DNA of 64,000 bases from Owenia fusiformis. Lineage: Eukaryota; Annelida; Polychaeta; Sabellida; Oweniidae. The DNA lies in the NCBI GenBank assembly GCA_903813345.2, contig CAIIXF020000002.1, forward strand, positions 1,960,001-2,024,000, written 5' to 3'. The notes beneath the pieces are model-generated. The model ran no database searches. It worked only from the letters and a program-made list of their open reading frames with translations, and was not told the DNA's origin. Positions within the stretch are counted from its first letter, which is position 1. Every line of letters starts with the position of its first letter. The translations under genes and the position numbers were made by a program. Positions 1 to 64,000 of this stretch are shown piece after piece.

Positions 1-7
1 ACAACTA

Positions 8-250
8 TTATTAGAACTTCTTGGATGTTCATGCCCATGTTAATATAAACCGGTATGTCGCGCTAAAAGCGACATTCCCGTTTGACGCTCATTCAAGCCA
101 CGTTAGCACGACGTTGATGATATTGGAGAGAGAAAAGCCGATTCTCGTGATTTCGGTAAATCGAACAGGAGAGAAACGATCACATCGAGCTTGTATTCGG
201 TACAAGCTTTACTTCAGCAAGAAAAACCTCAAAGTCTGCGTAAGGTAAGT
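8..250 (+). CDS. Possible exon of an unidentified gene
   Basis: The frame from 21 reads DVHAHVNINRYVALKATFPF and on to KRSHRACIRYKLYFSKKN, is richer in CpG than its surroundings, and is followed by donor-like GTAAGGTAAGT at 245-253. An acceptor-like ttattag lies at its left edge. No family is recognised and the window edge cuts the context. Confidence 0.3.
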
Positions 251-680
251 ATAAATGATAAACTTAAGAATGTGAATTTTGTTTTCATAAAGAGCTGATG
301 GATAATGAATAAATAGATAAATCTACAAACAAATGAGAATGTTACTGTATTAAGTGGTAATTTTGCCTAATCATTTAATTTGCCTATTGCCTGATATTTG
401 CCAGGTTCTGAAAATAAATGTCGGAAATATTATATAATTCATAATGTTATCAAATTGGAAGTTTCTTGCCATTAGGAAAATTGAAATTAGGAAAATTATA
501 ACATTTGACCACTCGGCAAATTAACCACTTTGATTAGATTATACTTTATACATAAATGAAACACTCGTTTTAATTGTCTTTATCAGCTGAAAAATGGAGC
601 ACTTATCACTTCATCGGGGAAACTAGAAAAGTAATGTCTATTTTTCGAAATAACACTGTTAATGTGCCGCTAAAGCTTCC

Positions 681-855
681 TGGTCAACTCAACCCCAAGT
701 CAACTCAACCCAAGTCAACTCAACCCTTAGTCAAGTCGACCCCAAGTCAAGTCGACCATTAGTCAAGTCGACCCCAAGTCATCTCGACCCTTAGTCAACT
801 CGACCCCAAGTCATCTCAACCCTTGGTCAACTCAACCCTTAGTCAAGTCGACCCA
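681..855. repeat. Left minisatellite arm of foldback copy 1
   Basis: Eleven 15-16-bp units. The variable five-base word after (G)TC reads, from the terminus inward: AACTC x3, AAGTC x3, ATCTC, AACTC, ATCTC, AACTC, AAGTC. The linker alternates between CCCCAAG and CCCTTAG types. Confidence 0.88.
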
Positions 856-1564
856 AATGATTTTAATTGTTTTAAGTAGATTAAAATACAATATAATCCC
901 ATTGTTTGTGCAGTTTGATTTGAAATCAAACTTCAAAGAAAAAAACATTTCTGCCACCTATAGATCAAAACGAAGATTTGAAATGGATCATAAAATCCCA
1001 ATCTGATTGTTTATGACACCTGACATATGAGTAAGATAATGGAAATTGTAAAATCATAAATCCCATTGTTTGTTCAGTCTTGTTTTAAAATCTAGATTAA
1101 AAAAAATAAACATTTCTATCGCCTATAGATCAGAAGGAAGATTTGAACTATATCATATTGTTTCTTGTTTATTATTATTATCAAAATATAAAATCATTCA
1201 ATACAAAGTAATGGATGGATGTTGGCACAATGCACATGTTGCATAAGTTACCTGTTGTCAAAAATACTGTTGCAACAATTTCGGTATAACAGAAAAGTGT
1301 ATAGATAATTTTTTTATTTCAGAGAGATAAAACAAGCTCAAATATGAAGGGGTGAAATATATGTATAGCATCGTGAATAGCCCTATTAAGATTAATCAAA
1401 TATTATTTTGGTAAATAAATGTCATATTTATAAAAATTATAACTGTGTTAAGCACTTCAATAGTTGATAATTTTATTTTGGAAAATTAGCATTTTAGTCC
1501 CTCATTCTTTCAAAATTCATCAATATAATACCATGAAAATAGTATATCTATTTGTTTTTTATGG

Positions 1565-1740
1565 TGGGGTCGAGTTGACTAAGGGTTGAGATGACCAAGG
1601 GTTGAGATGACTTGGGGTCGAGTTGACTAAGGGTCGAGATGACTTGGGGTCGACTTGACTAAGGGTCGACTTGTCTTGGGGTCGACTTGACTAAGGGTCG
1701 AGTTGACTTTGGTTGAGTTGACTTGGGGTTGAGTTGACCA
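1565..1740. repeat. Right minisatellite arm of foldback copy 1
   Basis: Inverted counterpart. Words from the right terminus inward: AACTC x3, AAGTC x3, ATCTC, AACTC, ATCTC, ATCTC, AACTC. The first nine match the left arm in order. Confidence 0.88.
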
Positions 1741-1835
1741 GTTACCCCGCTAAATATCCCCGAGAGCAATACACCCCTTTTTTAAATGTACTGATTGATG
1801 TTAAACATATTTTAGAGGAATACGAGGGTTGCTAA

Positions 1836-1949
1836 ATTAGCGGTTCAACTACAGGACGACCTCCAGATGCGTTCATTCCCGTATTGGGCCTCGGTTTGCT
1901 GATTGACATTGGCCACGACAGTGATCCGGGTTTACTACTTACCATACAG
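1836..1949 (+). CDS. Possible exon of an unidentified gene
   Basis: Between an acceptor-like caactacag and the donor-like caggtaaat an open frame reads RPPDAFIPVLGLGLLIDIGH then DSDPGLLLTIQ. It has protein-like composition and phase-1 entry. It does not join the candidate at 8-250 in phase in any way I could find. Confidence 0.3.
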
Positions 1950-1954
1950 GTAAA

Positions 1955-3500
1955 TATCATCTAAACAGGGTCCAGGGTTCTCTAAACTGATCTATATTTG
2001 TCAGTGCAGCAATACATTTTACTGACAACGACAGGCGACAGATCAGAAACAATGAATCCTATTTGCGCTCTTCATTTCTTATAGTATCTCGCTCACACTT
2101 TTCAACCCGATATTGACAATTTGTTTGATCACGACCTTTTTATTTTCTAGCATACGTCATTAGATAATTCCCTTGAGACTTTTGACATATTTCTTTGAGA
2201 AGTCCGCCTTCTTTGACTCCCTTTACTTAAATGGTAACACATGGATGACAAAAATGCCATCCACAAACCGTTGAAGACACTTTCAGCACATTTAAACTCA
2301 ACTTCATCCGTCAGAAGTTTCAGATGTCTAGCTTAACAGGATGAAGTGGTGTTACAAGATGTGCTCTAAATCAAATTCGTCCACACCTGAGGGTATACGG
2401 GCAACTTATTGTTGACCCTAACACATTCCTCCACAGAAATAACTCTGATCGTTGTGGTGATCTCGCTTTTCAGATCTTCTATTATTTGTGAGTTAATTTC
2501 GCACACATGATATTTCAAGTACTCTAAGAGATAATGATCTGGAGGGTGCACCTCAGGCTAACTTTGGCTATAGAATCAAGGCATGCCTGTGAAAGAATGT
2601 ACGACAACTAGAAAATATCTTGTAACACTAACAGAATGCATCTAGTTGAGCTAGTCATTTTAACTTCTTGTGGCGTTGCTCTAAGAATACTGGTACTGCA
2701 CTATTCAAACTAGCTTAGCATCGATTTCGGTAACAAAATGGCGGAACCTCGAAGATTTTTTCATCCCATAAAATATTTCAAGCGAAATCAATTGGCTTTT
2801 CAGAATCATATGATTGTTATACATATACGTAGCGAAAAGATTGGGATGAACTATGCTTTATCTGGAGAAATCAGGGAAAAGGAAAAATCTTATCGAACTT
2901 TCAAACCGGAACTGCAGCCATCTCGCAACCGAAGCGGATCTATTTCGGAAACAACGTAATCGAGTGCAGTACCAGTTGTGAAATCTAGTTTAAATGTGCT
3001 AAAGGACAAGTCAGAATTCATCCAGACAAAGTTATGCAGCATTTTATAGATGGTATGTTGGGTCACTCTGTAGTTTAATAAGATACGCTTTAAAATCTTT
3101 TTTATCAAACCTCTGTATTAAAAGGTTTGAAATATAAACATAAGATTGTAGTTAAAGTGGTACTATTTCGTTTATCAGAGATAGTTAACCTATATTTTCA
3201 GGACACTTGTTCTGTATGTATGATGACAACTCGATCGCCCGAATACTATGTATAAATGCCGAAGACTCAAGTACCACCAAAACCTAACTACTAAGACTTG
3301 AACATTTTAAAATATCGTAAGAACTATGAGAAAAACATTGGAGTTAAATGTTAGACAATATTTCATTGGAATTTACATATTTTAGTGTCACAGTGTTTAT
3401 ATAGATTGTCTATAATATTTGACTTGCTTTGAAAGTAAGTGTGGTTCTAAGTGTTGTACTTACGATAATCATTCCGCCATCATCAAGATTATAACCATAA
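1955..3500. other. Intergenic, nothing recognised
   Basis: AT-rich. Short open frames at 2366-2551, 2738-2959 and 2890-3108 lack any family resemblance or splice context. Confidence 0.4.
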
Positions 3501-3547
3501 CACACTTTTAACTCTGCCTTGCCTCTAGCAAAACGTTTTAACAAATC

Positions 3548-5116
3548 ATGAATTTTTTGGGAAAAATTAAGAAAACCTTTAGTCGTACTGGTACTCATTT
3601 CGCTCCGAAAGAGAGTTACTATGGATGTCTTTCTAAACATAACATTGAACAAAAGTTGATTCCTGTGAAAGAAAGTAAACCATTAATAGGTCAACTCCAG
3701 ATGAGAGAGATATCAGTACCTGGAAACGTTAAAAGATACGAGTATGGGACTGTTTGCGAAGAGAAGCACATGGTCATTATGTTTGTAGGTGGGACAGGTT
3801 CCGGAAAAAGCACGATGATCAACAGTTTTGCGAATTATTTGTTTGGTATCGAGTGGGGAGATCCTTATAGAATCAGAGTAGTGGATGAAAACATAGATGC
3901 CAACCAAGCAGAAAGTGTAACACAAAATGTATCGACCTACACCTTTTACAAAGAACGTCGGTCCGACGGATGTACTTTAACAATTATTGACACTCCAGGA
4001 TTCGCAGATACAAGCGGCAAAGATGACCATATAGCCAATCAAATTGGTGAACTTTTCACGCAGTTAGGGGAACATGGAATAAATTCCATTAATGCGGTTG
4101 GATTCGTTGTAGAAGCTAGTCGGGCTCGGCTAACGATCTTGCAACGCTATATTTATGAAAAGGTCTTATCCCCGTTTGGTAAAGATATAAAAGAAAACAT
4201 CGCTGTTTTGACAACATTTGCGGATGATGGTGAGCCAATAGTACTAGATGCTCTTCGACAAAGTGGTTTAGAATACAAAGATTATTACAAGTTTAACAAC
4301 GGCGCCACCTTTGCAGAATACAAAGGTGGTAAGAGTGATGATTTCAACAAGAAGATCTGGTCTATGATGATAGAGAGCTTCGACAAAGTTGTACGAGATT
4401 TGCAGTTTTACCATCCAAAAAGTCTTACATTATCAAAAGCTGTCTTAAAAGAGAGAGACCAACTTAAACTACAGCTAATTCAAATCAAGGATGACGTCAC
4501 ATTTTCACTCAATCAAGTTAGGAAACTCAATATGATAAAACAGTCCATTGAGCAGTACAAAGTTGAAATAGAAGAAAACAAAGAATTCATAATCGAAGTA
4601 GAAGAGCCATGTTGGGAAAAGGAGCCTTCAAACTGGAGCAATAACTGCATAATATGTAAGCGTACGTGCCATAAAAGTTGTTGGGCTTTTAACGTGTTAT
4701 TAAGCACATGTGAAGCCTTCAACTCTTTTGGTCATTGCACAGTTTGCCCGGGGCATTGTTCCCCAGCTGATCATATTGGCGAATACATGAGATGGAATGA
4801 GAAAACTAAAAAGGTCATGACAACTCATAAAGAAATGAGGAAACGATATATGGAAAATGTGGAAGCCAAATCTGGATATGAAGATATGCATACAAATCTG
4901 GAAAATGAAGTAAAACAACACAACGAAGGGATAAGCAACCAAGTTCAGAGATTGACAAAAGTGATCAATCGTTTGAAGGAAATAGCCCTGAAACCTGGAT
5001 CAAAATCAGCAGTGGACTACATAGACGACCTTATCAAAGAGGAGGCGGAGTCGCACACACATGGATTCGATGAGAGAATTCAAGCACTCGAGGAAATTAA
5101 AAAACGTATCAATTAG
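3548..5116 (+). CDS. Septin/AIG1-like P-loop GTPase with C-terminal cysteine-rich and coiled-coil region, single exon
   Basis: An uninterrupted 522-aa reading frame. The N-terminal 75 residues are basic and unrecognised. The G domain starts with the G1 P-loop GGTGSGKST (residues 81-89), then a switch-I-like SVTQNVSTY (123-131), G3 DTPG (148-151) and a TTFAD segment (222-226) in the G4 position, in place of the canonical NKxD. Residues 300-350 are charged and helical. A Cys/His cluster follows (C355, C367, C370, C374, H375, C378, C388, C397, C400, H403, C404, H409), which could bind zinc, and then more predicted coiled coil to the end. Known of the class: septin and GIMAP/AIG1 GTPases bind GTP, often oligomerise, and related proteins are expanded in fish and invertebrates, sometimes with immune links. 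That role here is inference. The start fits because the upstream sequence is AT-rich and a pyrimidine-rich tctag lies about 25 bases before the ATG, so a spliced 5' UTR exon is possible. No intron interrupts it. Confidence 0.85.
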   Translation: MNFLGKIKKTFSRTGTHFAPKESYYGCLSKHNIEQKLIPVKESKPLIGQLQMREISVPGNVKRYEYGTVCEEKHMVIMFVGGTGSGKSTMINSFANYLFGIEWGDPYRIRVVDENIDANQAESVTQNVSTYTFYKERRSDGCTLTIIDTPGFADTSGKDDHIANQIGELFTQLGEHGINSINAVGFVVEASRARLTILQRYIYEKVLSPFGKDIKENIAVLTTFADDGEPIVLDALRQSGLEYKDYYKFNNGATFAEYKGGKSDDFNKKIWSMMIESFDKVVRDLQFYHPKSLTLSKAVLKERDQLKLQLIQIKDDVTFSLNQVRKLNMIKQSIEQYKVEIEENKEFIIEVEEPCWEKEPSNWSNNCIICKRTCHKSCWAFNVLLSTCEAFNSFGHCTVCPGHCSPADHIGEYMRWNEKTKKVMTTHKEMRKRYMENVEAKSGYEDMHTNLENEVKQHNEGISNQVQRLTKVINRLKEIALKPGSKSAVDYIDDLIKEEAESHTHGFDERIQALEEIKKRIN

Positions 5117-6380
5117 GAACTATTTTAGGATACAAATAGCTGAGCTTATATAATCGATATAGCTTGACAGATAGAAGTGTGTTTGTAAATCACGTTGGGC
5201 ATGAGGATGAATCTACATTTCATTGACAATATAATTCGGAGGTTGCCTATGTAAATATTATTTTATATGTATTTTATACGTATATAGTGAGCTGTTAGAC
5301 CTATATCTGTAATATATCCAAATGACAATACGATTTCTATTCAGGCTAAACTGGATGATACGATATATGATATGATCAGTGTATATGTACATGTACTTTT
5401 TTAAACTAAAATGACCATTTAAATAGTTGACATTTCAATTCAAATCAAGATCTCGATGCTACGATTCATGGTATTGATAGGTTATATCGGACAGGGGTTC
5501 ACCAGTTACTATTGTTAGTACCTCAGTTGAAATACTAGATTTTGATTGGTCAACGAGCGGTGAATAATTTTAACTGTACACCGCGCAATGCATTGCCGGT
5601 GAATAATATTCCCAGCATTCCACTAAAATGACGTCATTATCAGACGATAAAATGGCCGCCGCTAGCACTAGCCGTTTCGGGTCAAGATTGCAGTAAAAAA
5701 AACCCATTGACGACCATTATAACGTTTCATTTCATAATATATTCATGGGCACAGATCTAGCTCAGCGAAACAGTGCCCAGTGTTCATTGGAGTCTTGTCT
5801 AGCTTGCCGTTACAAAATAAGCATACGGTGACCACACCGTTTTTGAGATAACTGAATCTGGAGAGAGCTACCACCGTAAAGCTACCTGTTTCAGAAAATT
5901 ATTCTGCTCTACATAGTCTCAAAAATCACTCCGCCATCTATAAAAATTCTGTTTCTAACCAAACTTGTAAATGTTTCCTGATAGATTAGTACTTACCCTA
6001 TCGAAAATAAACCTTGATTCATTTATCAAACACTAGATGGCGCTGCGACGAGACAGAAAAGGAGAAAAGCATTTTTATACAGAAAACCAAATAACCAACG
6101 GTAACCGCTAGTATCCCTACTCCGGACTATATTCTTCAAAAATGTTGAAGATGAGGATATTATTAGTCTCTTAGAGAGTAAAGACAGTCAAAATACGAAG
6201 AAAAATCTAAAACTTTGTACAAAGCTTTTAGTGGACTTCGCCCAGGAGAGTAATTTGACTTACTGCCGTGAACTTACTGCCGATATACTGAATTACAACA
6301 TGAACGTCTCGAGGGTCTGGATCCAACTTCAAGTCAACTTCAAGGGTCAGAAAAATCTAAGATATTCTTCGGACTAACAA
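5117..6380. other. Downstream flank of the GTPase
   Basis: 3' flank with no further gene. A moderately GC-richer stretch at 5540-5700 includes TGACGTCAT and GCCGCCGCTAGC and could be a regulatory region or repeat. No clear polyadenylation site could be fixed. Confidence 0.35.
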
Positions 6381-6381
6381 A

Positions 6382-6523
6382 ACAATTATAGACCTCTCCA
6401 TTCGGTTTACTGTCAAATTTATATCCCTCGACTGTAAACCTCGACCTATGGTCTCGGTTTACAGTCTCGGGATATAATTTTGACAGTAAACCTCTGGAGA
6501 GGTCAATAATTGTATAATGTAAG
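6382..6523. repeat. Long palindrome (hairpin) with ACAATTAT ends
   Basis: The sequence from acaattatagacctctcc on the left pairs with ggagaggtcaataattgt on the right. The interior GGTTTACTGTCAAA and TTTGACAGTAAACC also pair, as do the central GACTGTAAACC and GGTTTACAGTC. This is an imperfect palindrome of about 140 bp with almost no loop, probably the ends of a collapsed inverted-repeat element. Confidence 0.7.
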
Positions 6524-6739
6524 CTATTGATTCTTCGAAAATTCTCAAAAATGTATCAAATTGAAGATGATATACTATAAACGTTTCGATTTACGTATTT
6601 TAAGTTATATTATATGCTAAACTATGAATTCAAAATAGTCATATATCTATTAATGAACTTAGTAATGTACGAGCACTAATAAAATATGCAACTGTATTTT
6701 ATATTTCTGTTTATGTTATATTCAGAATGTGCCAGTTTA

Positions 6740-7230
6740 CACCCCAGTCACATTTGTCGCACGGAGGCCGTGCGTCGACCGCAGATCAATCAAATCAGTG
6801 AATTTCTGCGGCAAGCGTAGGAAAACTACGCTCGCCTTTTGGCCTCCGCACGGCGTATCCAGTTTTTTACAGGTTGCAGGGTCGCCGTCGAAATTATAAC
6901 TCGGAGTTATAATATTGGTTCATTTCTGAGGTCCCCGTAGAAATCAACTGGCTCAACAAGATTGAATCATTATTTGTCAATGTTTCACGATCACTTTTCA
7001 TTTGATATTACATCCTAGCACTATGGATAACATTTATAAATTGTCCTGATGTAAATAAAATGAAAAAAAGAATTATTTATCAACAGAAATTTAAAATTCA
7101 CCGTGCGGCTGCCGTGGGAAATGTGACTGCAAAAGTATGAGAGCGCAGAACTTCTACGACGAGCGTAGAAAAGCTACTGGCCGCAGAAATGATAGACCGC
7201 ACGGCGGCCGTGGGAAATGTGACTGAGGTG
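6740..7230. mobile_element. Harbinger-like MITE with TTA target duplication
   Basis: Ends are CACCCCAGTCACATTT and, inverted, CACCTCAGTCACATTT, flanked by TTA on both sides (6737-6739, 7231-7233). The subterminal GC-rich part (GCACGG..CCGTGCG, CCGCAGA) is itself palindromic and contrasts with the AT-rich surroundings. There is no coding capacity. A 3-bp TTA duplication is characteristic of PIF/Harbinger, so the class is inferred from that. Confidence 0.75.
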
Positions 7231-7239
7231 TTAGGTCTT

Positions 7240-9000
7240 GGTGTTTCCATTTTAAAATAATTTCAATTGAAATATATTTTATTTTCAAGTTTAAAAACAC
7301 GAGCCAGTAAAAAGAAATAAAAAAATCCAAGGGATATTCTCATGAATATTAGTCATAAGCGAAGCTGTATATCATCCTCTCCAAGTATGCCAAATTTCAG
7401 CCTACTAAACCGAGGGGAGGGGTCAACCTTTAAACAAGCCTCTAATTTCAATTTCTTTCTCGCCCAAAAGGCGTTGAGGTCACTGGTCAGAAGAAGGAGA
7501 AAGTAGCGACTGTGACCTCGACATTCTAAATTGCGGATGGCAAGTGTAAATTTCACTAGTTTTTCATCGCATTAAACTAGATTTTGCCATGGACATCAAA
7601 CTTTTGAACTCTAAAAAGTTTGTTTGACATAGACAATCCGCGATCCGATAATAGTTCATGTCATCGTGCCCTTGTTTGGTATAATATATTGGTTTGAAGT
7701 GGCGTCAACGCACAATATATGAAACAATTTATCACGTTGAGAGTTACACAAAATCATTTTACACTATTCAAACTGTTGTCAATAGCTCTATGGTAACATT
7801 GACGTCAGTTCATCAATAAAGTAATTTTGTCCTTACGCAATTCTTCACCCTTTCCCCAAAGAACGTTTCAACAAATAAATTAAAAAAGTATCACGGTGGC
7901 TCAGAATGTCAAACATTCTTCACGCATTACCCTCGTTTTCGAATGCACCATGCTAGAGTTGTAATTAGACTAGAATCCAATGTCGAACACTTGTTTCGGA
8001 ATTTTTATTTTCATTTATTTATCATTATCATTTACATTTGAAGTCAAACGTAGTGATACACAATCATATCTTACGACTCGAACTTTTTCTTTAAGAACTT
8101 CAAAACTGCACAAGGATGATTATGAAAACAATTATATAAATCAAACAATTTGTTGAGCACAACTTGAAAGAATATTTAGATGTGTAGCTGAATGATTTAA
8201 ATGTTAACTAACCAGGGTTTGTTGATAGATATTACGACAGTGCTTCGAATCCAATATGGCGTCACTACCTAGTAAAGTTATAGGTGGCGCAAAATCTGAG
8301 CTCTAAGACGTCTTAAATGTGATGGACAATGTAGCAGTAAGGATGCAAGCTGTCATCTTAATATGAAGAAGTTAAATTGAACATGTGTTATAAAAAGGGT
8401 TCCATCATTAAGATGCAAGACTGGACTATGAAATTAGTATTGGTGAAAAAACTAAATCCAAATGACCATGGAAAAGATCTCGAAATAACGATTGGTTTAT
8501 CTTTGCTGTTGATATACTTTTGGATACATTTTGAGACCCCCTTTTTTACATGAACATATATATATCAAAGGGTTTTCTTTCGCTTTACATTCTTTCAACT
8601 TAAATCGAAATCAGGGTAAACATCGTTTCCACGACGAGAATAGGCTTGATTGATAAACTCACTTCTTAAATAACAAAGAGTAGATCAAGTTGACGTTAAA
8701 AGAAGTAGCAATTTGTATTGAGTTTAACCATTGGGATTATGCTTAAACTGAAATTCGAACATGCCTGTATTTACGCCTTATATAAACTGTAAACAAAGTC
8801 AACATTTCACCCGGGGTATATTCGCGAACATTGTCCCTGGCAATACGTGTAATGTGTGACGTTCGGTCGTTCAGGGTACAGAAAACGTTTTTGCCTAGCC
8901 CTGTGGGGTGTATTAAGCGAATAGAATGAAATATTTGTTTTATTATACCATTGCTAGCTACAATCAATAAATTTCAAAGAAATAAATAATATTTGTTTTA
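7240..9000. other. Intergenic, nothing recognised
   Basis: AT-rich with only short chance frames (7353-7556, 8743-8967); no repeat structure stands out. Confidence 0.4.
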
Positions 9001-9488
9001 GGGGCGGGGTCAAAATATCAATGTTCATATGGAGACGAAAGTAATTTCGTTTGGACAACAACCCCCCACCCCCCCCCCCCCTCTAGACGAAAGCTTAGGT
9101 CACTTCAAAAAAACATTGATTAATAATCGTATCCTATTTGCCGGGTTATTATTACGGTGAATTAACACACGTTCGCAATTTAACTGCATTGAACTCTTCA
9201 AAAGGAGGGAGGGAAAAGTACAGAATTTATTTGAAAAATCGTGATCGAATTATCGTCTTTATCTACCGATATTTTGGACCTATCACACAAAAAAGCTCAC
9301 GAACTATTGAAAACAAGCCTTTTTATCAGAACATAGCGCCAGGAAAAGTGGGTAAGTCCAATTATTTTTTGTATATCAGATCCGAATTATCGATGTTTTT
9401 TTGGTCAACGAAAGTGCCCAAAAACCCCCTCCCCCCTCGCGAAAGTACTTTCGTCTCCATATGAACATCGATATTTTGACCCCGCCCC
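9001..9488. mobile_element. Inverted-repeat MITE, 488 bp
   Basis: The left end GGGGCGGGGTCAAAATATC is repeated inverted at the right end, and similarity extends about 60 bases inward (TTCATATGGAGACGAAAGTA). Flanks are TTA/TTAA-like, so the target duplication is ambiguous (TA or TTA). A long C-run lies just inside each arm. The 108-aa frame inside is not recognised and looks fortuitous. Confidence 0.7.
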
Positions 9489-10153
9489 TTAACCTTAGAA
9501 CATTTACTTTTAATCACTGTCACTCTTGTAATATTCCCCATCCTTCGTTCGCAGTTCAAGAAAAAAATCCTCTGAAATTCAATCCAGAAATATTTTATCA
9601 ATAGATTTAACGTCTATTTCGATATCTTTTTCGTCCACATAACACTTGAAAATGTTCCAAGACTTTTCCGTTGATTTAATGGTGTTTTTAGAATGCAAAT
9701 CCCTCAAGATGTCGTTCTTTTCATCGGAATTCAGACTTTCAAATCTTTTTCCGTCGCCATTTTAATGCACGTCACAACTGTACTGGACGAAACGGGACTA
9801 TTCAGAATTCCCGGGCGGGCAATACGCCGGGCATTACGTCTTTTATAATTCAAAAATTAAGGGAGCTGTAAAATATGCTTTGGTATTTTTGATCACATGG
9901 TACTGAATCAGCCAATCAAAGGACACAAATTCTAGCAATAATATAACAATCGACAATATTACCCCTGCTCTTCGGTCAGTATTTCCTAATTATGCATGTT
10001 TTTCTTCAATATGGGGTTTGGTAAAAGGAATATAGACCAGCCGTCTATTTGTGTGTCTGTGAATTCTAATTGAGAGCTACGTGTCGTCACAAGTCTAAAA
10101 GCCCTACACCAACCAAAGTAGCACACTATAGCGAAGCAATATTTGACCTAATA

Positions 10154-10871
10154 CAGGATGTGCCAAAAAGACTGCAACTTTTTAACAGGCTAGGAAAGTA
10201 TCAGAACAATAAGGAATTGACGTAAACATTTATTCACAGAAACTTAAGGAGAGGTATATTTTACCATTCAAATATTTAAGCTCATACTGACTTCAATTTC
10301 TTTGTCAGCGTTTTGAGTATCAATGGTGAATTGTTCATTTGTCCGAGATTTCAAGTTTTTCTAGAAATTGCGACCTACGATTTTATGTTATCAACAATAA
10401 ATCGTTTATTATCCTTTTTAAATCTGCTACATTTTTTGTTAACTGTTTAATCAATGTCTAGTACAGGTTTATATCAGTATCTAGTCACTATGGTATCATG
10501 TTATATTGAATTTATAATTATTTATAAGATAAATGTTCTTCACTATCGCTCCCAGCCATCAGACAAAAGTCGCTTTGGAATATCTGGAGGAAAATACTCC
10601 TCAATTCATTAGTCCTGATTAATGGCCGCCCCTTTGACTATCATACATGGGGAAAGAATTGCTGGATCCCGCCATTGACCAGTTCAGCCCTTGTCTCCGT
10701 GTGATAGTGGAGATTAAAGGCGGATGCATAGAACATTTGTTTGATAAATGATTAATAGATCCAATAGACAAACGACCATAGTGATTAGAAACTATATTTT
10801 TAATGTCAATACCTAAATGTTATGCTACAATCCAATCCTTTTAAAAAGTTGCAATTTTTTGGCACACTCTG
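10154..10871. mobile_element. Mariner-like MITE, 718 bp, TA target site
   Basis: The left end CAGGATGTGCCAAAAAGACT and inverted right end CAGAGTGTGCCAAAAAATTG both run on into GCAACTTTTTAA. TA lies on both sides (10152-10153, 10872-10873). No transposase frame is present. Confidence 0.72.
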
Positions 10872-10892
10872 TACTTACAGCCTTCACCAGTG

Positions 10893-11275
10893 TTATATCC
10901 CATGGCACTTGGTTTGTTTCCATTAATTACTACGGAATATACCTGATTATTTCAGTAAAAAAGATGACCCTCCCCTTCGGAAAAGGAGATAACAACAACA
11001 GCATTCTTTGCAATAAACTTTATTATTCACATAGTTTCCATGGTTCCTTGTCATTATGTTATCATCAATCGCATTTCTCAAAATGACCTATCCCATGGGA
11101 CTTGGTTTGTTTACATTAATTACTACAGAATATAACTGATTATTTCAGTAAAAAGGATGACTCTCCCCTTCGGAAAAGGAGATAACAACAAAAGCACTCT
11201 TTGCAATAAACTTTATCATTTACATAGTTTCCATGATTCCTTGTCATTATGTTATTTATCAATCGCCTTTTCCCC
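10893..11275. repeat. Direct tandem duplication, about 197 bp x2
   Basis: Both copies begin TATCCCATGG(C/G)ACTTGGTTTG and continue with the landmark CTCCCCTTCGGAAAAGGAG. The second copy starts near 11090. Identity is high by eye, with scattered substitutions. Confidence 0.75.
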
Positions 11276-11279
11276 TAAC

Positions 11280-12840
11280 TGAGATCCATAGCATTATATA
11301 ATGGATAGATTGAGTAATAGCACGCATTTGAAAGAACTTGAACGTAAACGTGTAATATTACGCAAGAATTATTGCCGTCTACCTCTCAAATGGTTTAAAT
11401 GGGAGCCATATTACAATTATTTCCTCATACCTCCATACTCATCGGGAAAATAAAGGCGAATGCGGTGAAACTAGTCTGTTGGTGACTCTGATTTTACCCG
11501 TTTCACGTACACGTCCTTCAAAATAGCGCTGCCTTAACCTGCCTATTACACCTATTTAAAATCACACATCGACCACCAGCCAGTGTGAACTATGTTCTAT
11601 CTTGCTTGAGGATAAAACTAAATACTGCTACTGAATAATAGCGTCCAGCTGTTCGTCGTATATGGTTTAGGGAACATGGGGCAAAATGGCCCTCAAAATT
11701 AAATGTTAAGTGGTTCCGCACAGGGTATTTTTTTATCTGTCAATCATCGCGCACTTTGATGTTCCATTTTATTATCAATGGGTTGTGGTATGCATTCTTC
11801 GAGTATTTTATACTTGTCTAAGACTATCATCTGGGATTTTTCAGTGGTCAAAATAATATTGAGAGTGGGGCATAGGGGCTCATGGGTCGGGAAAAACGAC
11901 CCACCGTCTATTACACGGGCTTTAAAACCAAGACAAATCAATTACAGGACTCGTCCACAAACATCTTATCTCAGACGTTCAAACATTAGACAGTTGAAGT
12001 ATGCATAACCCCTACCATAATTCTAGTCAGTTAATATGTGTCGGAAGGAAATGAGGTACAAACCAAATGTAAAAATCGTTATATTTCAAAATCAAAGGAT
12101 AAATATGCATACTCTATGTGAAATCTTTGTGTATAAACATCAAGTGCTTTGCTACATCTATAGGACTGTTCGTGAGCTGATGAAGTGGGATGGAGCTTTA
12201 GATAGTATAAGCTTGGCTGTCTCTGTCGTCAGGCTTGTGACTGACCTTTGGCTGGTTTAAGATCTTTGATGGTACCAACACTCCCATTCCAGGGACTGAA
12301 GCTTTGGGACATTTCATTTGGTGGTTGAAGAATGATGGAAGCTTCTTCGTTTTATTGGTGGGTCCATTTGTCACGTCTTCGTATCCAGAGCCACCTGGAG
12401 CACGATTCTGAAACTGCTCCAATTTCTCTCATTGCTCGTCTAAGTTAGCTAGAATGTACCCCAATGTCTTTGAACAATGAACGTAGAGACAAAGCTGGGA
12501 AGCCCCTGCACCCTATTCTACAATTCTCTATCGTTGCCGGTTTTTGAGATTTTCGTGGGAGGGGTAATTTGCAAAAAAGAGAGTGAAAAGTAAAATTGCC
12601 TCTTGCGTAGGGCGAGACGCTGCTAGGTTAGAAAGGGGTGATCGAGACGTTGGCGGAAATGTCAAGATCGAGCCATCTTTATATAGTTCAAAGGCTATTT
12701 TGATGGGCCAATTTGCCCAACATGGGCTGAATTCCCCATGTTCCTTTGTATATTATAACTGCGGTTATATGGGCTCAACTGAGACATTATGCAACTATCA
12801 ATATGAATATATCAATTTTATCATTGTGTTAAAAAATTTA
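11280..12840. other. Intergenic downstream of the P450 gene
   Basis: Contains overlapping short frames on both strands (11744-12008, 12036-12422, 12583-12852), none with recognisable motifs. Confidence 0.4.
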
Positions 12841-12844
12841 AAAT

Positions 12845-13023
12845 TCAGTTAGACTGAACAATAATATCGTATGGCGCGGGCATCCTTGTGAGTCCAGTAA
12901 CTGCCCCTACGTCACGACAATTGCCCTCGCTGGCGTCCTTGAAAGAGAACTTCTGAAGAAGACGGGTGAAGAAGATAAAGAGCTCCATTCTTGCCAGTGA
13001 TTCACCTAAACACACACGTTTGC
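12845..13023 (-). CDS. P450 exon 7 (haem-binding cysteine and C terminus)
   Basis: Begins by completing Gly440, then [15 protein letters not shown]. Cys444 is the axial haem ligand. It ends ...[11 protein letters not shown] with TGA at 12845-12847. The acceptor is ...atttcag. Confidence 0.92.
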
Positions 13024-16000
13024 CTGAAATGGTAAGTTATAAAACATGTTAAATGTGAATGAAATTGTGAACAATTATGAATATTTTAGGGTGGTTATGT
13101 GTCAAGTCGTTATTCAACTGTTATTTGAGTTTGTTTTTAAGTGACCAAGTACAATACTTTAATACCGTATAGTATTCTTAAGAATAAAATTTAAGGTTCC
13201 CCTATTTCCCATGAAATAGCCGCTCGTAAAATGACTATTTTGTTATTGTCAAAAGCTATAACTGACTCAGAGTTCATCGGCAATACATGGTACGCCTATA
13301 AAGAAGCAGATATTGTTCACATCCTTAAAGCCCTTTCAACTACTATTTTAGCAAAAACTTTCCATCAATTTTTCCATATAAATGGAAAAATAGATGGCAT
13401 CATGGGTATTGTTAGGGCTAAATAACATGGAAACTTGATACCAAGAGTCACAAAACTTACCTATTCCAAACGGGATGTTCATGTCCTTCTTAAAATATTT
13501 TTCGTCCTTGAGAAATCTACTTGGGTCAAAAGTGTCAGGGTTTGACCAATCTTTTGGGTTCATATTCGATGCATATAGATTAGGGATAACCATTGCGCCT
13601 ATAGAATAAAAGTTAAACGTTTGACGTTAGGTTCCCGTTATTAGGGAGGTTAAGATTAGCGTAAATTGCCCATTACCTATACCTATACGTAGTTTGTTAT
13701 TGCACTAACCGGTATTTTACCTAAGTTACAGGGTTTGCGATACGTAATTACTTATAAATGGCCGAAGATAGGTAATTCGAAAACGTATGTTTTTATCCAA
13801 CAAATTATGTCATTTGTAGATCAAATATCATTCATTAAACTTTAAAATAGAGACAACAAACATTCATCATTCGATATGCATAGAAATTAAATGGTCGAAC
13901 ACAGCCATTGATGCGATAAACGATGCCATGAGATTATGCATAAAATTGTTTAATTTACATATTGTTCAGCAATTTTGCTTATACTGTAAATGTATGAAAT
14001 TAGTCATATTCTCGTGGTTTTAATTGTTTAATTTTACTATTTTGTCACTCTTATTGCCGGATCATGCTAGAAATTCAACAGTTCGCCTTAGGTCACTACC
14101 CAATTAACAACACCCCCCTCCCCCATTAAAGTAGCTACACCACGCCCTCTGAACTGCATAACCATTCTTGGTGGTGACATATTCTGGCAAATACCATACA
14201 GGCCACCGTACGGTATACTTAGGATGTCATTTTTATCATAAATTGTTGCATACGATTTCGTAGCCTTTTACGTTAATCTTAAACTCATTTTACAAAGCGA
14301 ATTACCTATACGTATCCGTAACAAACATACGGATAGGGATAGGTATACGTATTTTTATACGCTAATCTTAACCTCCCTATTGCCAATTATAAAGATTTTG
14401 TTTTTATGTTTTGTATAGCACCCATTCTTCCATTCACCAGTATAAGCAGAACTCAATGATTTTGTAATGATATCAAGGACAAAGAACAAATGCATGAATA
14501 AAATCCACGATATATAACCTTATTTATGCTTCACTTAATATACACACCGCTTGGATGAGGCATAATGGTAAACTGCAAGATAAATATATTCGAACTAAAT
14601 ATGGCTAAAATGATCACCTTTTGGAAGATGATATCCTCTGAGTTGAGTATCCTCTAATAAAGTGTGTGGAACAGACAACGGAGCGACATTACCCAAACGC
14701 TGTACCTCAGCAATAGTTGCCTCTGTATACGGGAGAATGCTCTTATGTTTCATGCACGGCATTTGATCAGCGCCAATATTTTCCAAGATTTCTTCACGAA
14801 CCTGTAATAAAATAAGTGTATTTTAATTCAAATAATTTAATTATCGTCTGGGTTCAACTGATTACGTTATAAATCCGAGCAAAACAGACTGGCAATGTTT
14901 GTCATAGCCTGATGTATTTGTGTCCATCGACGGCTGTTGCCGTATCAAAATGACAGACAATAATATACTATTTTGATTTTATGTTCAAAATATCTTCTCT
15001 GTTGAGTCTACGTGCTAGCCCCGTCGTTTAAAAACGTCCCTCATTGTGTGTGTAAATGCCAGAACCATAAGAAAGCTGTCTACAATTACGGTATAGCTAC
15101 TTAAACAACATGATGATATGGCTGATTCTTGATAACCACTCAAAACTCAGAAATTGCACCTATGCTGATGGTAGTAATTTTAAACGTGTTAATCGCATAC
15201 ATAATGTTACATAAGCATCTAAACAGAATTAAACTGGATACACTTTTTAGTTTAAAAGATATTCGATGTTATTCGTGGGCCGAGACCCAATCTATTGACG
15301 TCTTCACTATTTGTTAACTCGAAGTATTACCCTAGTTTGTATATCGGGGTATTGAATCATATACAGCACTGCCCAGCGCAAGGTGGTTGTTGTCGTCTCA
15401 GTCCCTGCCAAAAACAATTCCGTTGTAGCTGCCATAAGAACATTTTCTGAAACATATTCCCTCAAATTTAGAATCTACACAAAAAAAATTTTGCTACGTA
15501 AAGGCAAACATGAGACATATATTTCGAGAATATACATGCGAAACTCCATCCTCTAGGTATCTAAATATGTCGATAAGAAGTGCTACTACAGTATATTACA
15601 TTGCTTCAAAGCCAAGCAGTTAAACCTGAAATATAAGAAATATAAATAATATTGTGCAATGATATATAGAAAAATATATCCATATTGCACACGAATGACA
15701 TTTGTATATGTTGGATTGCTTGTACATTGGCTCATAAAGTCTGTAACCTCTTATATTTTGATGCTTCGTCCCTACCATGTTAATTCTCAAAAAATAACAT
15801 GGCAGAGAGACCTCAAATTACAAGAGGGCACAGGCTTATCGCACTAAACACTAAATAATCTGAAATATACAAATGTCATTCGTGTGCAATATGAATATAT
15901 TTTTCTATATATTATGGCACAATGGTCTATAGACTTTTTATATTTTAGGTTCAACTGCCTGCCTTTGAAGCAGTGTAACAGACTGTAACATGTACTGTTA

Positions 16001-19000
16001 TCAAGTAATATGAATAATTATTGTTTCCAAATAATGCAGATGCGAGTAGGTAGTTACCAGTTTCACCACCAGGTGGCTCGTTCGGGTCAGATAGCATGGC
16101 GGATATAGCAGAAAGTTCCCTTTAACTTCAATTACATCTGTTTTAGTGGTTCAATTTTCATATAACCCTTATGTATCTAATCGTTATGCAAATCAAAATA
16201 TGTCCAGTGAATGAAAATGTTATCTGACCGATACGAGAAGAGATTTTACTTTTTGTGATTTTGTAACATGGGCCCTATGGAGAATCAACCCGAACTAGAA
16301 GTCACATTTTCAAAAATAATTAAATTTTCAAACTTGATAAACAATTTTCGAAACAATATTTCTAGATGTACTTTTACATGTAGATTTCAAATATAACATC
16401 GTTTTGAGTGAATTTTTGATATATAATGGCGTAAATTAAGTTTTTTTTCTACTCGCATCTAGTCTATTGTACCTGTGTCATCATCTGGAGCGCGTTTTCT
16501 ACTTTGTGAAATGTATTGATAAACAAAATCATCTTCCTCAATCGCGTTGTCATTTGCCGCATTGAGATGTCTTTTAACATGTCCCCCTGCAAAATCTTGA
16601 GTTACCTGTAATAGAAAACATACATTGGAGTCACATTGGGTTACCATAGTTATTATCATAAAATTGAAACGTCTGCTATTTGATTAGTGGAGATGAGCCC
16701 TGTAGTACTGAAATAGCGATAACTTATTTCAACCGCTTATTAGGGCAACAGAGAATATACTTGATAATATAAATACGATGTCTATTTTTGCAAGTCGTAA
16801 CTATTTTCTAAAAAATAAGTAAATTTACTACTACAGTGATACTTGGATTGATATGTACAGGGTGGTCCAAAAAAATGGGACACTCGTATTTCAAAAATAA
16901 ATATTGATTTTCTTGATGAAAACATGTCATATTATATACCAGTGGATAGGGAATTTACTTATCTTTAATTTGGTATATCATAAGTTCAAATTTATTATAA
17001 TTTCTGTCAACCAGCGTCCGTTATATAAATGACGTCATTTTAGTTTCAAAACGGGTTTTCCAAAACTTGCAAAAAACAAGTTTTTTGTCAACTTTATTTA
17101 CACAAACAGACGTTCGATATGTCCACCCTTTTGATCAATTATAGCCCTCAATTTTGGCCTAAACTGGTCAAAAACATCATTGATATTCTGTTGAGACAAT
17201 GAATTCCACTTCTCAACAAGTCTATCTTTAATAAGGGACAGAGTAGATGTAAGGGGTTCATGGTAAACCAATTCTGTAGGGTCCCCAATATGTGGAAGTC
17301 GCAGACGTTGACATCGCATTATCCAATTATGTTGTTTTTAGACCATCCTGATATGAGCTCATTCTCGAATCATTACATTTTCCAACAAGATGGGCCTCCA
17401 AGCATTAGATCTCACAAGAGTGTCAAATGTTTAAAGGAAAATGTTCCTAGATTCATCCCCCCAATCGGTGCCTCCCTCAGACCCGATCACACGATCACCA
17501 AACGTCTGCGACTACCACGTATGGGGAGAACTAACAGAACTCGTGTACCATGAATCCTTTACATCTATTCAGTCTCATGAGGACAGAATTGAATTAATGA
17601 GAAGTGAAATTATTTGTCTTAACAGCATATCAATGATGCTATTGGCCAGTTTAGGCCAAAATTGAGGGGTACAATTGATCAAAATGGTGGACATATTGAA
17701 CGTCTTTTTATGTAAATAAAGTTGACCATAAAACTTGTTTTTGCAAGTTTTGGAAACCCCGTTTTGAAATGAAAATGACGTCATTTATATTATGGACGCT
17801 GGTTGACAGACATTATAATTAATTTGAACTTATGTTATACCAAATTAAAGATCAGTAAATTCCCTATCCACTGGTATATAATATGACATGTTTTCATCAA
17901 GAAAATCAATATTTATTTTTGAAATACGAGTGTCCCATTTTTTCGGACCACCCTGTATATATTGATGAAATTTACTTGACCTTAAATGATGATTTTACAG
18001 CTTCCTTCACATTAAACAAATCCCCGGGAATCCATTGTAAAAATGGAAAGTTCAGTGTAATTGAATCAGCTCCACCCCGTGCAAGAATGTTATTACACTC
18101 TGCCAGGAACTTCTGGAACATCACATCGCTGTATTCGTGCCTTTGTCCAAATACGATAGATGAGATTACATTAGAGACAGCGTTATTGATATTTGGGCCT
18201 ATATCAAACGATTTTCCCAGCGACTGATGGATGGCTGCTTCTAAATGAATCATCTCCTCTTGGATCTTCTCTTCAACTAATGGCTTACCCATTCCAAGAT
18301 CTCTGAAGGTGGATAAGGCCAGCCGCCGACGTTGCTTCCATTTCTCGCCTTGGCTACTGACGATACCTTGAAAAACATTATTTTATAACGGTTGTACATA
18401 TGGTGGTTTGAATCAAAAATGTGGGTTAAACCATCGAAACGGATTATAATGGTTTCTAGACAACTCATCCCAAGACAAGTCATCCCTAAGATAACTCATC
18501 CCAAGACAAGTCATCCCCAAGACAACTCATCCCAAGACATCTCATCCCAAGACATCTCATCCCAAGACAACTCATTCCAAGACATCTCATCCCAAGACAT
18601 CTCATCCCAAGACAACTCATCCCACTTGTATAATTGATAAATTATTTTGTCCTCTATATTATATATATCCCTTTTTCATTTTTATGATTACAAAGTGAAT
18701 TTTGATTACACACTCAAATTTTAATACTGATTTTTAGCATTTTGAAATGGCACTTGAAAGTTATGTTTTACTTGTAAGTACTGCCGCTACTTTGATGAAT
18801 TCTGGGTTATTCTAAATATATTTGAGAATATAGGATTGAACATAAAAGTCATAGACATTATTTCCAAAATTAATCATCATAAATCTGAAAGTTTGAAATT
18901 GGCAATCTTATTTAGGATTAAGCCAAAATATTTTAACAACAAATACTGAATTAATCTGAGAGAATTATTCTGATAGCACCTTGGATAATACATTCTAACT

Positions 19001-22000
19001 GACGAGTTAATCCTACACCTTTGATGATCTTTGATTTAATATCAAAGTATATATTAAATTTGAACATGTTTATCTTTATCCCAATCAGTCAACAAAAATT
19101 AACTAAAAATAGGCTAACTAACTACAAAATACAAAAATATTAAGTAAATATTGTCAGTTTTAAAATACAGCATGAAAAATGTATTAATAAAAAACAAAGA
19201 TATTCCACGACCATTGTGCTAACTGCTAAAATCTCTAAATATTTTTCATTCTTTCAAAATGAAAATTAATTGTATAAAAGTATGTTTTATTTCAAGTTGA
19301 GAAGAGTTGTCTTGGGGATGAGTTGTCTTGGGATGAGATGTCTTGGGATGAGATGTCTTGGGATGAGTTGTCTTGGGATGAGATGTCTTGGGATGAGATG
19401 TCTTGGGATGAGTTGTCTTGGGATGAGATGTCTTAGGGATGACTTGCCTTAGGGATGACTTGTCTTGGGATGAGTTGTCTTAGGAATGAGTTGTCCTGTT
19501 ACCATTATAATCCTTGACAGAATGTCACGTTTAAATTGTATCGCATACACAAATATCACTTGGGGAGAAATTGTGGGTAGAATTGCTAAAATTGCAAAAA
19601 ACGTCATCATCAAAATGCGGGAAAACATGTTACAAACGCCGACGACGAAAGCCGACATCGGCGACACCGAACGCAGGTAAAAAAACTAAGCTAAGACGAT
19701 ATGTTACCGCTTTTTGAATGTTACAAGAAAACATATAGAGGTACAAAGATTGGAATGTTTATAGAGACTTTTCTGCCTGAAATCGTTTAAATTTAATTTA
19801 ATTTTTTGCGCTCATCCATTACGGTTATATATCATGTTATTATAAAAGATGTACAGGTAGTTGGACGATCTCGTTTGAAAAAAATTAAATTCATGTACTT
19901 TAAAAACTAGTTTACCCGTTCGTGTTATGAACAATGCGTTACCTGGGTTTTATCTAAAAAATGTTTCAAGTTAAATAAATATGAATGAATAAAGTAAAAT
20001 TAGTTATTGAGAAAAGGCAGTGTAGCATATGTGATTTACAGGTTCATATTTTTAGCTTGGTATACCCGTTGAGAAATATTCTTAAAGTGTTGAAGACTTC
20101 AAAATAGAAAAATCGTTAATTGATGGTTTAAACCATGATATAAATGCAATCGTTATGATATGAATATCATAATGTACAAAGCGAGCTGACTTTCCTACAG
20201 TTTAAACCCCACTAAAGTAGTAACAAAATAAAATGAGCTGCACATAGTCTATTTTAAAGAATGTACGAATGTTTCAAAAACAAAGTACATCTTTCTGTTG
20301 AAAATGTGTGACCTCGCAATTTGCACCGCATGGCTAATTGTTCTTTTCGTAATTTCCGGAAATATAACTTATTTGATATTACATAATCCACTTGCTCCGC
20401 GGTCACACAAAATACAACCACCGTACCAGGCAATGGCAGGCATGTTACATACGGTGCACTGGAGCTGAACTAACTCACACAAAATACAACCACCGTACCA
20501 GGCAATGGTAGGCATGTTACATACGGTGCACTGGAGCTGAACTAACTCACACAAAATACAACCACCGTACCAGGCAATAGTAGGCATGTTACATACAGTG
20601 CATTGGAGCTGAACTATTAATACAACCACTGTACCAGGCAATGGCAGGCATGTTACATACGGTGCACTGGAGCTGAACTAACTCACACAAAATACAACCA
20701 CCGTACCAGGCAATGGTAGGCATGTTACATACGGTGCACTGGAGCTGAACTAACTCACACAAAATACAACCACCGTACCAGGCAATGGTAGGCATGTTAC
20801 ATACAGTGCACTGGAGCTGAACTTATTCACACAAAATACAACCACCGTACCAGGCAATGGTAGGCATGTTACATACGGTGCACTGGAGCTGAACTAACTC
20901 ACACAAAATACAACCACCGTACCAGGCAATGGTAGGCATGTTACATACAGTGCACTGGAGCTGAACTCATTCACACAAAATACAACCACCGTACCAGGCA
21001 ATGGTAGGCATGTTACATACGGTGCACTGGAGCTGAACTAACTCACACAAAATACGAGGGGTGATCCAAAAGTCTTGGACGCCCCGCTCTAACTTTGCTA
21101 TTTTCTAATATAATTGCACGATAATTGCACGATAATAAAGATCAACATCTTAACAACTTTGTGTATAAGTTTCAACAGAAAATAATATATTTTAGCTTTT
21201 TGGTAAAGATTTTTTAACACTGGGTCCCTGCCACCCGGAACGGTATTTAAATATAGCAAATCACGTCACAACTGTTATAATATGGCAAATACTTTAGGTG
21301 CGGGTGCACAACCTAACACCAGTCATGATATGAGAGAATTTTCGATTTTCAATCTGAGTGTCAACTGCCATCATCATCTTCACATATTAAGATCCACTTT
21401 TCAACATTTTTTCCACGAATTTGAACCCATCTTTCATACCGCTTTAATTTACCAATGAATGGAAGACATTTATGAAACCGCCATTCCTTATGTGATACAA
21501 ATGCTGCTGGAGTGCCACTCTAAACCTCATCTAATGAGTAAAAAAACATTTTCTTTCAACCCTTCTTTCAACTTCGAGAAAAGGAAAAAAATCACACGGA
21601 GCCATATCTAGACTGTATTGTGCATATGGTAGCTGCTAAAGGTCAATAATAGTGAAAATATATTGTAGTATTCTTTGTTCCACTTTGATTTCTTTCATGA
21701 TCTGCATTTCAGTAGCCATTTTGGAGCAAAAATGATACCAGAATGAGGGTTGCTTGTCTGATGTCACTTTCTTAGAACTTGACATATATGATCATTGTCA
21801 TATGTGACATTATAATGAAAACACAATTAATTGGTTGCCTAGTAAGAAAGGAAGTAAACTAACATGGTTTAACATTCACAATTCAAAGAAAGACAGTGGT
21901 CAAGACTTGCGAAACAAGTCAAATGTCGGCAACATTTAAGGCTGAAAGTTGTCATGTGTGAATACCGTTCCGGGTGGCAGGGTCCCCATCTTAAAAACTG

Positions 22001-24999
22001 TCTAGAAAACTACATAAACATTATCATTTCTCCATGAAATTTATACACAAAGTAGTTAGGTTGTTGGTCTTTATTATTGGAAAGTTTAAAGTGATTTTAT
22101 CAAAAACCAACAAAATTAGAGCAGGGCATCCAAGACTTTTGGATCACCCCTCGTACAACCACCGTACCAGGCAATGGTAGGCATGTTACATACAGTGCAC
22201 TGGAGCTGAACTCATTCACACAAAATACAACCACCGTATCAGGCAATGGTAGGCATGTTACATACGGTGCACTGGAGCTGAACTAACTCACACAAAATAC
22301 AACCACCGTACCAGGCAATGGTAGGCATGTTACATACAGTGCACTGGAGCTGAACTAATTCACACAAAATACAACCACCGTACCAGGCAATGGCAGGCAT
22401 GTTACATACGGTGCACTGGAGCTGAACTAACTCACACAAAATACAACCACCGTACCAGGCAATGGTAGGCATGTTACATACGGTGCACTGGAGCTGAACT
22501 AACTCACACAAAATACAACCACCGTACCAGGCAATGGTGGGCATGTTACATACAGTGCACTGGAGCTGAACTAACTCACACAAAATACAACCACCGTACC
22601 AGGCAATGGCAGGCATGTTACATGCAGTGCACTGGAGCTGAACTAACTCACACAAAATACACCCACCGTACCAGCCAATGGCAGGCATGTTACATGCAGT
22701 GCACTGGAGCTGAACTAACTCACACAAAATACACCCACCGTACCAGCCAATGGCAGGCATGTTACATACAGTGCACCAGCCAATGGCAGGCATGTTACAT
22801 ACAGTGCACTGGAGCTGAACTAACTCACACAAAATACACACATCGTACCAGCCAATGGCAGGCATGTAACATACAGTGCAATGGAGCTGAACTAACTCAC
22901 TATCTTACATTAATCAACTCACAATACCTCCAGTTGAATAGTCAATACTAGAGGTGTCAAGTATTAACCGGTTAACCGGTTAACCGCCGATAATGCCTTG
23001 ACCGGTCTGTGTTTTTATGGGCGGTTAGTTGACCGTGTATAATTCTGTTATTTCCCGCGCTTATTTTGCATGCTAATCCGTTTGGTTTTATGGTGTCAGT
23101 TTCACGTAAGCTACTCATACATGTCATAAGTCCTATAACTCCTTACAAACATCCAATCAGCAACTTTAATCCCTGCCACATTGCTTTCCCGCGCTTACTT
23201 TGCATTTTAATCTGTTTGTTTTTCAAGCGTCAGTTTCATGTGAGCTACTCATACATGTGATAAGTCCGATAATTCCTTACAAACATTCAATCAGCAACTT
23301 TAATGCCTGCCACATTGCTTTCCCGCGCTTACTTACATAGAATAGAGTAAAGCTTGACGCACGTAAAAATAAACGCCGATATATCATTTTTCCAATTTTT
23401 TTCAACTTTCAAGGTCGAAGATGAAGATTTCATTTGAAATTATCAGTTCAAATTTCCCGCCGGTTAACCGACTTTAACCGGTAAAAACCCCCGGTTAACC
23501 GGTTAATGCTCAAACGGTTAATTGACACCACTAGTCAATACAGAGGAGATTTAATTTTCCAGATTAGATCATGGACCATATACCTTTCAAAAGGGTCAGT
23601 GCGGGGTTTCAATTAGATAAACAATTCGACATGGGTCTTGGGAAAATGATAGCCTCGGGCCTATCGGCTCCTGGCTGTCATCTGGCCTAATACCATAGAC
23701 GAATTTGTATTCATTACCTAATGTTATTGTAAATACGTATTGCGTAATCATCAAATGGATTCCAGCGGATATTCTCAACATATCTCCCAATTTCTCCTTT
23801 CACATATTTTCCGGCTAATGAAATATTTTGGGGCTTCTACTAATCAACCCGAAAACCCTCTATATTTCCAAATTAGAATATGTTCAATCTTAACCAAAGA
23901 AAATTTTGAATAATTAGAAAAACTAAGTACAATTAATAATCCGTATTACTACTGACAGGTCGCATCAAGTTACACCATTGCAATGGCATGTTCAGATGTA
24001 TTTGAAACTACTGACCTCAGCTTGGACCCTGCTATTTTTAAGCAGTGCTCGACACTAGTGTGATTACTTTTTGACAGGGTTCTGATTTCTAAAGTTATCA
24101 TGTTATCCCTTCTCTTGTTCTAAAGGAGGCCAACAAGGGTGTACTTGAGACCTAAGTAGCTTTGCCAGAGAAAAAAATACACTCAAGGTTTATATATTAA
24201 AGATAAGTAAGTACTATTGAAGTTGTTAATCCATTTGTGAACCAACCCCAATGTTTTCATTGTTAAATACTGTTTGTACCGATTAAGCCTGTGACTAGAA
24301 ACGGTGTATATTTATGTAAATACACGCAGAGTCTACTTAGTGCTTTTGCCATGATAAGATTTAACTCTTCAAATTATGTTTATTATCGGAATGCAATGCT
24401 TCAGATGCAAACATTGAAATCACGCCTATGGTTGTACATTTTCTTGTTTCAATACTAATAATGCCCCAGTCACATTTTGTTCTACAAAATCTCCCAAAAT
24501 TGAGAGACATGCAGCATAAAATATAGTACATAGGGATAAGCAGAGCAGTACAATGTCGATTTTCTATATATCGATTTTGTAAAGCTACGGCCACACGGAA
24601 CGCTCGCCGTAGGGCAAACGCGACTGAGGCTAACTTACCGTACTTGGTCCAGCCCAACATGTCTCCTATGAAGGTCGTTACCCTCCCAGAATACACATCT
24701 TGGTGAAGTAATTCTTTCATTGCCTCATAACTATTCAGAACAATAGTAGTTCTACCCATTAACTGTACAGAAATTATGTCAGTGTTGTAACCGTGTTTCT
24801 CAGCCCATTCAGCAAGAATCTTCGCCGGGTCTTTTCCCAACATAAACGGTATACTTCCTATGATAGGCAGCCTAGGCGGCCCTGGGGGTAGATTTAGTCC
24901 AGTTATGTAGTGTCTTAAAAACAGAAGAAACACAGCTAACAAGACAAGACAAGTTATAGTATTTAATCCAAAAATGTCCATCGTGGTTTCAACAGCCAT
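12845..24999 (-). CDS. Cytochrome P450, CYP2-like, complete seven-exon gene (498 aa)
   Basis: Haem-thiolate monooxygenase, expected to be anchored in the endoplasmic reticulum and supplied with electrons by P450 reductase; the substrate cannot be read from sequence. Exons in transcript order: 24999-24639, 18366-17981, 16605-16473, 15446-15331, 14801-14618, 13598-13461, 13023-12845. All junctions are GT-AG and phases agree (1,0,1,0,1,1); the total is 1497 nt. Visible signatures: hydrophobic anchor at about residues 9-32, proline hinge [10 protein letters not shown]-helix WKQRR (130-134), I-helix AGTETT (307-312), K-helix EVQR (364-367), DPSRF (418-422), and the haem loop FGIGKRVCLG with Cys444 as thiolate ligand. 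The loop is split by the last intron at its second glycine. The length and the pattern of conserved blocks match the CYP2 clan. Introns carry many mobile elements: intron 1 is 6.3 kb, and intron 2 is mostly a foldback transposon. The one ambiguous junction is the acceptor of exon 4: 15446 keeps phase and gives TENVLM, while a nearer AG at 15474 does not. Confidence 0.92.
13461..13598 (-). CDS. P450 exon 6 (meander, PxRF)
   Basis: Begins by completing Gly394, then [14 protein letters not shown]. It carries FDPSRFL (the PERF-type element) and ends PFGI plus the first base of Gly440 at donor gtaagt, so the intron falls inside the haem-binding loop. Confidence 0.9.
13644..14377. mobile_element. 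MITE in P450 intron 5, 734 bp, TA target site
   Basis: Terminal GGGAGGTTAAGATTAGCGTA is repeated inverted at the right end; TA flanks both ends (13642-13643, 14378-14379). Subterminal CCTATACGTA-type motifs occur in both arms. Non-coding. Confidence 0.7.
14618..14801 (-). CDS. P450 exon 5 (K helix, ExxR)
   Basis: Begins [10 protein letters not shown] and contains EVQR, the K-helix ExxR salt-bridge motif. It ends ...RGYHLPK plus one base of Gly394 at donor gtgatc. Confidence 0.9.
15331..15446 (-). CDS. P450 exon 4 (I helix)
   Basis: With acceptor gtttcag it gives (E)[18 protein letters not shown] and ends ...YPDIQTR at donor gtaata. AGTETT is the oxygen-activation motif of the I helix. The alternative acceptor at 15474 would add 28 nt and break the phase with exon 3. 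Confidence 0.85.
15588..15990. repeat. 400-bp foldback in P450 intron 3
   Basis: Two long arms pair: the TTACA(T/C)TGCTTCAAAG region, then the stretch around GAAAAATATAT(C/T)CATATTGC and ACACGAATGACATTTGTATA. The loop lies near 15785. The arms are about 170 bp each with moderate divergence. No clear target duplication was found. Confidence 0.65.
16473..16605 (-). CDS. P450 exon 3 (H-helix region)
   Basis: Acceptor ...ttacag, then V-T-Q-D-F; reads to ...RKRAPDDDT plus one base, donor gtacaa. Acidic, with the DFVYQYI segment that corresponds to the DFI(D) element before the I helix in CYP2 proteins. Confidence 0.82.
17098..17319 (-). pseudogene. Transposase C-terminal fragment (left arm of foldback)
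   Basis: A 73-aa frame containing [20 protein letters not shown] and ending GGHIERLFV, which mirrors the right-arm sequence. The N-terminal catalytic part is absent. Confidence 0.7.
17341..17715 (+). pseudogene. Transposase C-terminal fragment (right arm of foldback), frameshifted
   Basis: Starts within the domain carrying QQDGPPS (the region of the second catalytic Asp in DDE Tc1/mariner enzymes), then frameshifts before the segment around [15 protein letters not shown]. The final part again ends GGHIERLF. Not functional as it stands. Confidence 0.68.
17981..18366 (-). CDS. P450 exon 2 (C-helix WxxxR to F/G region)
   Basis: Completes Gly121 and continues [14 protein letters not shown], giving the C-helix WxxxR that binds a haem propionate. 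The 386-nt exon reads through to ...[12 protein letters not shown] and ends in phase 0 at the donor gtcaag. It covers a stretch that is often split by an intron in vertebrate CYP2 genes. Confidence 0.9.
18451..19503. mobile_element. Foldback element with word-ordered minisatellite arms, 8-bp TSD (copy 2), in P450 intron 1
   Basis: Flanked by ATTATAAT at 18443-18450 and 19504-19511 (perfect 8 bp; itself palindromic). Termini GGTTTCTAGACAACTC and, inverted, GGTAACAGGACAACTC match those of the copy at 675-1746. Arms are 15-16-bp units ATCCCAAGACAACTC (left about 18458-18635, right about 19303-19497). The same three words AACTC, AAGTC and ATCTC recur. The middle is AT-rich and non-coding, and shares short matches such as CATTCTTTCAAAAT with the first copy. 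Confidence 0.85.
20400..21054. repeat. 72-bp minisatellite array, left block
   Basis: About nine units with landmarks CACACAAAATACAACCACCG, TACCAGGCAATGG(T/C)AGGCATG and GCACTGGAGCTGAACTAACT, with a period of 72 bp. The block is continuous in phase with 22154-22900 if the intervening transposon is removed. It lies in P450 intron 1. Confidence 0.92.
21055..22153. mobile_element. Mariner-like element inserted into the 72-bp array, 1099 bp
   Basis: Ends CGAGGGGTGATCCAAAAGTC are inverted. TA at 21053-21054 and 22154-22155 is the duplicated target: the array unit reads AAAATACAACC, and the insertion splits it as AAAATA / TACAACC. A decayed minus-strand coding segment around 21360-21500 (e.g. [20 protein letters not shown]) resembles the C-terminal tail of a mariner-family transposase. 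Subterminal CCCTGCCACCCGGAACGGTA is also inverted in the other arm. Confidence 0.85.
22154..22900. repeat. 72-bp minisatellite array, right block
   Basis: About ten units, with a shorter variant near 22770-22800 where part of a unit is duplicated. Units near the right end drift (ACACCCACCG, CAGCCAATGG). Because 72 is a multiple of three, long open frames with a 24-residue period appear on both strands; they are not evidence of a gene. Confidence 0.92.
22949..23533. mobile_element. hAT-like MITE, 585 bp, 8-bp TSD
   Basis: Perfect GTCAATAC duplication at 22941-22948 and 23534-23541. Ends TAGAGGTGTCAA and, inverted, TAGTGGTGTCAA fit hAT termini. Just inside lie clusters of AACCGGTTAACCGG. The middle holds a tandem duplication of about 130 bp (about 23055-23335) with the landmark TACTCATACATGT and ATCAGCAACTTTAAT. 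Non-coding. Confidence 0.82.
24463..24630. mobile_element. Short Harbinger-like MITE relative at the P450 exon 1 donor
   Basis: Left GCCCCAGTCACATTTTG and inverted right GCCTCAGTCGCGTTTGC match the termini of the element at 6740-7230. TAA lies beside each end. The right end is 6 bases from the intron-1 donor (gt at 24637-24638). Confidence 0.6.
24639..24999 (-). CDS. P450 exon 1 (membrane anchor and proline hinge)
   Basis: Codes for residues 1-120 and the first base of codon 121. It begins [10 protein letters not shown]; a second in-frame Met at residue 7 is an alternative start. A leucine-rich transmembrane helix precedes [13 protein letters not shown]. It ends ...GWTKYG with the donor gtaagt directly after the first base of the Gly codon. 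Translation continues open past the donor by chance into a MITE that begins 8 bases away. Confidence 0.9.
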
Positions 25000-26290
25000 A
25001 ACTCATAACAATATGTTGATCGAATTATATCTGTTGCAGTTTAATTTTTGAATTATGAGACGTCCTTCTATAGCAGCTCAGGAAAAAGTGACATATCCTA
25101 AGACCATGTTGTTCAAGTGTACAGCATTATTGAACTGAGTTGTTATCGGTCGATAAATGGTCTGCTTTACTTCAGCGCACTTTCGTGTGTAAGCCTATTT
25201 GTAACATGATAGTTGTAAACACTACTCTCAGTAAATCACCCATTCTCAATAAGAATGCAAAATAGGTGACCCAGGGCTCAATCTCAGCATGTACATTACC
25301 AACATCACTTTTTGTTGTATATATAAATAGTATATATGACCCTCTACCTAGCACGTTTGTAATATATGATTTCTCAGTTACACATATTTTATTATATGTA
25401 CTAGAATAGGGCTATTCATCAGTTACGTGACTGTCGCCATATCAAAAATCAGGATTGTATGGTGCCATTAGAGAATTTTTCATGCATAACATCCCATATA
25501 AAGTGGTGTATTATACACAAGACGATCCCAGCTTCTGGTTAAATGACAGAAACTATCATTTTGACATTTTTACCATGTTGAAACTGTTCCTTGACCAATG
25601 TCGCCAGACTTTTTTATATCAACCCCCCTGTGCTATAAATCAAATAAAAACTGGTGAAAAAATAATGTTTCATATGTGCCATATACGTATCTGGATTCCA
25701 ATTTGAATACTTAATAGAAAGTCGTAAAAGTTGATATTTGAACATTGAGATTTTGGGGCCAGAAAATTATAATTCCCGTTTTTCATGAAGTTATAGATAA
25801 GAAAATCATTTACGTGATCATACTTTTCACAGGCAATAAGTGTCTGAGCAAATTAATGTTATATCACCTTATTGTATGGTAGGAGTGATCCTTGTTGATC
25901 AGTATTTTAAATTAAATTGACATTGTTTGAATATAATACAGCCAGCAAAAGTGTATTTGCATCATTTACGACACCATCATTTACGATACCTAGTAGTACG
26001 AAAATAACGGTTACCATACTCCTAGCTCTGAATAAAGTTTATAAAGCGGGAAATTTGAGTATTCATATTCATTTGAATCTGAATAAAGAAACACTACCAC
26101 CTTTGTAGAGTAAATCAACACAATTTAAGGTATATATCACACCTAATATAGTATCTCTCTTGTAAAACGAAGATGTAGTGTTAATTTGATGTTATCTATG
26201 GCATAAAGACAGTCAGTATAAATGTGAAAATGAATATAAAAACACTTTTCTATCATTCAATTTGAATTGAAGCTATAGTCTTGCGTTTTC
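25000..26290. other. P450 upstream region
   Basis: Presumed promoter side of the P450 on the minus strand. A TATA-like ATTTATATATAC (minus strand, around 25316-25330) lies about 320 bases upstream of the start codon. No other motif is convincing. Confidence 0.3.
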
Positions 26291-26299
26291 TATGTCATA

Positions 26300-26326
26300 A
26301 ATTACGTTACCATAGGTAACGTAATT
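26300..26326. repeat. Perfect 12-bp palindrome AATTACGTTACC..GGTAACGTAATT
   Basis: Twelve-base arms with a three-base ATA centre. TTACGTTAC-type words recur at about 27526, 27716 and 27872. Confidence 0.7.
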
Positions 26327-26405
26327 GATAAATTCTATTGCACACATTTTCTGTCGTCAAATCTTTACAGGTATGTTCATTTATCAACTTGTATACTTTT
26401 CGTAG

Positions 26406-27330
26406 ATGGGAAAGCATCCTGCTGAAATTCAAAAAGACTATAGTGAAAGGAAAAATCACCAAAAAGAGCGTGCTCGGGTTCATAAATGCATTGTCTCAAT
26501 AGCTGAGTGCACTATCTGAAAAAGATAAAGACCATAAAAGAAAAAATTATGTCATTGCGCCCGAGACATGTTATGTTAGTCTCAGATAGCGTAATAATAC
26601 AGGAGACAAATCAAAAAGAAGAGAGACTGTTAGCAATGACCTAAGTAATGCCGATAACAATGATTGTGGCCGTGTTTATGGCAGTGGTACAAGTAACACA
26701 AAATTAATAGTTCATATAAATTTTGCCTGGAATTTTGCAAGAGGACATGCATGGCTTTTTTAAAAAAACGGATAAGTAGAACTTGGGGACGTACGCACCC
26801 ATAAAAAACAAAGCTCCCTGAACATAGATAAACATGGAAAAAACAATCACAAATCATTCCAAAGGATCTTACAGAAGCAGAGAAAATAGAACCAAGGGTC
26901 CAAGCACGCCAAAACACCAAAGAGTGCAGGGGAAAAGTGATGCGATGCAAACTTTAACATAGTGATATCCCTAGAGTTGAGGAGAAGATTAGTACGAGGA
27001 AAACACGTAGTTGAAGAGTTGAAGCAGACGCAACATGACTGGCGGGGAAATGCCTGAAAGAGTCTTCAAGTCTAGTTGATATAATATGACTAAAGGCGAT
27101 GGAAGGTGATACAAGCTTAAGGGCCTTGCTTGGCTGGACAAAAATGTCTACCAAAAGCAAGGGAATATAAATTTGTTGAAGCAAATAAACAGTGTTAAAA
27201 GCGCCCCTCACAAAAGTGAAACAAACCAGGAATGACATACAAGAAGAGACAACATAGCTATCCAAGAGTATTCTGACGAGTGTGTAGTAGAGGAGTCAAT
27301 TCCAACAGGGAAGGTTAAAGGGCTATTTAA
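26406..27330 (+). pseudogene. Decayed coding stretch, probably from an unclassified repetitive gene
   Basis: On + the frame opens MGKHPAEIQKDYSERKNHQK after a tttcgtag acceptor-like site. Continuing through several stops and shifts, it keeps a lysine/arginine-rich, protein-like composition (KERARVHKC, RGKVMRCKL, LRALLGWTKMSTKSKG, ECVVEESIPTGKVK). The opening resembles widespread repetitive invertebrate and fish hypothetical proteins as I recall them; this is recognition by eye, not a database result. Multiple in-frame stops make it non-functional. Confidence 0.4.
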
Positions 27331-28601
27331 ACTCTAGATCTGTGTCCTGAGATTCAAACTCGTTTTCTATTGGATTTATATGTCCAAGCTAGGATTAAGT
27401 AACGTTTTCAGGAGTTCATATGTACCTATGATATTAGAGGGAGACACTGAATGTTGTTACTTTTTGACGATAATCACAAATTATATAGTATAGTTTTGAT
27501 CTTGCGATTGTTAGTTTTGTAATCACTTACGTTACAAAGGATTTAGCATTACAATTGTGTGAAGAATGACTAAGTCCCTTTAATCCTGTATATATTCATT
27601 CCAACATATAGCGTATGTGACAATATATTAATTCATTACGTGTTTTGTGCATAAATAATGTTTGTGTTAGCTTTAATGTTTCTATTGCAAAAGTTAGTTA
27701 ATTTCTCCATCATTTACGTTACTTGATGGTCCACTGAACTATGTTTGTTTTAAATGTTACTATTGGTTAAAATGCAGTGTAAACATGATAAAAGAAGCAC
27801 CAGTTGATGGTTTAACCATGATCACATATGATATGACTCATTCTACGATGTTACTATTTTTGGATCATATACGTTACCAAGGGTGTAACGATATACAAAT
27901 TTCAAATAAATTTTGTATGGCATAGCAAACACCAAGATATGGCTATCAATTGGTTCTGAACACTATTTCTAATCAGAAAAGAAAGATAAATTTAATGTTA
28001 ACAGACTGATTTTCTATAAAATTGGAATGACATGTAGCACTTAGGTTTTGTTTCTGAAAAGGAATAATAAGTCACATGTAACTGTTGACTTCAATGTGAA
28101 TTCTTTCCATTCATGTCTCTTCAAAATGCCTGATGTATGATTTAGTATTAAGACAAAATATATCCTTATTGTTAGGAACAAAAACAGACATGAGAATAAT
28201 ATGTTGAATGAAAATATAGGTCTCTTGCTACGACAACCCTCTATAACGTAAATGACAGAGACCTACTTTTTTAAATAAACACTAGATAAGCTTCAACATG
28301 TGACTTTTCCATGAAGGGGTATGAGATTGATGAAGATATTTTGACTTTAGATACTTAACATATATTCAAATAAAAATACATCAACTTTAAACCATTCAAA
28401 GCTACTTTAATTTTCGTCAGATTCATACCTGGAATTTGCATTCTTATTGAGAATGGATGAAATACGCTGCATTTATGCTGTCAGTTTGACATATGCTGAT
28501 TGTACAAAATTACAGATATCACACTATTCCTAAAATAATGGCTACATGTCACAAAAATGATAAAAAAGGTCCTGCTGGGTTCGCCATTTGTGACATGTAA
28601 A

Positions 28602-28640
28602 ACCATGGGCTTTCAATTAGAGTTGTTGAAAGCCCATGGT
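28602..28640. repeat. Perfect 15-bp hairpin ACCATGGGCTTTCAA
   Basis: Arms 28602-28616 and 28626-28640 with a nine-base loop. The word GGGCTTTCAATTAGA recurs at 57500 or so in an unrelated context. Confidence 0.75.
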
Positions 28641-28689
28641 AAAACCAAATAAATAAGTATCTTATAAATAATTCTAAAATGCACCTTGA

Positions 28690-29740
28690 TGCAAATATGT
28701 TTTTATTTATTTATATATTTATACAAAGAATACATTAAACAAGTACACATGTGCGTGTGGCTGGGCACCAGCATTATCAGCCACGTTATATGATAAAACT
28801 CAATTAACAGTATTCAATCAGACATTAAAATAGGGGCTGTATTTGTTGAGGGTTACAGTGGTGGGGGTGACCTGGACATTTAACATCGTTCAAAAAGAGG
28901 GCACTACATTTGAGGATATTAAGTTTACATCTTTAGGTAGTCTTTTATCACCATTGAGGATAAGGGAGAGTTTGTCTCGTCGTGATCTATATTTAGGAGA
29001 ATATTCTATGTTCATATTCATTTTCAAATTCTGTCCAAAATGTTGATCTTAGATTACAGTGAAAATTACGTGATTGGTTGTTTCACCATCCATTCCACAC
29101 TCACCCCGGAAGTGACAACGGTATCTGACTTTACCGTAGTCAGGCTAATCCGGTGTGACACTGGCAGATGGGGGAGTTTACATTAGTGAAATTATGAGCG
29201 TAGATGTGAGCCTTAAAAATGAGATCACAGCGCACTCTGAAAATTATTTCTTGTTTTCTTGAAACGGAGAATTTCTTATTTCAGGTGAAAGCTTATTCCA
29301 TTCAGTAAGTGTTTTTGATATGCAAGATCTATTAGAAAATGAGGATTTATTTGGATTTGTGGAGCTCAGTTGATTTCTTAGACCATAAGCATGATTTATT
29401 TTGAGAGGCTCAAATATGTTAAGAACATAGGGCAGCATATTATTATGTGCCCTATACATGAAAGTACTTCTGTGATATTGACGCCTCTTAGTTAGTGTTG
29501 GCCAATTTAAATTATTCAACACTTTAATTGTCGAAGTCTTATGTAGAGTGCCTGAACAAATGCAAGCGGCTTTATAGTAAAGTCGGTCCGATAACTGCAA
29601 TTTTTTTGTGTTTGTACACCCATATAAAATATCACCATTGTCAAAAAGTGGCAGGATAAAAGATTTCAAGATTGTTTCGAGATGTTTTCCATTTATTTTC
29701 TGATATAGCGGTTTTAGTGGATTTAAGACAAACTCCGTGA
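28690..29740 (-). pseudogene. LINE retrotransposon tail: end of reverse transcriptase plus 3' region
   Basis: The minus strand reads the C-terminal part of a non-LTR ORF2: LPLFDNGDILYGC, KVLNNLNWPTLTKRRQYHRS, FMYRAHNNMLPYVLN, TEWNKLSPEIRNSP, all typical of the region after the RT catalytic domain in CR1/Jockey-like elements. Further 3', after stops, a Cys-containing segment around CGMDGETTNHVIF and NGDKRLPKDVNLI looks like the usual C-terminal end. An A/T-rich (AATAAATAAA-like) tail ends the copy near 28690. The RT catalytic core is missing, so it is 5'-truncated and dead. Residues upstream of about 29740 are not LINE-like. Confidence 0.8.
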
Positions 29741-30309
29741 AACGAAACAAAATTACTAGAAAAAACATGGTACACATCATTTGCGCACATGAATCATTTG
29801 CTTCTGCATGCGCGGCACTTACCGTTAACAGCAAACCACAAGAAACAAACCTGGCGGAGATCAACCTTTCTTCATTTTAGCGAAATTTCAGCTCTTAAAA
29901 TGTTAAAATTCAAGAAAATATGCCAACTTTACGACATGAATTTATTTGTTTCAGCACTGTACAATAAGGTAAGCCAAACAATAACATATTTTAGGCCGTA
30001 TGTCTCACCTTAATTTAATAAGAATCAATAGATAATTAGCTAATTAAGTTAATACAGGAATGTTTGTAAGTAATTAATGAAACATATCTCTTTAATTGGG
30101 CTAATTAAATTATCATTTAATTGTACTAATTAGGCAAACTGTAAGAATCTGACTATATTTGACTGTACAAAAATGTTGACTGGCTTGCTTCCAAAGCATT
30201 TAAAGGCTAATGTTCTTAAACCATTAAAGGGTGGTGTTCATTGGGCCATATAAAGAATCAGCTGTGTTAATATGGTGGTGTATTTCAAATTTGTAATATA
30301 GATCTAAGT

Positions 30310-30490
30310 AACATCCAAGTTGTCACCCGGCGGCCGTAACCCTGACCGCAGATCAATTAAATCAGTGAATCTATGGCTGCCGTAGGAAACTGCAAAAGTA
30401 TCAGACCGCGGAAGTTATAAGACGAGCGTAGAAATGTTACTGAATGACAAAAGAAATAATAGACCGTACTGTCTCCGTAACAAAAAACTG
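30310..30490. mobile_element. Degraded fragment of the 6740-7230 MITE family
   Basis: Shares CCGCAGATCAAT(C/T)AAATCAGTGAAT, CTGCAAAAGTAT and GACGAGCGTAGAAA with that element, but lacks intact termini. Confidence 0.6.
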
Positions 30491-30516
30491 ATAACAATCT
30501 CGCTGTCTATAGATTT

Positions 30517-30663
30517 TTATTGGGTCCCTTTTGCACTGTTGAATCCGTCTTGAGCTAGAGCAACGATTACTCCCATCACTTTCTCCCATGATGTCTTTTG
30601 GAACGGCGTAATGGTCGCACTCATCCTCTCAAAGAGAAAGGCAAGAAAGGCTTCTCTGAGATT
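30517..30663 (-). CDS. Globin exon C (G-H helices)
   Basis: Starts NLREAFLAFLFERM after a ttatttcag acceptor and ends DGFNSAKGTQ with TAA. It contains the conserved H-helix Trp. Confidence 0.85.
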   Translation of the reverse strand, partial: NLREAFLAFLFERMSATITPFQKTSWEKVMGVIVALAQDGFNSAKGTQ

Positions 30664-31642
30664 CTGAAATAAAGGTCAAATCTTGATATAAAAGTGTTTA
30701 AGTTTGTAAAATGAATTGGTTTAGCTGAAGTTATTTTAGATATCTTTATGAAGTGAATAATGAATGTTCACATTTTCACCTCAAATGCCCCTGCAGTAAT
30801 GCCCCTGGGCGCGTGGTCCGAACCAACACCTTTTATGATCCCAACGAGCTCCGAAACATTGTACAAATTCTCCACCATGTCGTTGATCTTATTAAAAACT
30901 TTACCAGCATGTATTTTGAAAAATGCATGTTCCTCAAGGTCGTCCAATTCCACATCTTTGAAGGGAAAATATCCTTGCATTTCCGGAAACATTTCGAAGA
31001 ACCTAAATTAAAGGCAGAATCAGATCTAAAGGGATTAAAAAAGCAAGCAATATGTACTTTACTATCGATGGAACAATGTGTTCTTTACAAGATCAAATAT
31101 AATATCTCCCAAAAGATTCGTGAAATGTTTTCAATTGGCGTAGCTATTTAAGATTCAAAGTGCAAAAATAAGGGAAAATATTTATTAATTAGTTCTCTCA
31201 AATAGAGAGAATGGTAACCACTCTCATAGACAAATGATTACATTATTGTAAAATTTTTTAGTTTTCCACAAAGAATATACTTGGGATGTTTTTAGAAAAT
31301 AAACATGACAAGGAATGAATTGAGCCAAACATATTACAAAATTGAAACACTTTTCGTCGAGATGATCATGAGGCACCAAAGTAACGAACATAATTGCTAG
31401 GTCTGATCTTACAAAGGGACAATAGAGGTCCATGCAATGGAATCTGAAGGGCAACTACGTTCAATGCCCTTCGCGGTCCTTTCTAATCTTGATCCTCAAA
31501 TCAGTGGTATCATATCAAATTCTCACTTTTTAAAAAAGAGGAACCCATTTTTTGCCTTTTCTTGCATTACCACAGCCCAAGTGTCTCTGATTGCATTTTT
31601 CTCCCGTGGGGTGAGTCCAGTCCCGGGTTCGACCGTGTCCAT
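30517..31642 (-). CDS. Globin, three coding exons (161 aa if started at 31642)
   Basis: Haem oxygen-binding protein. Coding exons: 31642-31527, 31002-30780, 30663-30517, joined in phase (2, then 0) at GT-AG introns of 524 and 116 bp. The protein begins MDTVEPGTGLTPREKNAI; the LTPREKNAIRDTW stretch is the A helix. The CD-corner Phe is in GYFPF, the distal (E7) His lies in KIHAGKV and the proximal (F8) His in GSDHAPRGI. A conserved Trp follows in the H helix (TSWEKV). The first intron lies after FFKK, matching globin B12.2, and the second after TAGAFE, matching G7.0; both are ancestral globin intron positions. No signal peptide is seen, so an intracellular protein is likely. Start uncertainty: a splice acceptor (tttgtttcag) sits 8 nt before the chosen ATG, so an upstream exon exists. 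It may be 5' UTR only, or it may add N-terminal residues. Confidence 0.88.
30780..31002 (-). CDS. Globin exon B (C to mid-G helix, both haem histidines)
   Basis: Starts FFEMFPEMQGYFPF and ends ITAGAFE at donor gtgaaa. It holds CD1 Phe, E7 His and F8 His. Confidence 0.88.
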
Positions 31643-31650
31643 GTAGTCTT
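31527..31650 (-). CDS. Globin exon A (helices A-B)
   Basis: The acceptor tttcag at 31651-31652 opens the exon; the frame is AA-GAC-TAC-ATG. It ends FLFFK plus two bases at donor gtgaga. If an upstream coding exon exists it must end in phase 1. Confidence 0.83.
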
Positions 31651-32197
31651 CTGAAACAAATGTATAACATATTATTAAGATATTATCGCCCATAAGGTGA
31701 TTCCTCATGAAAAAATCCATGACAATGCGATATTTGGTAATAATTCAAATAAGTGATTTATTTTGCAAACATTAATGTTTATTTCTTAGTTCTTTTAGAG
31801 ACTAAACCCTGTGTGGATACCAAACATCGATATAGCCCTATTTGACCACCGTGCATGAAAATATTTAAATCCCGAATCCCTTAATCTCAAAATGTTGTAG
31901 CCCAGAATGTAAAGCAACGGATCAGTGGATGTAACAAAATGGCGGCAAAAGTAAGCCAATGATTCCATTACAACATTCATCGAAATAACAAAAGGTTGAG
32001 CCACTTAACTCCAAATTAAAATTCAAGTTCTTATCCGAATACAACAAAAAGTATTACGTACTTCTCTGGTACGTCCTACTTAGAAGACTGTTTTTACTTT
32101 TGATGTTGACAGCAATTGATAACTTTTAAACTTTACAATCTATTAAATCATGTATTCACAAATAAACCGTCACGATGCATCATAAACGTTTATATAA

Positions 32198-32780
32198 ACG
32201 CATATACACAAGTTTTTTCCTAATATTACATTTGTTTAACACTCGTCTATAAAACAGATCTTTTCAAGTTCATTTTCGTTATAAGGTTATCTTTTCTTGA
32301 CCAATTAGAAATGGATTTTTTTATGATGGCACTTTTGTGGTTTAAAGTCTCTCTCCGTTGGTATCAACTTGGTCAACATGCTAAGTGAGCCGATGAACAT
32401 TCTGCAAAGGTCAGAAGTCAAGGTCATTCAAAGGTTAAAAGGAAACTATCTAGATCTACGGCTTTTTGAAACCCTTGGTCTCTGATGAGACGCATATACA
32501 CTGTTTTTTTCCTAATATTACATTTGTTTAACACCCGTCTATAAAACAGATCTTTTCAAGTTCATTTTCGTTATAAGGTTATATTTTCGTGACCAATTAG
32601 AAATGGATTTTTTATGATGGCACTTTTGTGGTTTTAAGTCTCTCCGTTGATATCAACTTGGTCAACATGCTAAGTGGACCGATGAACATTCTGCAAAGGT
32701 CAGAAGTCAAGGTCATTCAAAGGTTAAAAGGAAACTATCTAGATATTCGGCTTTTTGAAACCCTTGGTCTCTGATGAGAC
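32198..32780. repeat. Direct tandem duplication, about 292 bp x2
   Basis: Copies from 32198 and 32490 share CCTAATATTACATTTGTTTA, AACACTCGTCTATAAAACAG and CAGAAGTCAAGGTCATTC with only scattered differences, so the duplication is recent. Confidence 0.88.
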
Positions 32781-32889
32781 CTTTGACAAACTTTACATAT
32801 TGATGGTGCTACTCATATACATGTATGGTTCATGTATAGTGTTCACATGTATCTTATATGACTCAACATTAAGCTATACCATATATATA

Positions 32890-32936
32890 CAAGGGGCGAT
32901 CTATATATTCTGATAAAAAATGCTCTCATTTCATAT
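32890..32936. mobile_element. Solo left end of the 37767 mariner-like MITE family
   Basis: CAAGGGGCGATC(T)ATATATTC and the following TGATAAAAAATGCTCTCATT match the left end of the element at 37767. The similarity then stops and no right end is visible. Confidence 0.65.
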
Positions 32937-33559
32937 CGGCATACAAATCGGTGTCTCGTAGAATACTAGATTGCTTCGCCATCTAAATGTGAAATAATAG
33001 TTTAAAATAACGCTGCAGTTTATGACTCAACAAGAGTAGATCCCTTCAAAGTACAGGTAGTACGTCAGGAAATCGATGCGTTCTTGCGCATTCCTGCAGC
33101 TGTACTGACATAACGGCGCTTCGTAGTATTTTTCGTCCCTTGAAATGGAACCATTGCTTCGCATGGTCGGTACCATAAAGAACTATGTACAATTATACAG
33201 ATAACCTCCTTAAACGAAGGGAATGACGTCCCTCTATTCTTGCGCATACGCGATATATTTTATGAAAAAGACGAAAAAAATATTTTGCTGGAATAAATAA
33301 TTCTAGGCATTATAAGATAATAATTGGAGTTTTTCATCTGATAAGTTTTGTAACGTTTATGGTTTAAAAATATTTTTGTGAATTTTAATAAACGTTTTTC
33401 TTTTTTCTTCTTTTTTCTTAACATTTTTGGCAAATCCAATAAACAGTTTCACGATGTTTTTTACATTATTTTGTTATTTTATTTATTTTGTTGTGTTATC
33501 CCAAAAATGGTAGAGGTCAATGCCTTATAGATGCATTGCCTAAGAAGGAGGTTTTATCA

Positions 33560-33850
33560 AGTGCGAACGTAATACCCGGAACGTTCGTTTTTTACCGCAT
33601 TCGATCTGAATCGTCGTTCGGTTGTTTACCGCATCCGATCTGATTATATGGTTTCATGTCATGTATGCGTTTAACCAAGGGAAAGATCAATACCCGGTGA
33701 TTTCAGCGGGAAGTGGCGTTTCGTTCATTGGATGAGCTGCGCGCGCACGCATAAATGTGATTATCCAATATAATTAGGGGAGGGCTATTTGAAGTAGTTT
33801 TTGGTCTCAGGCGCGACCCAGGGCTGTTGTCTTAAGGACATTTCGTTGAA
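33560..33850. promoter_or_regulatory. CpG-rich stretch, possible promoter
   Basis: CpG density is far above the surroundings, with two copies of TTACCGCAT(T/C)CGATCTGA about 33 bases apart and a GCGCGCGCACGC run. It could serve a + strand transcript, or the globin gene on the minus strand if that has a distant 5' exon. Confidence 0.25.
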
Positions 33851-33851
33851 A

Positions 33852-33874
33852 ATGAGCCATTCGGCTGATAATTG
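33852..33874 (+). CDS. Possible first coding exon, gene not identified
   Basis: ATGAGCCATTCGGCTGATAA followed by a good donor (TTG then gtaaga), downstream of an unusually CpG-rich stretch (33560-33850, with GCGCGCGCACGC). It looks like a promoter plus a short first exon. No matching downstream exon was found, so this is a weak call. Confidence 0.2.
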
Positions 33875-33879
33875 GTAAG

Positions 33880-35340
33880 AGTTTGCGATCTTATAATGTA
33901 TAATTGTTACTCAGACACATATTTTGACACGATTCTGTTGGAAATAAGCTTTGAACCGAGAGATATTCACGATTGATATGCACATTTTTGATTGTGCCAT
34001 TGCTTTTCTATTGCACAACCCATGTATTGATAGAAGAAACATTAATAATACAGATTGGTTTACCTTCAATACATGGCAGACACTACATATCGGTCTATTA
34101 ATACCAGTTTGTGCCTTAAATAGTTTTATATTTCCATCCACGGCCTGGAGCCTGGGTGTGTTTGTCTCTTATGTGTATGCTTGTGCATGGACTTCTAATC
34201 ACTAGCAGAATTTAACATGATGCAAACTCGACATTATAACTCATGCTGTAACATTTTGACTTCGCTGGATAACAATAGGAATTATTTTTCTTGCCAATCA
34301 ATCATGAATCACAATCAAAATTTCAGAATGATCAATCAGGCAATGATCCAAATCAAGTTATAACATTATATGATATTCAGCAAGAAGTCCGGTAGAAATA
34401 CAGAACATTTAAACATCAAAACTGAAAGTTAAAAGCTAATCTGTCAATTTTCTGTCTGCAAAAGAGCGTCCCAAGAGCGTTTACATTTGACACAATAACA
34501 GACTGAGGCCTTGAAATCTAGGATTCCCCAGGAAAATATGACGTCATACTAATTAGCATAAGGATTTCCCTATTGGGGTGGGTCGAGCCTTGTTCGAAAA
34601 CACAATCCATAAATACATGCTAATTTCTAAGGAGATAGGAAGTGTATAACGTGTTTATCGATTTTGTTTAAAGATTTAATCAATTATCAAATTGTTTAAG
34701 TGGATAAAGTGGTCACACTTGCTTCAATTCATAGCGAAATCGACGGATAGAAACTGACCGAATTCCCGATATCCTACCCCGTATTACTGTAGGCTATAAG
34801 CACAGTGACCTACAGAGGGCGCTATCACAAACAAGTACTGGACGAACCGATAAATTCCCGGGTATTGTAACGCCCTTGGTTTAACCATAGCATATAACAA
34901 TATTTTATTCTGGCAAAGCACACTAACCAAGTTAATTAATAAATCACTTAGTTTGTTTTTCTTATCTAAGCGAACGAGAGTGAGATTATTAAACGATTTT
35001 CTTATTGAATTAACATTACGATACGATGAAGATAATAGTATACTGATAAGTATTCTGTAAATGTTAACGTTAAAGAAATAAAGCAAACTAGGTTAATTGC
35101 CGGATAGTTAGGCAGAGAAAAAAATACTCGACTGATTAAGCATGATGAAAAATATTTTGCGTAAGGCATGCCGAGATTAAAATTATTGGATCTATAGATT
35201 TGACCGATTGCAATCCGGTCCATCAATATATCGGGAAAAAAGTATGGTCTTGACAAGGGATAAGTTACATTGGATAATTGTTTTCAGAAAAAATATATCG
35301 AATAATGGGACATTCTTGGTTCTGTTCCACTCGCTAGTTA
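33880..35340. other. Intergenic, nothing recognised
   Basis: Short frames at 33911-34205 and 34784-35256 on both strands without family features. Confidence 0.4.
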
Positions 35341-35342
35341 TA

Positions 35343-35553
35343 CACTCCCCTCCATAAGTTTGGCAACTGAAAGTTCCCCTTTAATCACATATCAGAGCCT
35401 GTTTATATTTGACAGTTTAAAGAAATTCATCAAAGTCGTAAATGCTTAAACTAAACATTATTGTAATTAAGGAAAAAATAATGATTCAAAACCAGCAGGC
35501 TTTGGTATGGTATCTCATGAAAACACCCGATTGCCAAACTTATGGAGGGGGTG
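35343..35553. mobile_element. Mariner-like MITE, 211 bp, TA target site
   Basis: CAC(T)CCCCTCCATAAGTTTGGCAA inverted at both ends with TA flanks. A related, internally deleted piece lies at 39163-39242. Confidence 0.75.
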
Positions 35554-35559
35554 TAACCA

Positions 35560-37760
35560 CTGGTATCTGTTAGCGCTAAGTGCGTTTCAGGTTTACTATC
35601 TTGCCGCTCACTTAGGTGCAGTATTAACTTTGCTTTTATTAGGTGGTAAACGATATGGGGCATATTTCCTATTTACCACACAGATTAAAGCCTCCGAAAA
35701 TCCCCATAATCCCTGGGACATCTAAATCTACCTTTTAAATTAGTGTTTAACAAAAACGAAAAATGAGGGAAATTAAAGTGATAGCGTATATTTAAATTTC
35801 ATTGACGCAAATGAGTATATCTACATTTATCCTATGCCAAGTAGAGTTTTAGGGAGATAAGTTGGTAAGATATATCCCGTATCTTGATTTTGAGGTTTCC
35901 ATATCCTGAACCTCCATATCTCCTGCCATATCTCCCTCGTGAGATATGCACATCTACCTTCGGTCCCTATGGTCCCTCAGGTAGATATGCATATCTCCCT
36001 CTGGATAAACCCCATATCCAAAACCTCCCAGTACATAACCCTTATGTATCCTCTTTATTAGCTTTGTTTCGCGTAGTCAAAAGGGGGTTATTTACTGCTA
36101 GCAATTTAGCAGTAGCGGATCCAAAAGCTAACAAGTGGTGGGGGGGGGGGGCATATTTCAAATCAGAGAAAAAATTCCTCGGAAAAAAGTTATCGGCCCC
36201 TAAATCCCAAAAATCTAGAAAATATAAGGCCAGAAAAGGCCAATTAATGCCCAAAAAGGCTCACTAATTGAAGCCTTACACCATTTTTTGGCCCAAACAT
36301 ATTTTTTATGTGCCCACCCGGTGGTTTTGGGAGTATGCGCCAGTGCTTAGCATCAAAGTCGGTTCTTCTATATATCGTTCTATTGTATAATATAGTACTA
36401 TTTGTAGGATATCCTATGATTTGGAGGAATATCATTTTTATCTACGAGGTGACATTGATATATTTTGATATCTGCAATTTATTATTAACATCGTATATGA
36501 CATCGTTCAAGTAAGTATGTGAAACGAGTTTAAATTGTCTCACGTAGGAATCAGATTCTCATCCATATACCCCTCTCCCTCCTCCTGCTCCCGAATTTGT
36601 GTTCCACGGTCTCATTTATCTCTGGGAGAGAAAAAGACCAGGTTTGGTGAAAATGGAATCAGAATCAGAATACTACTCCCCTATTCAAAGTATCAAAAAT
36701 AATTTAGTCTAAACATGAACGGGATTTTGGACGATATTCAATTGGTTGCCATAATTTTGGTTTAGAGGGTATCGTTTTTCCACTAAGATGACAGGTCAAC
36801 CATATTTCAAGGGATAAGTCTAAAACAGCCAGTATCACTATATAACGACATTTATACGGTTCAACATTCATGTCGATTCGTTAGACAAACCCTCATATGT
36901 AATCGAGGAAAGATGTCTTTAGAGCGACCCTCCTGGGGATAACTGATTAATGACATCTTCATGGCGAACTGTCAGTTCTTTTTCTCGAGTTCACTATCGG
37001 TTACATTAATATGAAAGTTCATGACATTTACTGTGGAGTTTAGTTAGGAGTTTAATAATCTCAAAATATGATATGCGGTTTATCCTATTTTCAATAGAAC
37101 TTTCCACGTATTAAATTTGTGTATATTTATTGCGATGATGCAATTACAATATCGACTTAACCCCAGGTACAATTATAGGTTGTGAATGATTAAGCACGAT
37201 AGTCTTATTTTTTAGATTTTCGAATTAGGGCGAGAGCATCTGGACACGAGGTCATATCTACCGGATTTAATACATGTTATACAGTATGTAGTTCTGCCAT
37301 TTATATATAATTTATCATGTTTTGTGTTATCGTCATATATATCATAATGTTTGTCAGAAATTGCTATATTTTTCACATTGCGATTCATGCTATATATTCT
37401 GTAGAACGCATTCAATCATTCATCATCATTCATCTTTTAATTTGACTGACGAATGACATTAGTCCTGACTTCATTACAATCTAGAAGTCATTTACATTTC
37501 ACATTGTTGCACTCATAATCATCGTTTGCATTGACGAGTTCGGTTCACTGACAGTTTTACGTCTTCGGCAAATAGCCGTCCTTATTAAGTACGCATTTTT
37601 ACGTTACGCCTACTTCATCATAATCCATTGCTCGAATAAACATATTATTACAGAAGTTGGCAGGGTCGGACAAATCCAATCTTCTTTTAGGTGAGATCGG
37701 GTTAAAGGTAAAATCCATAATATGATCATGAATCATAGAGAGAAGCTGAAAAATGTGGTA
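35560..37760. other. Intergenic with simple and repeat-like stretches
   Basis: Includes a cluster of AGATATGCA(C/T)ATCT(A/C)CC-type short repeats at 35930-36005 and a G-run at about 36137-36149 in what looks like transposon-derived sequence. No gene is supported. Confidence 0.35.
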
Positions 37761-37766
37761 GTGATA

Positions 37767-38642
37767 CAAGGGGCGATCCATATATTCTGATAAAAATGCT
37801 CTCATTTTGCTATTTTTCACATATCCCTCTCATTGTTTCAGAACTTGAAGATTATGTAATTACACATACAATGCTAAAATATTATAGCGATATCTTAAAT
37901 TATTTTTGAGATAAGGTTGCCATGGTAACCTGTATTTAGGGTAGGCAGGTCGGTTAAATTATAACGTATAAAATAGATAAATTTGTTAATTTAATTATTC
38001 CTCGGTACCTATTTCAAGCAGATCAAACGCATATCCAGGTCATTGCCAACTATTCGTTGAACTGCTCCATACCCCTGTTGCCCTTGTTTGCTATTTCCAC
38101 AGTGGGATAGTTCTTTTTTCATAAATTGCATTTCAAATTATCGTCGTGAGATCGTAAATTATCTCAGTCCGCAAGCTCTTCTTGCAACCAGATTGGGAAT
38201 GATATTCAACAGTGACTAGCCTTCCTCAAATGTACACTACTACCTAGAGATCATTAGAGCAGATATAACACCTTGTCCATACACTATACGAGTCCATGTA
38301 TGGCTCTGGCAGTGTCCTCTTACTTATTTTTGATAGTACATAAAATCTAACGGTACTCCTAATGTATCTGTTAATGTCACACTCTGCAACCGCCCCCGGG
38401 CAACCGCCGCACCATCCCGGCTCATCTGATCTGTCATTTTGATATTTGGTGTGTCTCATGACATGTAATTCCATGTTTAGTTCCATAATTAGTTGTTGTG
38501 ATGTTATAGTGATCACAATAAAAACATTTGTTTAGCAACAAAAAACGAGAAACAATACCAAACTTTTCTGAAAATATGGGAGGAATATGTGAAAAATAGC
38601 AAAATTAGAGCATTTTTATCAGAATATATGGATCGCCCCTTG
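37767..38642. mobile_element. Mariner-like MITE, 876 bp, TA target site
   Basis: The long inverted ends start CAAGGGGCGATCCATATATT and extend about 55 bases, continuing into TTTTGCTATTTTTCACATAT. TA flanks both ends (37765-37766, 38643-38644). The 90-aa minus frame inside is not recognised. Confidence 0.8.
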
Positions 38643-38649
38643 TATATTC

Positions 38650-40690
38650 AATTATCCAATCTACGGAATATGTTTTCTACCAACTAGCCCATATGTAATG
38701 GAAGTCAAAAATTGATATAGATCTTTTCTTAATATACATCTATTCAAATGGTTAACTATTTTAGCTCACAGGGGAGATATTTACTTCGTAGGCTATTTCA
38801 CCCGAAATTCTCGGATATCCACATCAGCGATTTTACAAATTAAAGGTGATTTTACAATAATCAATGTTGACAATTTCTGTGTTTTAAACCGATTTGCCAA
38901 GTTAAAGCATGATTGGCAGGAATTTCCAGGATTATGAGCAAAGTTGTAAATTTGGGGATTTTACCTGAAAAAAGTTGTGTAACTAAGCGTGTCATAAATC
39001 AAGTTTACAAAATCAATTCTAAATAATATTTGAATATTTTGAATATGAGAAATTAAAGTTAAACAAGCCTAAAAACATCAAAAGATAAAAGTTGGTTTAC
39101 CAAAGTGAGAGTCTTTGATTTTTGATAGAAGATATGACAAGTAACCATTAACTCCCATAAATACAATCCCCTCCATGAGTTTGGCAAATGAAAGTTCCCA
39201 ATTGAATCATTAAAACTATTGTAATTAAAAAAAAGATTCATACACTGGCAGACTTTGCAAATTTGATCTGCTTTTCAATAAAAACAACTTCCGGTTGCCA
39301 TCGTTACCAATATGCATATCGTCTGTAATAACAGATAATGTTCGCCATCTTATTTCTAATTAATATCACTGTGAAAGGAAATTAATTTGAGGAAAATGCA
39401 GAGAGCGTAAAAGTATCAACTACTCATGTCAGTCGTCACATAATTAAACTGATGTAGTATATCCTGCTGCAGAATAAAAGTAGTTATAGATCGTCTGCGC
39501 CCTTGTATTATTCGACATTTCTATTTGTATGGTCGACATGGTCGATGCCAATTTAATACTACAAGTATAAAGACTATGAATGTCATACAGATGCGCGAGT
39601 TGAGGCAAGTTATGCCAGAAGCTGTATACCGAGATTGTGTGAGTTGAGGCAGGTATGATATCAAAAGGCTCATACTGAGACTGTTTGAGTTGAGGCAAGT
39701 TATATCAGAAGGCTCATTCCGAGATTATGTGACTTGAGTTATTTCAAAAGGCTCCTACTGAAATTGTGTGAGTTGAGGCAAGTTATATCAAAAACGACCC
39801 GTTATGAGTTTGTTAAAGTTGAGGCAAATGTTATGTCTTAATGTTCATACTGAGCTTGCATAGATCGAGGCAATTATGTTATATCGAAATCCTCAGGAGC
39901 CTCGATAAACAAAATGTCAGAAGACTCACTTTATTATGCAAGACAAGCCAGTTAAGTTAAGTAAACCGTCTCTGATGAAAAACAAACTTTAATGATATCC
40001 TGTTTAAGTTGTTTTGACATACCAAGTTCTATGAAAATCTGGCTCTGATTGATCCACTGCGCATCTTTAATCGAAGTCGATTGGGTAGCATGACATCTAG
40101 GTATCGTTGTTTTTATAATCTTGATTATAATTTCATTTGGACTGTATTCGCTAGTTATATTAATAGAGGCGTAATTATATCAATACTGTCAAAATAAGTA
40201 ACGGTTTACGCAGAGGCTAAATTATGCTCTCTGATTGGTCATAGTAAAACTCAGAAGTGGTGACGTAATACATATTAAAGATGGCAGAATGAATATCACC
40301 CACGGTTGCATTAGATTAGACGATTGTAATAGAGTTTGATTCTCTGATCAATACAATGTAGATATTCTAACCTAATAACATGTTTACGTAAATGTTGGTG
40401 TTGTCCTTAACGTAAACATAAAAAATACAATATAGGGGATGCAAAAGATATGGCTCAACGCATGGCTTCGTGTTTTATGCAGAATTTTCGAACGTAGTCC
40501 CTTATCTCCCAAATATAAATGGGGATGTCCATTGTTCGCATTTATATATAAAAATGAACAAATGATTGCTAAAGTCTTCAGTTTGTAAAAATAAGTTAGG
40601 TTAACTAAATATGAACTTTTTGATTTTTTATATTATTGAAATAGAGGTTTTGTTCGCATCATCTAATTTTGCTTCTGACTCTCTTTCTGT
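38650..40690. other. Intergenic; loose GTGAGTTGAGGCAAG repeats
   Basis: From 39590 to 39880 a degenerate repeat of about 60 bp (GAGTTGAGGCAAGTTAT(A/G)TCAGAAG..) occurs five or six times. Otherwise AT-rich with no gene. Confidence 0.5.
39163..39242. mobile_element. Truncated copy of the 35343 MITE
   Basis: CCCCTCCATGAGTTTGGCAA then GAAAGTTCCC, jumping to ATTGTAATTAA and ending in GATTCATAC. The right terminus is missing. Confidence 0.6.
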
Positions 40691-40692
40691 AG

Positions 40693-40853
40693 CACTAACT
40701 ATTCTTTCTTTGGGTGGCTATCTCGACCGGGAAATTTTTACAAATGAATATTTAATTTTAAGTAAAAGCACCATTGATGTGGGACAATCACACTACCAGA
40801 TCCCCGATTCTGTCGTCTGTATTTCTTTTAAAAATGGATACAAGCTACAGTGA
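40693..40853 (+). pseudogene. Cadherin-repeat-like orphan exon
   Basis: After a ctctttctgtag acceptor the frame reads LTILSLGGYLDREIFTNEYL and then STIDVGQSHYQIPDSVVCIS. LDRE, the spaced Y-x-L and the D-x-G are the order seen in the C-terminal half of a cadherin repeat. The expected DxND after the last strand is replaced by SFKNGYK and a stop, and no donor follows. Either an orphan exon of a cadherin gene or chance. Confidence 0.3.
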
Positions 40854-40859
40854 GATTAC

Positions 40860-42420
40860 AATCTGTAATCTTTGCATCGTATGATCATTTGTTCATATAC
40901 CATGCGTATAGGCACCACAATTCTCCCACCGGTTTTAAAGGGACGGTAACTGTGATTTTGGTATAAACTGATGATAAGATAACTGATGTGCGGTGATGTG
41001 GTAACGTTATGCGAGTTTATAATGGAGAGTTAAGATGTCCAATTACCGCGTATTGAAAACTAACATAACCGTTGCCGTATCATACATTTCCCGTTACCTT
41101 GCCTAAGCCGTGGACGATATCGTTGAACTATGGCGCCTACACACGATATATGGACAAATGATAATATTCCAGAGTACCCATAGCCTGATTTGGTTCAAAT
41201 ATCAAAGCATAAAGTCAACCATAAAGTAGTTTAATTCGATGAAAACTGAACATTTCGAAATCGACAATTACCGCCTGCCATCTTAGATGCGAAGGTTACG
41301 GCCGTTACCTTCGTTTGGTACTGACCAGTGTAAGAAGGACAGCTCCATTTGACAGTGCTCGACATATGTGATGAGCTTCACGGCCGTGCTTAAATAACCT
41401 ATACATATGTGTAAACAGCCTCAATCAAGTCACGGATGTCATTTGTCAGAGGATTCTCATATTGCGCTTTCATACAATACAATTTTATTTAATCTTTCTT
41501 AACATCAATCAAGCTAACAAACCCGAATCAGATGAAATGATACCTAAAAGACTAAATCACAAAGTGTATATCGACAAAAATGACTGTTCATCGAGTTGAA
41601 TTGATTCAAAATCTGCATGCGTATCTGAAAGAGCAACTGTCCAGTTTGCAAATCGATGTATCCGGTCTATTGCCTTTCTGGATCCATGACATGAGATGGA
41701 ATTGACAGCAAAAATATTGCCAGGCATGCCGGACATATCTGGTTTGTATTAGAACTGCTGCTACAGGTGCACCTTGACCCGATTGAACATGTATTTTTCT
41801 GCGGATAACATTGGGATTGAAACGTGCCACATTCCGGCTCGAATCGATCTCGCATTAGCAGTAACAACCAGAGAGAGTTATATTGATTAAAGCTTGGTAT
41901 AAATACCAACTCTCGTTTCTAGGTTTCTACATTACAGTGGTCTTCTGTTTTATGCCATACATTAACCGGGAGACCACATTATTCCCGATGATCATAGACT
42001 TTGGAGGTAATTTGAAAGGCGTACATCTCTACATACAAATCAAACACATCGTTATAGCTCGAATTCTGAGCCACGAATCGGAGGCATATATCCTTAGCAT
42101 ATTACGTCTTTAATTGTAGGTAAGTAATTTATATAGTAATATTATAATAGCGCCTCAATTATATCTATAAGTTATTTATATATATAATATATTTCAATTC
42201 GTCATTTTCACAGATGATAGTGGTATATTTATTGTTATCATGGAAGGTGGAGATAACCCAAATATCATTTCCCTTAACCACATATGCTGAATTCCAGATA
42301 CAGACAATTATTGGTCTAGTTAAGTAACGTATATATCTACCAATATATCGTTAATGCAAGCATAGATCGGCATTGGTGAATAACAGCGCAGCGTTTATTC
42401 CGCTTTGTATTTAAGGTGCT
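40860..42420. other. Intergenic, nothing recognised
   Basis: Overlapping frames at 41606-41909 (minus) and 41883-42113 (plus) are unassigned. The minus frame is Cys-rich (SIGSRCTCSSSSNTNQICPA), but no family fits. Confidence 0.35.
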
Positions 42421-42422
42421 AA

Positions 42423-43504
42423 GTAGCATTCGCGAATGCAACTGCTAGCTGACGATTTGACCGTTATGTTATAGGCAACTAATTTACTATTCATTTGCTA
42501 CTATTCATATACATACAGGGTGGGCCAAAAACGTCCATATTTTTGTTTTTTCTACAACATTTCTAATATTACAGAAAAATATTTAAATCATACATCATTG
42601 GAAAGACAATTCAATTTCCAACAAAATGATATATAATTTATTTCACATAGATAAGTGTTTGTTGTAAAATGACGTTTCGATTGTTGATTTTTGTATCAAA
42701 TGAAAGCAAATTAATTAACAAATACAATATTATTCAGTTATTTTACCATTTTGATGGGTATTAGTACTAGTATAGCCTAAGTAACGCGGATAAATTTGCA
42801 GCAAATAGTTGAATATTAACTCATTTCAAGAAATGTTTGAGAAAATGCCTATTATAGGCTAAAAATATCATGAAATGATCAATGATGATGTTGTACATAT
42901 ATAACTTAACTTAACTGACATTCTGAATGGCAGACAATGCAATAATAGGCACCAGAAGAGGAAATTATGGATATGTATTCCGTATCAAGGGTTATGGCAA
43001 AATTTCACTTCAGTTTCTTTGCAAAACATGTTTGAAGCAAATGTCAATTTATCTAGCAATCTTACTTGCCACAAACTAACAATGCATTGAAATAGGTTCC
43101 ATGATTATTTTAGAGCTATACAATGATTTACAAACAATAAAACTCAACTCCAATACCTTTTCGCCATATGTTAAAGCCTAAAATTGATGATAAGCATTGC
43201 AATATTATTTATTAAGCTCAAAACAAATAGCGAAATGTTGTTTTCGACTGTTACTACCCCATGGTACGAAAAAGACCATGGAGTCACCAATAGGCATTTA
43301 TATTTTATGAATCATACATCACATTGTTAAACATTGAATTATCTTTCAAATGATATATCATTTATGGATATTTCTAACATATCAGCGAAGATATTACAAA
43401 AATAAAAATATGGACGTTTTATTGGCCCATCCTGTATTTACCTGAGTTGGCGATATAAAATAGAAATCAAATCGTCAGCTGGCAGTTGAATTCGCACCAA
43501 GGTA
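42423..43504. mobile_element. Outer inverted-repeat element hosting a mariner MITE
   Basis: The left end (GCATTCGCGAATGCAACTG then AGCTGACGATTTGA) is repeated inverted at the right end (TCAAATCGTCAGCTGGCAGT then TGAATTCG). Without the nested insert only about 160 bp remain. Related ends occur at 47578-47612 and 58788-59055. Confidence 0.6.
42516..43434. mobile_element. Mariner-like MITE, 919 bp, TA target site, nested
   Basis: Ends CAGG(G/A)TGGGCCAA then ACGTCCATATTTTT, inverted, with TA at 42514-42515 and 43435-43436. Subterminal CATACATCA and TTGAATT(G/A)TC motifs also pair. Non-coding. Confidence 0.8.
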
Positions 43505-43585
43505 ACGACTATATACACATATAATAATTGACTCATGGAAACATGCTCTTTATATATCATACAACAAACCCGGATCAGGTTGATA

Positions 43586-43945
43586 CTTTTTTGAGGATAT
43601 AAGATGTTGCCAGGAACGTTGAGTACTCTTGGCAGAGTGTATGTCGTATCACTACTATATTCTGGGCGTCAGTGTTTATAATTACTTTGAAATATGATGT
43701 GATCATTTTTTGAGGATATAAGATGTTGCCTTGAACATTGTATACTCTTGCCAAAGTGTATGTCGTATCACCACTACATTCTGGGCGTCAGTGTTTATAA
43801 TTACTTGAAATATGATGTGATAATTTTTTGAGGATATAAGATGTTGCATTGGACATTGTATACTCTTGCCAAAGTGTATGTCGTTTCACTACTATATTCT
43901 GGGCGTCAGTGTTTATAATTACTTTGAAATATGATGTGATAATTG
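43586..43945. repeat. Tandem repeat, about 118 bp x3
   Basis: Units start near 43592, 43711 and 43829, with landmark TTTTTGAGGATATAAGATGT and CTGGGCGTCAGTGTTTATAA. The copies differ by a few bases. Confidence 0.9.
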
Positions 43946-44277
43946 AATATCTCTATGTCAAATAATTGAACTTTCCTAGAAAGCAATATCGTATAATTTT
44001 GATTATCTTATCTCCATGCGGTATATCATCGCTATGCCAATGAGATATTGCGGCTATTCACTCAACCAGACACTGTTATTGGAAAAACATATAGTTTTCC
44101 ATACCGAGTAAATTGCGAAAGTTTGATTAACTATGTATTATAGCCATGTGGCACTTTTAACTACGAGCCCCTGTATTTAAGATGCACATGTACGGTGACG
44201 TATATTATACATATGAACGGTGGCATATATTACACATATGTACGATACGGTATACTATACATATGTGCGGTCATATA

Positions 44278-44919
44278 CAGGGTGTCCCGAAAGTATGCCC
44301 CCCCCCTAGGCAGGCATATTCCAGTGTCCTCATAGTATGTGGCATATATCATTTTAAAGCTTATCCAAAGTTACATTGATTTGCCAAGTATCATGGTTTA
44401 ACTCCCAAATGGGAAAAAGTTACAGTCATTTTAAAAGTTAGTGTTTTGTCAAAATAAAGTTCAATTTTACACCACATTACTAGTCAATGTGTCCCCCCTT
44501 GGCCATGTTAACAGCAGCAATTATTTTCAGATGTGACCTTAAAAGCCCTTCAAATAGGGGTGTGGGATTTTATAACCCTCTTAAAACCTGTTAAGGGACT
44601 TTAGAAGAGTTTCCTTAGAGTTTCTACCCTTACCGTTCTCTTTTTCCAACTCAATATCCCTCCGACCCGAAAAGAATTGCTGCTGTTAAGATGGCCCAGG
44701 AGGACACATTGACTAGTGATTTGGTGTAAAATTGAACTTAATTTTGACCAAACATTAACTTTTCAAATGCCTGTAATTTTTTCACATTTGAGAGTTGAAC
44801 CATGATACTTGACGAATCAATGTAACTTTGGATAAGCTTTCAAATGATATATAACACATACTATGACGACACTGGTATATGTCTGCCTAGGGGGGGGGGC
44901 ATACTTTCGGGACACCCTG
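44278..44919. mobile_element. Mariner-like foldback element, 642 bp, TA target site
   Basis: Ends CAGGGTGTCCCGAAAGTATG inverted, with TA at 44276-44277 and 44920-44921. The arms pair nearly to the centre (GCCTAGG run, TTGCCAAGTATCATGGTT, GGCCATGTTAACAGCAGCAA), so almost the whole element is one hairpin of about 300-bp arms. A run of C or G lies near each end. Confidence 0.85.
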
Positions 44920-45082
44920 TATATTATACCAGTACGTTACACTTTAAAAGCAAGCTCGATTATTTGGTTTTGGAAATGCCTTGCGATATTCTATTTAAAA
45001 GGCTTTAATTTTGGTATCAGTTTGGCAAATATGTCACCCAACGTGACGTATTTTTTGCATCTTAAACTGTTATGCGTGATAT

Positions 45083-45150
45083 ACGAGGGTCGTCCCAGAA
45101 GTATTGCACTACGAGCTCAAACTTTATCAATACTTGATATTTTTCCATGA
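45083..45150. mobile_element. Solo mariner-like terminus
   Basis: TA followed by CGAGGGTCGTCCCAGAAGTA, a typical mariner-type end. No inverted partner was seen within the window. Confidence 0.4.
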
Positions 45151-45596
45151 AATTTGCTATAAATATTCCTAAGAGATATTTTAATTGATTATTCTACAAA
45201 GTTTCATGCCAATTGATAAAACTATGGTGATATTATAATAAAATCAGGTTGAAGAGTTGGGGTAGGGTGAGGGGTTATTTGTCAAGTCAAAATAAATAAA
45301 AATTGAAAATATGAAATAATTCATCAACAAATACCATTTCGAGTAGCTATAAAAAGTATACTTAATATATTTTAAAATGCTAAAAAAAGTACAAAGATTC
45401 TTATAATACTTATCATAAATTGACATTTTTCCAAATTTACTATTTAGCGGCATAATACATTTAAGGCTAGGCTTGTTCGAATTCTAAAGCCACGTTGTGC
45501 AAGAGCTTGGGAGCAATAAACCCTCGGATATATATCAACTAACCATGACGTTAGCTATCAACAACAAAGCAAATTGAGAGAATACAAAATCCAATA

Positions 45597-45924
45597 CATA
45601 TATTAACACCCCTATGCTATACAAATATAAAAAATCCAATATATGGTTGCCTAGTTTTATGAGAGTCGTGCATGGAAGACGCGATTAAGGGTTTGGTTTT
45701 ATGATACGTATATTAACACCCCTATTCTATACAAATATAAAAAATCCAATATATGATTGCCTAGTTTTATGAGAGTCGTGCATGGAAGACGTGATTAAGG
45801 GTTTGGTTTTATGATACGTATATTAACACCCCTATTCTATACAAATATAAAAAATCCAATATATGATTGCCTAGTTTTATGAGAGTCGTGCATGGAAGAC
45901 GCGATTAAGGGTTTGGTTTTATGA
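45597..45924. repeat. Tandem repeat, 110 bp x3
   Basis: Units start near 45601, 45711 and 45821; landmarks TATTAACACCCCTAT and GAGAGTCGTGCATGGAAGAC. Copies are nearly identical, so the expansion is recent. Confidence 0.92.
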
Positions 45925-45929
45925 ACTGG

Positions 45930-48900
45930 TTGTGAATCGTGATCTACGCTAACATTAAATGGATTGATTTTGTATTAAAGATAGAGCGTCTTACTTAGAT
46001 AGTTCTATTGCAATCGCATATGTGCTACCATGCTTGGTTTTACCAAGATGATTTCTATATACCTCATTCAGTAAAACATAATTATGGTGGTCATTTTTAA
46101 TTAAAGTGTAATTTAAACACAAGGAGGCCAATTTTTTATAACATACTAGCCGTTTGATAGTTTTACAGTCAGGAATTACTGAAAATGGCATAAAGTAAAA
46201 AATGCCATTTTCTTTAGAATATTGCTAAGAATGCTGAACCAAAAAGCACATTTTATTGTTCAAAATGATCACTATGTTATGTTATCAAATGTTTTTTTAC
46301 TAAGGTGAAGATAAAGTTCACTGAGATACGTGAAAGACTGAAACTTCAAAACTCTTCTTGACGAGCAATTTATTTTATTAAATGTTTTTGATGAAATATC
46401 TCCCTTATAAATTCTCTGAAGGATAATAAAAACTGACGTTTCATAAAAAAATTCACCGCTTTCATGCGGTCATAGCACAATTTAACATAACACATGCCCA
46501 CGTGATCACATGACACACAAACAAATTGACGACCTCGATCTGATACGCACTGATCATTCAATAAAGCATTTTCGAACTAATTCGCAAGTTCAAAAGTTAG
46601 AAAATACATTTCAAAACACTCAAACTCGCTAATTATTTATGTTTTTCTGTATATCAGTCGTGTTTTTAAATATTTCAAAAACATTTTCATAGACCTTTCC
46701 TTGTGTATTCTTTTTCTCTGTTTTGCCATATTCTCAGAGGGCCGAAATTCCTTTTTCAAAATATTATTGCTTCTGTTTATATTACTATATAGCGAGCTTG
46801 GTTGTATAGCTTATATGTAAAACTTATAAAATTGAACTAAAGTCAAACAGACAAAGATTTTGATACAAAAAATATACTTAAAAATATTGTTTTGGCCATC
46901 TTGAAAATATTTCCTTTGGCTGAAAGTCGGTGTTTTAAGCGCAATCATAAGAACAGCTAAGGTAGATTAGTTTTCGTTTGCTTTTTTATGTTATTTCGTT
47001 TCTTGCTATGGTTCTCTGCATATCAGCCGATTCCATCACTTGTTTTGTTTCGCCTTCTGACATGTTCAGATAATCAGACACTACCCTATTGGATCTAATT
47101 TCATTTGTACGCCTTGTACATTCTGTTTAGGTTTAACCGACACGAATCGACGGAAACTGTTTCGGATTTCCGTATGGTAATTTTAATTGCCACGTATCGA
47201 ACTTGTCTATCTAGATTAGTGACTTGATTCGGCGAGGGTCTATCTTATTACTCTGAGGTGATAGATCTTCGTTCTGTAATTTCTGATACACCTGCTTCGG
47301 ATACAAATGTCACTGTCAGTAGTCAACTTTACTAAGTGTAATAAGATTTGTCAGTTTTCAACAATGATCTACCGGATTACGTTTGCAATAAGAAAACAAT
47401 GAGAAGAAAATGCATGTGGAAAAATGTAACATGCAGGTTATGATTAAGATACACTGCCTCCTGACGGCTGATGGATTAACATAATATTATATTGCCAACT
47501 CAGTTAAATATAATAGTATCTGACACTACATTTATTACGTTCGTATATAAATGGGTTAGCCATAAAAGTAGGTTTACCGTCAACTGGCCGTTGAATTCAC
47601 GAATGGTACCTAATCTTAAACCTGCGAGTTAATTGAATTACTTTGTAAAAATTAGTGAAGTGTGACAGTGCTTAAGTGGTCAAACGTCAATACTAATCAG
47701 GCAGGATTCCTATCAGAGATAGCAACCATTGAGAATGTACCCTTTGACCAAAAGCATTTGAATTTTATCCTCTGAATGAAAACAAAACTATGTACGTTTA
47801 GCACGTTTAGGCTAGGCGATTGGGGCCGTAACCACGAGGTTGCGAGTTCGAGACGCGTGTGCTCCTTGCGTTTATTCATTTTATAAGTGCAAAGTCGGGT
47901 TACTTCATTTAAGGATATAGTGACGGTTAAATTGATAAGAACTCTTACTTATTCATCATCTAAGAATCATTATATCTTAAAGATTGTTGCGGCATGACCA
48001 TATTATGATTAAGACCCTTCCATGGATGAATAAGTCAAAGCGTATCGTAAGACGACTAAATGACATCGTTCATTGTTGTCTGATAAATCATTGTTAGGCT
48101 ATCCCAAAAGTGATATTTTTCCTATTGTTTAGTGGGATAATTTATCGGACACGCATGACCCAGCATACAAATTATCTCATTGTCTCGTTTTTAACTTGCC
48201 CGTCCTTTGTATTATTCGTCCTTGTATATCACTGTATATCACTGCGTGTCTGGGTCTGCCCGGGATTGTTTAACAATAGGATTTGCATGTGGTGTTTTGT
48301 TTCAAGGTCGATCGATTTCTTGGGGACCTCATCTAGGCATTTGTTTTTGGTTTGCTCGAAGAGAACCGGACGTATTTTACTTCTTAGTCAATATAAGATC
48401 AAGCAAAGCTTTGTTATACGATTTTCTGTTGAGTAAAATTATAAAAAATATAATGTATGAAGATTGCACTAACCCGCAAGAAAAATTTGGAAAAGCGACG
48501 AGTTAGAGGCGTGTGAAAAATGATTGGAGACCATAGACACATTTTCAAGACATGAACTAAAAGAAAGTACAATAGAACCCTTCACATGCATCAGGAAATT
48601 AACAATCTAGATACACAAAAATACAACTTTGCATTGATTTTTATACAATAAAGTTCGTTGTTCTACCTTCCTTTTCTTTTCTTCCTATACACTAATGACA
48701 AAACGTCAATCAAGCACTAAAACAATTGCTATAAGTATATACATCTTTATTACAATTTAACTTTATGCTTTTGGATTACAGTCATTTTTGATCTCAAATT
48801 ATAAATTAAAGATAAGAAATTATATTCTACAATATCAAATGCATAAAATGATTAAAAATAGAATATAAAAATGATATGAGTTCGACAAGGCGATGTCTGT

Positions 48901-49250
48901 CATGACCGCGTCAAGGTCACGCTGACATCGTGCATTATTGAACGTAGCGTTGCCAGGGTACAACGGAAACAACTAGCCAATGCGAAAACTGATACAGTTG
49001 ATAGAGCTCGAATAAATCTTTAGATTAATCAATAACCGACATCAAACGATAGTTGAAAGGCAACATATCGGCATCAATAATATCAGATTCAAAACCGTAC
49101 AACAATTAAATCACGTCAACATACATTTTCTTTGATTTTTATCATTTCACAATTGAAGCATGGGAAAAATCTAGATTCACAACCCGTGAAGATTAGTTTC
49201 GTTCATCTTTATTTTAGCAAGCTCAATTTTAAAGATATGTAGTAGACAAT
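45930..49250. other. Long AT-rich intergenic stretch
   Basis: Apart from the SINE-like head at 47798 and an isolated inverted-repeat terminus at 47578-47612 (CCGTTGAATTCACGAATGGT), nothing is recognised. Two overlapping frames at 48110-48506 have hydrophobic or Cys-rich composition but no family match. Confidence 0.4.
47798..47872 (+). mobile_element. tRNA-derived SINE-like head
   Basis: An A-box-like TTAGGCTAGGCGATTGGGG and a B-box-like GGTTGCGAGTTCGAGAC lie at tRNA-like spacing, with partly pairing ends (GCACG and CGTGTGC). The cloverleaf is imperfect, so a degraded tRNA-like SINE is more likely than a functional tRNA. Confidence 0.4.
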
Positions 49251-49254
49251 TCAT

Positions 49255-49650
49255 GATCTGATGCAATCTACAATGTTCCTAATGTATAATGCAATGTACT
49301 TGATGGATTATGCAATTGTTTTTAATACAATGCATTTGATGTATTATTCAGTGCACCTAATGTATTATGCAATACACAGTATGTAAATACAATGCATCTG
49401 ATGTATACTACAATGACCTTAATGTTTAATCCAATGCACTTCATGTATAATACAATGCATTTGGTGTATACTTCAATGCATTTGATGTATAATGCAATGT
49501 AGTTGATGCATAATGCAATGCATTTGTTATAAAAACAATGACCTTGATGTAGACTTTAATGCACTTGATGTAAAATACAATTGCATTCGATGTATACTAT
49601 GATGACCTACAGTACAAAGCATTTGATGTATAATTCAATGACCTCGATGT
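49255..49650. repeat. Degenerate minisatellite, roughly 24-bp units
   Basis: Many imperfect units of the form AATGCATTTGATGTATAATAC. The period is irregular and the array is old. Confidence 0.8.
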
Positions 49651-49689
49651 ACATCTTGCAGGGATGAAACTATCTTAGATACAGTACGT

Positions 49690-49905
49690 CTAATGGCACG
49701 CCTTACACCATGCCATGTCGTCGGCATGCCGCCCGAATTTCGTGGTCAACTCGAACGCTTTTCGTGGTCACCGCGGGCGCGTCACGAGTGCGCTTCAAGC
49801 TCATCGCGGGGTGATTTCATATGTACAGCGGAGTTGGTTTATTCGCGTAGCTTTCGCTCACCATTCGTTGCACGGACGCCACATTATAATTTCATGTAGT
49901 TAAGT
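49690..49905. other. GC/CpG-rich island of unknown function
   Basis: About 200 bases rich in CG dinucleotides (CACCGCGGGCGCGTCACGAG) in an AT-rich context. Two overlapping short open frames lie on + (49693-49899 and 49715-49903). No known protein is recognised; it could be an unmethylated regulatory island, an exon, or a transposon piece. Confidence 0.4.
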
Positions 49906-50398
49906 GTATTAGATTCCATTTACTTACCCGATGGGCGAATGGTAAATCAGGTTTAAAACCATTATTATCTTTCAACGTTAAATTACACGATCTTTCATTC
50001 CCAGAGGATATTTAGCTCTCTTCTTCATCCCGATAAACATCTGATGAATGTAGATGTTTGCTCCCCATGTACATCACATTATATTATACAATTTATAAGA
50101 CTCTAAATGAGTCGCTTTAGACGAAAACAAATAATTTAACAAAGTGTTTTTCAAAATGCTTTTTGAATCATCTGTTCCCATTTAACCACAGTACAGTATA
50201 AATGCACATATATTTATTGGATCCTGAATTTAATCAATGCGATGAATTTACATGAAATTAACAGATACTGCATGCGAACAATAACAACTATTTACCAATG
50301 AAATTGTTTTCATCAAAAAAGGCCACGCGTTAGCGTATCTACATCGTGAATTCTGAAAATTTCGTCCTAAAATGACAAATTAAACTCTTGCGCCAGGC

Positions 50399-50640
50399 TG
50401 GTTTTCGGGAGTGGTGACTTAGACAATGGCTTGAGACATCACCCGCACATGTCATGCAGTCTGTGTTAATGGTGAGAGGTCTCGGTCGAGGGGTCTGGGA
50501 GACAAGGTCTAGTAGCTAAGCTTCCCCAAACCACCGTCAGTATTTATGTGACAGGTAGATTGGTTGATCCTAGGGTTATGACATCTGTGTGTCATTTCCT
50601 GCAGACTTCATTAATGTAGAGATAGGCCGGACATCCCGAT
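50399..50640 (+). repeat. Leader repeat, copy 1
   Basis: GGGAGTGGTGACTTAGACAA, GACATCACCC, GTCTCGGTCG and GGTTGATCCTAGG are shared in the same order with copy 2 (52206-52232 plus 53320-53535). It is directly followed by G/T-rich tandem sequence. Confidence 0.82.
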
Positions 50641-50644
50641 CATT

Positions 50645-51820
50645 CAGTTGTGTTAGAGATAATTTTTGGTAAAGAAAAGTTGTGGTTTTGGTTTTGTGTT
50701 TAAGTTTCATGTATGGTGGTGTATCTTTTATGTTGATGGTAGATATATTGGAAGAGTTGTAAATTCGTTCGTCTTTAGTAGCATTTGGATGTGTGTAGTG
50801 TGAGTTTGTGGTGGGTTCCCCGTTTGTTAAAGGTTTGGGTGTTTAGTCTGGTGTTTGAGCTACGTGTTGGTCTGTGTGTAGTGGTGGTAGTATATCTTAT
50901 TGTTAAGATAATAACTTGACTAGGGGATCTATTTCGACGTGCTGGGTTGTATTTTGGCTTTATCGAAGTTTTGCATTATTTTGGTTCGTAAATTTCGTGT
51001 ATGTTTGGCGGCGTTTGTGGTATCTATGTGGTGGCTAAGTTGTTTTTCAATGGTTTGGGTGTGTAGTGTCATGTCTGAGGTTCATTTTGGTGTGTGTGTT
51101 ATGGTAGTAGCATCTCTTGTTGTTGAGATATTAATTTGGTTTTGGAGGCTGTCTTCCCGTGATTTCATTATGTTTTGATTATCCTGTGTTTGTGGTTTGT
51201 CGGGATCGTGTAGCGTATTGATTAATTGCATCAAGTTGCGGTCAGTTTGTTTCTTTTAATTTGTTTTGTTTGTTTGGTTTGTTGTTTACCCTTTATGGCG
51301 AGGTGTTTTTATTTTGATACGATGTGTGCGTTGGGGGAGTTGTTAGCTTGTTCGCGATTGGTTGTATTTTGGTTTTATCGGAGTTTTGTGGTATTTTGGG
51401 TTGTAAATTTCGTGTTTGTTTTGTGGCGTTTTTTGGTACCGGATTTTCTCGCATATACGCCCCCCTAAATTAGTAAGTTGTTTTTTAACGGTTTGGGTGT
51501 GTAGTGTCATGTCTAAACTTTATTTCGGTGTGTTTGTTATGATAGTAGCATCTCTTGTTGTTGAGATATTAACTTGAATTTGGAGGCTGTCTTCTTGTGA
51601 TTTCATTATGTTTTGATTATCCTGTTTGTGTTTTGTCGGGATGGTGTATGCGTTTTGGTTAATTGTATCACGATATGGTCGGTTTGTTTGCTAAAATTTG
51701 TTTCGTTTGTTTTGTTTGTTGAAATGTGTTTTATATGATGTACGGTACGGGTAATGTGTTAGATAGTTTGTTGTATATGTTTGTGTTTTATTTCCATTGT
51801 TCTTTAAGAATGGGTTGTTT
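50645..51820. repeat. G/T-rich tandem sequence, about 420-bp period
   Basis: The + strand is strongly G+T over more than 1.1 kb. A block from about 50940 to 51190 (GGTTTGGGTGTGTAGTGTCA, CATCTCTTGTTGTTGAGATA, GATTTCATTATGTTTTGATT) recurs at about 51358-51630. Open frames here come from low complexity. Confidence 0.8.
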
Positions 51821-52232
51821 ATTCTAAATAGGGTTCCCGATTGGGGAAACCTGGTTTGGTTGGTCGTTTGTGAGTAAATGCGTTGTTTTTAAAGTATGAA
51901 TCGGAGTGAGTGTTTATCTCCAAAGGTTTATAAAGTGTATATATTTTTGTATTGCCGGGTCGGCAGAAAAAGATTGTTGAATATATATTCGGCACGCTGA
52001 TAAGAAATGTTTGGAACACCGAGTGTGGTGAGATGGTATAGTCCTTCTACTACAAAAAATGTGTCCGATCGTTTGTGAAATGAAATATACTTGGTAGTTG
52101 TCCATAAGCTGGGCAATGGGACATAGCCCGACGGTTTTTGTACTCAGGTTATTCACTTATTATGGGTTTATCCTTATGGCTAATGGAGACAGCCGTAATA
52201 ACATAGTTTTCGGGAGTGGTGACTTAGACAAT

Positions 52233-53319
52233 AGAGAATTTTCGTTATAAGTTGTTTCAAAAACTTATACGTATACTTATAGTTTAAAGGGTCTTGTCGA
52301 ACTAAAATCAATTCAAATTGATTTTCATAATCTGTTCCAAGTGGGGCATAACTATTCCCGATATAGTCAAGCTCCATCATCAACTAGGGACTGCGAATAC
52401 AATGTCCTTTGCTAGTGTCAATTATGAACACGATAAACTAAACGCTAGTTGACGGGTCCTTGTAGTGTACGATAAACAAGACCCTTTAAAGTGAATCACT
52501 ACACGAACGAGTGGAGTCGTTCATTTCAAAGTTCTCATGAAATTATAAGGTCAATTTTTAAGTTTTTACGTATAAAATGACCTTTATACGCAGATTATAA
52601 ACTTACAGAGTTGGATCTCCGCATAGTATATGTGTGGACCTAATGATCAGAATGGCTTATTAAAATTAATCGGCTGAATAGGCATAGTATCCAATCAAAC
52701 AGCTCGACTCATTTATTAGCTGAACTAATTCTCCCTTCGTTATTTCTACAAGGTGATTCAAAACGATCATCTACAAAAAATATATTTGAGAGTAGATAAA
52801 TCTGTAAAACCCGTGTGCTATATCAGCCTATTTGATTCTAGAAAACACATATGACACAACTTAACATGCTTTACATCAAGGGGGTACGGATGGTTAGTTC
52901 AACAAGTTAAACCCAATACCACGGCTTTCATTTATTAATCTGAATGTTCTTGTTGCCGTGATTGGGTTTAACTTCCATGCTATGCTTTCACTTGTTGCAA
53001 ATTCTCACAATCAGTTATTAATTAAACGCGCATGAAATTACATGCGCTGCCATAGACCACCATTGAATATTTTGCATCAAAGGCTGAATAGGCACGGAAG
53101 TTAAACCTAGGGCGGGCCACAAGATATGTCAGATAGGAAATAAGGCCCAGACTAGGTTTAACTTGTTGAACTAACGGATGGTATGCCATTGGTTCTTTTT
53201 ATTACCGTCCTAGGAGATATTTCCCGACGAATTAGGAAATTATGAAACACCTTGTTTATTGGGTTTATAAGTATAAGTATACGTGTAAGTTTTTAAAAAA
53301 CTTATAACGAAAATTCTCT
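52233..53319. mobile_element. Inverted-repeat element, 1087 bp, AAT target duplication
   Basis: AGAGAATTTTCGTTATAAGT at both ends, inverted, with similarity continuing about 45 bases. AAT at 52230-52232 and 53320-53322. The empty site is visible in the leader copy at 50421-50440 (GACTTAGACAATGGCTTGAG). A second inverted repeat (GTTAGTTCAACAAGTTAAAC, 52893-53175) is nested inside. No coding capacity. Confidence 0.82.
52893..53175. mobile_element. Nested inverted-repeat element, about 283 bp
   Basis: GTTAGTTCAACAAGTTAAAC on the left and its complement on the right; CGGATG occurs beside both ends, suggesting a 5-6-bp duplication. Inner TTAACTTCC and GGAAGTTAAACC motifs give further pairing. Confidence 0.65.
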
Positions 53320-53535
53320 AATGTCTTGAGACATCACCCGTATAAACACGCACATGTCATGCAATCTGTGTTAATAGTGAGAGGTCTCGGTCGGAAGGCC
53401 TGGATACAAGGTCTAGTAGCTTAGCTTCCCCAAACCACAATCAGTACTTATGTGACAGGTAGAGTATATTTGGTTGATCCTAGGGCTATGGCATTAGTGT
53501 GTCATTTCCTATCGTCATTTATGTAGAGAAGGGCA

Positions 53536-54490
53536 CAACACAATTTTGCACAAATCAACACAAAACACAATCAGACAGAACCAAATGGAATACCAAAACA
53601 CCCAACCAACACTCTCTGAAAACAACACCAATCACACAACACAGTCTATCTCAACCAGATACCTCATCCTACCGGGCACAACCCGCTACTCGACCAGCAC
53701 AACACAATCACAACATAACACAGCCAATTTGAAATTTACATAGCTTAATGAGACACAACCCGATACCAAACTTACACAGCCCAACCAGGCTCAACCATAC
53801 AAGCAACCACCAAAACACAATCGACTAACAAACTAACTCAATCGAGCACAACCAATAAACAAAGCAACAAAACAATGCCAACGAGACGACCACCTCTCTG
53901 GAAACAACACCAATCACACAACGCAATCTGACACAACTAGATACCTCATCCTACTGGGCACAACCCGCTACTCGACCAGCACAACACAATCACAACATAA
54001 CACAACCTATTTGAAGTTTACATAACTTAATGAGACACAACCTGATAACAAACTAACACAGCCCAACTAGGCGCAACCATACAAACAACCACCAAAACAC
54101 AATCGACTATCGAACTAACACAATCAAGCACAACCAAACAACAAACCAGCACAACAAAGCCAACGAGACGACCACTCTCTGGAAACAACACCAATCACAC
54201 AACGCAATCTGACACAACCAGAAACCTCATCCTACTGGACACAACCCGCTACTCGACCAGCACAACATAATCACAACATAACACAACTACTTTGAAATTA
54301 ACATGACTTAATGAGAAACAACTACCAAACTTACACAACACAACCAGGCTCAACCAGACAAACAAGAACTAAAACACAATCGACTATCAAATTAACACAC
54401 ATCACCAATCACACAACACAATCTGACATAATCAGAAACCTCATCCTACTGGGCACAACCCGCTACTCGACCAGCACAACACGTTTAGGT
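53536..54490. repeat. C/A-rich tandem sequence, about 290-bp period x3-4
   Basis: The + strand is almost G-poor and T-poor. Recurrent blocks AACAACACCAATCACACAAC, CTCATCCTACTGGGCACAAC, CCGCTACTCGACCAGCACAA and CCAACGAGACGACCA repeat with a period near 290 bp; the last is shortened. Confidence 0.85.
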
Positions 54491-54514
54491 TGTGAAAAAC
54501 ATTTCAAGCTTAAA

Positions 54515-54745
54515 CTACCTAATACCAGTTTCCTGGTACCAACGCAGGAAAAAGTTAATCTGTCTTGAGAATTGTACCTTGTCCTCATCTTGTAGAATTT
54601 GTTTTATTTGTACTTGATTGTACCCTCTCCCATAAATGTTAAGAATACGTTGGCGAACAGGAGTGGGTATTCGATGCAGACGTACTGTAATGTAGTGTTC
54701 TGCTCTACTCTCACAAAATGATGAATGATGCCTGGCATAGGACAT
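54515..54745 (-). pseudogene. Tc1-like transposase N-terminal helix-turn-helix fragment
   Basis: The minus frame reads PTPVRQRILNIYGRGYNQVQ and then IKQILQDEDKVQFSRQINFF and LRWYQETGIR before a stop. The R-Q-R-I..G-Y....I..IL.....S.....F.....TG pattern is that of the first HTH of Tc1/mariner/IS630-type transposases. The catalytic domain does not follow downstream, so it is truncated. Confidence 0.6.
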
Positions 54746-54838
54746 TTATATATACTAGAGAGGAGTTGACAACTGACATATCACTGACATGTCAGCCTGG
54801 ATTTCAAAACTGAAAACTGAATTTTTTGGCGATCGGAC

Positions 54839-54885
54839 CCCCCCCCCCCTCTTGACCGAAAGCTGGCTACGCCCTTGCTTGTGTC
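54839..54885. other. Poly-C tract and CTGGCTACGCCC motif
   Basis: A C run next to GAAAGCTGGCTACGCCCTTG; comparable (G)CGTAGCCA-type ends appear at 55597, 55765, 60764 and 60990, so this looks like a transposon terminus. Confidence 0.4.
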
Positions 54886-55109
54886 AGCATGTTTGTGAAC
54901 TAATTCTGTTATTAAAACATAAGAGCGTACAGAGACATTGCATGTGTTTATCTGGCCAGTAATTGCAGCAGGTGCATATACAGGCCTACAATATCTAATT
55001 TTATTTTAATAACATTTACAAAAATCATATTGAAAAAGAAAAGAAAGATTTATCAACGCATTTATTAACGCAATTTTGATTTACACACCCCCACAACATG
55101 GAATAATCA

Positions 55110-57860
55110 TTAACTTTTGCATTGATTTCGGGAAAGTATTGAGATTTGTAGTAATTCATGACATTCTATTCCCAGATAGTTTAACAAAATACTTGAAAGA
55201 GCTCAACAGGACATGGCGGATGCTTTACAGGGTAACCAGTTCGCCATGCACATCCCGGGATGCACATACAGTAGCGTTGTATGATACTGTACAAGTTCTG
55301 TAAAGTAACCTACAATATGTACAGTGTACCTTTGTCCAGCGGATAATGCATTGATTTCGGAAAAGTATTGAGATTTGTAGTAATTCACGACATTCAGTTC
55401 CTGGGTAGTTTAACAAAATACTCAACAGAACATGGCGGATGCTTTACAGGGGAACCAGTTCGCCATGCCCATCCCGGGATGCACATACAGTAGTTGTATG
55501 ATATTGTATGTACTTGTAAATTCTGTAAAGTAGCCTACAATATGTATATGATATTTTATATTTTTGCAATGATTTCGGGAAAGTATACTCCCAGGTCCGT
55601 AGCCAAGGGGTGCCCAAACCCCCGCTGGCCAAAATTTATTTCAAAATCATGAAGTTTTTCCTATTTTTGAGTGATTTTGGCCAAATTTGCTAAAGTGAAC
55701 CCCCCCCCCCCTAGAATTTTTTGGTAAAGTCACCCCCACCTCTTGGAAAATTCTGGCTACTCCTAATACTGAAAAACAAGATAAAACAAGATGCTTGCTT
55801 TGTGTACTGAGCTTCATTGCCAAGACTGACTTCAGGGGAAAACCAATAAAAAACGGTGAAAGAAATGCTAACGAACTTCTTGAATAGATGAATTTACGTT
55901 TAACGAAAATGAACCAATGTTATTTGCAGAAATTGCTCGAATTAAATTCAATTAATAATAAGATCAAGCAGTACAGATCGCAGGAATATCATCATGGTAT
56001 GAATCTCTGAATACATGTTCGTCTTAATATCGTCCTTAGAGCAAATGTTGACAAGTCTGCAAATCCAGGTATCTCCCTTACAAATAAACTGCATTCACCA
56101 AAAACATAATTACTTTTCATTATCTTTTTACAGCATATCTTAACTATAAGTGTTTATATGTGAACTGAACAGTCATCAACTCCCTGATATTAAATTAAAT
56201 TGGTTTAACTTATTCAAATTACTTTCGATTATATTTAGAAATAAAACGTTTATCGATTTTGCGAGGGTCGTTTTAAATTTTCCTAGATGAAAGTGAAGTG
56301 AGGTAGGACATCCCACAATGATATTATCAAAGGTTCAAATGCTAACTTGCTGATTGGAGTAAAATCAACAAGAGCATTATCCCATGCGTTTATAATCTAA
56401 ATATAGACATTGAGCGCGCTATTGGTCAAAATTACCGACATAAACATTCAGGTCAGTAAAGCATGTGGCTTTCTCTTGAAATATGAAATAATTCGACTTC
56501 GGAAAAGTATTGAGATTTGTAGTAATTTATGACCAAATAGGCCTATATAAAATAACTCAATTGAACATGGCCGATGCTTACAAGGGAACCAGTTCGCCAT
56601 GCACCTACAATGGCGTTGTATGATACACTACTAATGTATTGACAAGTACATAGTATTTTATATTTTTGCATTGGTTTTTGAAAAGTATTGAGATTTTTAG
56701 TAATTCATGACAATCAGTCCCCGGGCAGTTTTACAAAATAAATATGCCTACATGAAATAACTCAATTGAACGGGGCGGACGCTTGATACATATATTTCGG
56801 GGAAGTATTGAGATTTGTAGTAATTCAATCATGACATTCAGTTTTCGTGCAATTTCACAAATAAATCAATGAAATAACTCAATTGAACAGGGCGGGTGCT
56901 TACAGGGGAAACAGTTCGCCATGCACATACAGTGGCGCTGTATGTTACACTGTATTGAAAAGTACATAATGTTATATATTTTTGCATTGGTTTCGGAAAA
57001 GTATTGAGATTAGTAATTCATGACATTCAGTTCCCGGGCAGTTTCACAAAATAAATAGGCCTATATGAAATAACTCAATTCAGGAACAGGGCGGATGCTT
57101 ACAGGGGAACCAGTTCGCCATGCACATACAGGGGCGTTGTATGATACACTGTATTGAGGAAAAGTGTTGAGACTGTTGTAATTCATGACATTCAATTCCC
57201 AGGCAGTTTTACAAATAAATCTATGAAATAACTCAATTGAACAGGGTGGACGCTTGATACATCGATTTCGGGGAAGTATTGAGATTTGTAGTAATTCATG
57301 ACATTCAGTTCCCGGGCAATTTCACAAATAAATCACTGAAATAATTCAATTGAACAGAGCGGATGCTTACAGGGGAACCAGTTCGCCATTGCACATACAG
57401 TGGCGTTGTATGATACACTGTATTGACAAGTACATTTTTTTCATTGGTTTTTGAGACTGTAGAAATTCATGACATTTAATTCCAATGACAGTTTTACCAC
57501 GGGCTTTCAATTAGAAATAGATTTATGAAATAACTCAATTGAACAGGTTGGACGCTTGATACATTGATTTCGGGGAGGTATTGAGATTTGAAGTAATTCA
57601 TGACATTCAGTTCCCGGGCAATTTCTCAAATAAATCTATGAAATAACTCAATTGAATAGGGCGGATACTTACAGGGGAACCAGTTCGCCATGCACATACA
57701 TTGGCATTGTATGATACACTCGTCTGTATTGACAAGTACATAATATTTTTTTATTTTTGCATTGGTTTCGGAAAAGTATTGAGACTGTAGTAATTCACGA
57801 CATTCAATGCATTCCCAGCCCAGGATTCCCAGGCAGTTTTACAAATAAATCTATAAAATA
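55110..57860. repeat. Composite satellite-like array (A and B blocks)
   Basis: Block A (TATTGAGATTTGTAGTAATT then CATGACATTCAGTTCC) occurs about 11 times, first near 55138 and last near 57776. Block B (GGGGAACCAGTTCGCCATGC then ACATACAGTGGCGTTGTATG) occurs about seven times. Spacing is irregular, 110-230 bp. The array is interrupted at about 55590-56480. Confidence 0.85.
55595..55770. mobile_element. Small inverted-end insertion in the satellite array
   Basis: GGTCCGTAGCCAAGGGGTG on the left and CCTCTTGGAAAATTCTGGCT then ACTCC on the right are partly inverted; a C-run lies between. Weak call. Confidence 0.35.
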
Positions 57861-58787
57861 ACTCAAGACGTTTTTACAGATTTAAATGAAATTAATAACA
57901 GTTAACTGTCTGTCGAATTTAAAGGTTCACTTATGTTTGCAAGCAACGCATTGTGTAATGCAATGATACATTTCGATATATTTTCAGGTAAACAGAAATA
58001 TACGAAAATATGATTTTTTTCACTTCAACCATTATGTTTAGAATATACCAAAGTACCTGTGTCATACTATAAATTGCATTAAACGTTAAAACAATGTACA
58101 GTATTTGAAACCAAGGCCTCTGGTTTCAAGTCATGATATTTCATTTTAGACATGTTTGAGTATTTTTAACGTTTAAAACAAACCATTATTATTATGGAGC
58201 TATCACACTTATGACATATGGGCTCATCGTTCGACAACATGTGAATACTTTGCTGGGGCAGACAGCGGGACACGGCGTGTATACACGATGGGCAAAACAA
58301 ATAGTTTAACAGCAAAATATATCCAGTCACACCAAACTAAAAAATAATTAATTAAAAAATGTATGCCCGAAATAACCACTCAGTGGCGAAAGGTGAGCCC
58401 ATAGTGGCGAAAGGTGAGCCCATATAGCGAATGTGACACTCTGACAGCTATTTTAATTTTTGTTATTGTTATTGATTTTAAAATATATACCCGTCTCACA
58501 TTAATTGAGCCTGCATGCCCCATCATATATAATTTTAAGCAACTACAATATTTAATCCCGGCCCATGGTTAGAACATTTGATGTCTCAGTCACCGTTTGA
58601 TATCTCATCTGCTAAATAATATTATATTCTTTTTACAGGTGACGGACATGTGAATTTTGGGGTTATACATGGACACATGCGAGGAAGGCACGACGTAAAG
58701 AAGGGCGGGGGTCTTTACTCAAGGAAAGGTGTAAAACGCATCATGTGATTCAGCAGGAACAGTTCAGAAATAATTCAGAACTACGGT

Positions 58788-59055
58788 TGCATTCATGAAT
58801 TCAGTTGCCGGCTGGTGGTTTAACCTACTTTTATCAGTGGTAAACTGAATTACTTATAATGGCAGGTACTACTCATGAGTTAAATGAGGAGTTGAATTCA
58901 CCGGCTGGTTGCCAGCTGGTGGTTTAACCTAGTTTTAAGCCATTTTAAACATAAATGAAGGAATAGTGACGTCACTATTCATATTTAAATGAGTTGGACA
59001 TGAAATAGCCTAATTGGTGAATCTGTCAGCCGTCAGTTGAATTGGTGAATGCTAC
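58788..59055. mobile_element. Short inverted-repeat element of the GCATTC..AATTCA family
   Basis: Left GGTTGCATTCATGAATTCAG and inverted right GGTAGCATTCACCAATTCAA, each followed by ACTG/TTGCCGGCTG. A GGCTGGTGGTTTAACCTA motif is present twice inside. Same terminal type as 42423-43504 and 47578-47612. Confidence 0.55.
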
Positions 59056-59059
59056 CTCG

Positions 59060-60750
59060 ACGCCCAACAATGCGTCTATACCCGGGTGTTTATACTTCAT
59101 GTTATGCATGGAGTTTCTTGTTTTATTGTTAACACTTAAAGTTAATAATTAAGGGTTTAATTTATCTTCCAGGTATTCATAAATAGTTGACGTTGGTCTG
59201 TTGACGGTGATGATGACAATTTTGATGACGAGCTCTAGATTCATTTCGAATAATTAATCTTTAGATAGGCATTTTGCGTACTTTTTTTAAGTTTATACAT
59301 TTTTAATTTATTAGAGCTAGCATTCTGATTTATCAGAGCCATGCACTAGAATGCTTGAAAGAGAGAGTCTCCATATTCCAAAAACGGTAAAGGTTGTTGA
59401 TTCCACGATGTAAAGCTAGCTTTAGATTTCCTTTGCTTGGTTTTATAAGAAGGTTAAGTTACACGTTTTTAAGAACTTGTACCCGAGCGTGTACATTTCG
59501 TTCCCGGGGGATACTGTTCCACTCTCATATTCACCTGGGACTGTTTTCCGTATGTCTTTATACTCAATCGACCAAGTAAACAGTTCAAATGGGAGAAATA
59601 GTTATCTAAAGAACCACGTGTGTCTTAACCCTATTATCACCTTAGCAGACGGGGACAAACTCTTGCAAAAATACATATAGATTATTAAAGCACGATTATA
59701 GATATTTAGTTAAGCTAATTACTTTCTGTGCTTCTTTAATCAATGACGTTTTCAACGGTTTATTGTGTTGCTTTGTTGTTAAAATATATTTTTGATATTT
59801 GACCTATAGTTGCTTTTCAAAATGCTTGTTTTCATTTCTTGTGACAGTTATTTTTTCATACCTGTGTGCATGGCTTATATACCTGCATGTAGCATGGTGA
59901 TTGACCAGGAATAATCTGACCGGGATAGACGTCCATGATTATAACAGAGGCGTATTAAGTCAAATGAAAAATTATCAATATACCTCTGATTATTATGAGA
60001 CTGGATATTGGATATAAGACTCCTCGTATATCCATGGGAGGATGAAAGTGTTATTATGCCACCACTAGAATTATATATATAGTCTCCGACTTTTTGTGGA
60101 CGGTGCTCGATTGTTTGTGTTCGGAGTTCGGTGGTTGGTATTTTAAAAGCTGGTCTGCAACGGTCATTATTCATGATTCCCACAATTTGACATCTTTGAT
60201 CAGTAACTATACAAAACAAATACTAATTAATTGTCTGGAACACGGCGATCTCTTTCCGGCACAAACAGGATATTTTGATTTCTTAAAATTGTTTGATAAA
60301 CAAATATAATCTTTTTTCTTCATCGGCTGCAAATATGCATTTAGGAGGGTGGAGGGCTATTACCATGGGGAGTAACTTTTGACAGTTTTGACAATCATGC
60401 GAAAAGTAATCAGAATGGTGAAAAAATGCATGATTTGAAAGGAATATAGGCCGAGGGGGGGGGGGGGGGCAAACGCTCCCAAAGTTTTTGCAAGTTTCTT
60501 CAAATTGACCAAAAAATCTACAAGTTCTCAGAAGGAGATCAAACTTTTTTAACTTGCTCCAAATTGATCAGGGAAAATTTAAATTATCAGTTCCAACTGG
60601 ACATTGTACATGTACATGTACGATGCATTCCACTCTCTGACCAGATAATGATTCAATTTCTCAATTTTCAAATTAAAAATAGGAAAAGCTTGCATCATAT
60701 TGATCCTCAGACGCTCTTCCCGCCAGCAAAAAGTCGTGAGTTATTTTAAT
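59060..60750. other. Intergenic, nothing recognised
   Basis: Short frames at 59394-59680 and 59875-60309 are unassigned. A G run occurs near 60456-60470. Confidence 0.4.
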
Positions 60751-60759
60751 ACACTGGAG

Positions 60760-61000
60760 GGGCGTAGGCAGCTTTCAGTCAGTCAGGTTACCCAGGGGGG
60801 GGGGGGCGATCTTGGCATAAGCAAGGCAAAAACAAATTTTTCGAAGATTAGTTTTGAGTTTTACAAAAAATGATGCAACTGCCTTCAAAATTGAGCTAGA
60901 CGCCTTCAATAAAGAGCATTTTAAAGCTATTTTCTTTTTCTACCCAATGGTTCTATTTTCATTGGTTATCGGGGTCGCACCCGTCCCCATGGTTACGCCT
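60760..61000. mobile_element. Possible MITE with GGCGTAGGC / GGTTACGCC ends
   Basis: GGGGCGTAGGCAGC near 60761 and ATGGTTACGCCTTTG near 60988 are partly inverted, with a G run close to the left end. Weak. Confidence 0.3.
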
Positions 61001-61099
61001 TTGTATAGTACTGAACACAATAAAGTGCAGGAATGGATCTTAGAATACAGTTGCATTTTAAATAATAAGAATAAGAAAATTGAAGATAATTAGTTACGA

Positions 61100-62350
61100 T
61101 GGTCTCGGCCTACATTAAAGGCGTAATATGATATCAATTTGAAATTAAAAACAGTATAATGCCTCCACCTGTTTAATTTTCTGGGGATACAATGCAATGG
61201 GGAAATGAAGTTAATTTCGTCATAGCTTGATTGAACTTTATCAGAAATCTCGAAACTTGATTACACTTGCTTTCAAAATATTTGCTCTTTCCAAATATCA
61301 TGGAGTTGATTGCAATTATGTTCGATGAAAAATCAAACTGCTATCAAAAGGCTTATTATTATATGGGTTAAAAGTTTTTTAGGATTATCAATACCATGCA
61401 AGTTTCCTTGGTTCCCATGATACTACAAGATGACACTACAAGTATAACCTATAATAATCATTAATCAAAGTACTATTGATCTGCCTGTGTGATAACATTT
61501 TGTTTCAGATGCCGAACGCCGAACACCAACCGCCAAACATCGTTCACAAAAAAAGTTGGAGACAAATGTCTCTACTTGTGGTGGTGACATAGATATAAGA
61601 CCCCAAACCCGCATCCCAAACGGTTCCTAGATCTATAATGGAGATAAAACCTTAGTTGAATATTCAAATTGAACCAGTAAAACAGATGTAAATTAAGTTC
61701 CCTTCTTGAAGTTTCACAAGATCATGAAGCCTGAACAGTTGAGTTCACTCTTTATCAAAAGTCATGGATGATTGCTGTTGGATAGGAATGAAATGAATAA
61801 AAAACTAGCCTATTGAATGTCTGTGCGAATGGTATGAAATAATTTAGATTTCTCAAAGTTGCTTTTCCACTTACTTAGTAACTCACTTTAATCCATAATC
61901 ACATATCAATACAGGCTCATTTCCTCTGGCCACCATACCATTGCAATGTAATGACGGGAAATGGTCGCTGGATTAAGTAATCAAACGTCTCAATTAGTTG
62001 AGCGTTTGTTTTTGTTGAATGTTACTAGAAAACAAGGCGTAATTCTGATTTTGATATTATTGCAATGCACATAAAGCACATAAAGCATAGTTCTATGCAT
62101 GTGAGGAATCTACATGCATAGTTCATTTGATAGAGGGAAGGGGTGGCGTAAACAATTTCTGACTGCCAAGTACCCCTCTAGAAGCCCATTATACCAAACC
62201 CTCCACTCACGCACACACGCAGTCCATGTTGGGTATGAGAATAGAAACGGATCAGGCCCAAGGGGGGGGGGGGTAAAACCACACACCTTTGAAGAAAAGT
62301 TTCTGACGGGGCTGAGCCCCCCCCCCCCTCGGCAAAGGCAGATTATGAAT
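61100..62350. other. Intergenic with G- and C-runs
   Basis: A G-run at about 62260 and a C-run at about 62318 bracket GACGGGGCTGAGC-like sequence, probably transposon-derived. No gene. Confidence 0.35.
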
Positions 62351-62357
62351 AATGTAG

Positions 62358-62815
62358 CCAGTCCATGATAGTTTCTCGGAGATATCTTTGAAGAATTCCC
62401 AATGCAACTTATCAAGACAGATAACAATGTTAAATGTAGATGGCAAAATAAACGCGTAAAATAAACTCATCATGCATGTGACTTGTCAAATAAGAAATAA
62501 AAACAAAGAAACAAACATAAAAACCTATGCTCATTAATTAAGGGGAAAATCAGATTTAGTAAGCAAACTCCGAGACTTAACAAGAATTTTTGAATATTTT
62601 TTGCTTATATCATTCCGATCCTTGTCATAGTTGTCAAATAAAAAATCCCCTTGGCAAGAAGGCCGCAGCTTATACTTTAAAGAAAGTAGTCGGTCCATGA
62701 TAGTGTCTGGGAGTTGTCTCTGAAGAATTCTCAACATATCAAGATACGGCTGATAATATAAAATGTAGATGGCAAAATAAAACGGCATGCCCCTCTAAAC
62801 ATATGCTCATTAATT
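62358..62815. repeat. Diverged direct duplication, about 130 bp, spaced 330 bp
   Basis: GTCCATGATAGTTTC, GAAGAATTC(C/T)CAA, AAATGTAGATGGCAAAATAA and TGCTCATTAATTAA occur in the same order at 62359-62540 and 62692-62816. Confidence 0.7.
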
Positions 62816-62819
62816 AATA

Positions 62820-64000
62820 TGGTTACAAGCAAAAAAGGATATAAAAAGGATATATAAAAGGATTTAAATGGTTGCAACGCATTATCTATTTTAACAGAAA
62901 TCAAGATAGTAACTCATGCAACCAAACGGAAAATGGTTTAGAAAATAAATCAATGAGATCAACGTTATACAATGATGGAAACAAATCAGATAGTAAAAAA
63001 TCTTATTCTAATTTAATTCCTAAATCAAGTCTCAACCCTCCAGACACTGGTGACATTTGAACGCATTTTATCTAATTTAAATTAGAACTTAAATTAGATT
63101 TTATGTAATTTAAACAATCAAATCAAATCAAAAGTAAAACATGCAAACAGGTATAACTGCTTATTTGATCTAATATCCGAGGAAATGTACGTCCGGGGTG
63201 TGTGACGCTTATTTACAGTCCTACATCGCCGCTGAACACCCTGAAAAGAAATCTGCTTATGATAAGTTATTCTTTTTATACCATGGTCAGAGCAATATCT
63301 CAGTATTCAATAGCAAGTGATAAATCATATATTTAGGATATGGATGATATTGGGATTAGAGGGATGATATGGATATCGACCCGGGTATTATTAAAGAAAT
63401 TCACTTTTTCAAAAACAAAAATTTTAATTTTTTCAAACATTTTCTCTCATTCAAAAGAGGATTTTAGATATATTTTGCTCTTGATCATGGTATAAGGTCG
63501 TTATTCACCTGTCGGGATGATATTGAGAATATCCCTCGGATGATATCAATATTTCCCTCTGTCACTGCGTTCCCTCGGGATATATTCATATCATGTGATA
63601 TTCCCCATATGAAATCCCTCCTGGTGATTAACTTCTTTGTATATACTTTCAACTAATTTAACAATGAAACAGAAACACAATGCATGCCAAACATTATCTA
63701 TTGTTATATTATAGTTATTTCATAGTTTGCACTTGTATTCAGCAACTGTGTTTCTCAAACCAAATATGGGATAAACCTTTTTAGGGTTATCACGTCAGAC
63801 TTAACACGTCGCTTGAGGCAAGATGCATAAACTATATAATTCCACGGCTATAACTTGAAGAACGCCATTGTTGTGTCTGTACCCCTTTAGGATGGGCCGT
63901 ATATTGTTCTTGTGTGTATCCTACCCACGGGAACCTACAAAACAGAAAAATATATAATTACATTATCAAAAGGGGAAGTCCCGTCTATATAAATCCCTAG
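62820..64000. other. Intergenic to the window end
   Basis: A 62-aa polar frame at 62872-63060 is unrecognised. From about 63340 to 63610 there are repeated GGGATGATAT / ATATC(C)CTC motifs in both orientations, suggesting a loose foldback. Confidence 0.35.

Follow-up and report, generated by a model that had tools for sequence, protein, structure and literature searches.

Word order in the inverted arrays of a non-autonomous MULE foldback family of Owenia fusiformis is a family signature

The element at positions 675-1746 of the window (the whole 64,000-nucleotide stretch of Owenia fusiformis DNA that was analysed) is a mobile foldback transposon. It is a non-autonomous MULE member; very probably its arms carry an order of repeat units inherited from one source in a recent burst, and its ends would be bound by a transposase that it does not itself encode. 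The order of three short sequence words along the arms is a family signature that almost every copy carries; the two arms of one copy agree in it no better than arms of different copies.

Structure of the foldback element

The element, a member of what is here called family A, is 1,072 bp long (675-1746, + strand) and is flanked by exact 8-bp target-site duplications with the sequence CCGCTAAA (667-674 and 1747-1754, both +), the limits being exactly those given in an initial annotation of the window. The left terminal hexamer is GCTTCC (675-680, +) and the right one GGTAAC (1741-1746, - strand). Because these hexamers differ, the single terminus pattern proposed in that annotation, GGTAAC(T/A)GG(T/A)CAACTC, describes the right end and fails at the left. 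Each arm is 175 nt long and consists of 11 units of 15-16 bp (left arm 680-854, +; right arm 1567-1741, -); the arms are 97% complementary, and folding of the element as single-strand DNA pairs them in one long stem. The internal region spans 855-1566 (+), and the longest ATG-, GTG- or TTG-initiated frame lying wholly within the element is 58 aa.

Units were taken in register, in 15-16-bp steps, and coded by the word that they carry: C for CAACTC, G for CAAGTC and T for CATCTC. The left arm reads CCCGGGTCTCG and the right arm, read from the right end, CCCGGGTCTTC, words 1-9 being identical as in the mirrored series first described. When the words of both arms were shuffled, the first nine agreed in a fraction of 0.00012 of 200,000 trials, a value that reflects arm relatedness only, because the arms of one inverted repeat are homologous and not independent.

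Copy number and mobility

With the element as query against the host genome (498 Mb, 525 contigs), at least 40 family A loci were recovered, these being the best 40 of 584 candidates; several are partial, and L038 and L039 are apparently one element on two contigs, L039 being left out as the duplicate in the copy counts for outer-arm divergence, word distance and diagnostic sites. A second element in the window, 1,053 bp long (18451-19503, +), with units GACAACTCATCCCAA, ends GGTTTC and GGTAAC and the duplication ATTATAAT (18443-18450 and 19504-19511), defined a comparison family, family B, for which a genome search with this element led to 38 fetched loci; the candidates at C7:27484950 and C7:36204995 were left out of this set.

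Duplications were surveyed at 80 loci (40 of family A, 38 of family B, L079 and L080). Exact duplications at recognised ends were present at 54 of them, 8 bp long at 47 and 9 bp long at 7, and their sequences vary from locus to locus; a ninth base matching by chance may account for some of the 9-bp duplications. Among the remaining 26 loci, 18 were without a recognised end and 8 had both ends and no matching duplication; possible duplications at shifted ends that a looser rule would accept (e.g. at L042 and L049) were excluded from the count. GGTAAC was found at both ends of L079 only, among the 54 loci with duplications. The locus L080 (G000:C3:3294800-3297150) has ends of the type GGTAACCGG with inner inverted word arrays, and is apparently nested or composite.

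The simple 16-bp arrays called by Tandem Repeats Finder are what an ordinary minisatellite pair without mobility would present, a possibility that the initial annotation had itself raised. Exact duplications, differing in sequence, at 54 of 80 loci refute this explanation, to which we attach practically no probability.

An exact search of the host genome found GGTAACNGGNCAACTC at 468 places, whereas its reversed control matched once. The 100 places listed out of the 468 included 43 termini on contig C1, up to position 46,973,784; 40 of these were fetched as stretches of 1,451 bp each, sampled in list order and not randomly, the other three lying already within L079 and L055. Owing to the length of the stretches, the far end and a duplication were recovered for just 17 of the 40. 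Opposite GGTAAC, these 17 elements end in GCTTCC (11), GGTTTC (5) or GGCTTA (1), and in no case in GGTAAC (0 of 17).

Linkers vary by family (AACCC, ATCCC, GTACCC, GGACCC), the CAACTC core and the 15-16-bp spacing being common to the word-bearing families. A short family with the unit GTCAACTCGTACCCAA, 624-724 bp long and with few readable units per arm, was also seen on contig C1 (L091, L103, L106-L108 and L121). Elsewhere in the window, one 72-bp unit makes up two separate arrays about 1.1 kb apart (20403-21055 and 22154-22880), and further tandem arrays lie at 43581-43944 (119-bp unit), 45594-45924 (110-bp unit) and 53610-54404 (282-bp unit).

Word order within and between copies

Extraction of copies genome-wide and comparison with shuffled arrays, as the initial annotation had proposed, showed that word order is strongly kept in family A: the mean word edit distance between copies was 0.71 for left arms (35 arms) and 0.57 for right arms (34 arms), compared with 5.20 and 5.37 in the shuffled control. 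With damaged units allowed, the order is kept in 59 of the 71 arms with a readable terminus, and letter for letter in 43 of the 71. This conservation is due to the youth of the copies (mean pairwise interior divergence 3.6%, 40 loci), which inherit the order from a recent common ancestor. Unit gains and losses are present in L011, L023, L027 and L037.

Interior divergence is 9.6% in family B, where the distances between copies were 2.96 and 2.65 versus 4.99 and 4.84 after shuffling. Slippage is free in this family: L041-L047 lie 1-3% from the majority interior, yet vary in unit number and order, bearing out in general the statement that slippage normally scrambles such arrays. The arms agreed over nine words in 22 of 31 family A copies versus 0 of 28 family B copies, so that random order without arm agreement, which the initial annotation had set against its own reading, does not describe family A, and the lack of arm agreement does hold for family B. 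Family B has unlike, end-specific orders at its two ends; its arms are closer to each other than shuffles (4.82 versus 5.81 edits, the lowest of 300 shuffles being 5.36). Mirrored order as a general rule was rejected on the family B count and on the sibling elements described below, whose arms mismatch at 1-3 of nine words.

The outermost unit carries the C word in all 69 family A arms and in 62 of 65 family B arms, despite C word shares of 0.46 and 0.56 of all words, respectively, which fits a stronger constraint at the tips and, equally, plain descent. These tips are among the observations that would favour the three words being graded, position-coded transposase-binding sites, with an order kept by selection on source elements, as would the end-specific orders of family B, the constancy of CAACTC while linkers differ between families, and two of four cross-family comparisons, in which the strings were nearer to each other than shuffled ones (uncorrected P 0.011 and 0.039), the other two not being so (0.41 and 0.195). 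However, orders differ between families, the two arms of the transposase-bearing element L088 are unlike, and common descent alone yields conservation within, and partly between, families; moreover, one or two base changes separate the words, and point mutation can therefore make them. Graded sites thus appear unlikely, and we are equally doubtful of a related proposal in which the words form an end-specific address, with outer units held to CAACTC and an inner order that distinguishes the ends and is selected in source elements. Inheritance from one recent source is the reading that we prefer.

Exchange between arms

Ongoing copying between the arms of each genomic copy would also keep their orders matched. 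A trace of what it predicts is present, since 5 of the 110 changed sites in the outer arms are common to both arms of a copy, and outer arm differences per site are slightly fewer within a copy than between copies (0.0217 vs 0.0234; permutation P 0.006). The other 105 changes are confined to one arm, however, and the left-right word distance in family A is equal within a copy, L(i)-R(i), and between copies, L(i)-R(j) (2.39 vs 2.41). Sites diagnostic between the arms point the same way: six were used, the last three columns at the inner array boundary being excluded because they are partly an alignment effect, and the opposite arm's state at all three inner sites was found in 0 of the 73 family A arms having all three, and at one inner site in the right arms of L009 and L011. 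Copy-by-copy exchange as the cause of arm agreement was rejected on the private changes, the word distances and the diagnostic sites, and we rate it as very improbable compared with descent from a common source.

In L015, L016, L017 and L019, the terminal hexamers are swapped relative to the interior and one left-arm variant is present in both arms; the swapped hexamers are a trace of arm-to-arm recombination. Four of the five shared outer changes fall in these copies, which form one subgroup, and the fifth in L038. The hexamer swap and the shared changes therefore indicate that the arms do exchange sequence, rarely, and the earlier suggestion that the arms were copied from one another holds for this subgroup and not copy by copy.

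For the ancestor of family A, sibling elements were compared. The arm consensuses of family A differ at 2 of 170 sites, and over the same columns the arms of the siblings L134, L135 and L136 differ at 10 of 165, 8 of 163 and 6 of 170 sites, respectively, a contrast that is small because single family A copies cover a similar range (3-13 differences over some 175 sites in 32 copies, with a median of 5.5). Among the first nine words, the arms mismatch at one in L134, one in L135, three in L136 and two in L138, and at none in the A-type L133 and L140; the arms of L130 and L138 are one unit out of register. The GGTAAC arms of L134, L135 and L137 have, for readable units, the order CCCGGGTCTT as in family A, and the GCTTCC arms of the siblings are variable (CCCCGG..., CCGGGG..., CCCCCG...). 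Copying of the GGTAAC arm onto the GCTTCC side in the family A ancestor would fit; the linker of unit 7 points in the opposite direction. The comparison thus weakly suggests that, at the ancestral level, exchange between arms may have helped to make those of the family A source alike.

Transposase-bearing relatives

The Pfam MULE domain (PF10551) has eight matches in the host genome; five of these loci were fetched, those on contigs C9, C3 and C10 being left out, and five further loci were fetched through a transposase protein search, in which those of the 33 matches lying inside L081-L090 were examined. MULE transposase sequence is present in five relatives that match in end layout and have 8-bp duplications, and the frame is open in three of these. 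The first, L081, is 4,895 bp long, has the ends GGTAACCGGACAACTC and GGTTTCCGGACAACTC, the duplication GTTTGAAA and arrays reading CCCCTCC and CCCTCC, and contains a 599-aa open frame. L082 and L083 have GTCAACTCGGACCCTA and GTTAACTCGGACCCTA arrays, duplications recognised by eye (GTACATAG and GTTAATTT) and 617-aa open frames. L087 and L088 are built like L081, with the duplications GTATATGC and TAGTCTAG and transposase matches that are in pieces or interrupted. Inverted 16-bp arrays flank both sides in these five loci and in L089, where no duplication was seen; L085 and L086 showed no word array within the stretch fetched.

The end layout of the group comprises a 6-bp terminal motif, which normally differs from one end to the other, followed by a short spacer and tandem 15-16-bp units. 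Judged by this layout and by coding sequence, the element at 675-1746 is a non-autonomous member of a MULE group of which transposase-bearing members with the same end layout are present in the genome.

A Pfam scan placed PF10551 above the cut-off in the transposases P0001 (from L082), P0002 and P0003 (from L081), and the FLYWCH domain (PF04500) above the cut-off in P0001 and P0003, FLYWCH not being listed for P0002. A PHD finger in P0001 scored below the Pfam cut-off (19.2 vs 24 bits), and P0003 matches Pygopus PHD chains (E 0.0008). D330, D397 and E514 (P0003 numbering), together with a CxxH motif, are conserved in all five long frames, and the three acidic residues are the presumptive catalytic triad. 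An origin from P-type elements such as Galileo was rejected, the scan of the three transposases having returned MULE, FLYWCH and PHD only and no THAP domain.

A closer link to family A is provided by L090, which is 1,349 bp long, has the duplication ATTTTATT, the family A termini GGTAACTGG and GCTTCCTGG and a GCTTCC-side arm reading CCCGGCTCTCG. A stretch of 212 bp on its GCTTCC side is 98-99% identical to many family A copies, and it codes for a piece of transposase with 62% identity to P0003 over residues 418-597, features by which L090 is recognised as a deleted transposase-bearing relative. Of the autonomous copy with the same ends that the initial annotation had proposed to seek, both termini and a transposase fragment occur together in L090; an intact autonomous element with exactly the ends of family A was not found in searches that scored the best candidates only.

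The locus L084 contains a MULE lying between inverted 15-bp arrays (2937-2983 and 6936-7251) of an unrelated unit, CTTCCCATTTCGCCC, alike in spacing to the word-bearing units and different in sequence. A closely similar 31-bp minisatellite is present at three MULE loci (L086, 4958-5205; L088, 2082-2574; L089, 2293-2570), and recalls the minisatellites listed for Phantom and Rehavkus.

The traits of the MULE superfamily found here are the MULE domain of the relatives, duplications in the 8-11-bp range, and ends shared with the transposase-bearing, though not intact, L090. Those of the Phantom/Muta subclass are the N-terminal FLYWCH of P0001 and P0003 and the short subterminal tandem repeats within the terminal inverted repeat (TIR).

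Relation to known elements

The sea urchin Strongylocentrotus purpuratus has TU elements, which are flanked by 8-bp duplications and whose foldback ends contain repeats of about 15 bp in their outer domain. A 1983 paper on TU elements is cited in the available text of PMC4079207. The layout found here, for which the initial annotation knew of no described family, has already been published for Muta1 and Muta5 and for Tm1. In Aedes aegypti, the 145-bp TIR of Muta1 combines a terminal motif of 10 bp with nine 12-bp repeats set 3-4 bp apart, and that of Muta5 has an 8-bp terminal motif and nine copies of a 15-bp repeat; TIR repeats occur in 10 of 12 long-TIR families, 13 of 14 families have a FLYWCH finger, there are derivatives whose interiors are foreign, and Muta1 is mobile in yeast (PMC5225508). 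Muta1 and Muta5 resemble the Owenia elements in 8-9-bp duplications, a 15-16-bp period (Muta1) and the FLYWCH domain, a likeness in described layout; a putative PHD-like finger also precedes FLYWCH here, unlike in the Muta families as described in the available text (PMC5225508).

Tm1 of root-knot nematodes (Meloidogyne), of the Phantom subclass, has unlike 7-bp end motifs, a 3-bp motif B and 1-9 consecutive 13-15-bp repeats; most members are MITE-like, with a rare transposase-bearing copy, and one element has the same motif at both ends (PMC3169594). The likeness lies in the unlike end motifs, the tandem repeats and the mostly non-autonomous membership, whereas in Tm1 the duplications are mostly 9 bp long, a GA-rich motif is present in addition, the repeats have a different sequence and the arms are 93% identical on average (PMC3169594). 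Its available text does not discuss the word order of the arms. Rehavkus, listed from Arthropoda and Annelida, has a PHD finger, a TIR of 26-400 bp and a minisatellite, and differs in its 9-bp duplications and in the absence of FLYWCH from its row in the available table (PMC6446971). An analysis of word order was not found in the available text of the literature searched on such elements, and no claim of first publication is made.

Discussion

A MULE transposase supplied from elsewhere would use its N-terminal zinc finger or fingers to bind the G(A/T)CAACTC core of the repeats, pair the ends, excise the element and reinsert it, duplicating 8-9 bp of the target. A recent burst would have multiplied a single source array, one that slippage has yet to erode. 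That the repeated core is a transposase-binding site is probable by analogy with Muta1 and with Galileo of Drosophila, in which internal repeats of the foldback arms are bound by the THAP domain of the transposase (PMC3688188); Galileo is a working analogue by its arm repeats and differs in belonging to the P-element superfamily.

The apparent order and mirroring of this tandem array thus reflect, mostly through ordinary causes, a young family derived from one source with similar arms. In 2013 the purpose of repeated end sites was called untested for Foldback and Phantom elements (PMC3688188). Families that have a common spacing and core, unlike linkers and orders, and open transposase frames make Owenia fusiformis a good system for testing the repeated sites of MULEs.
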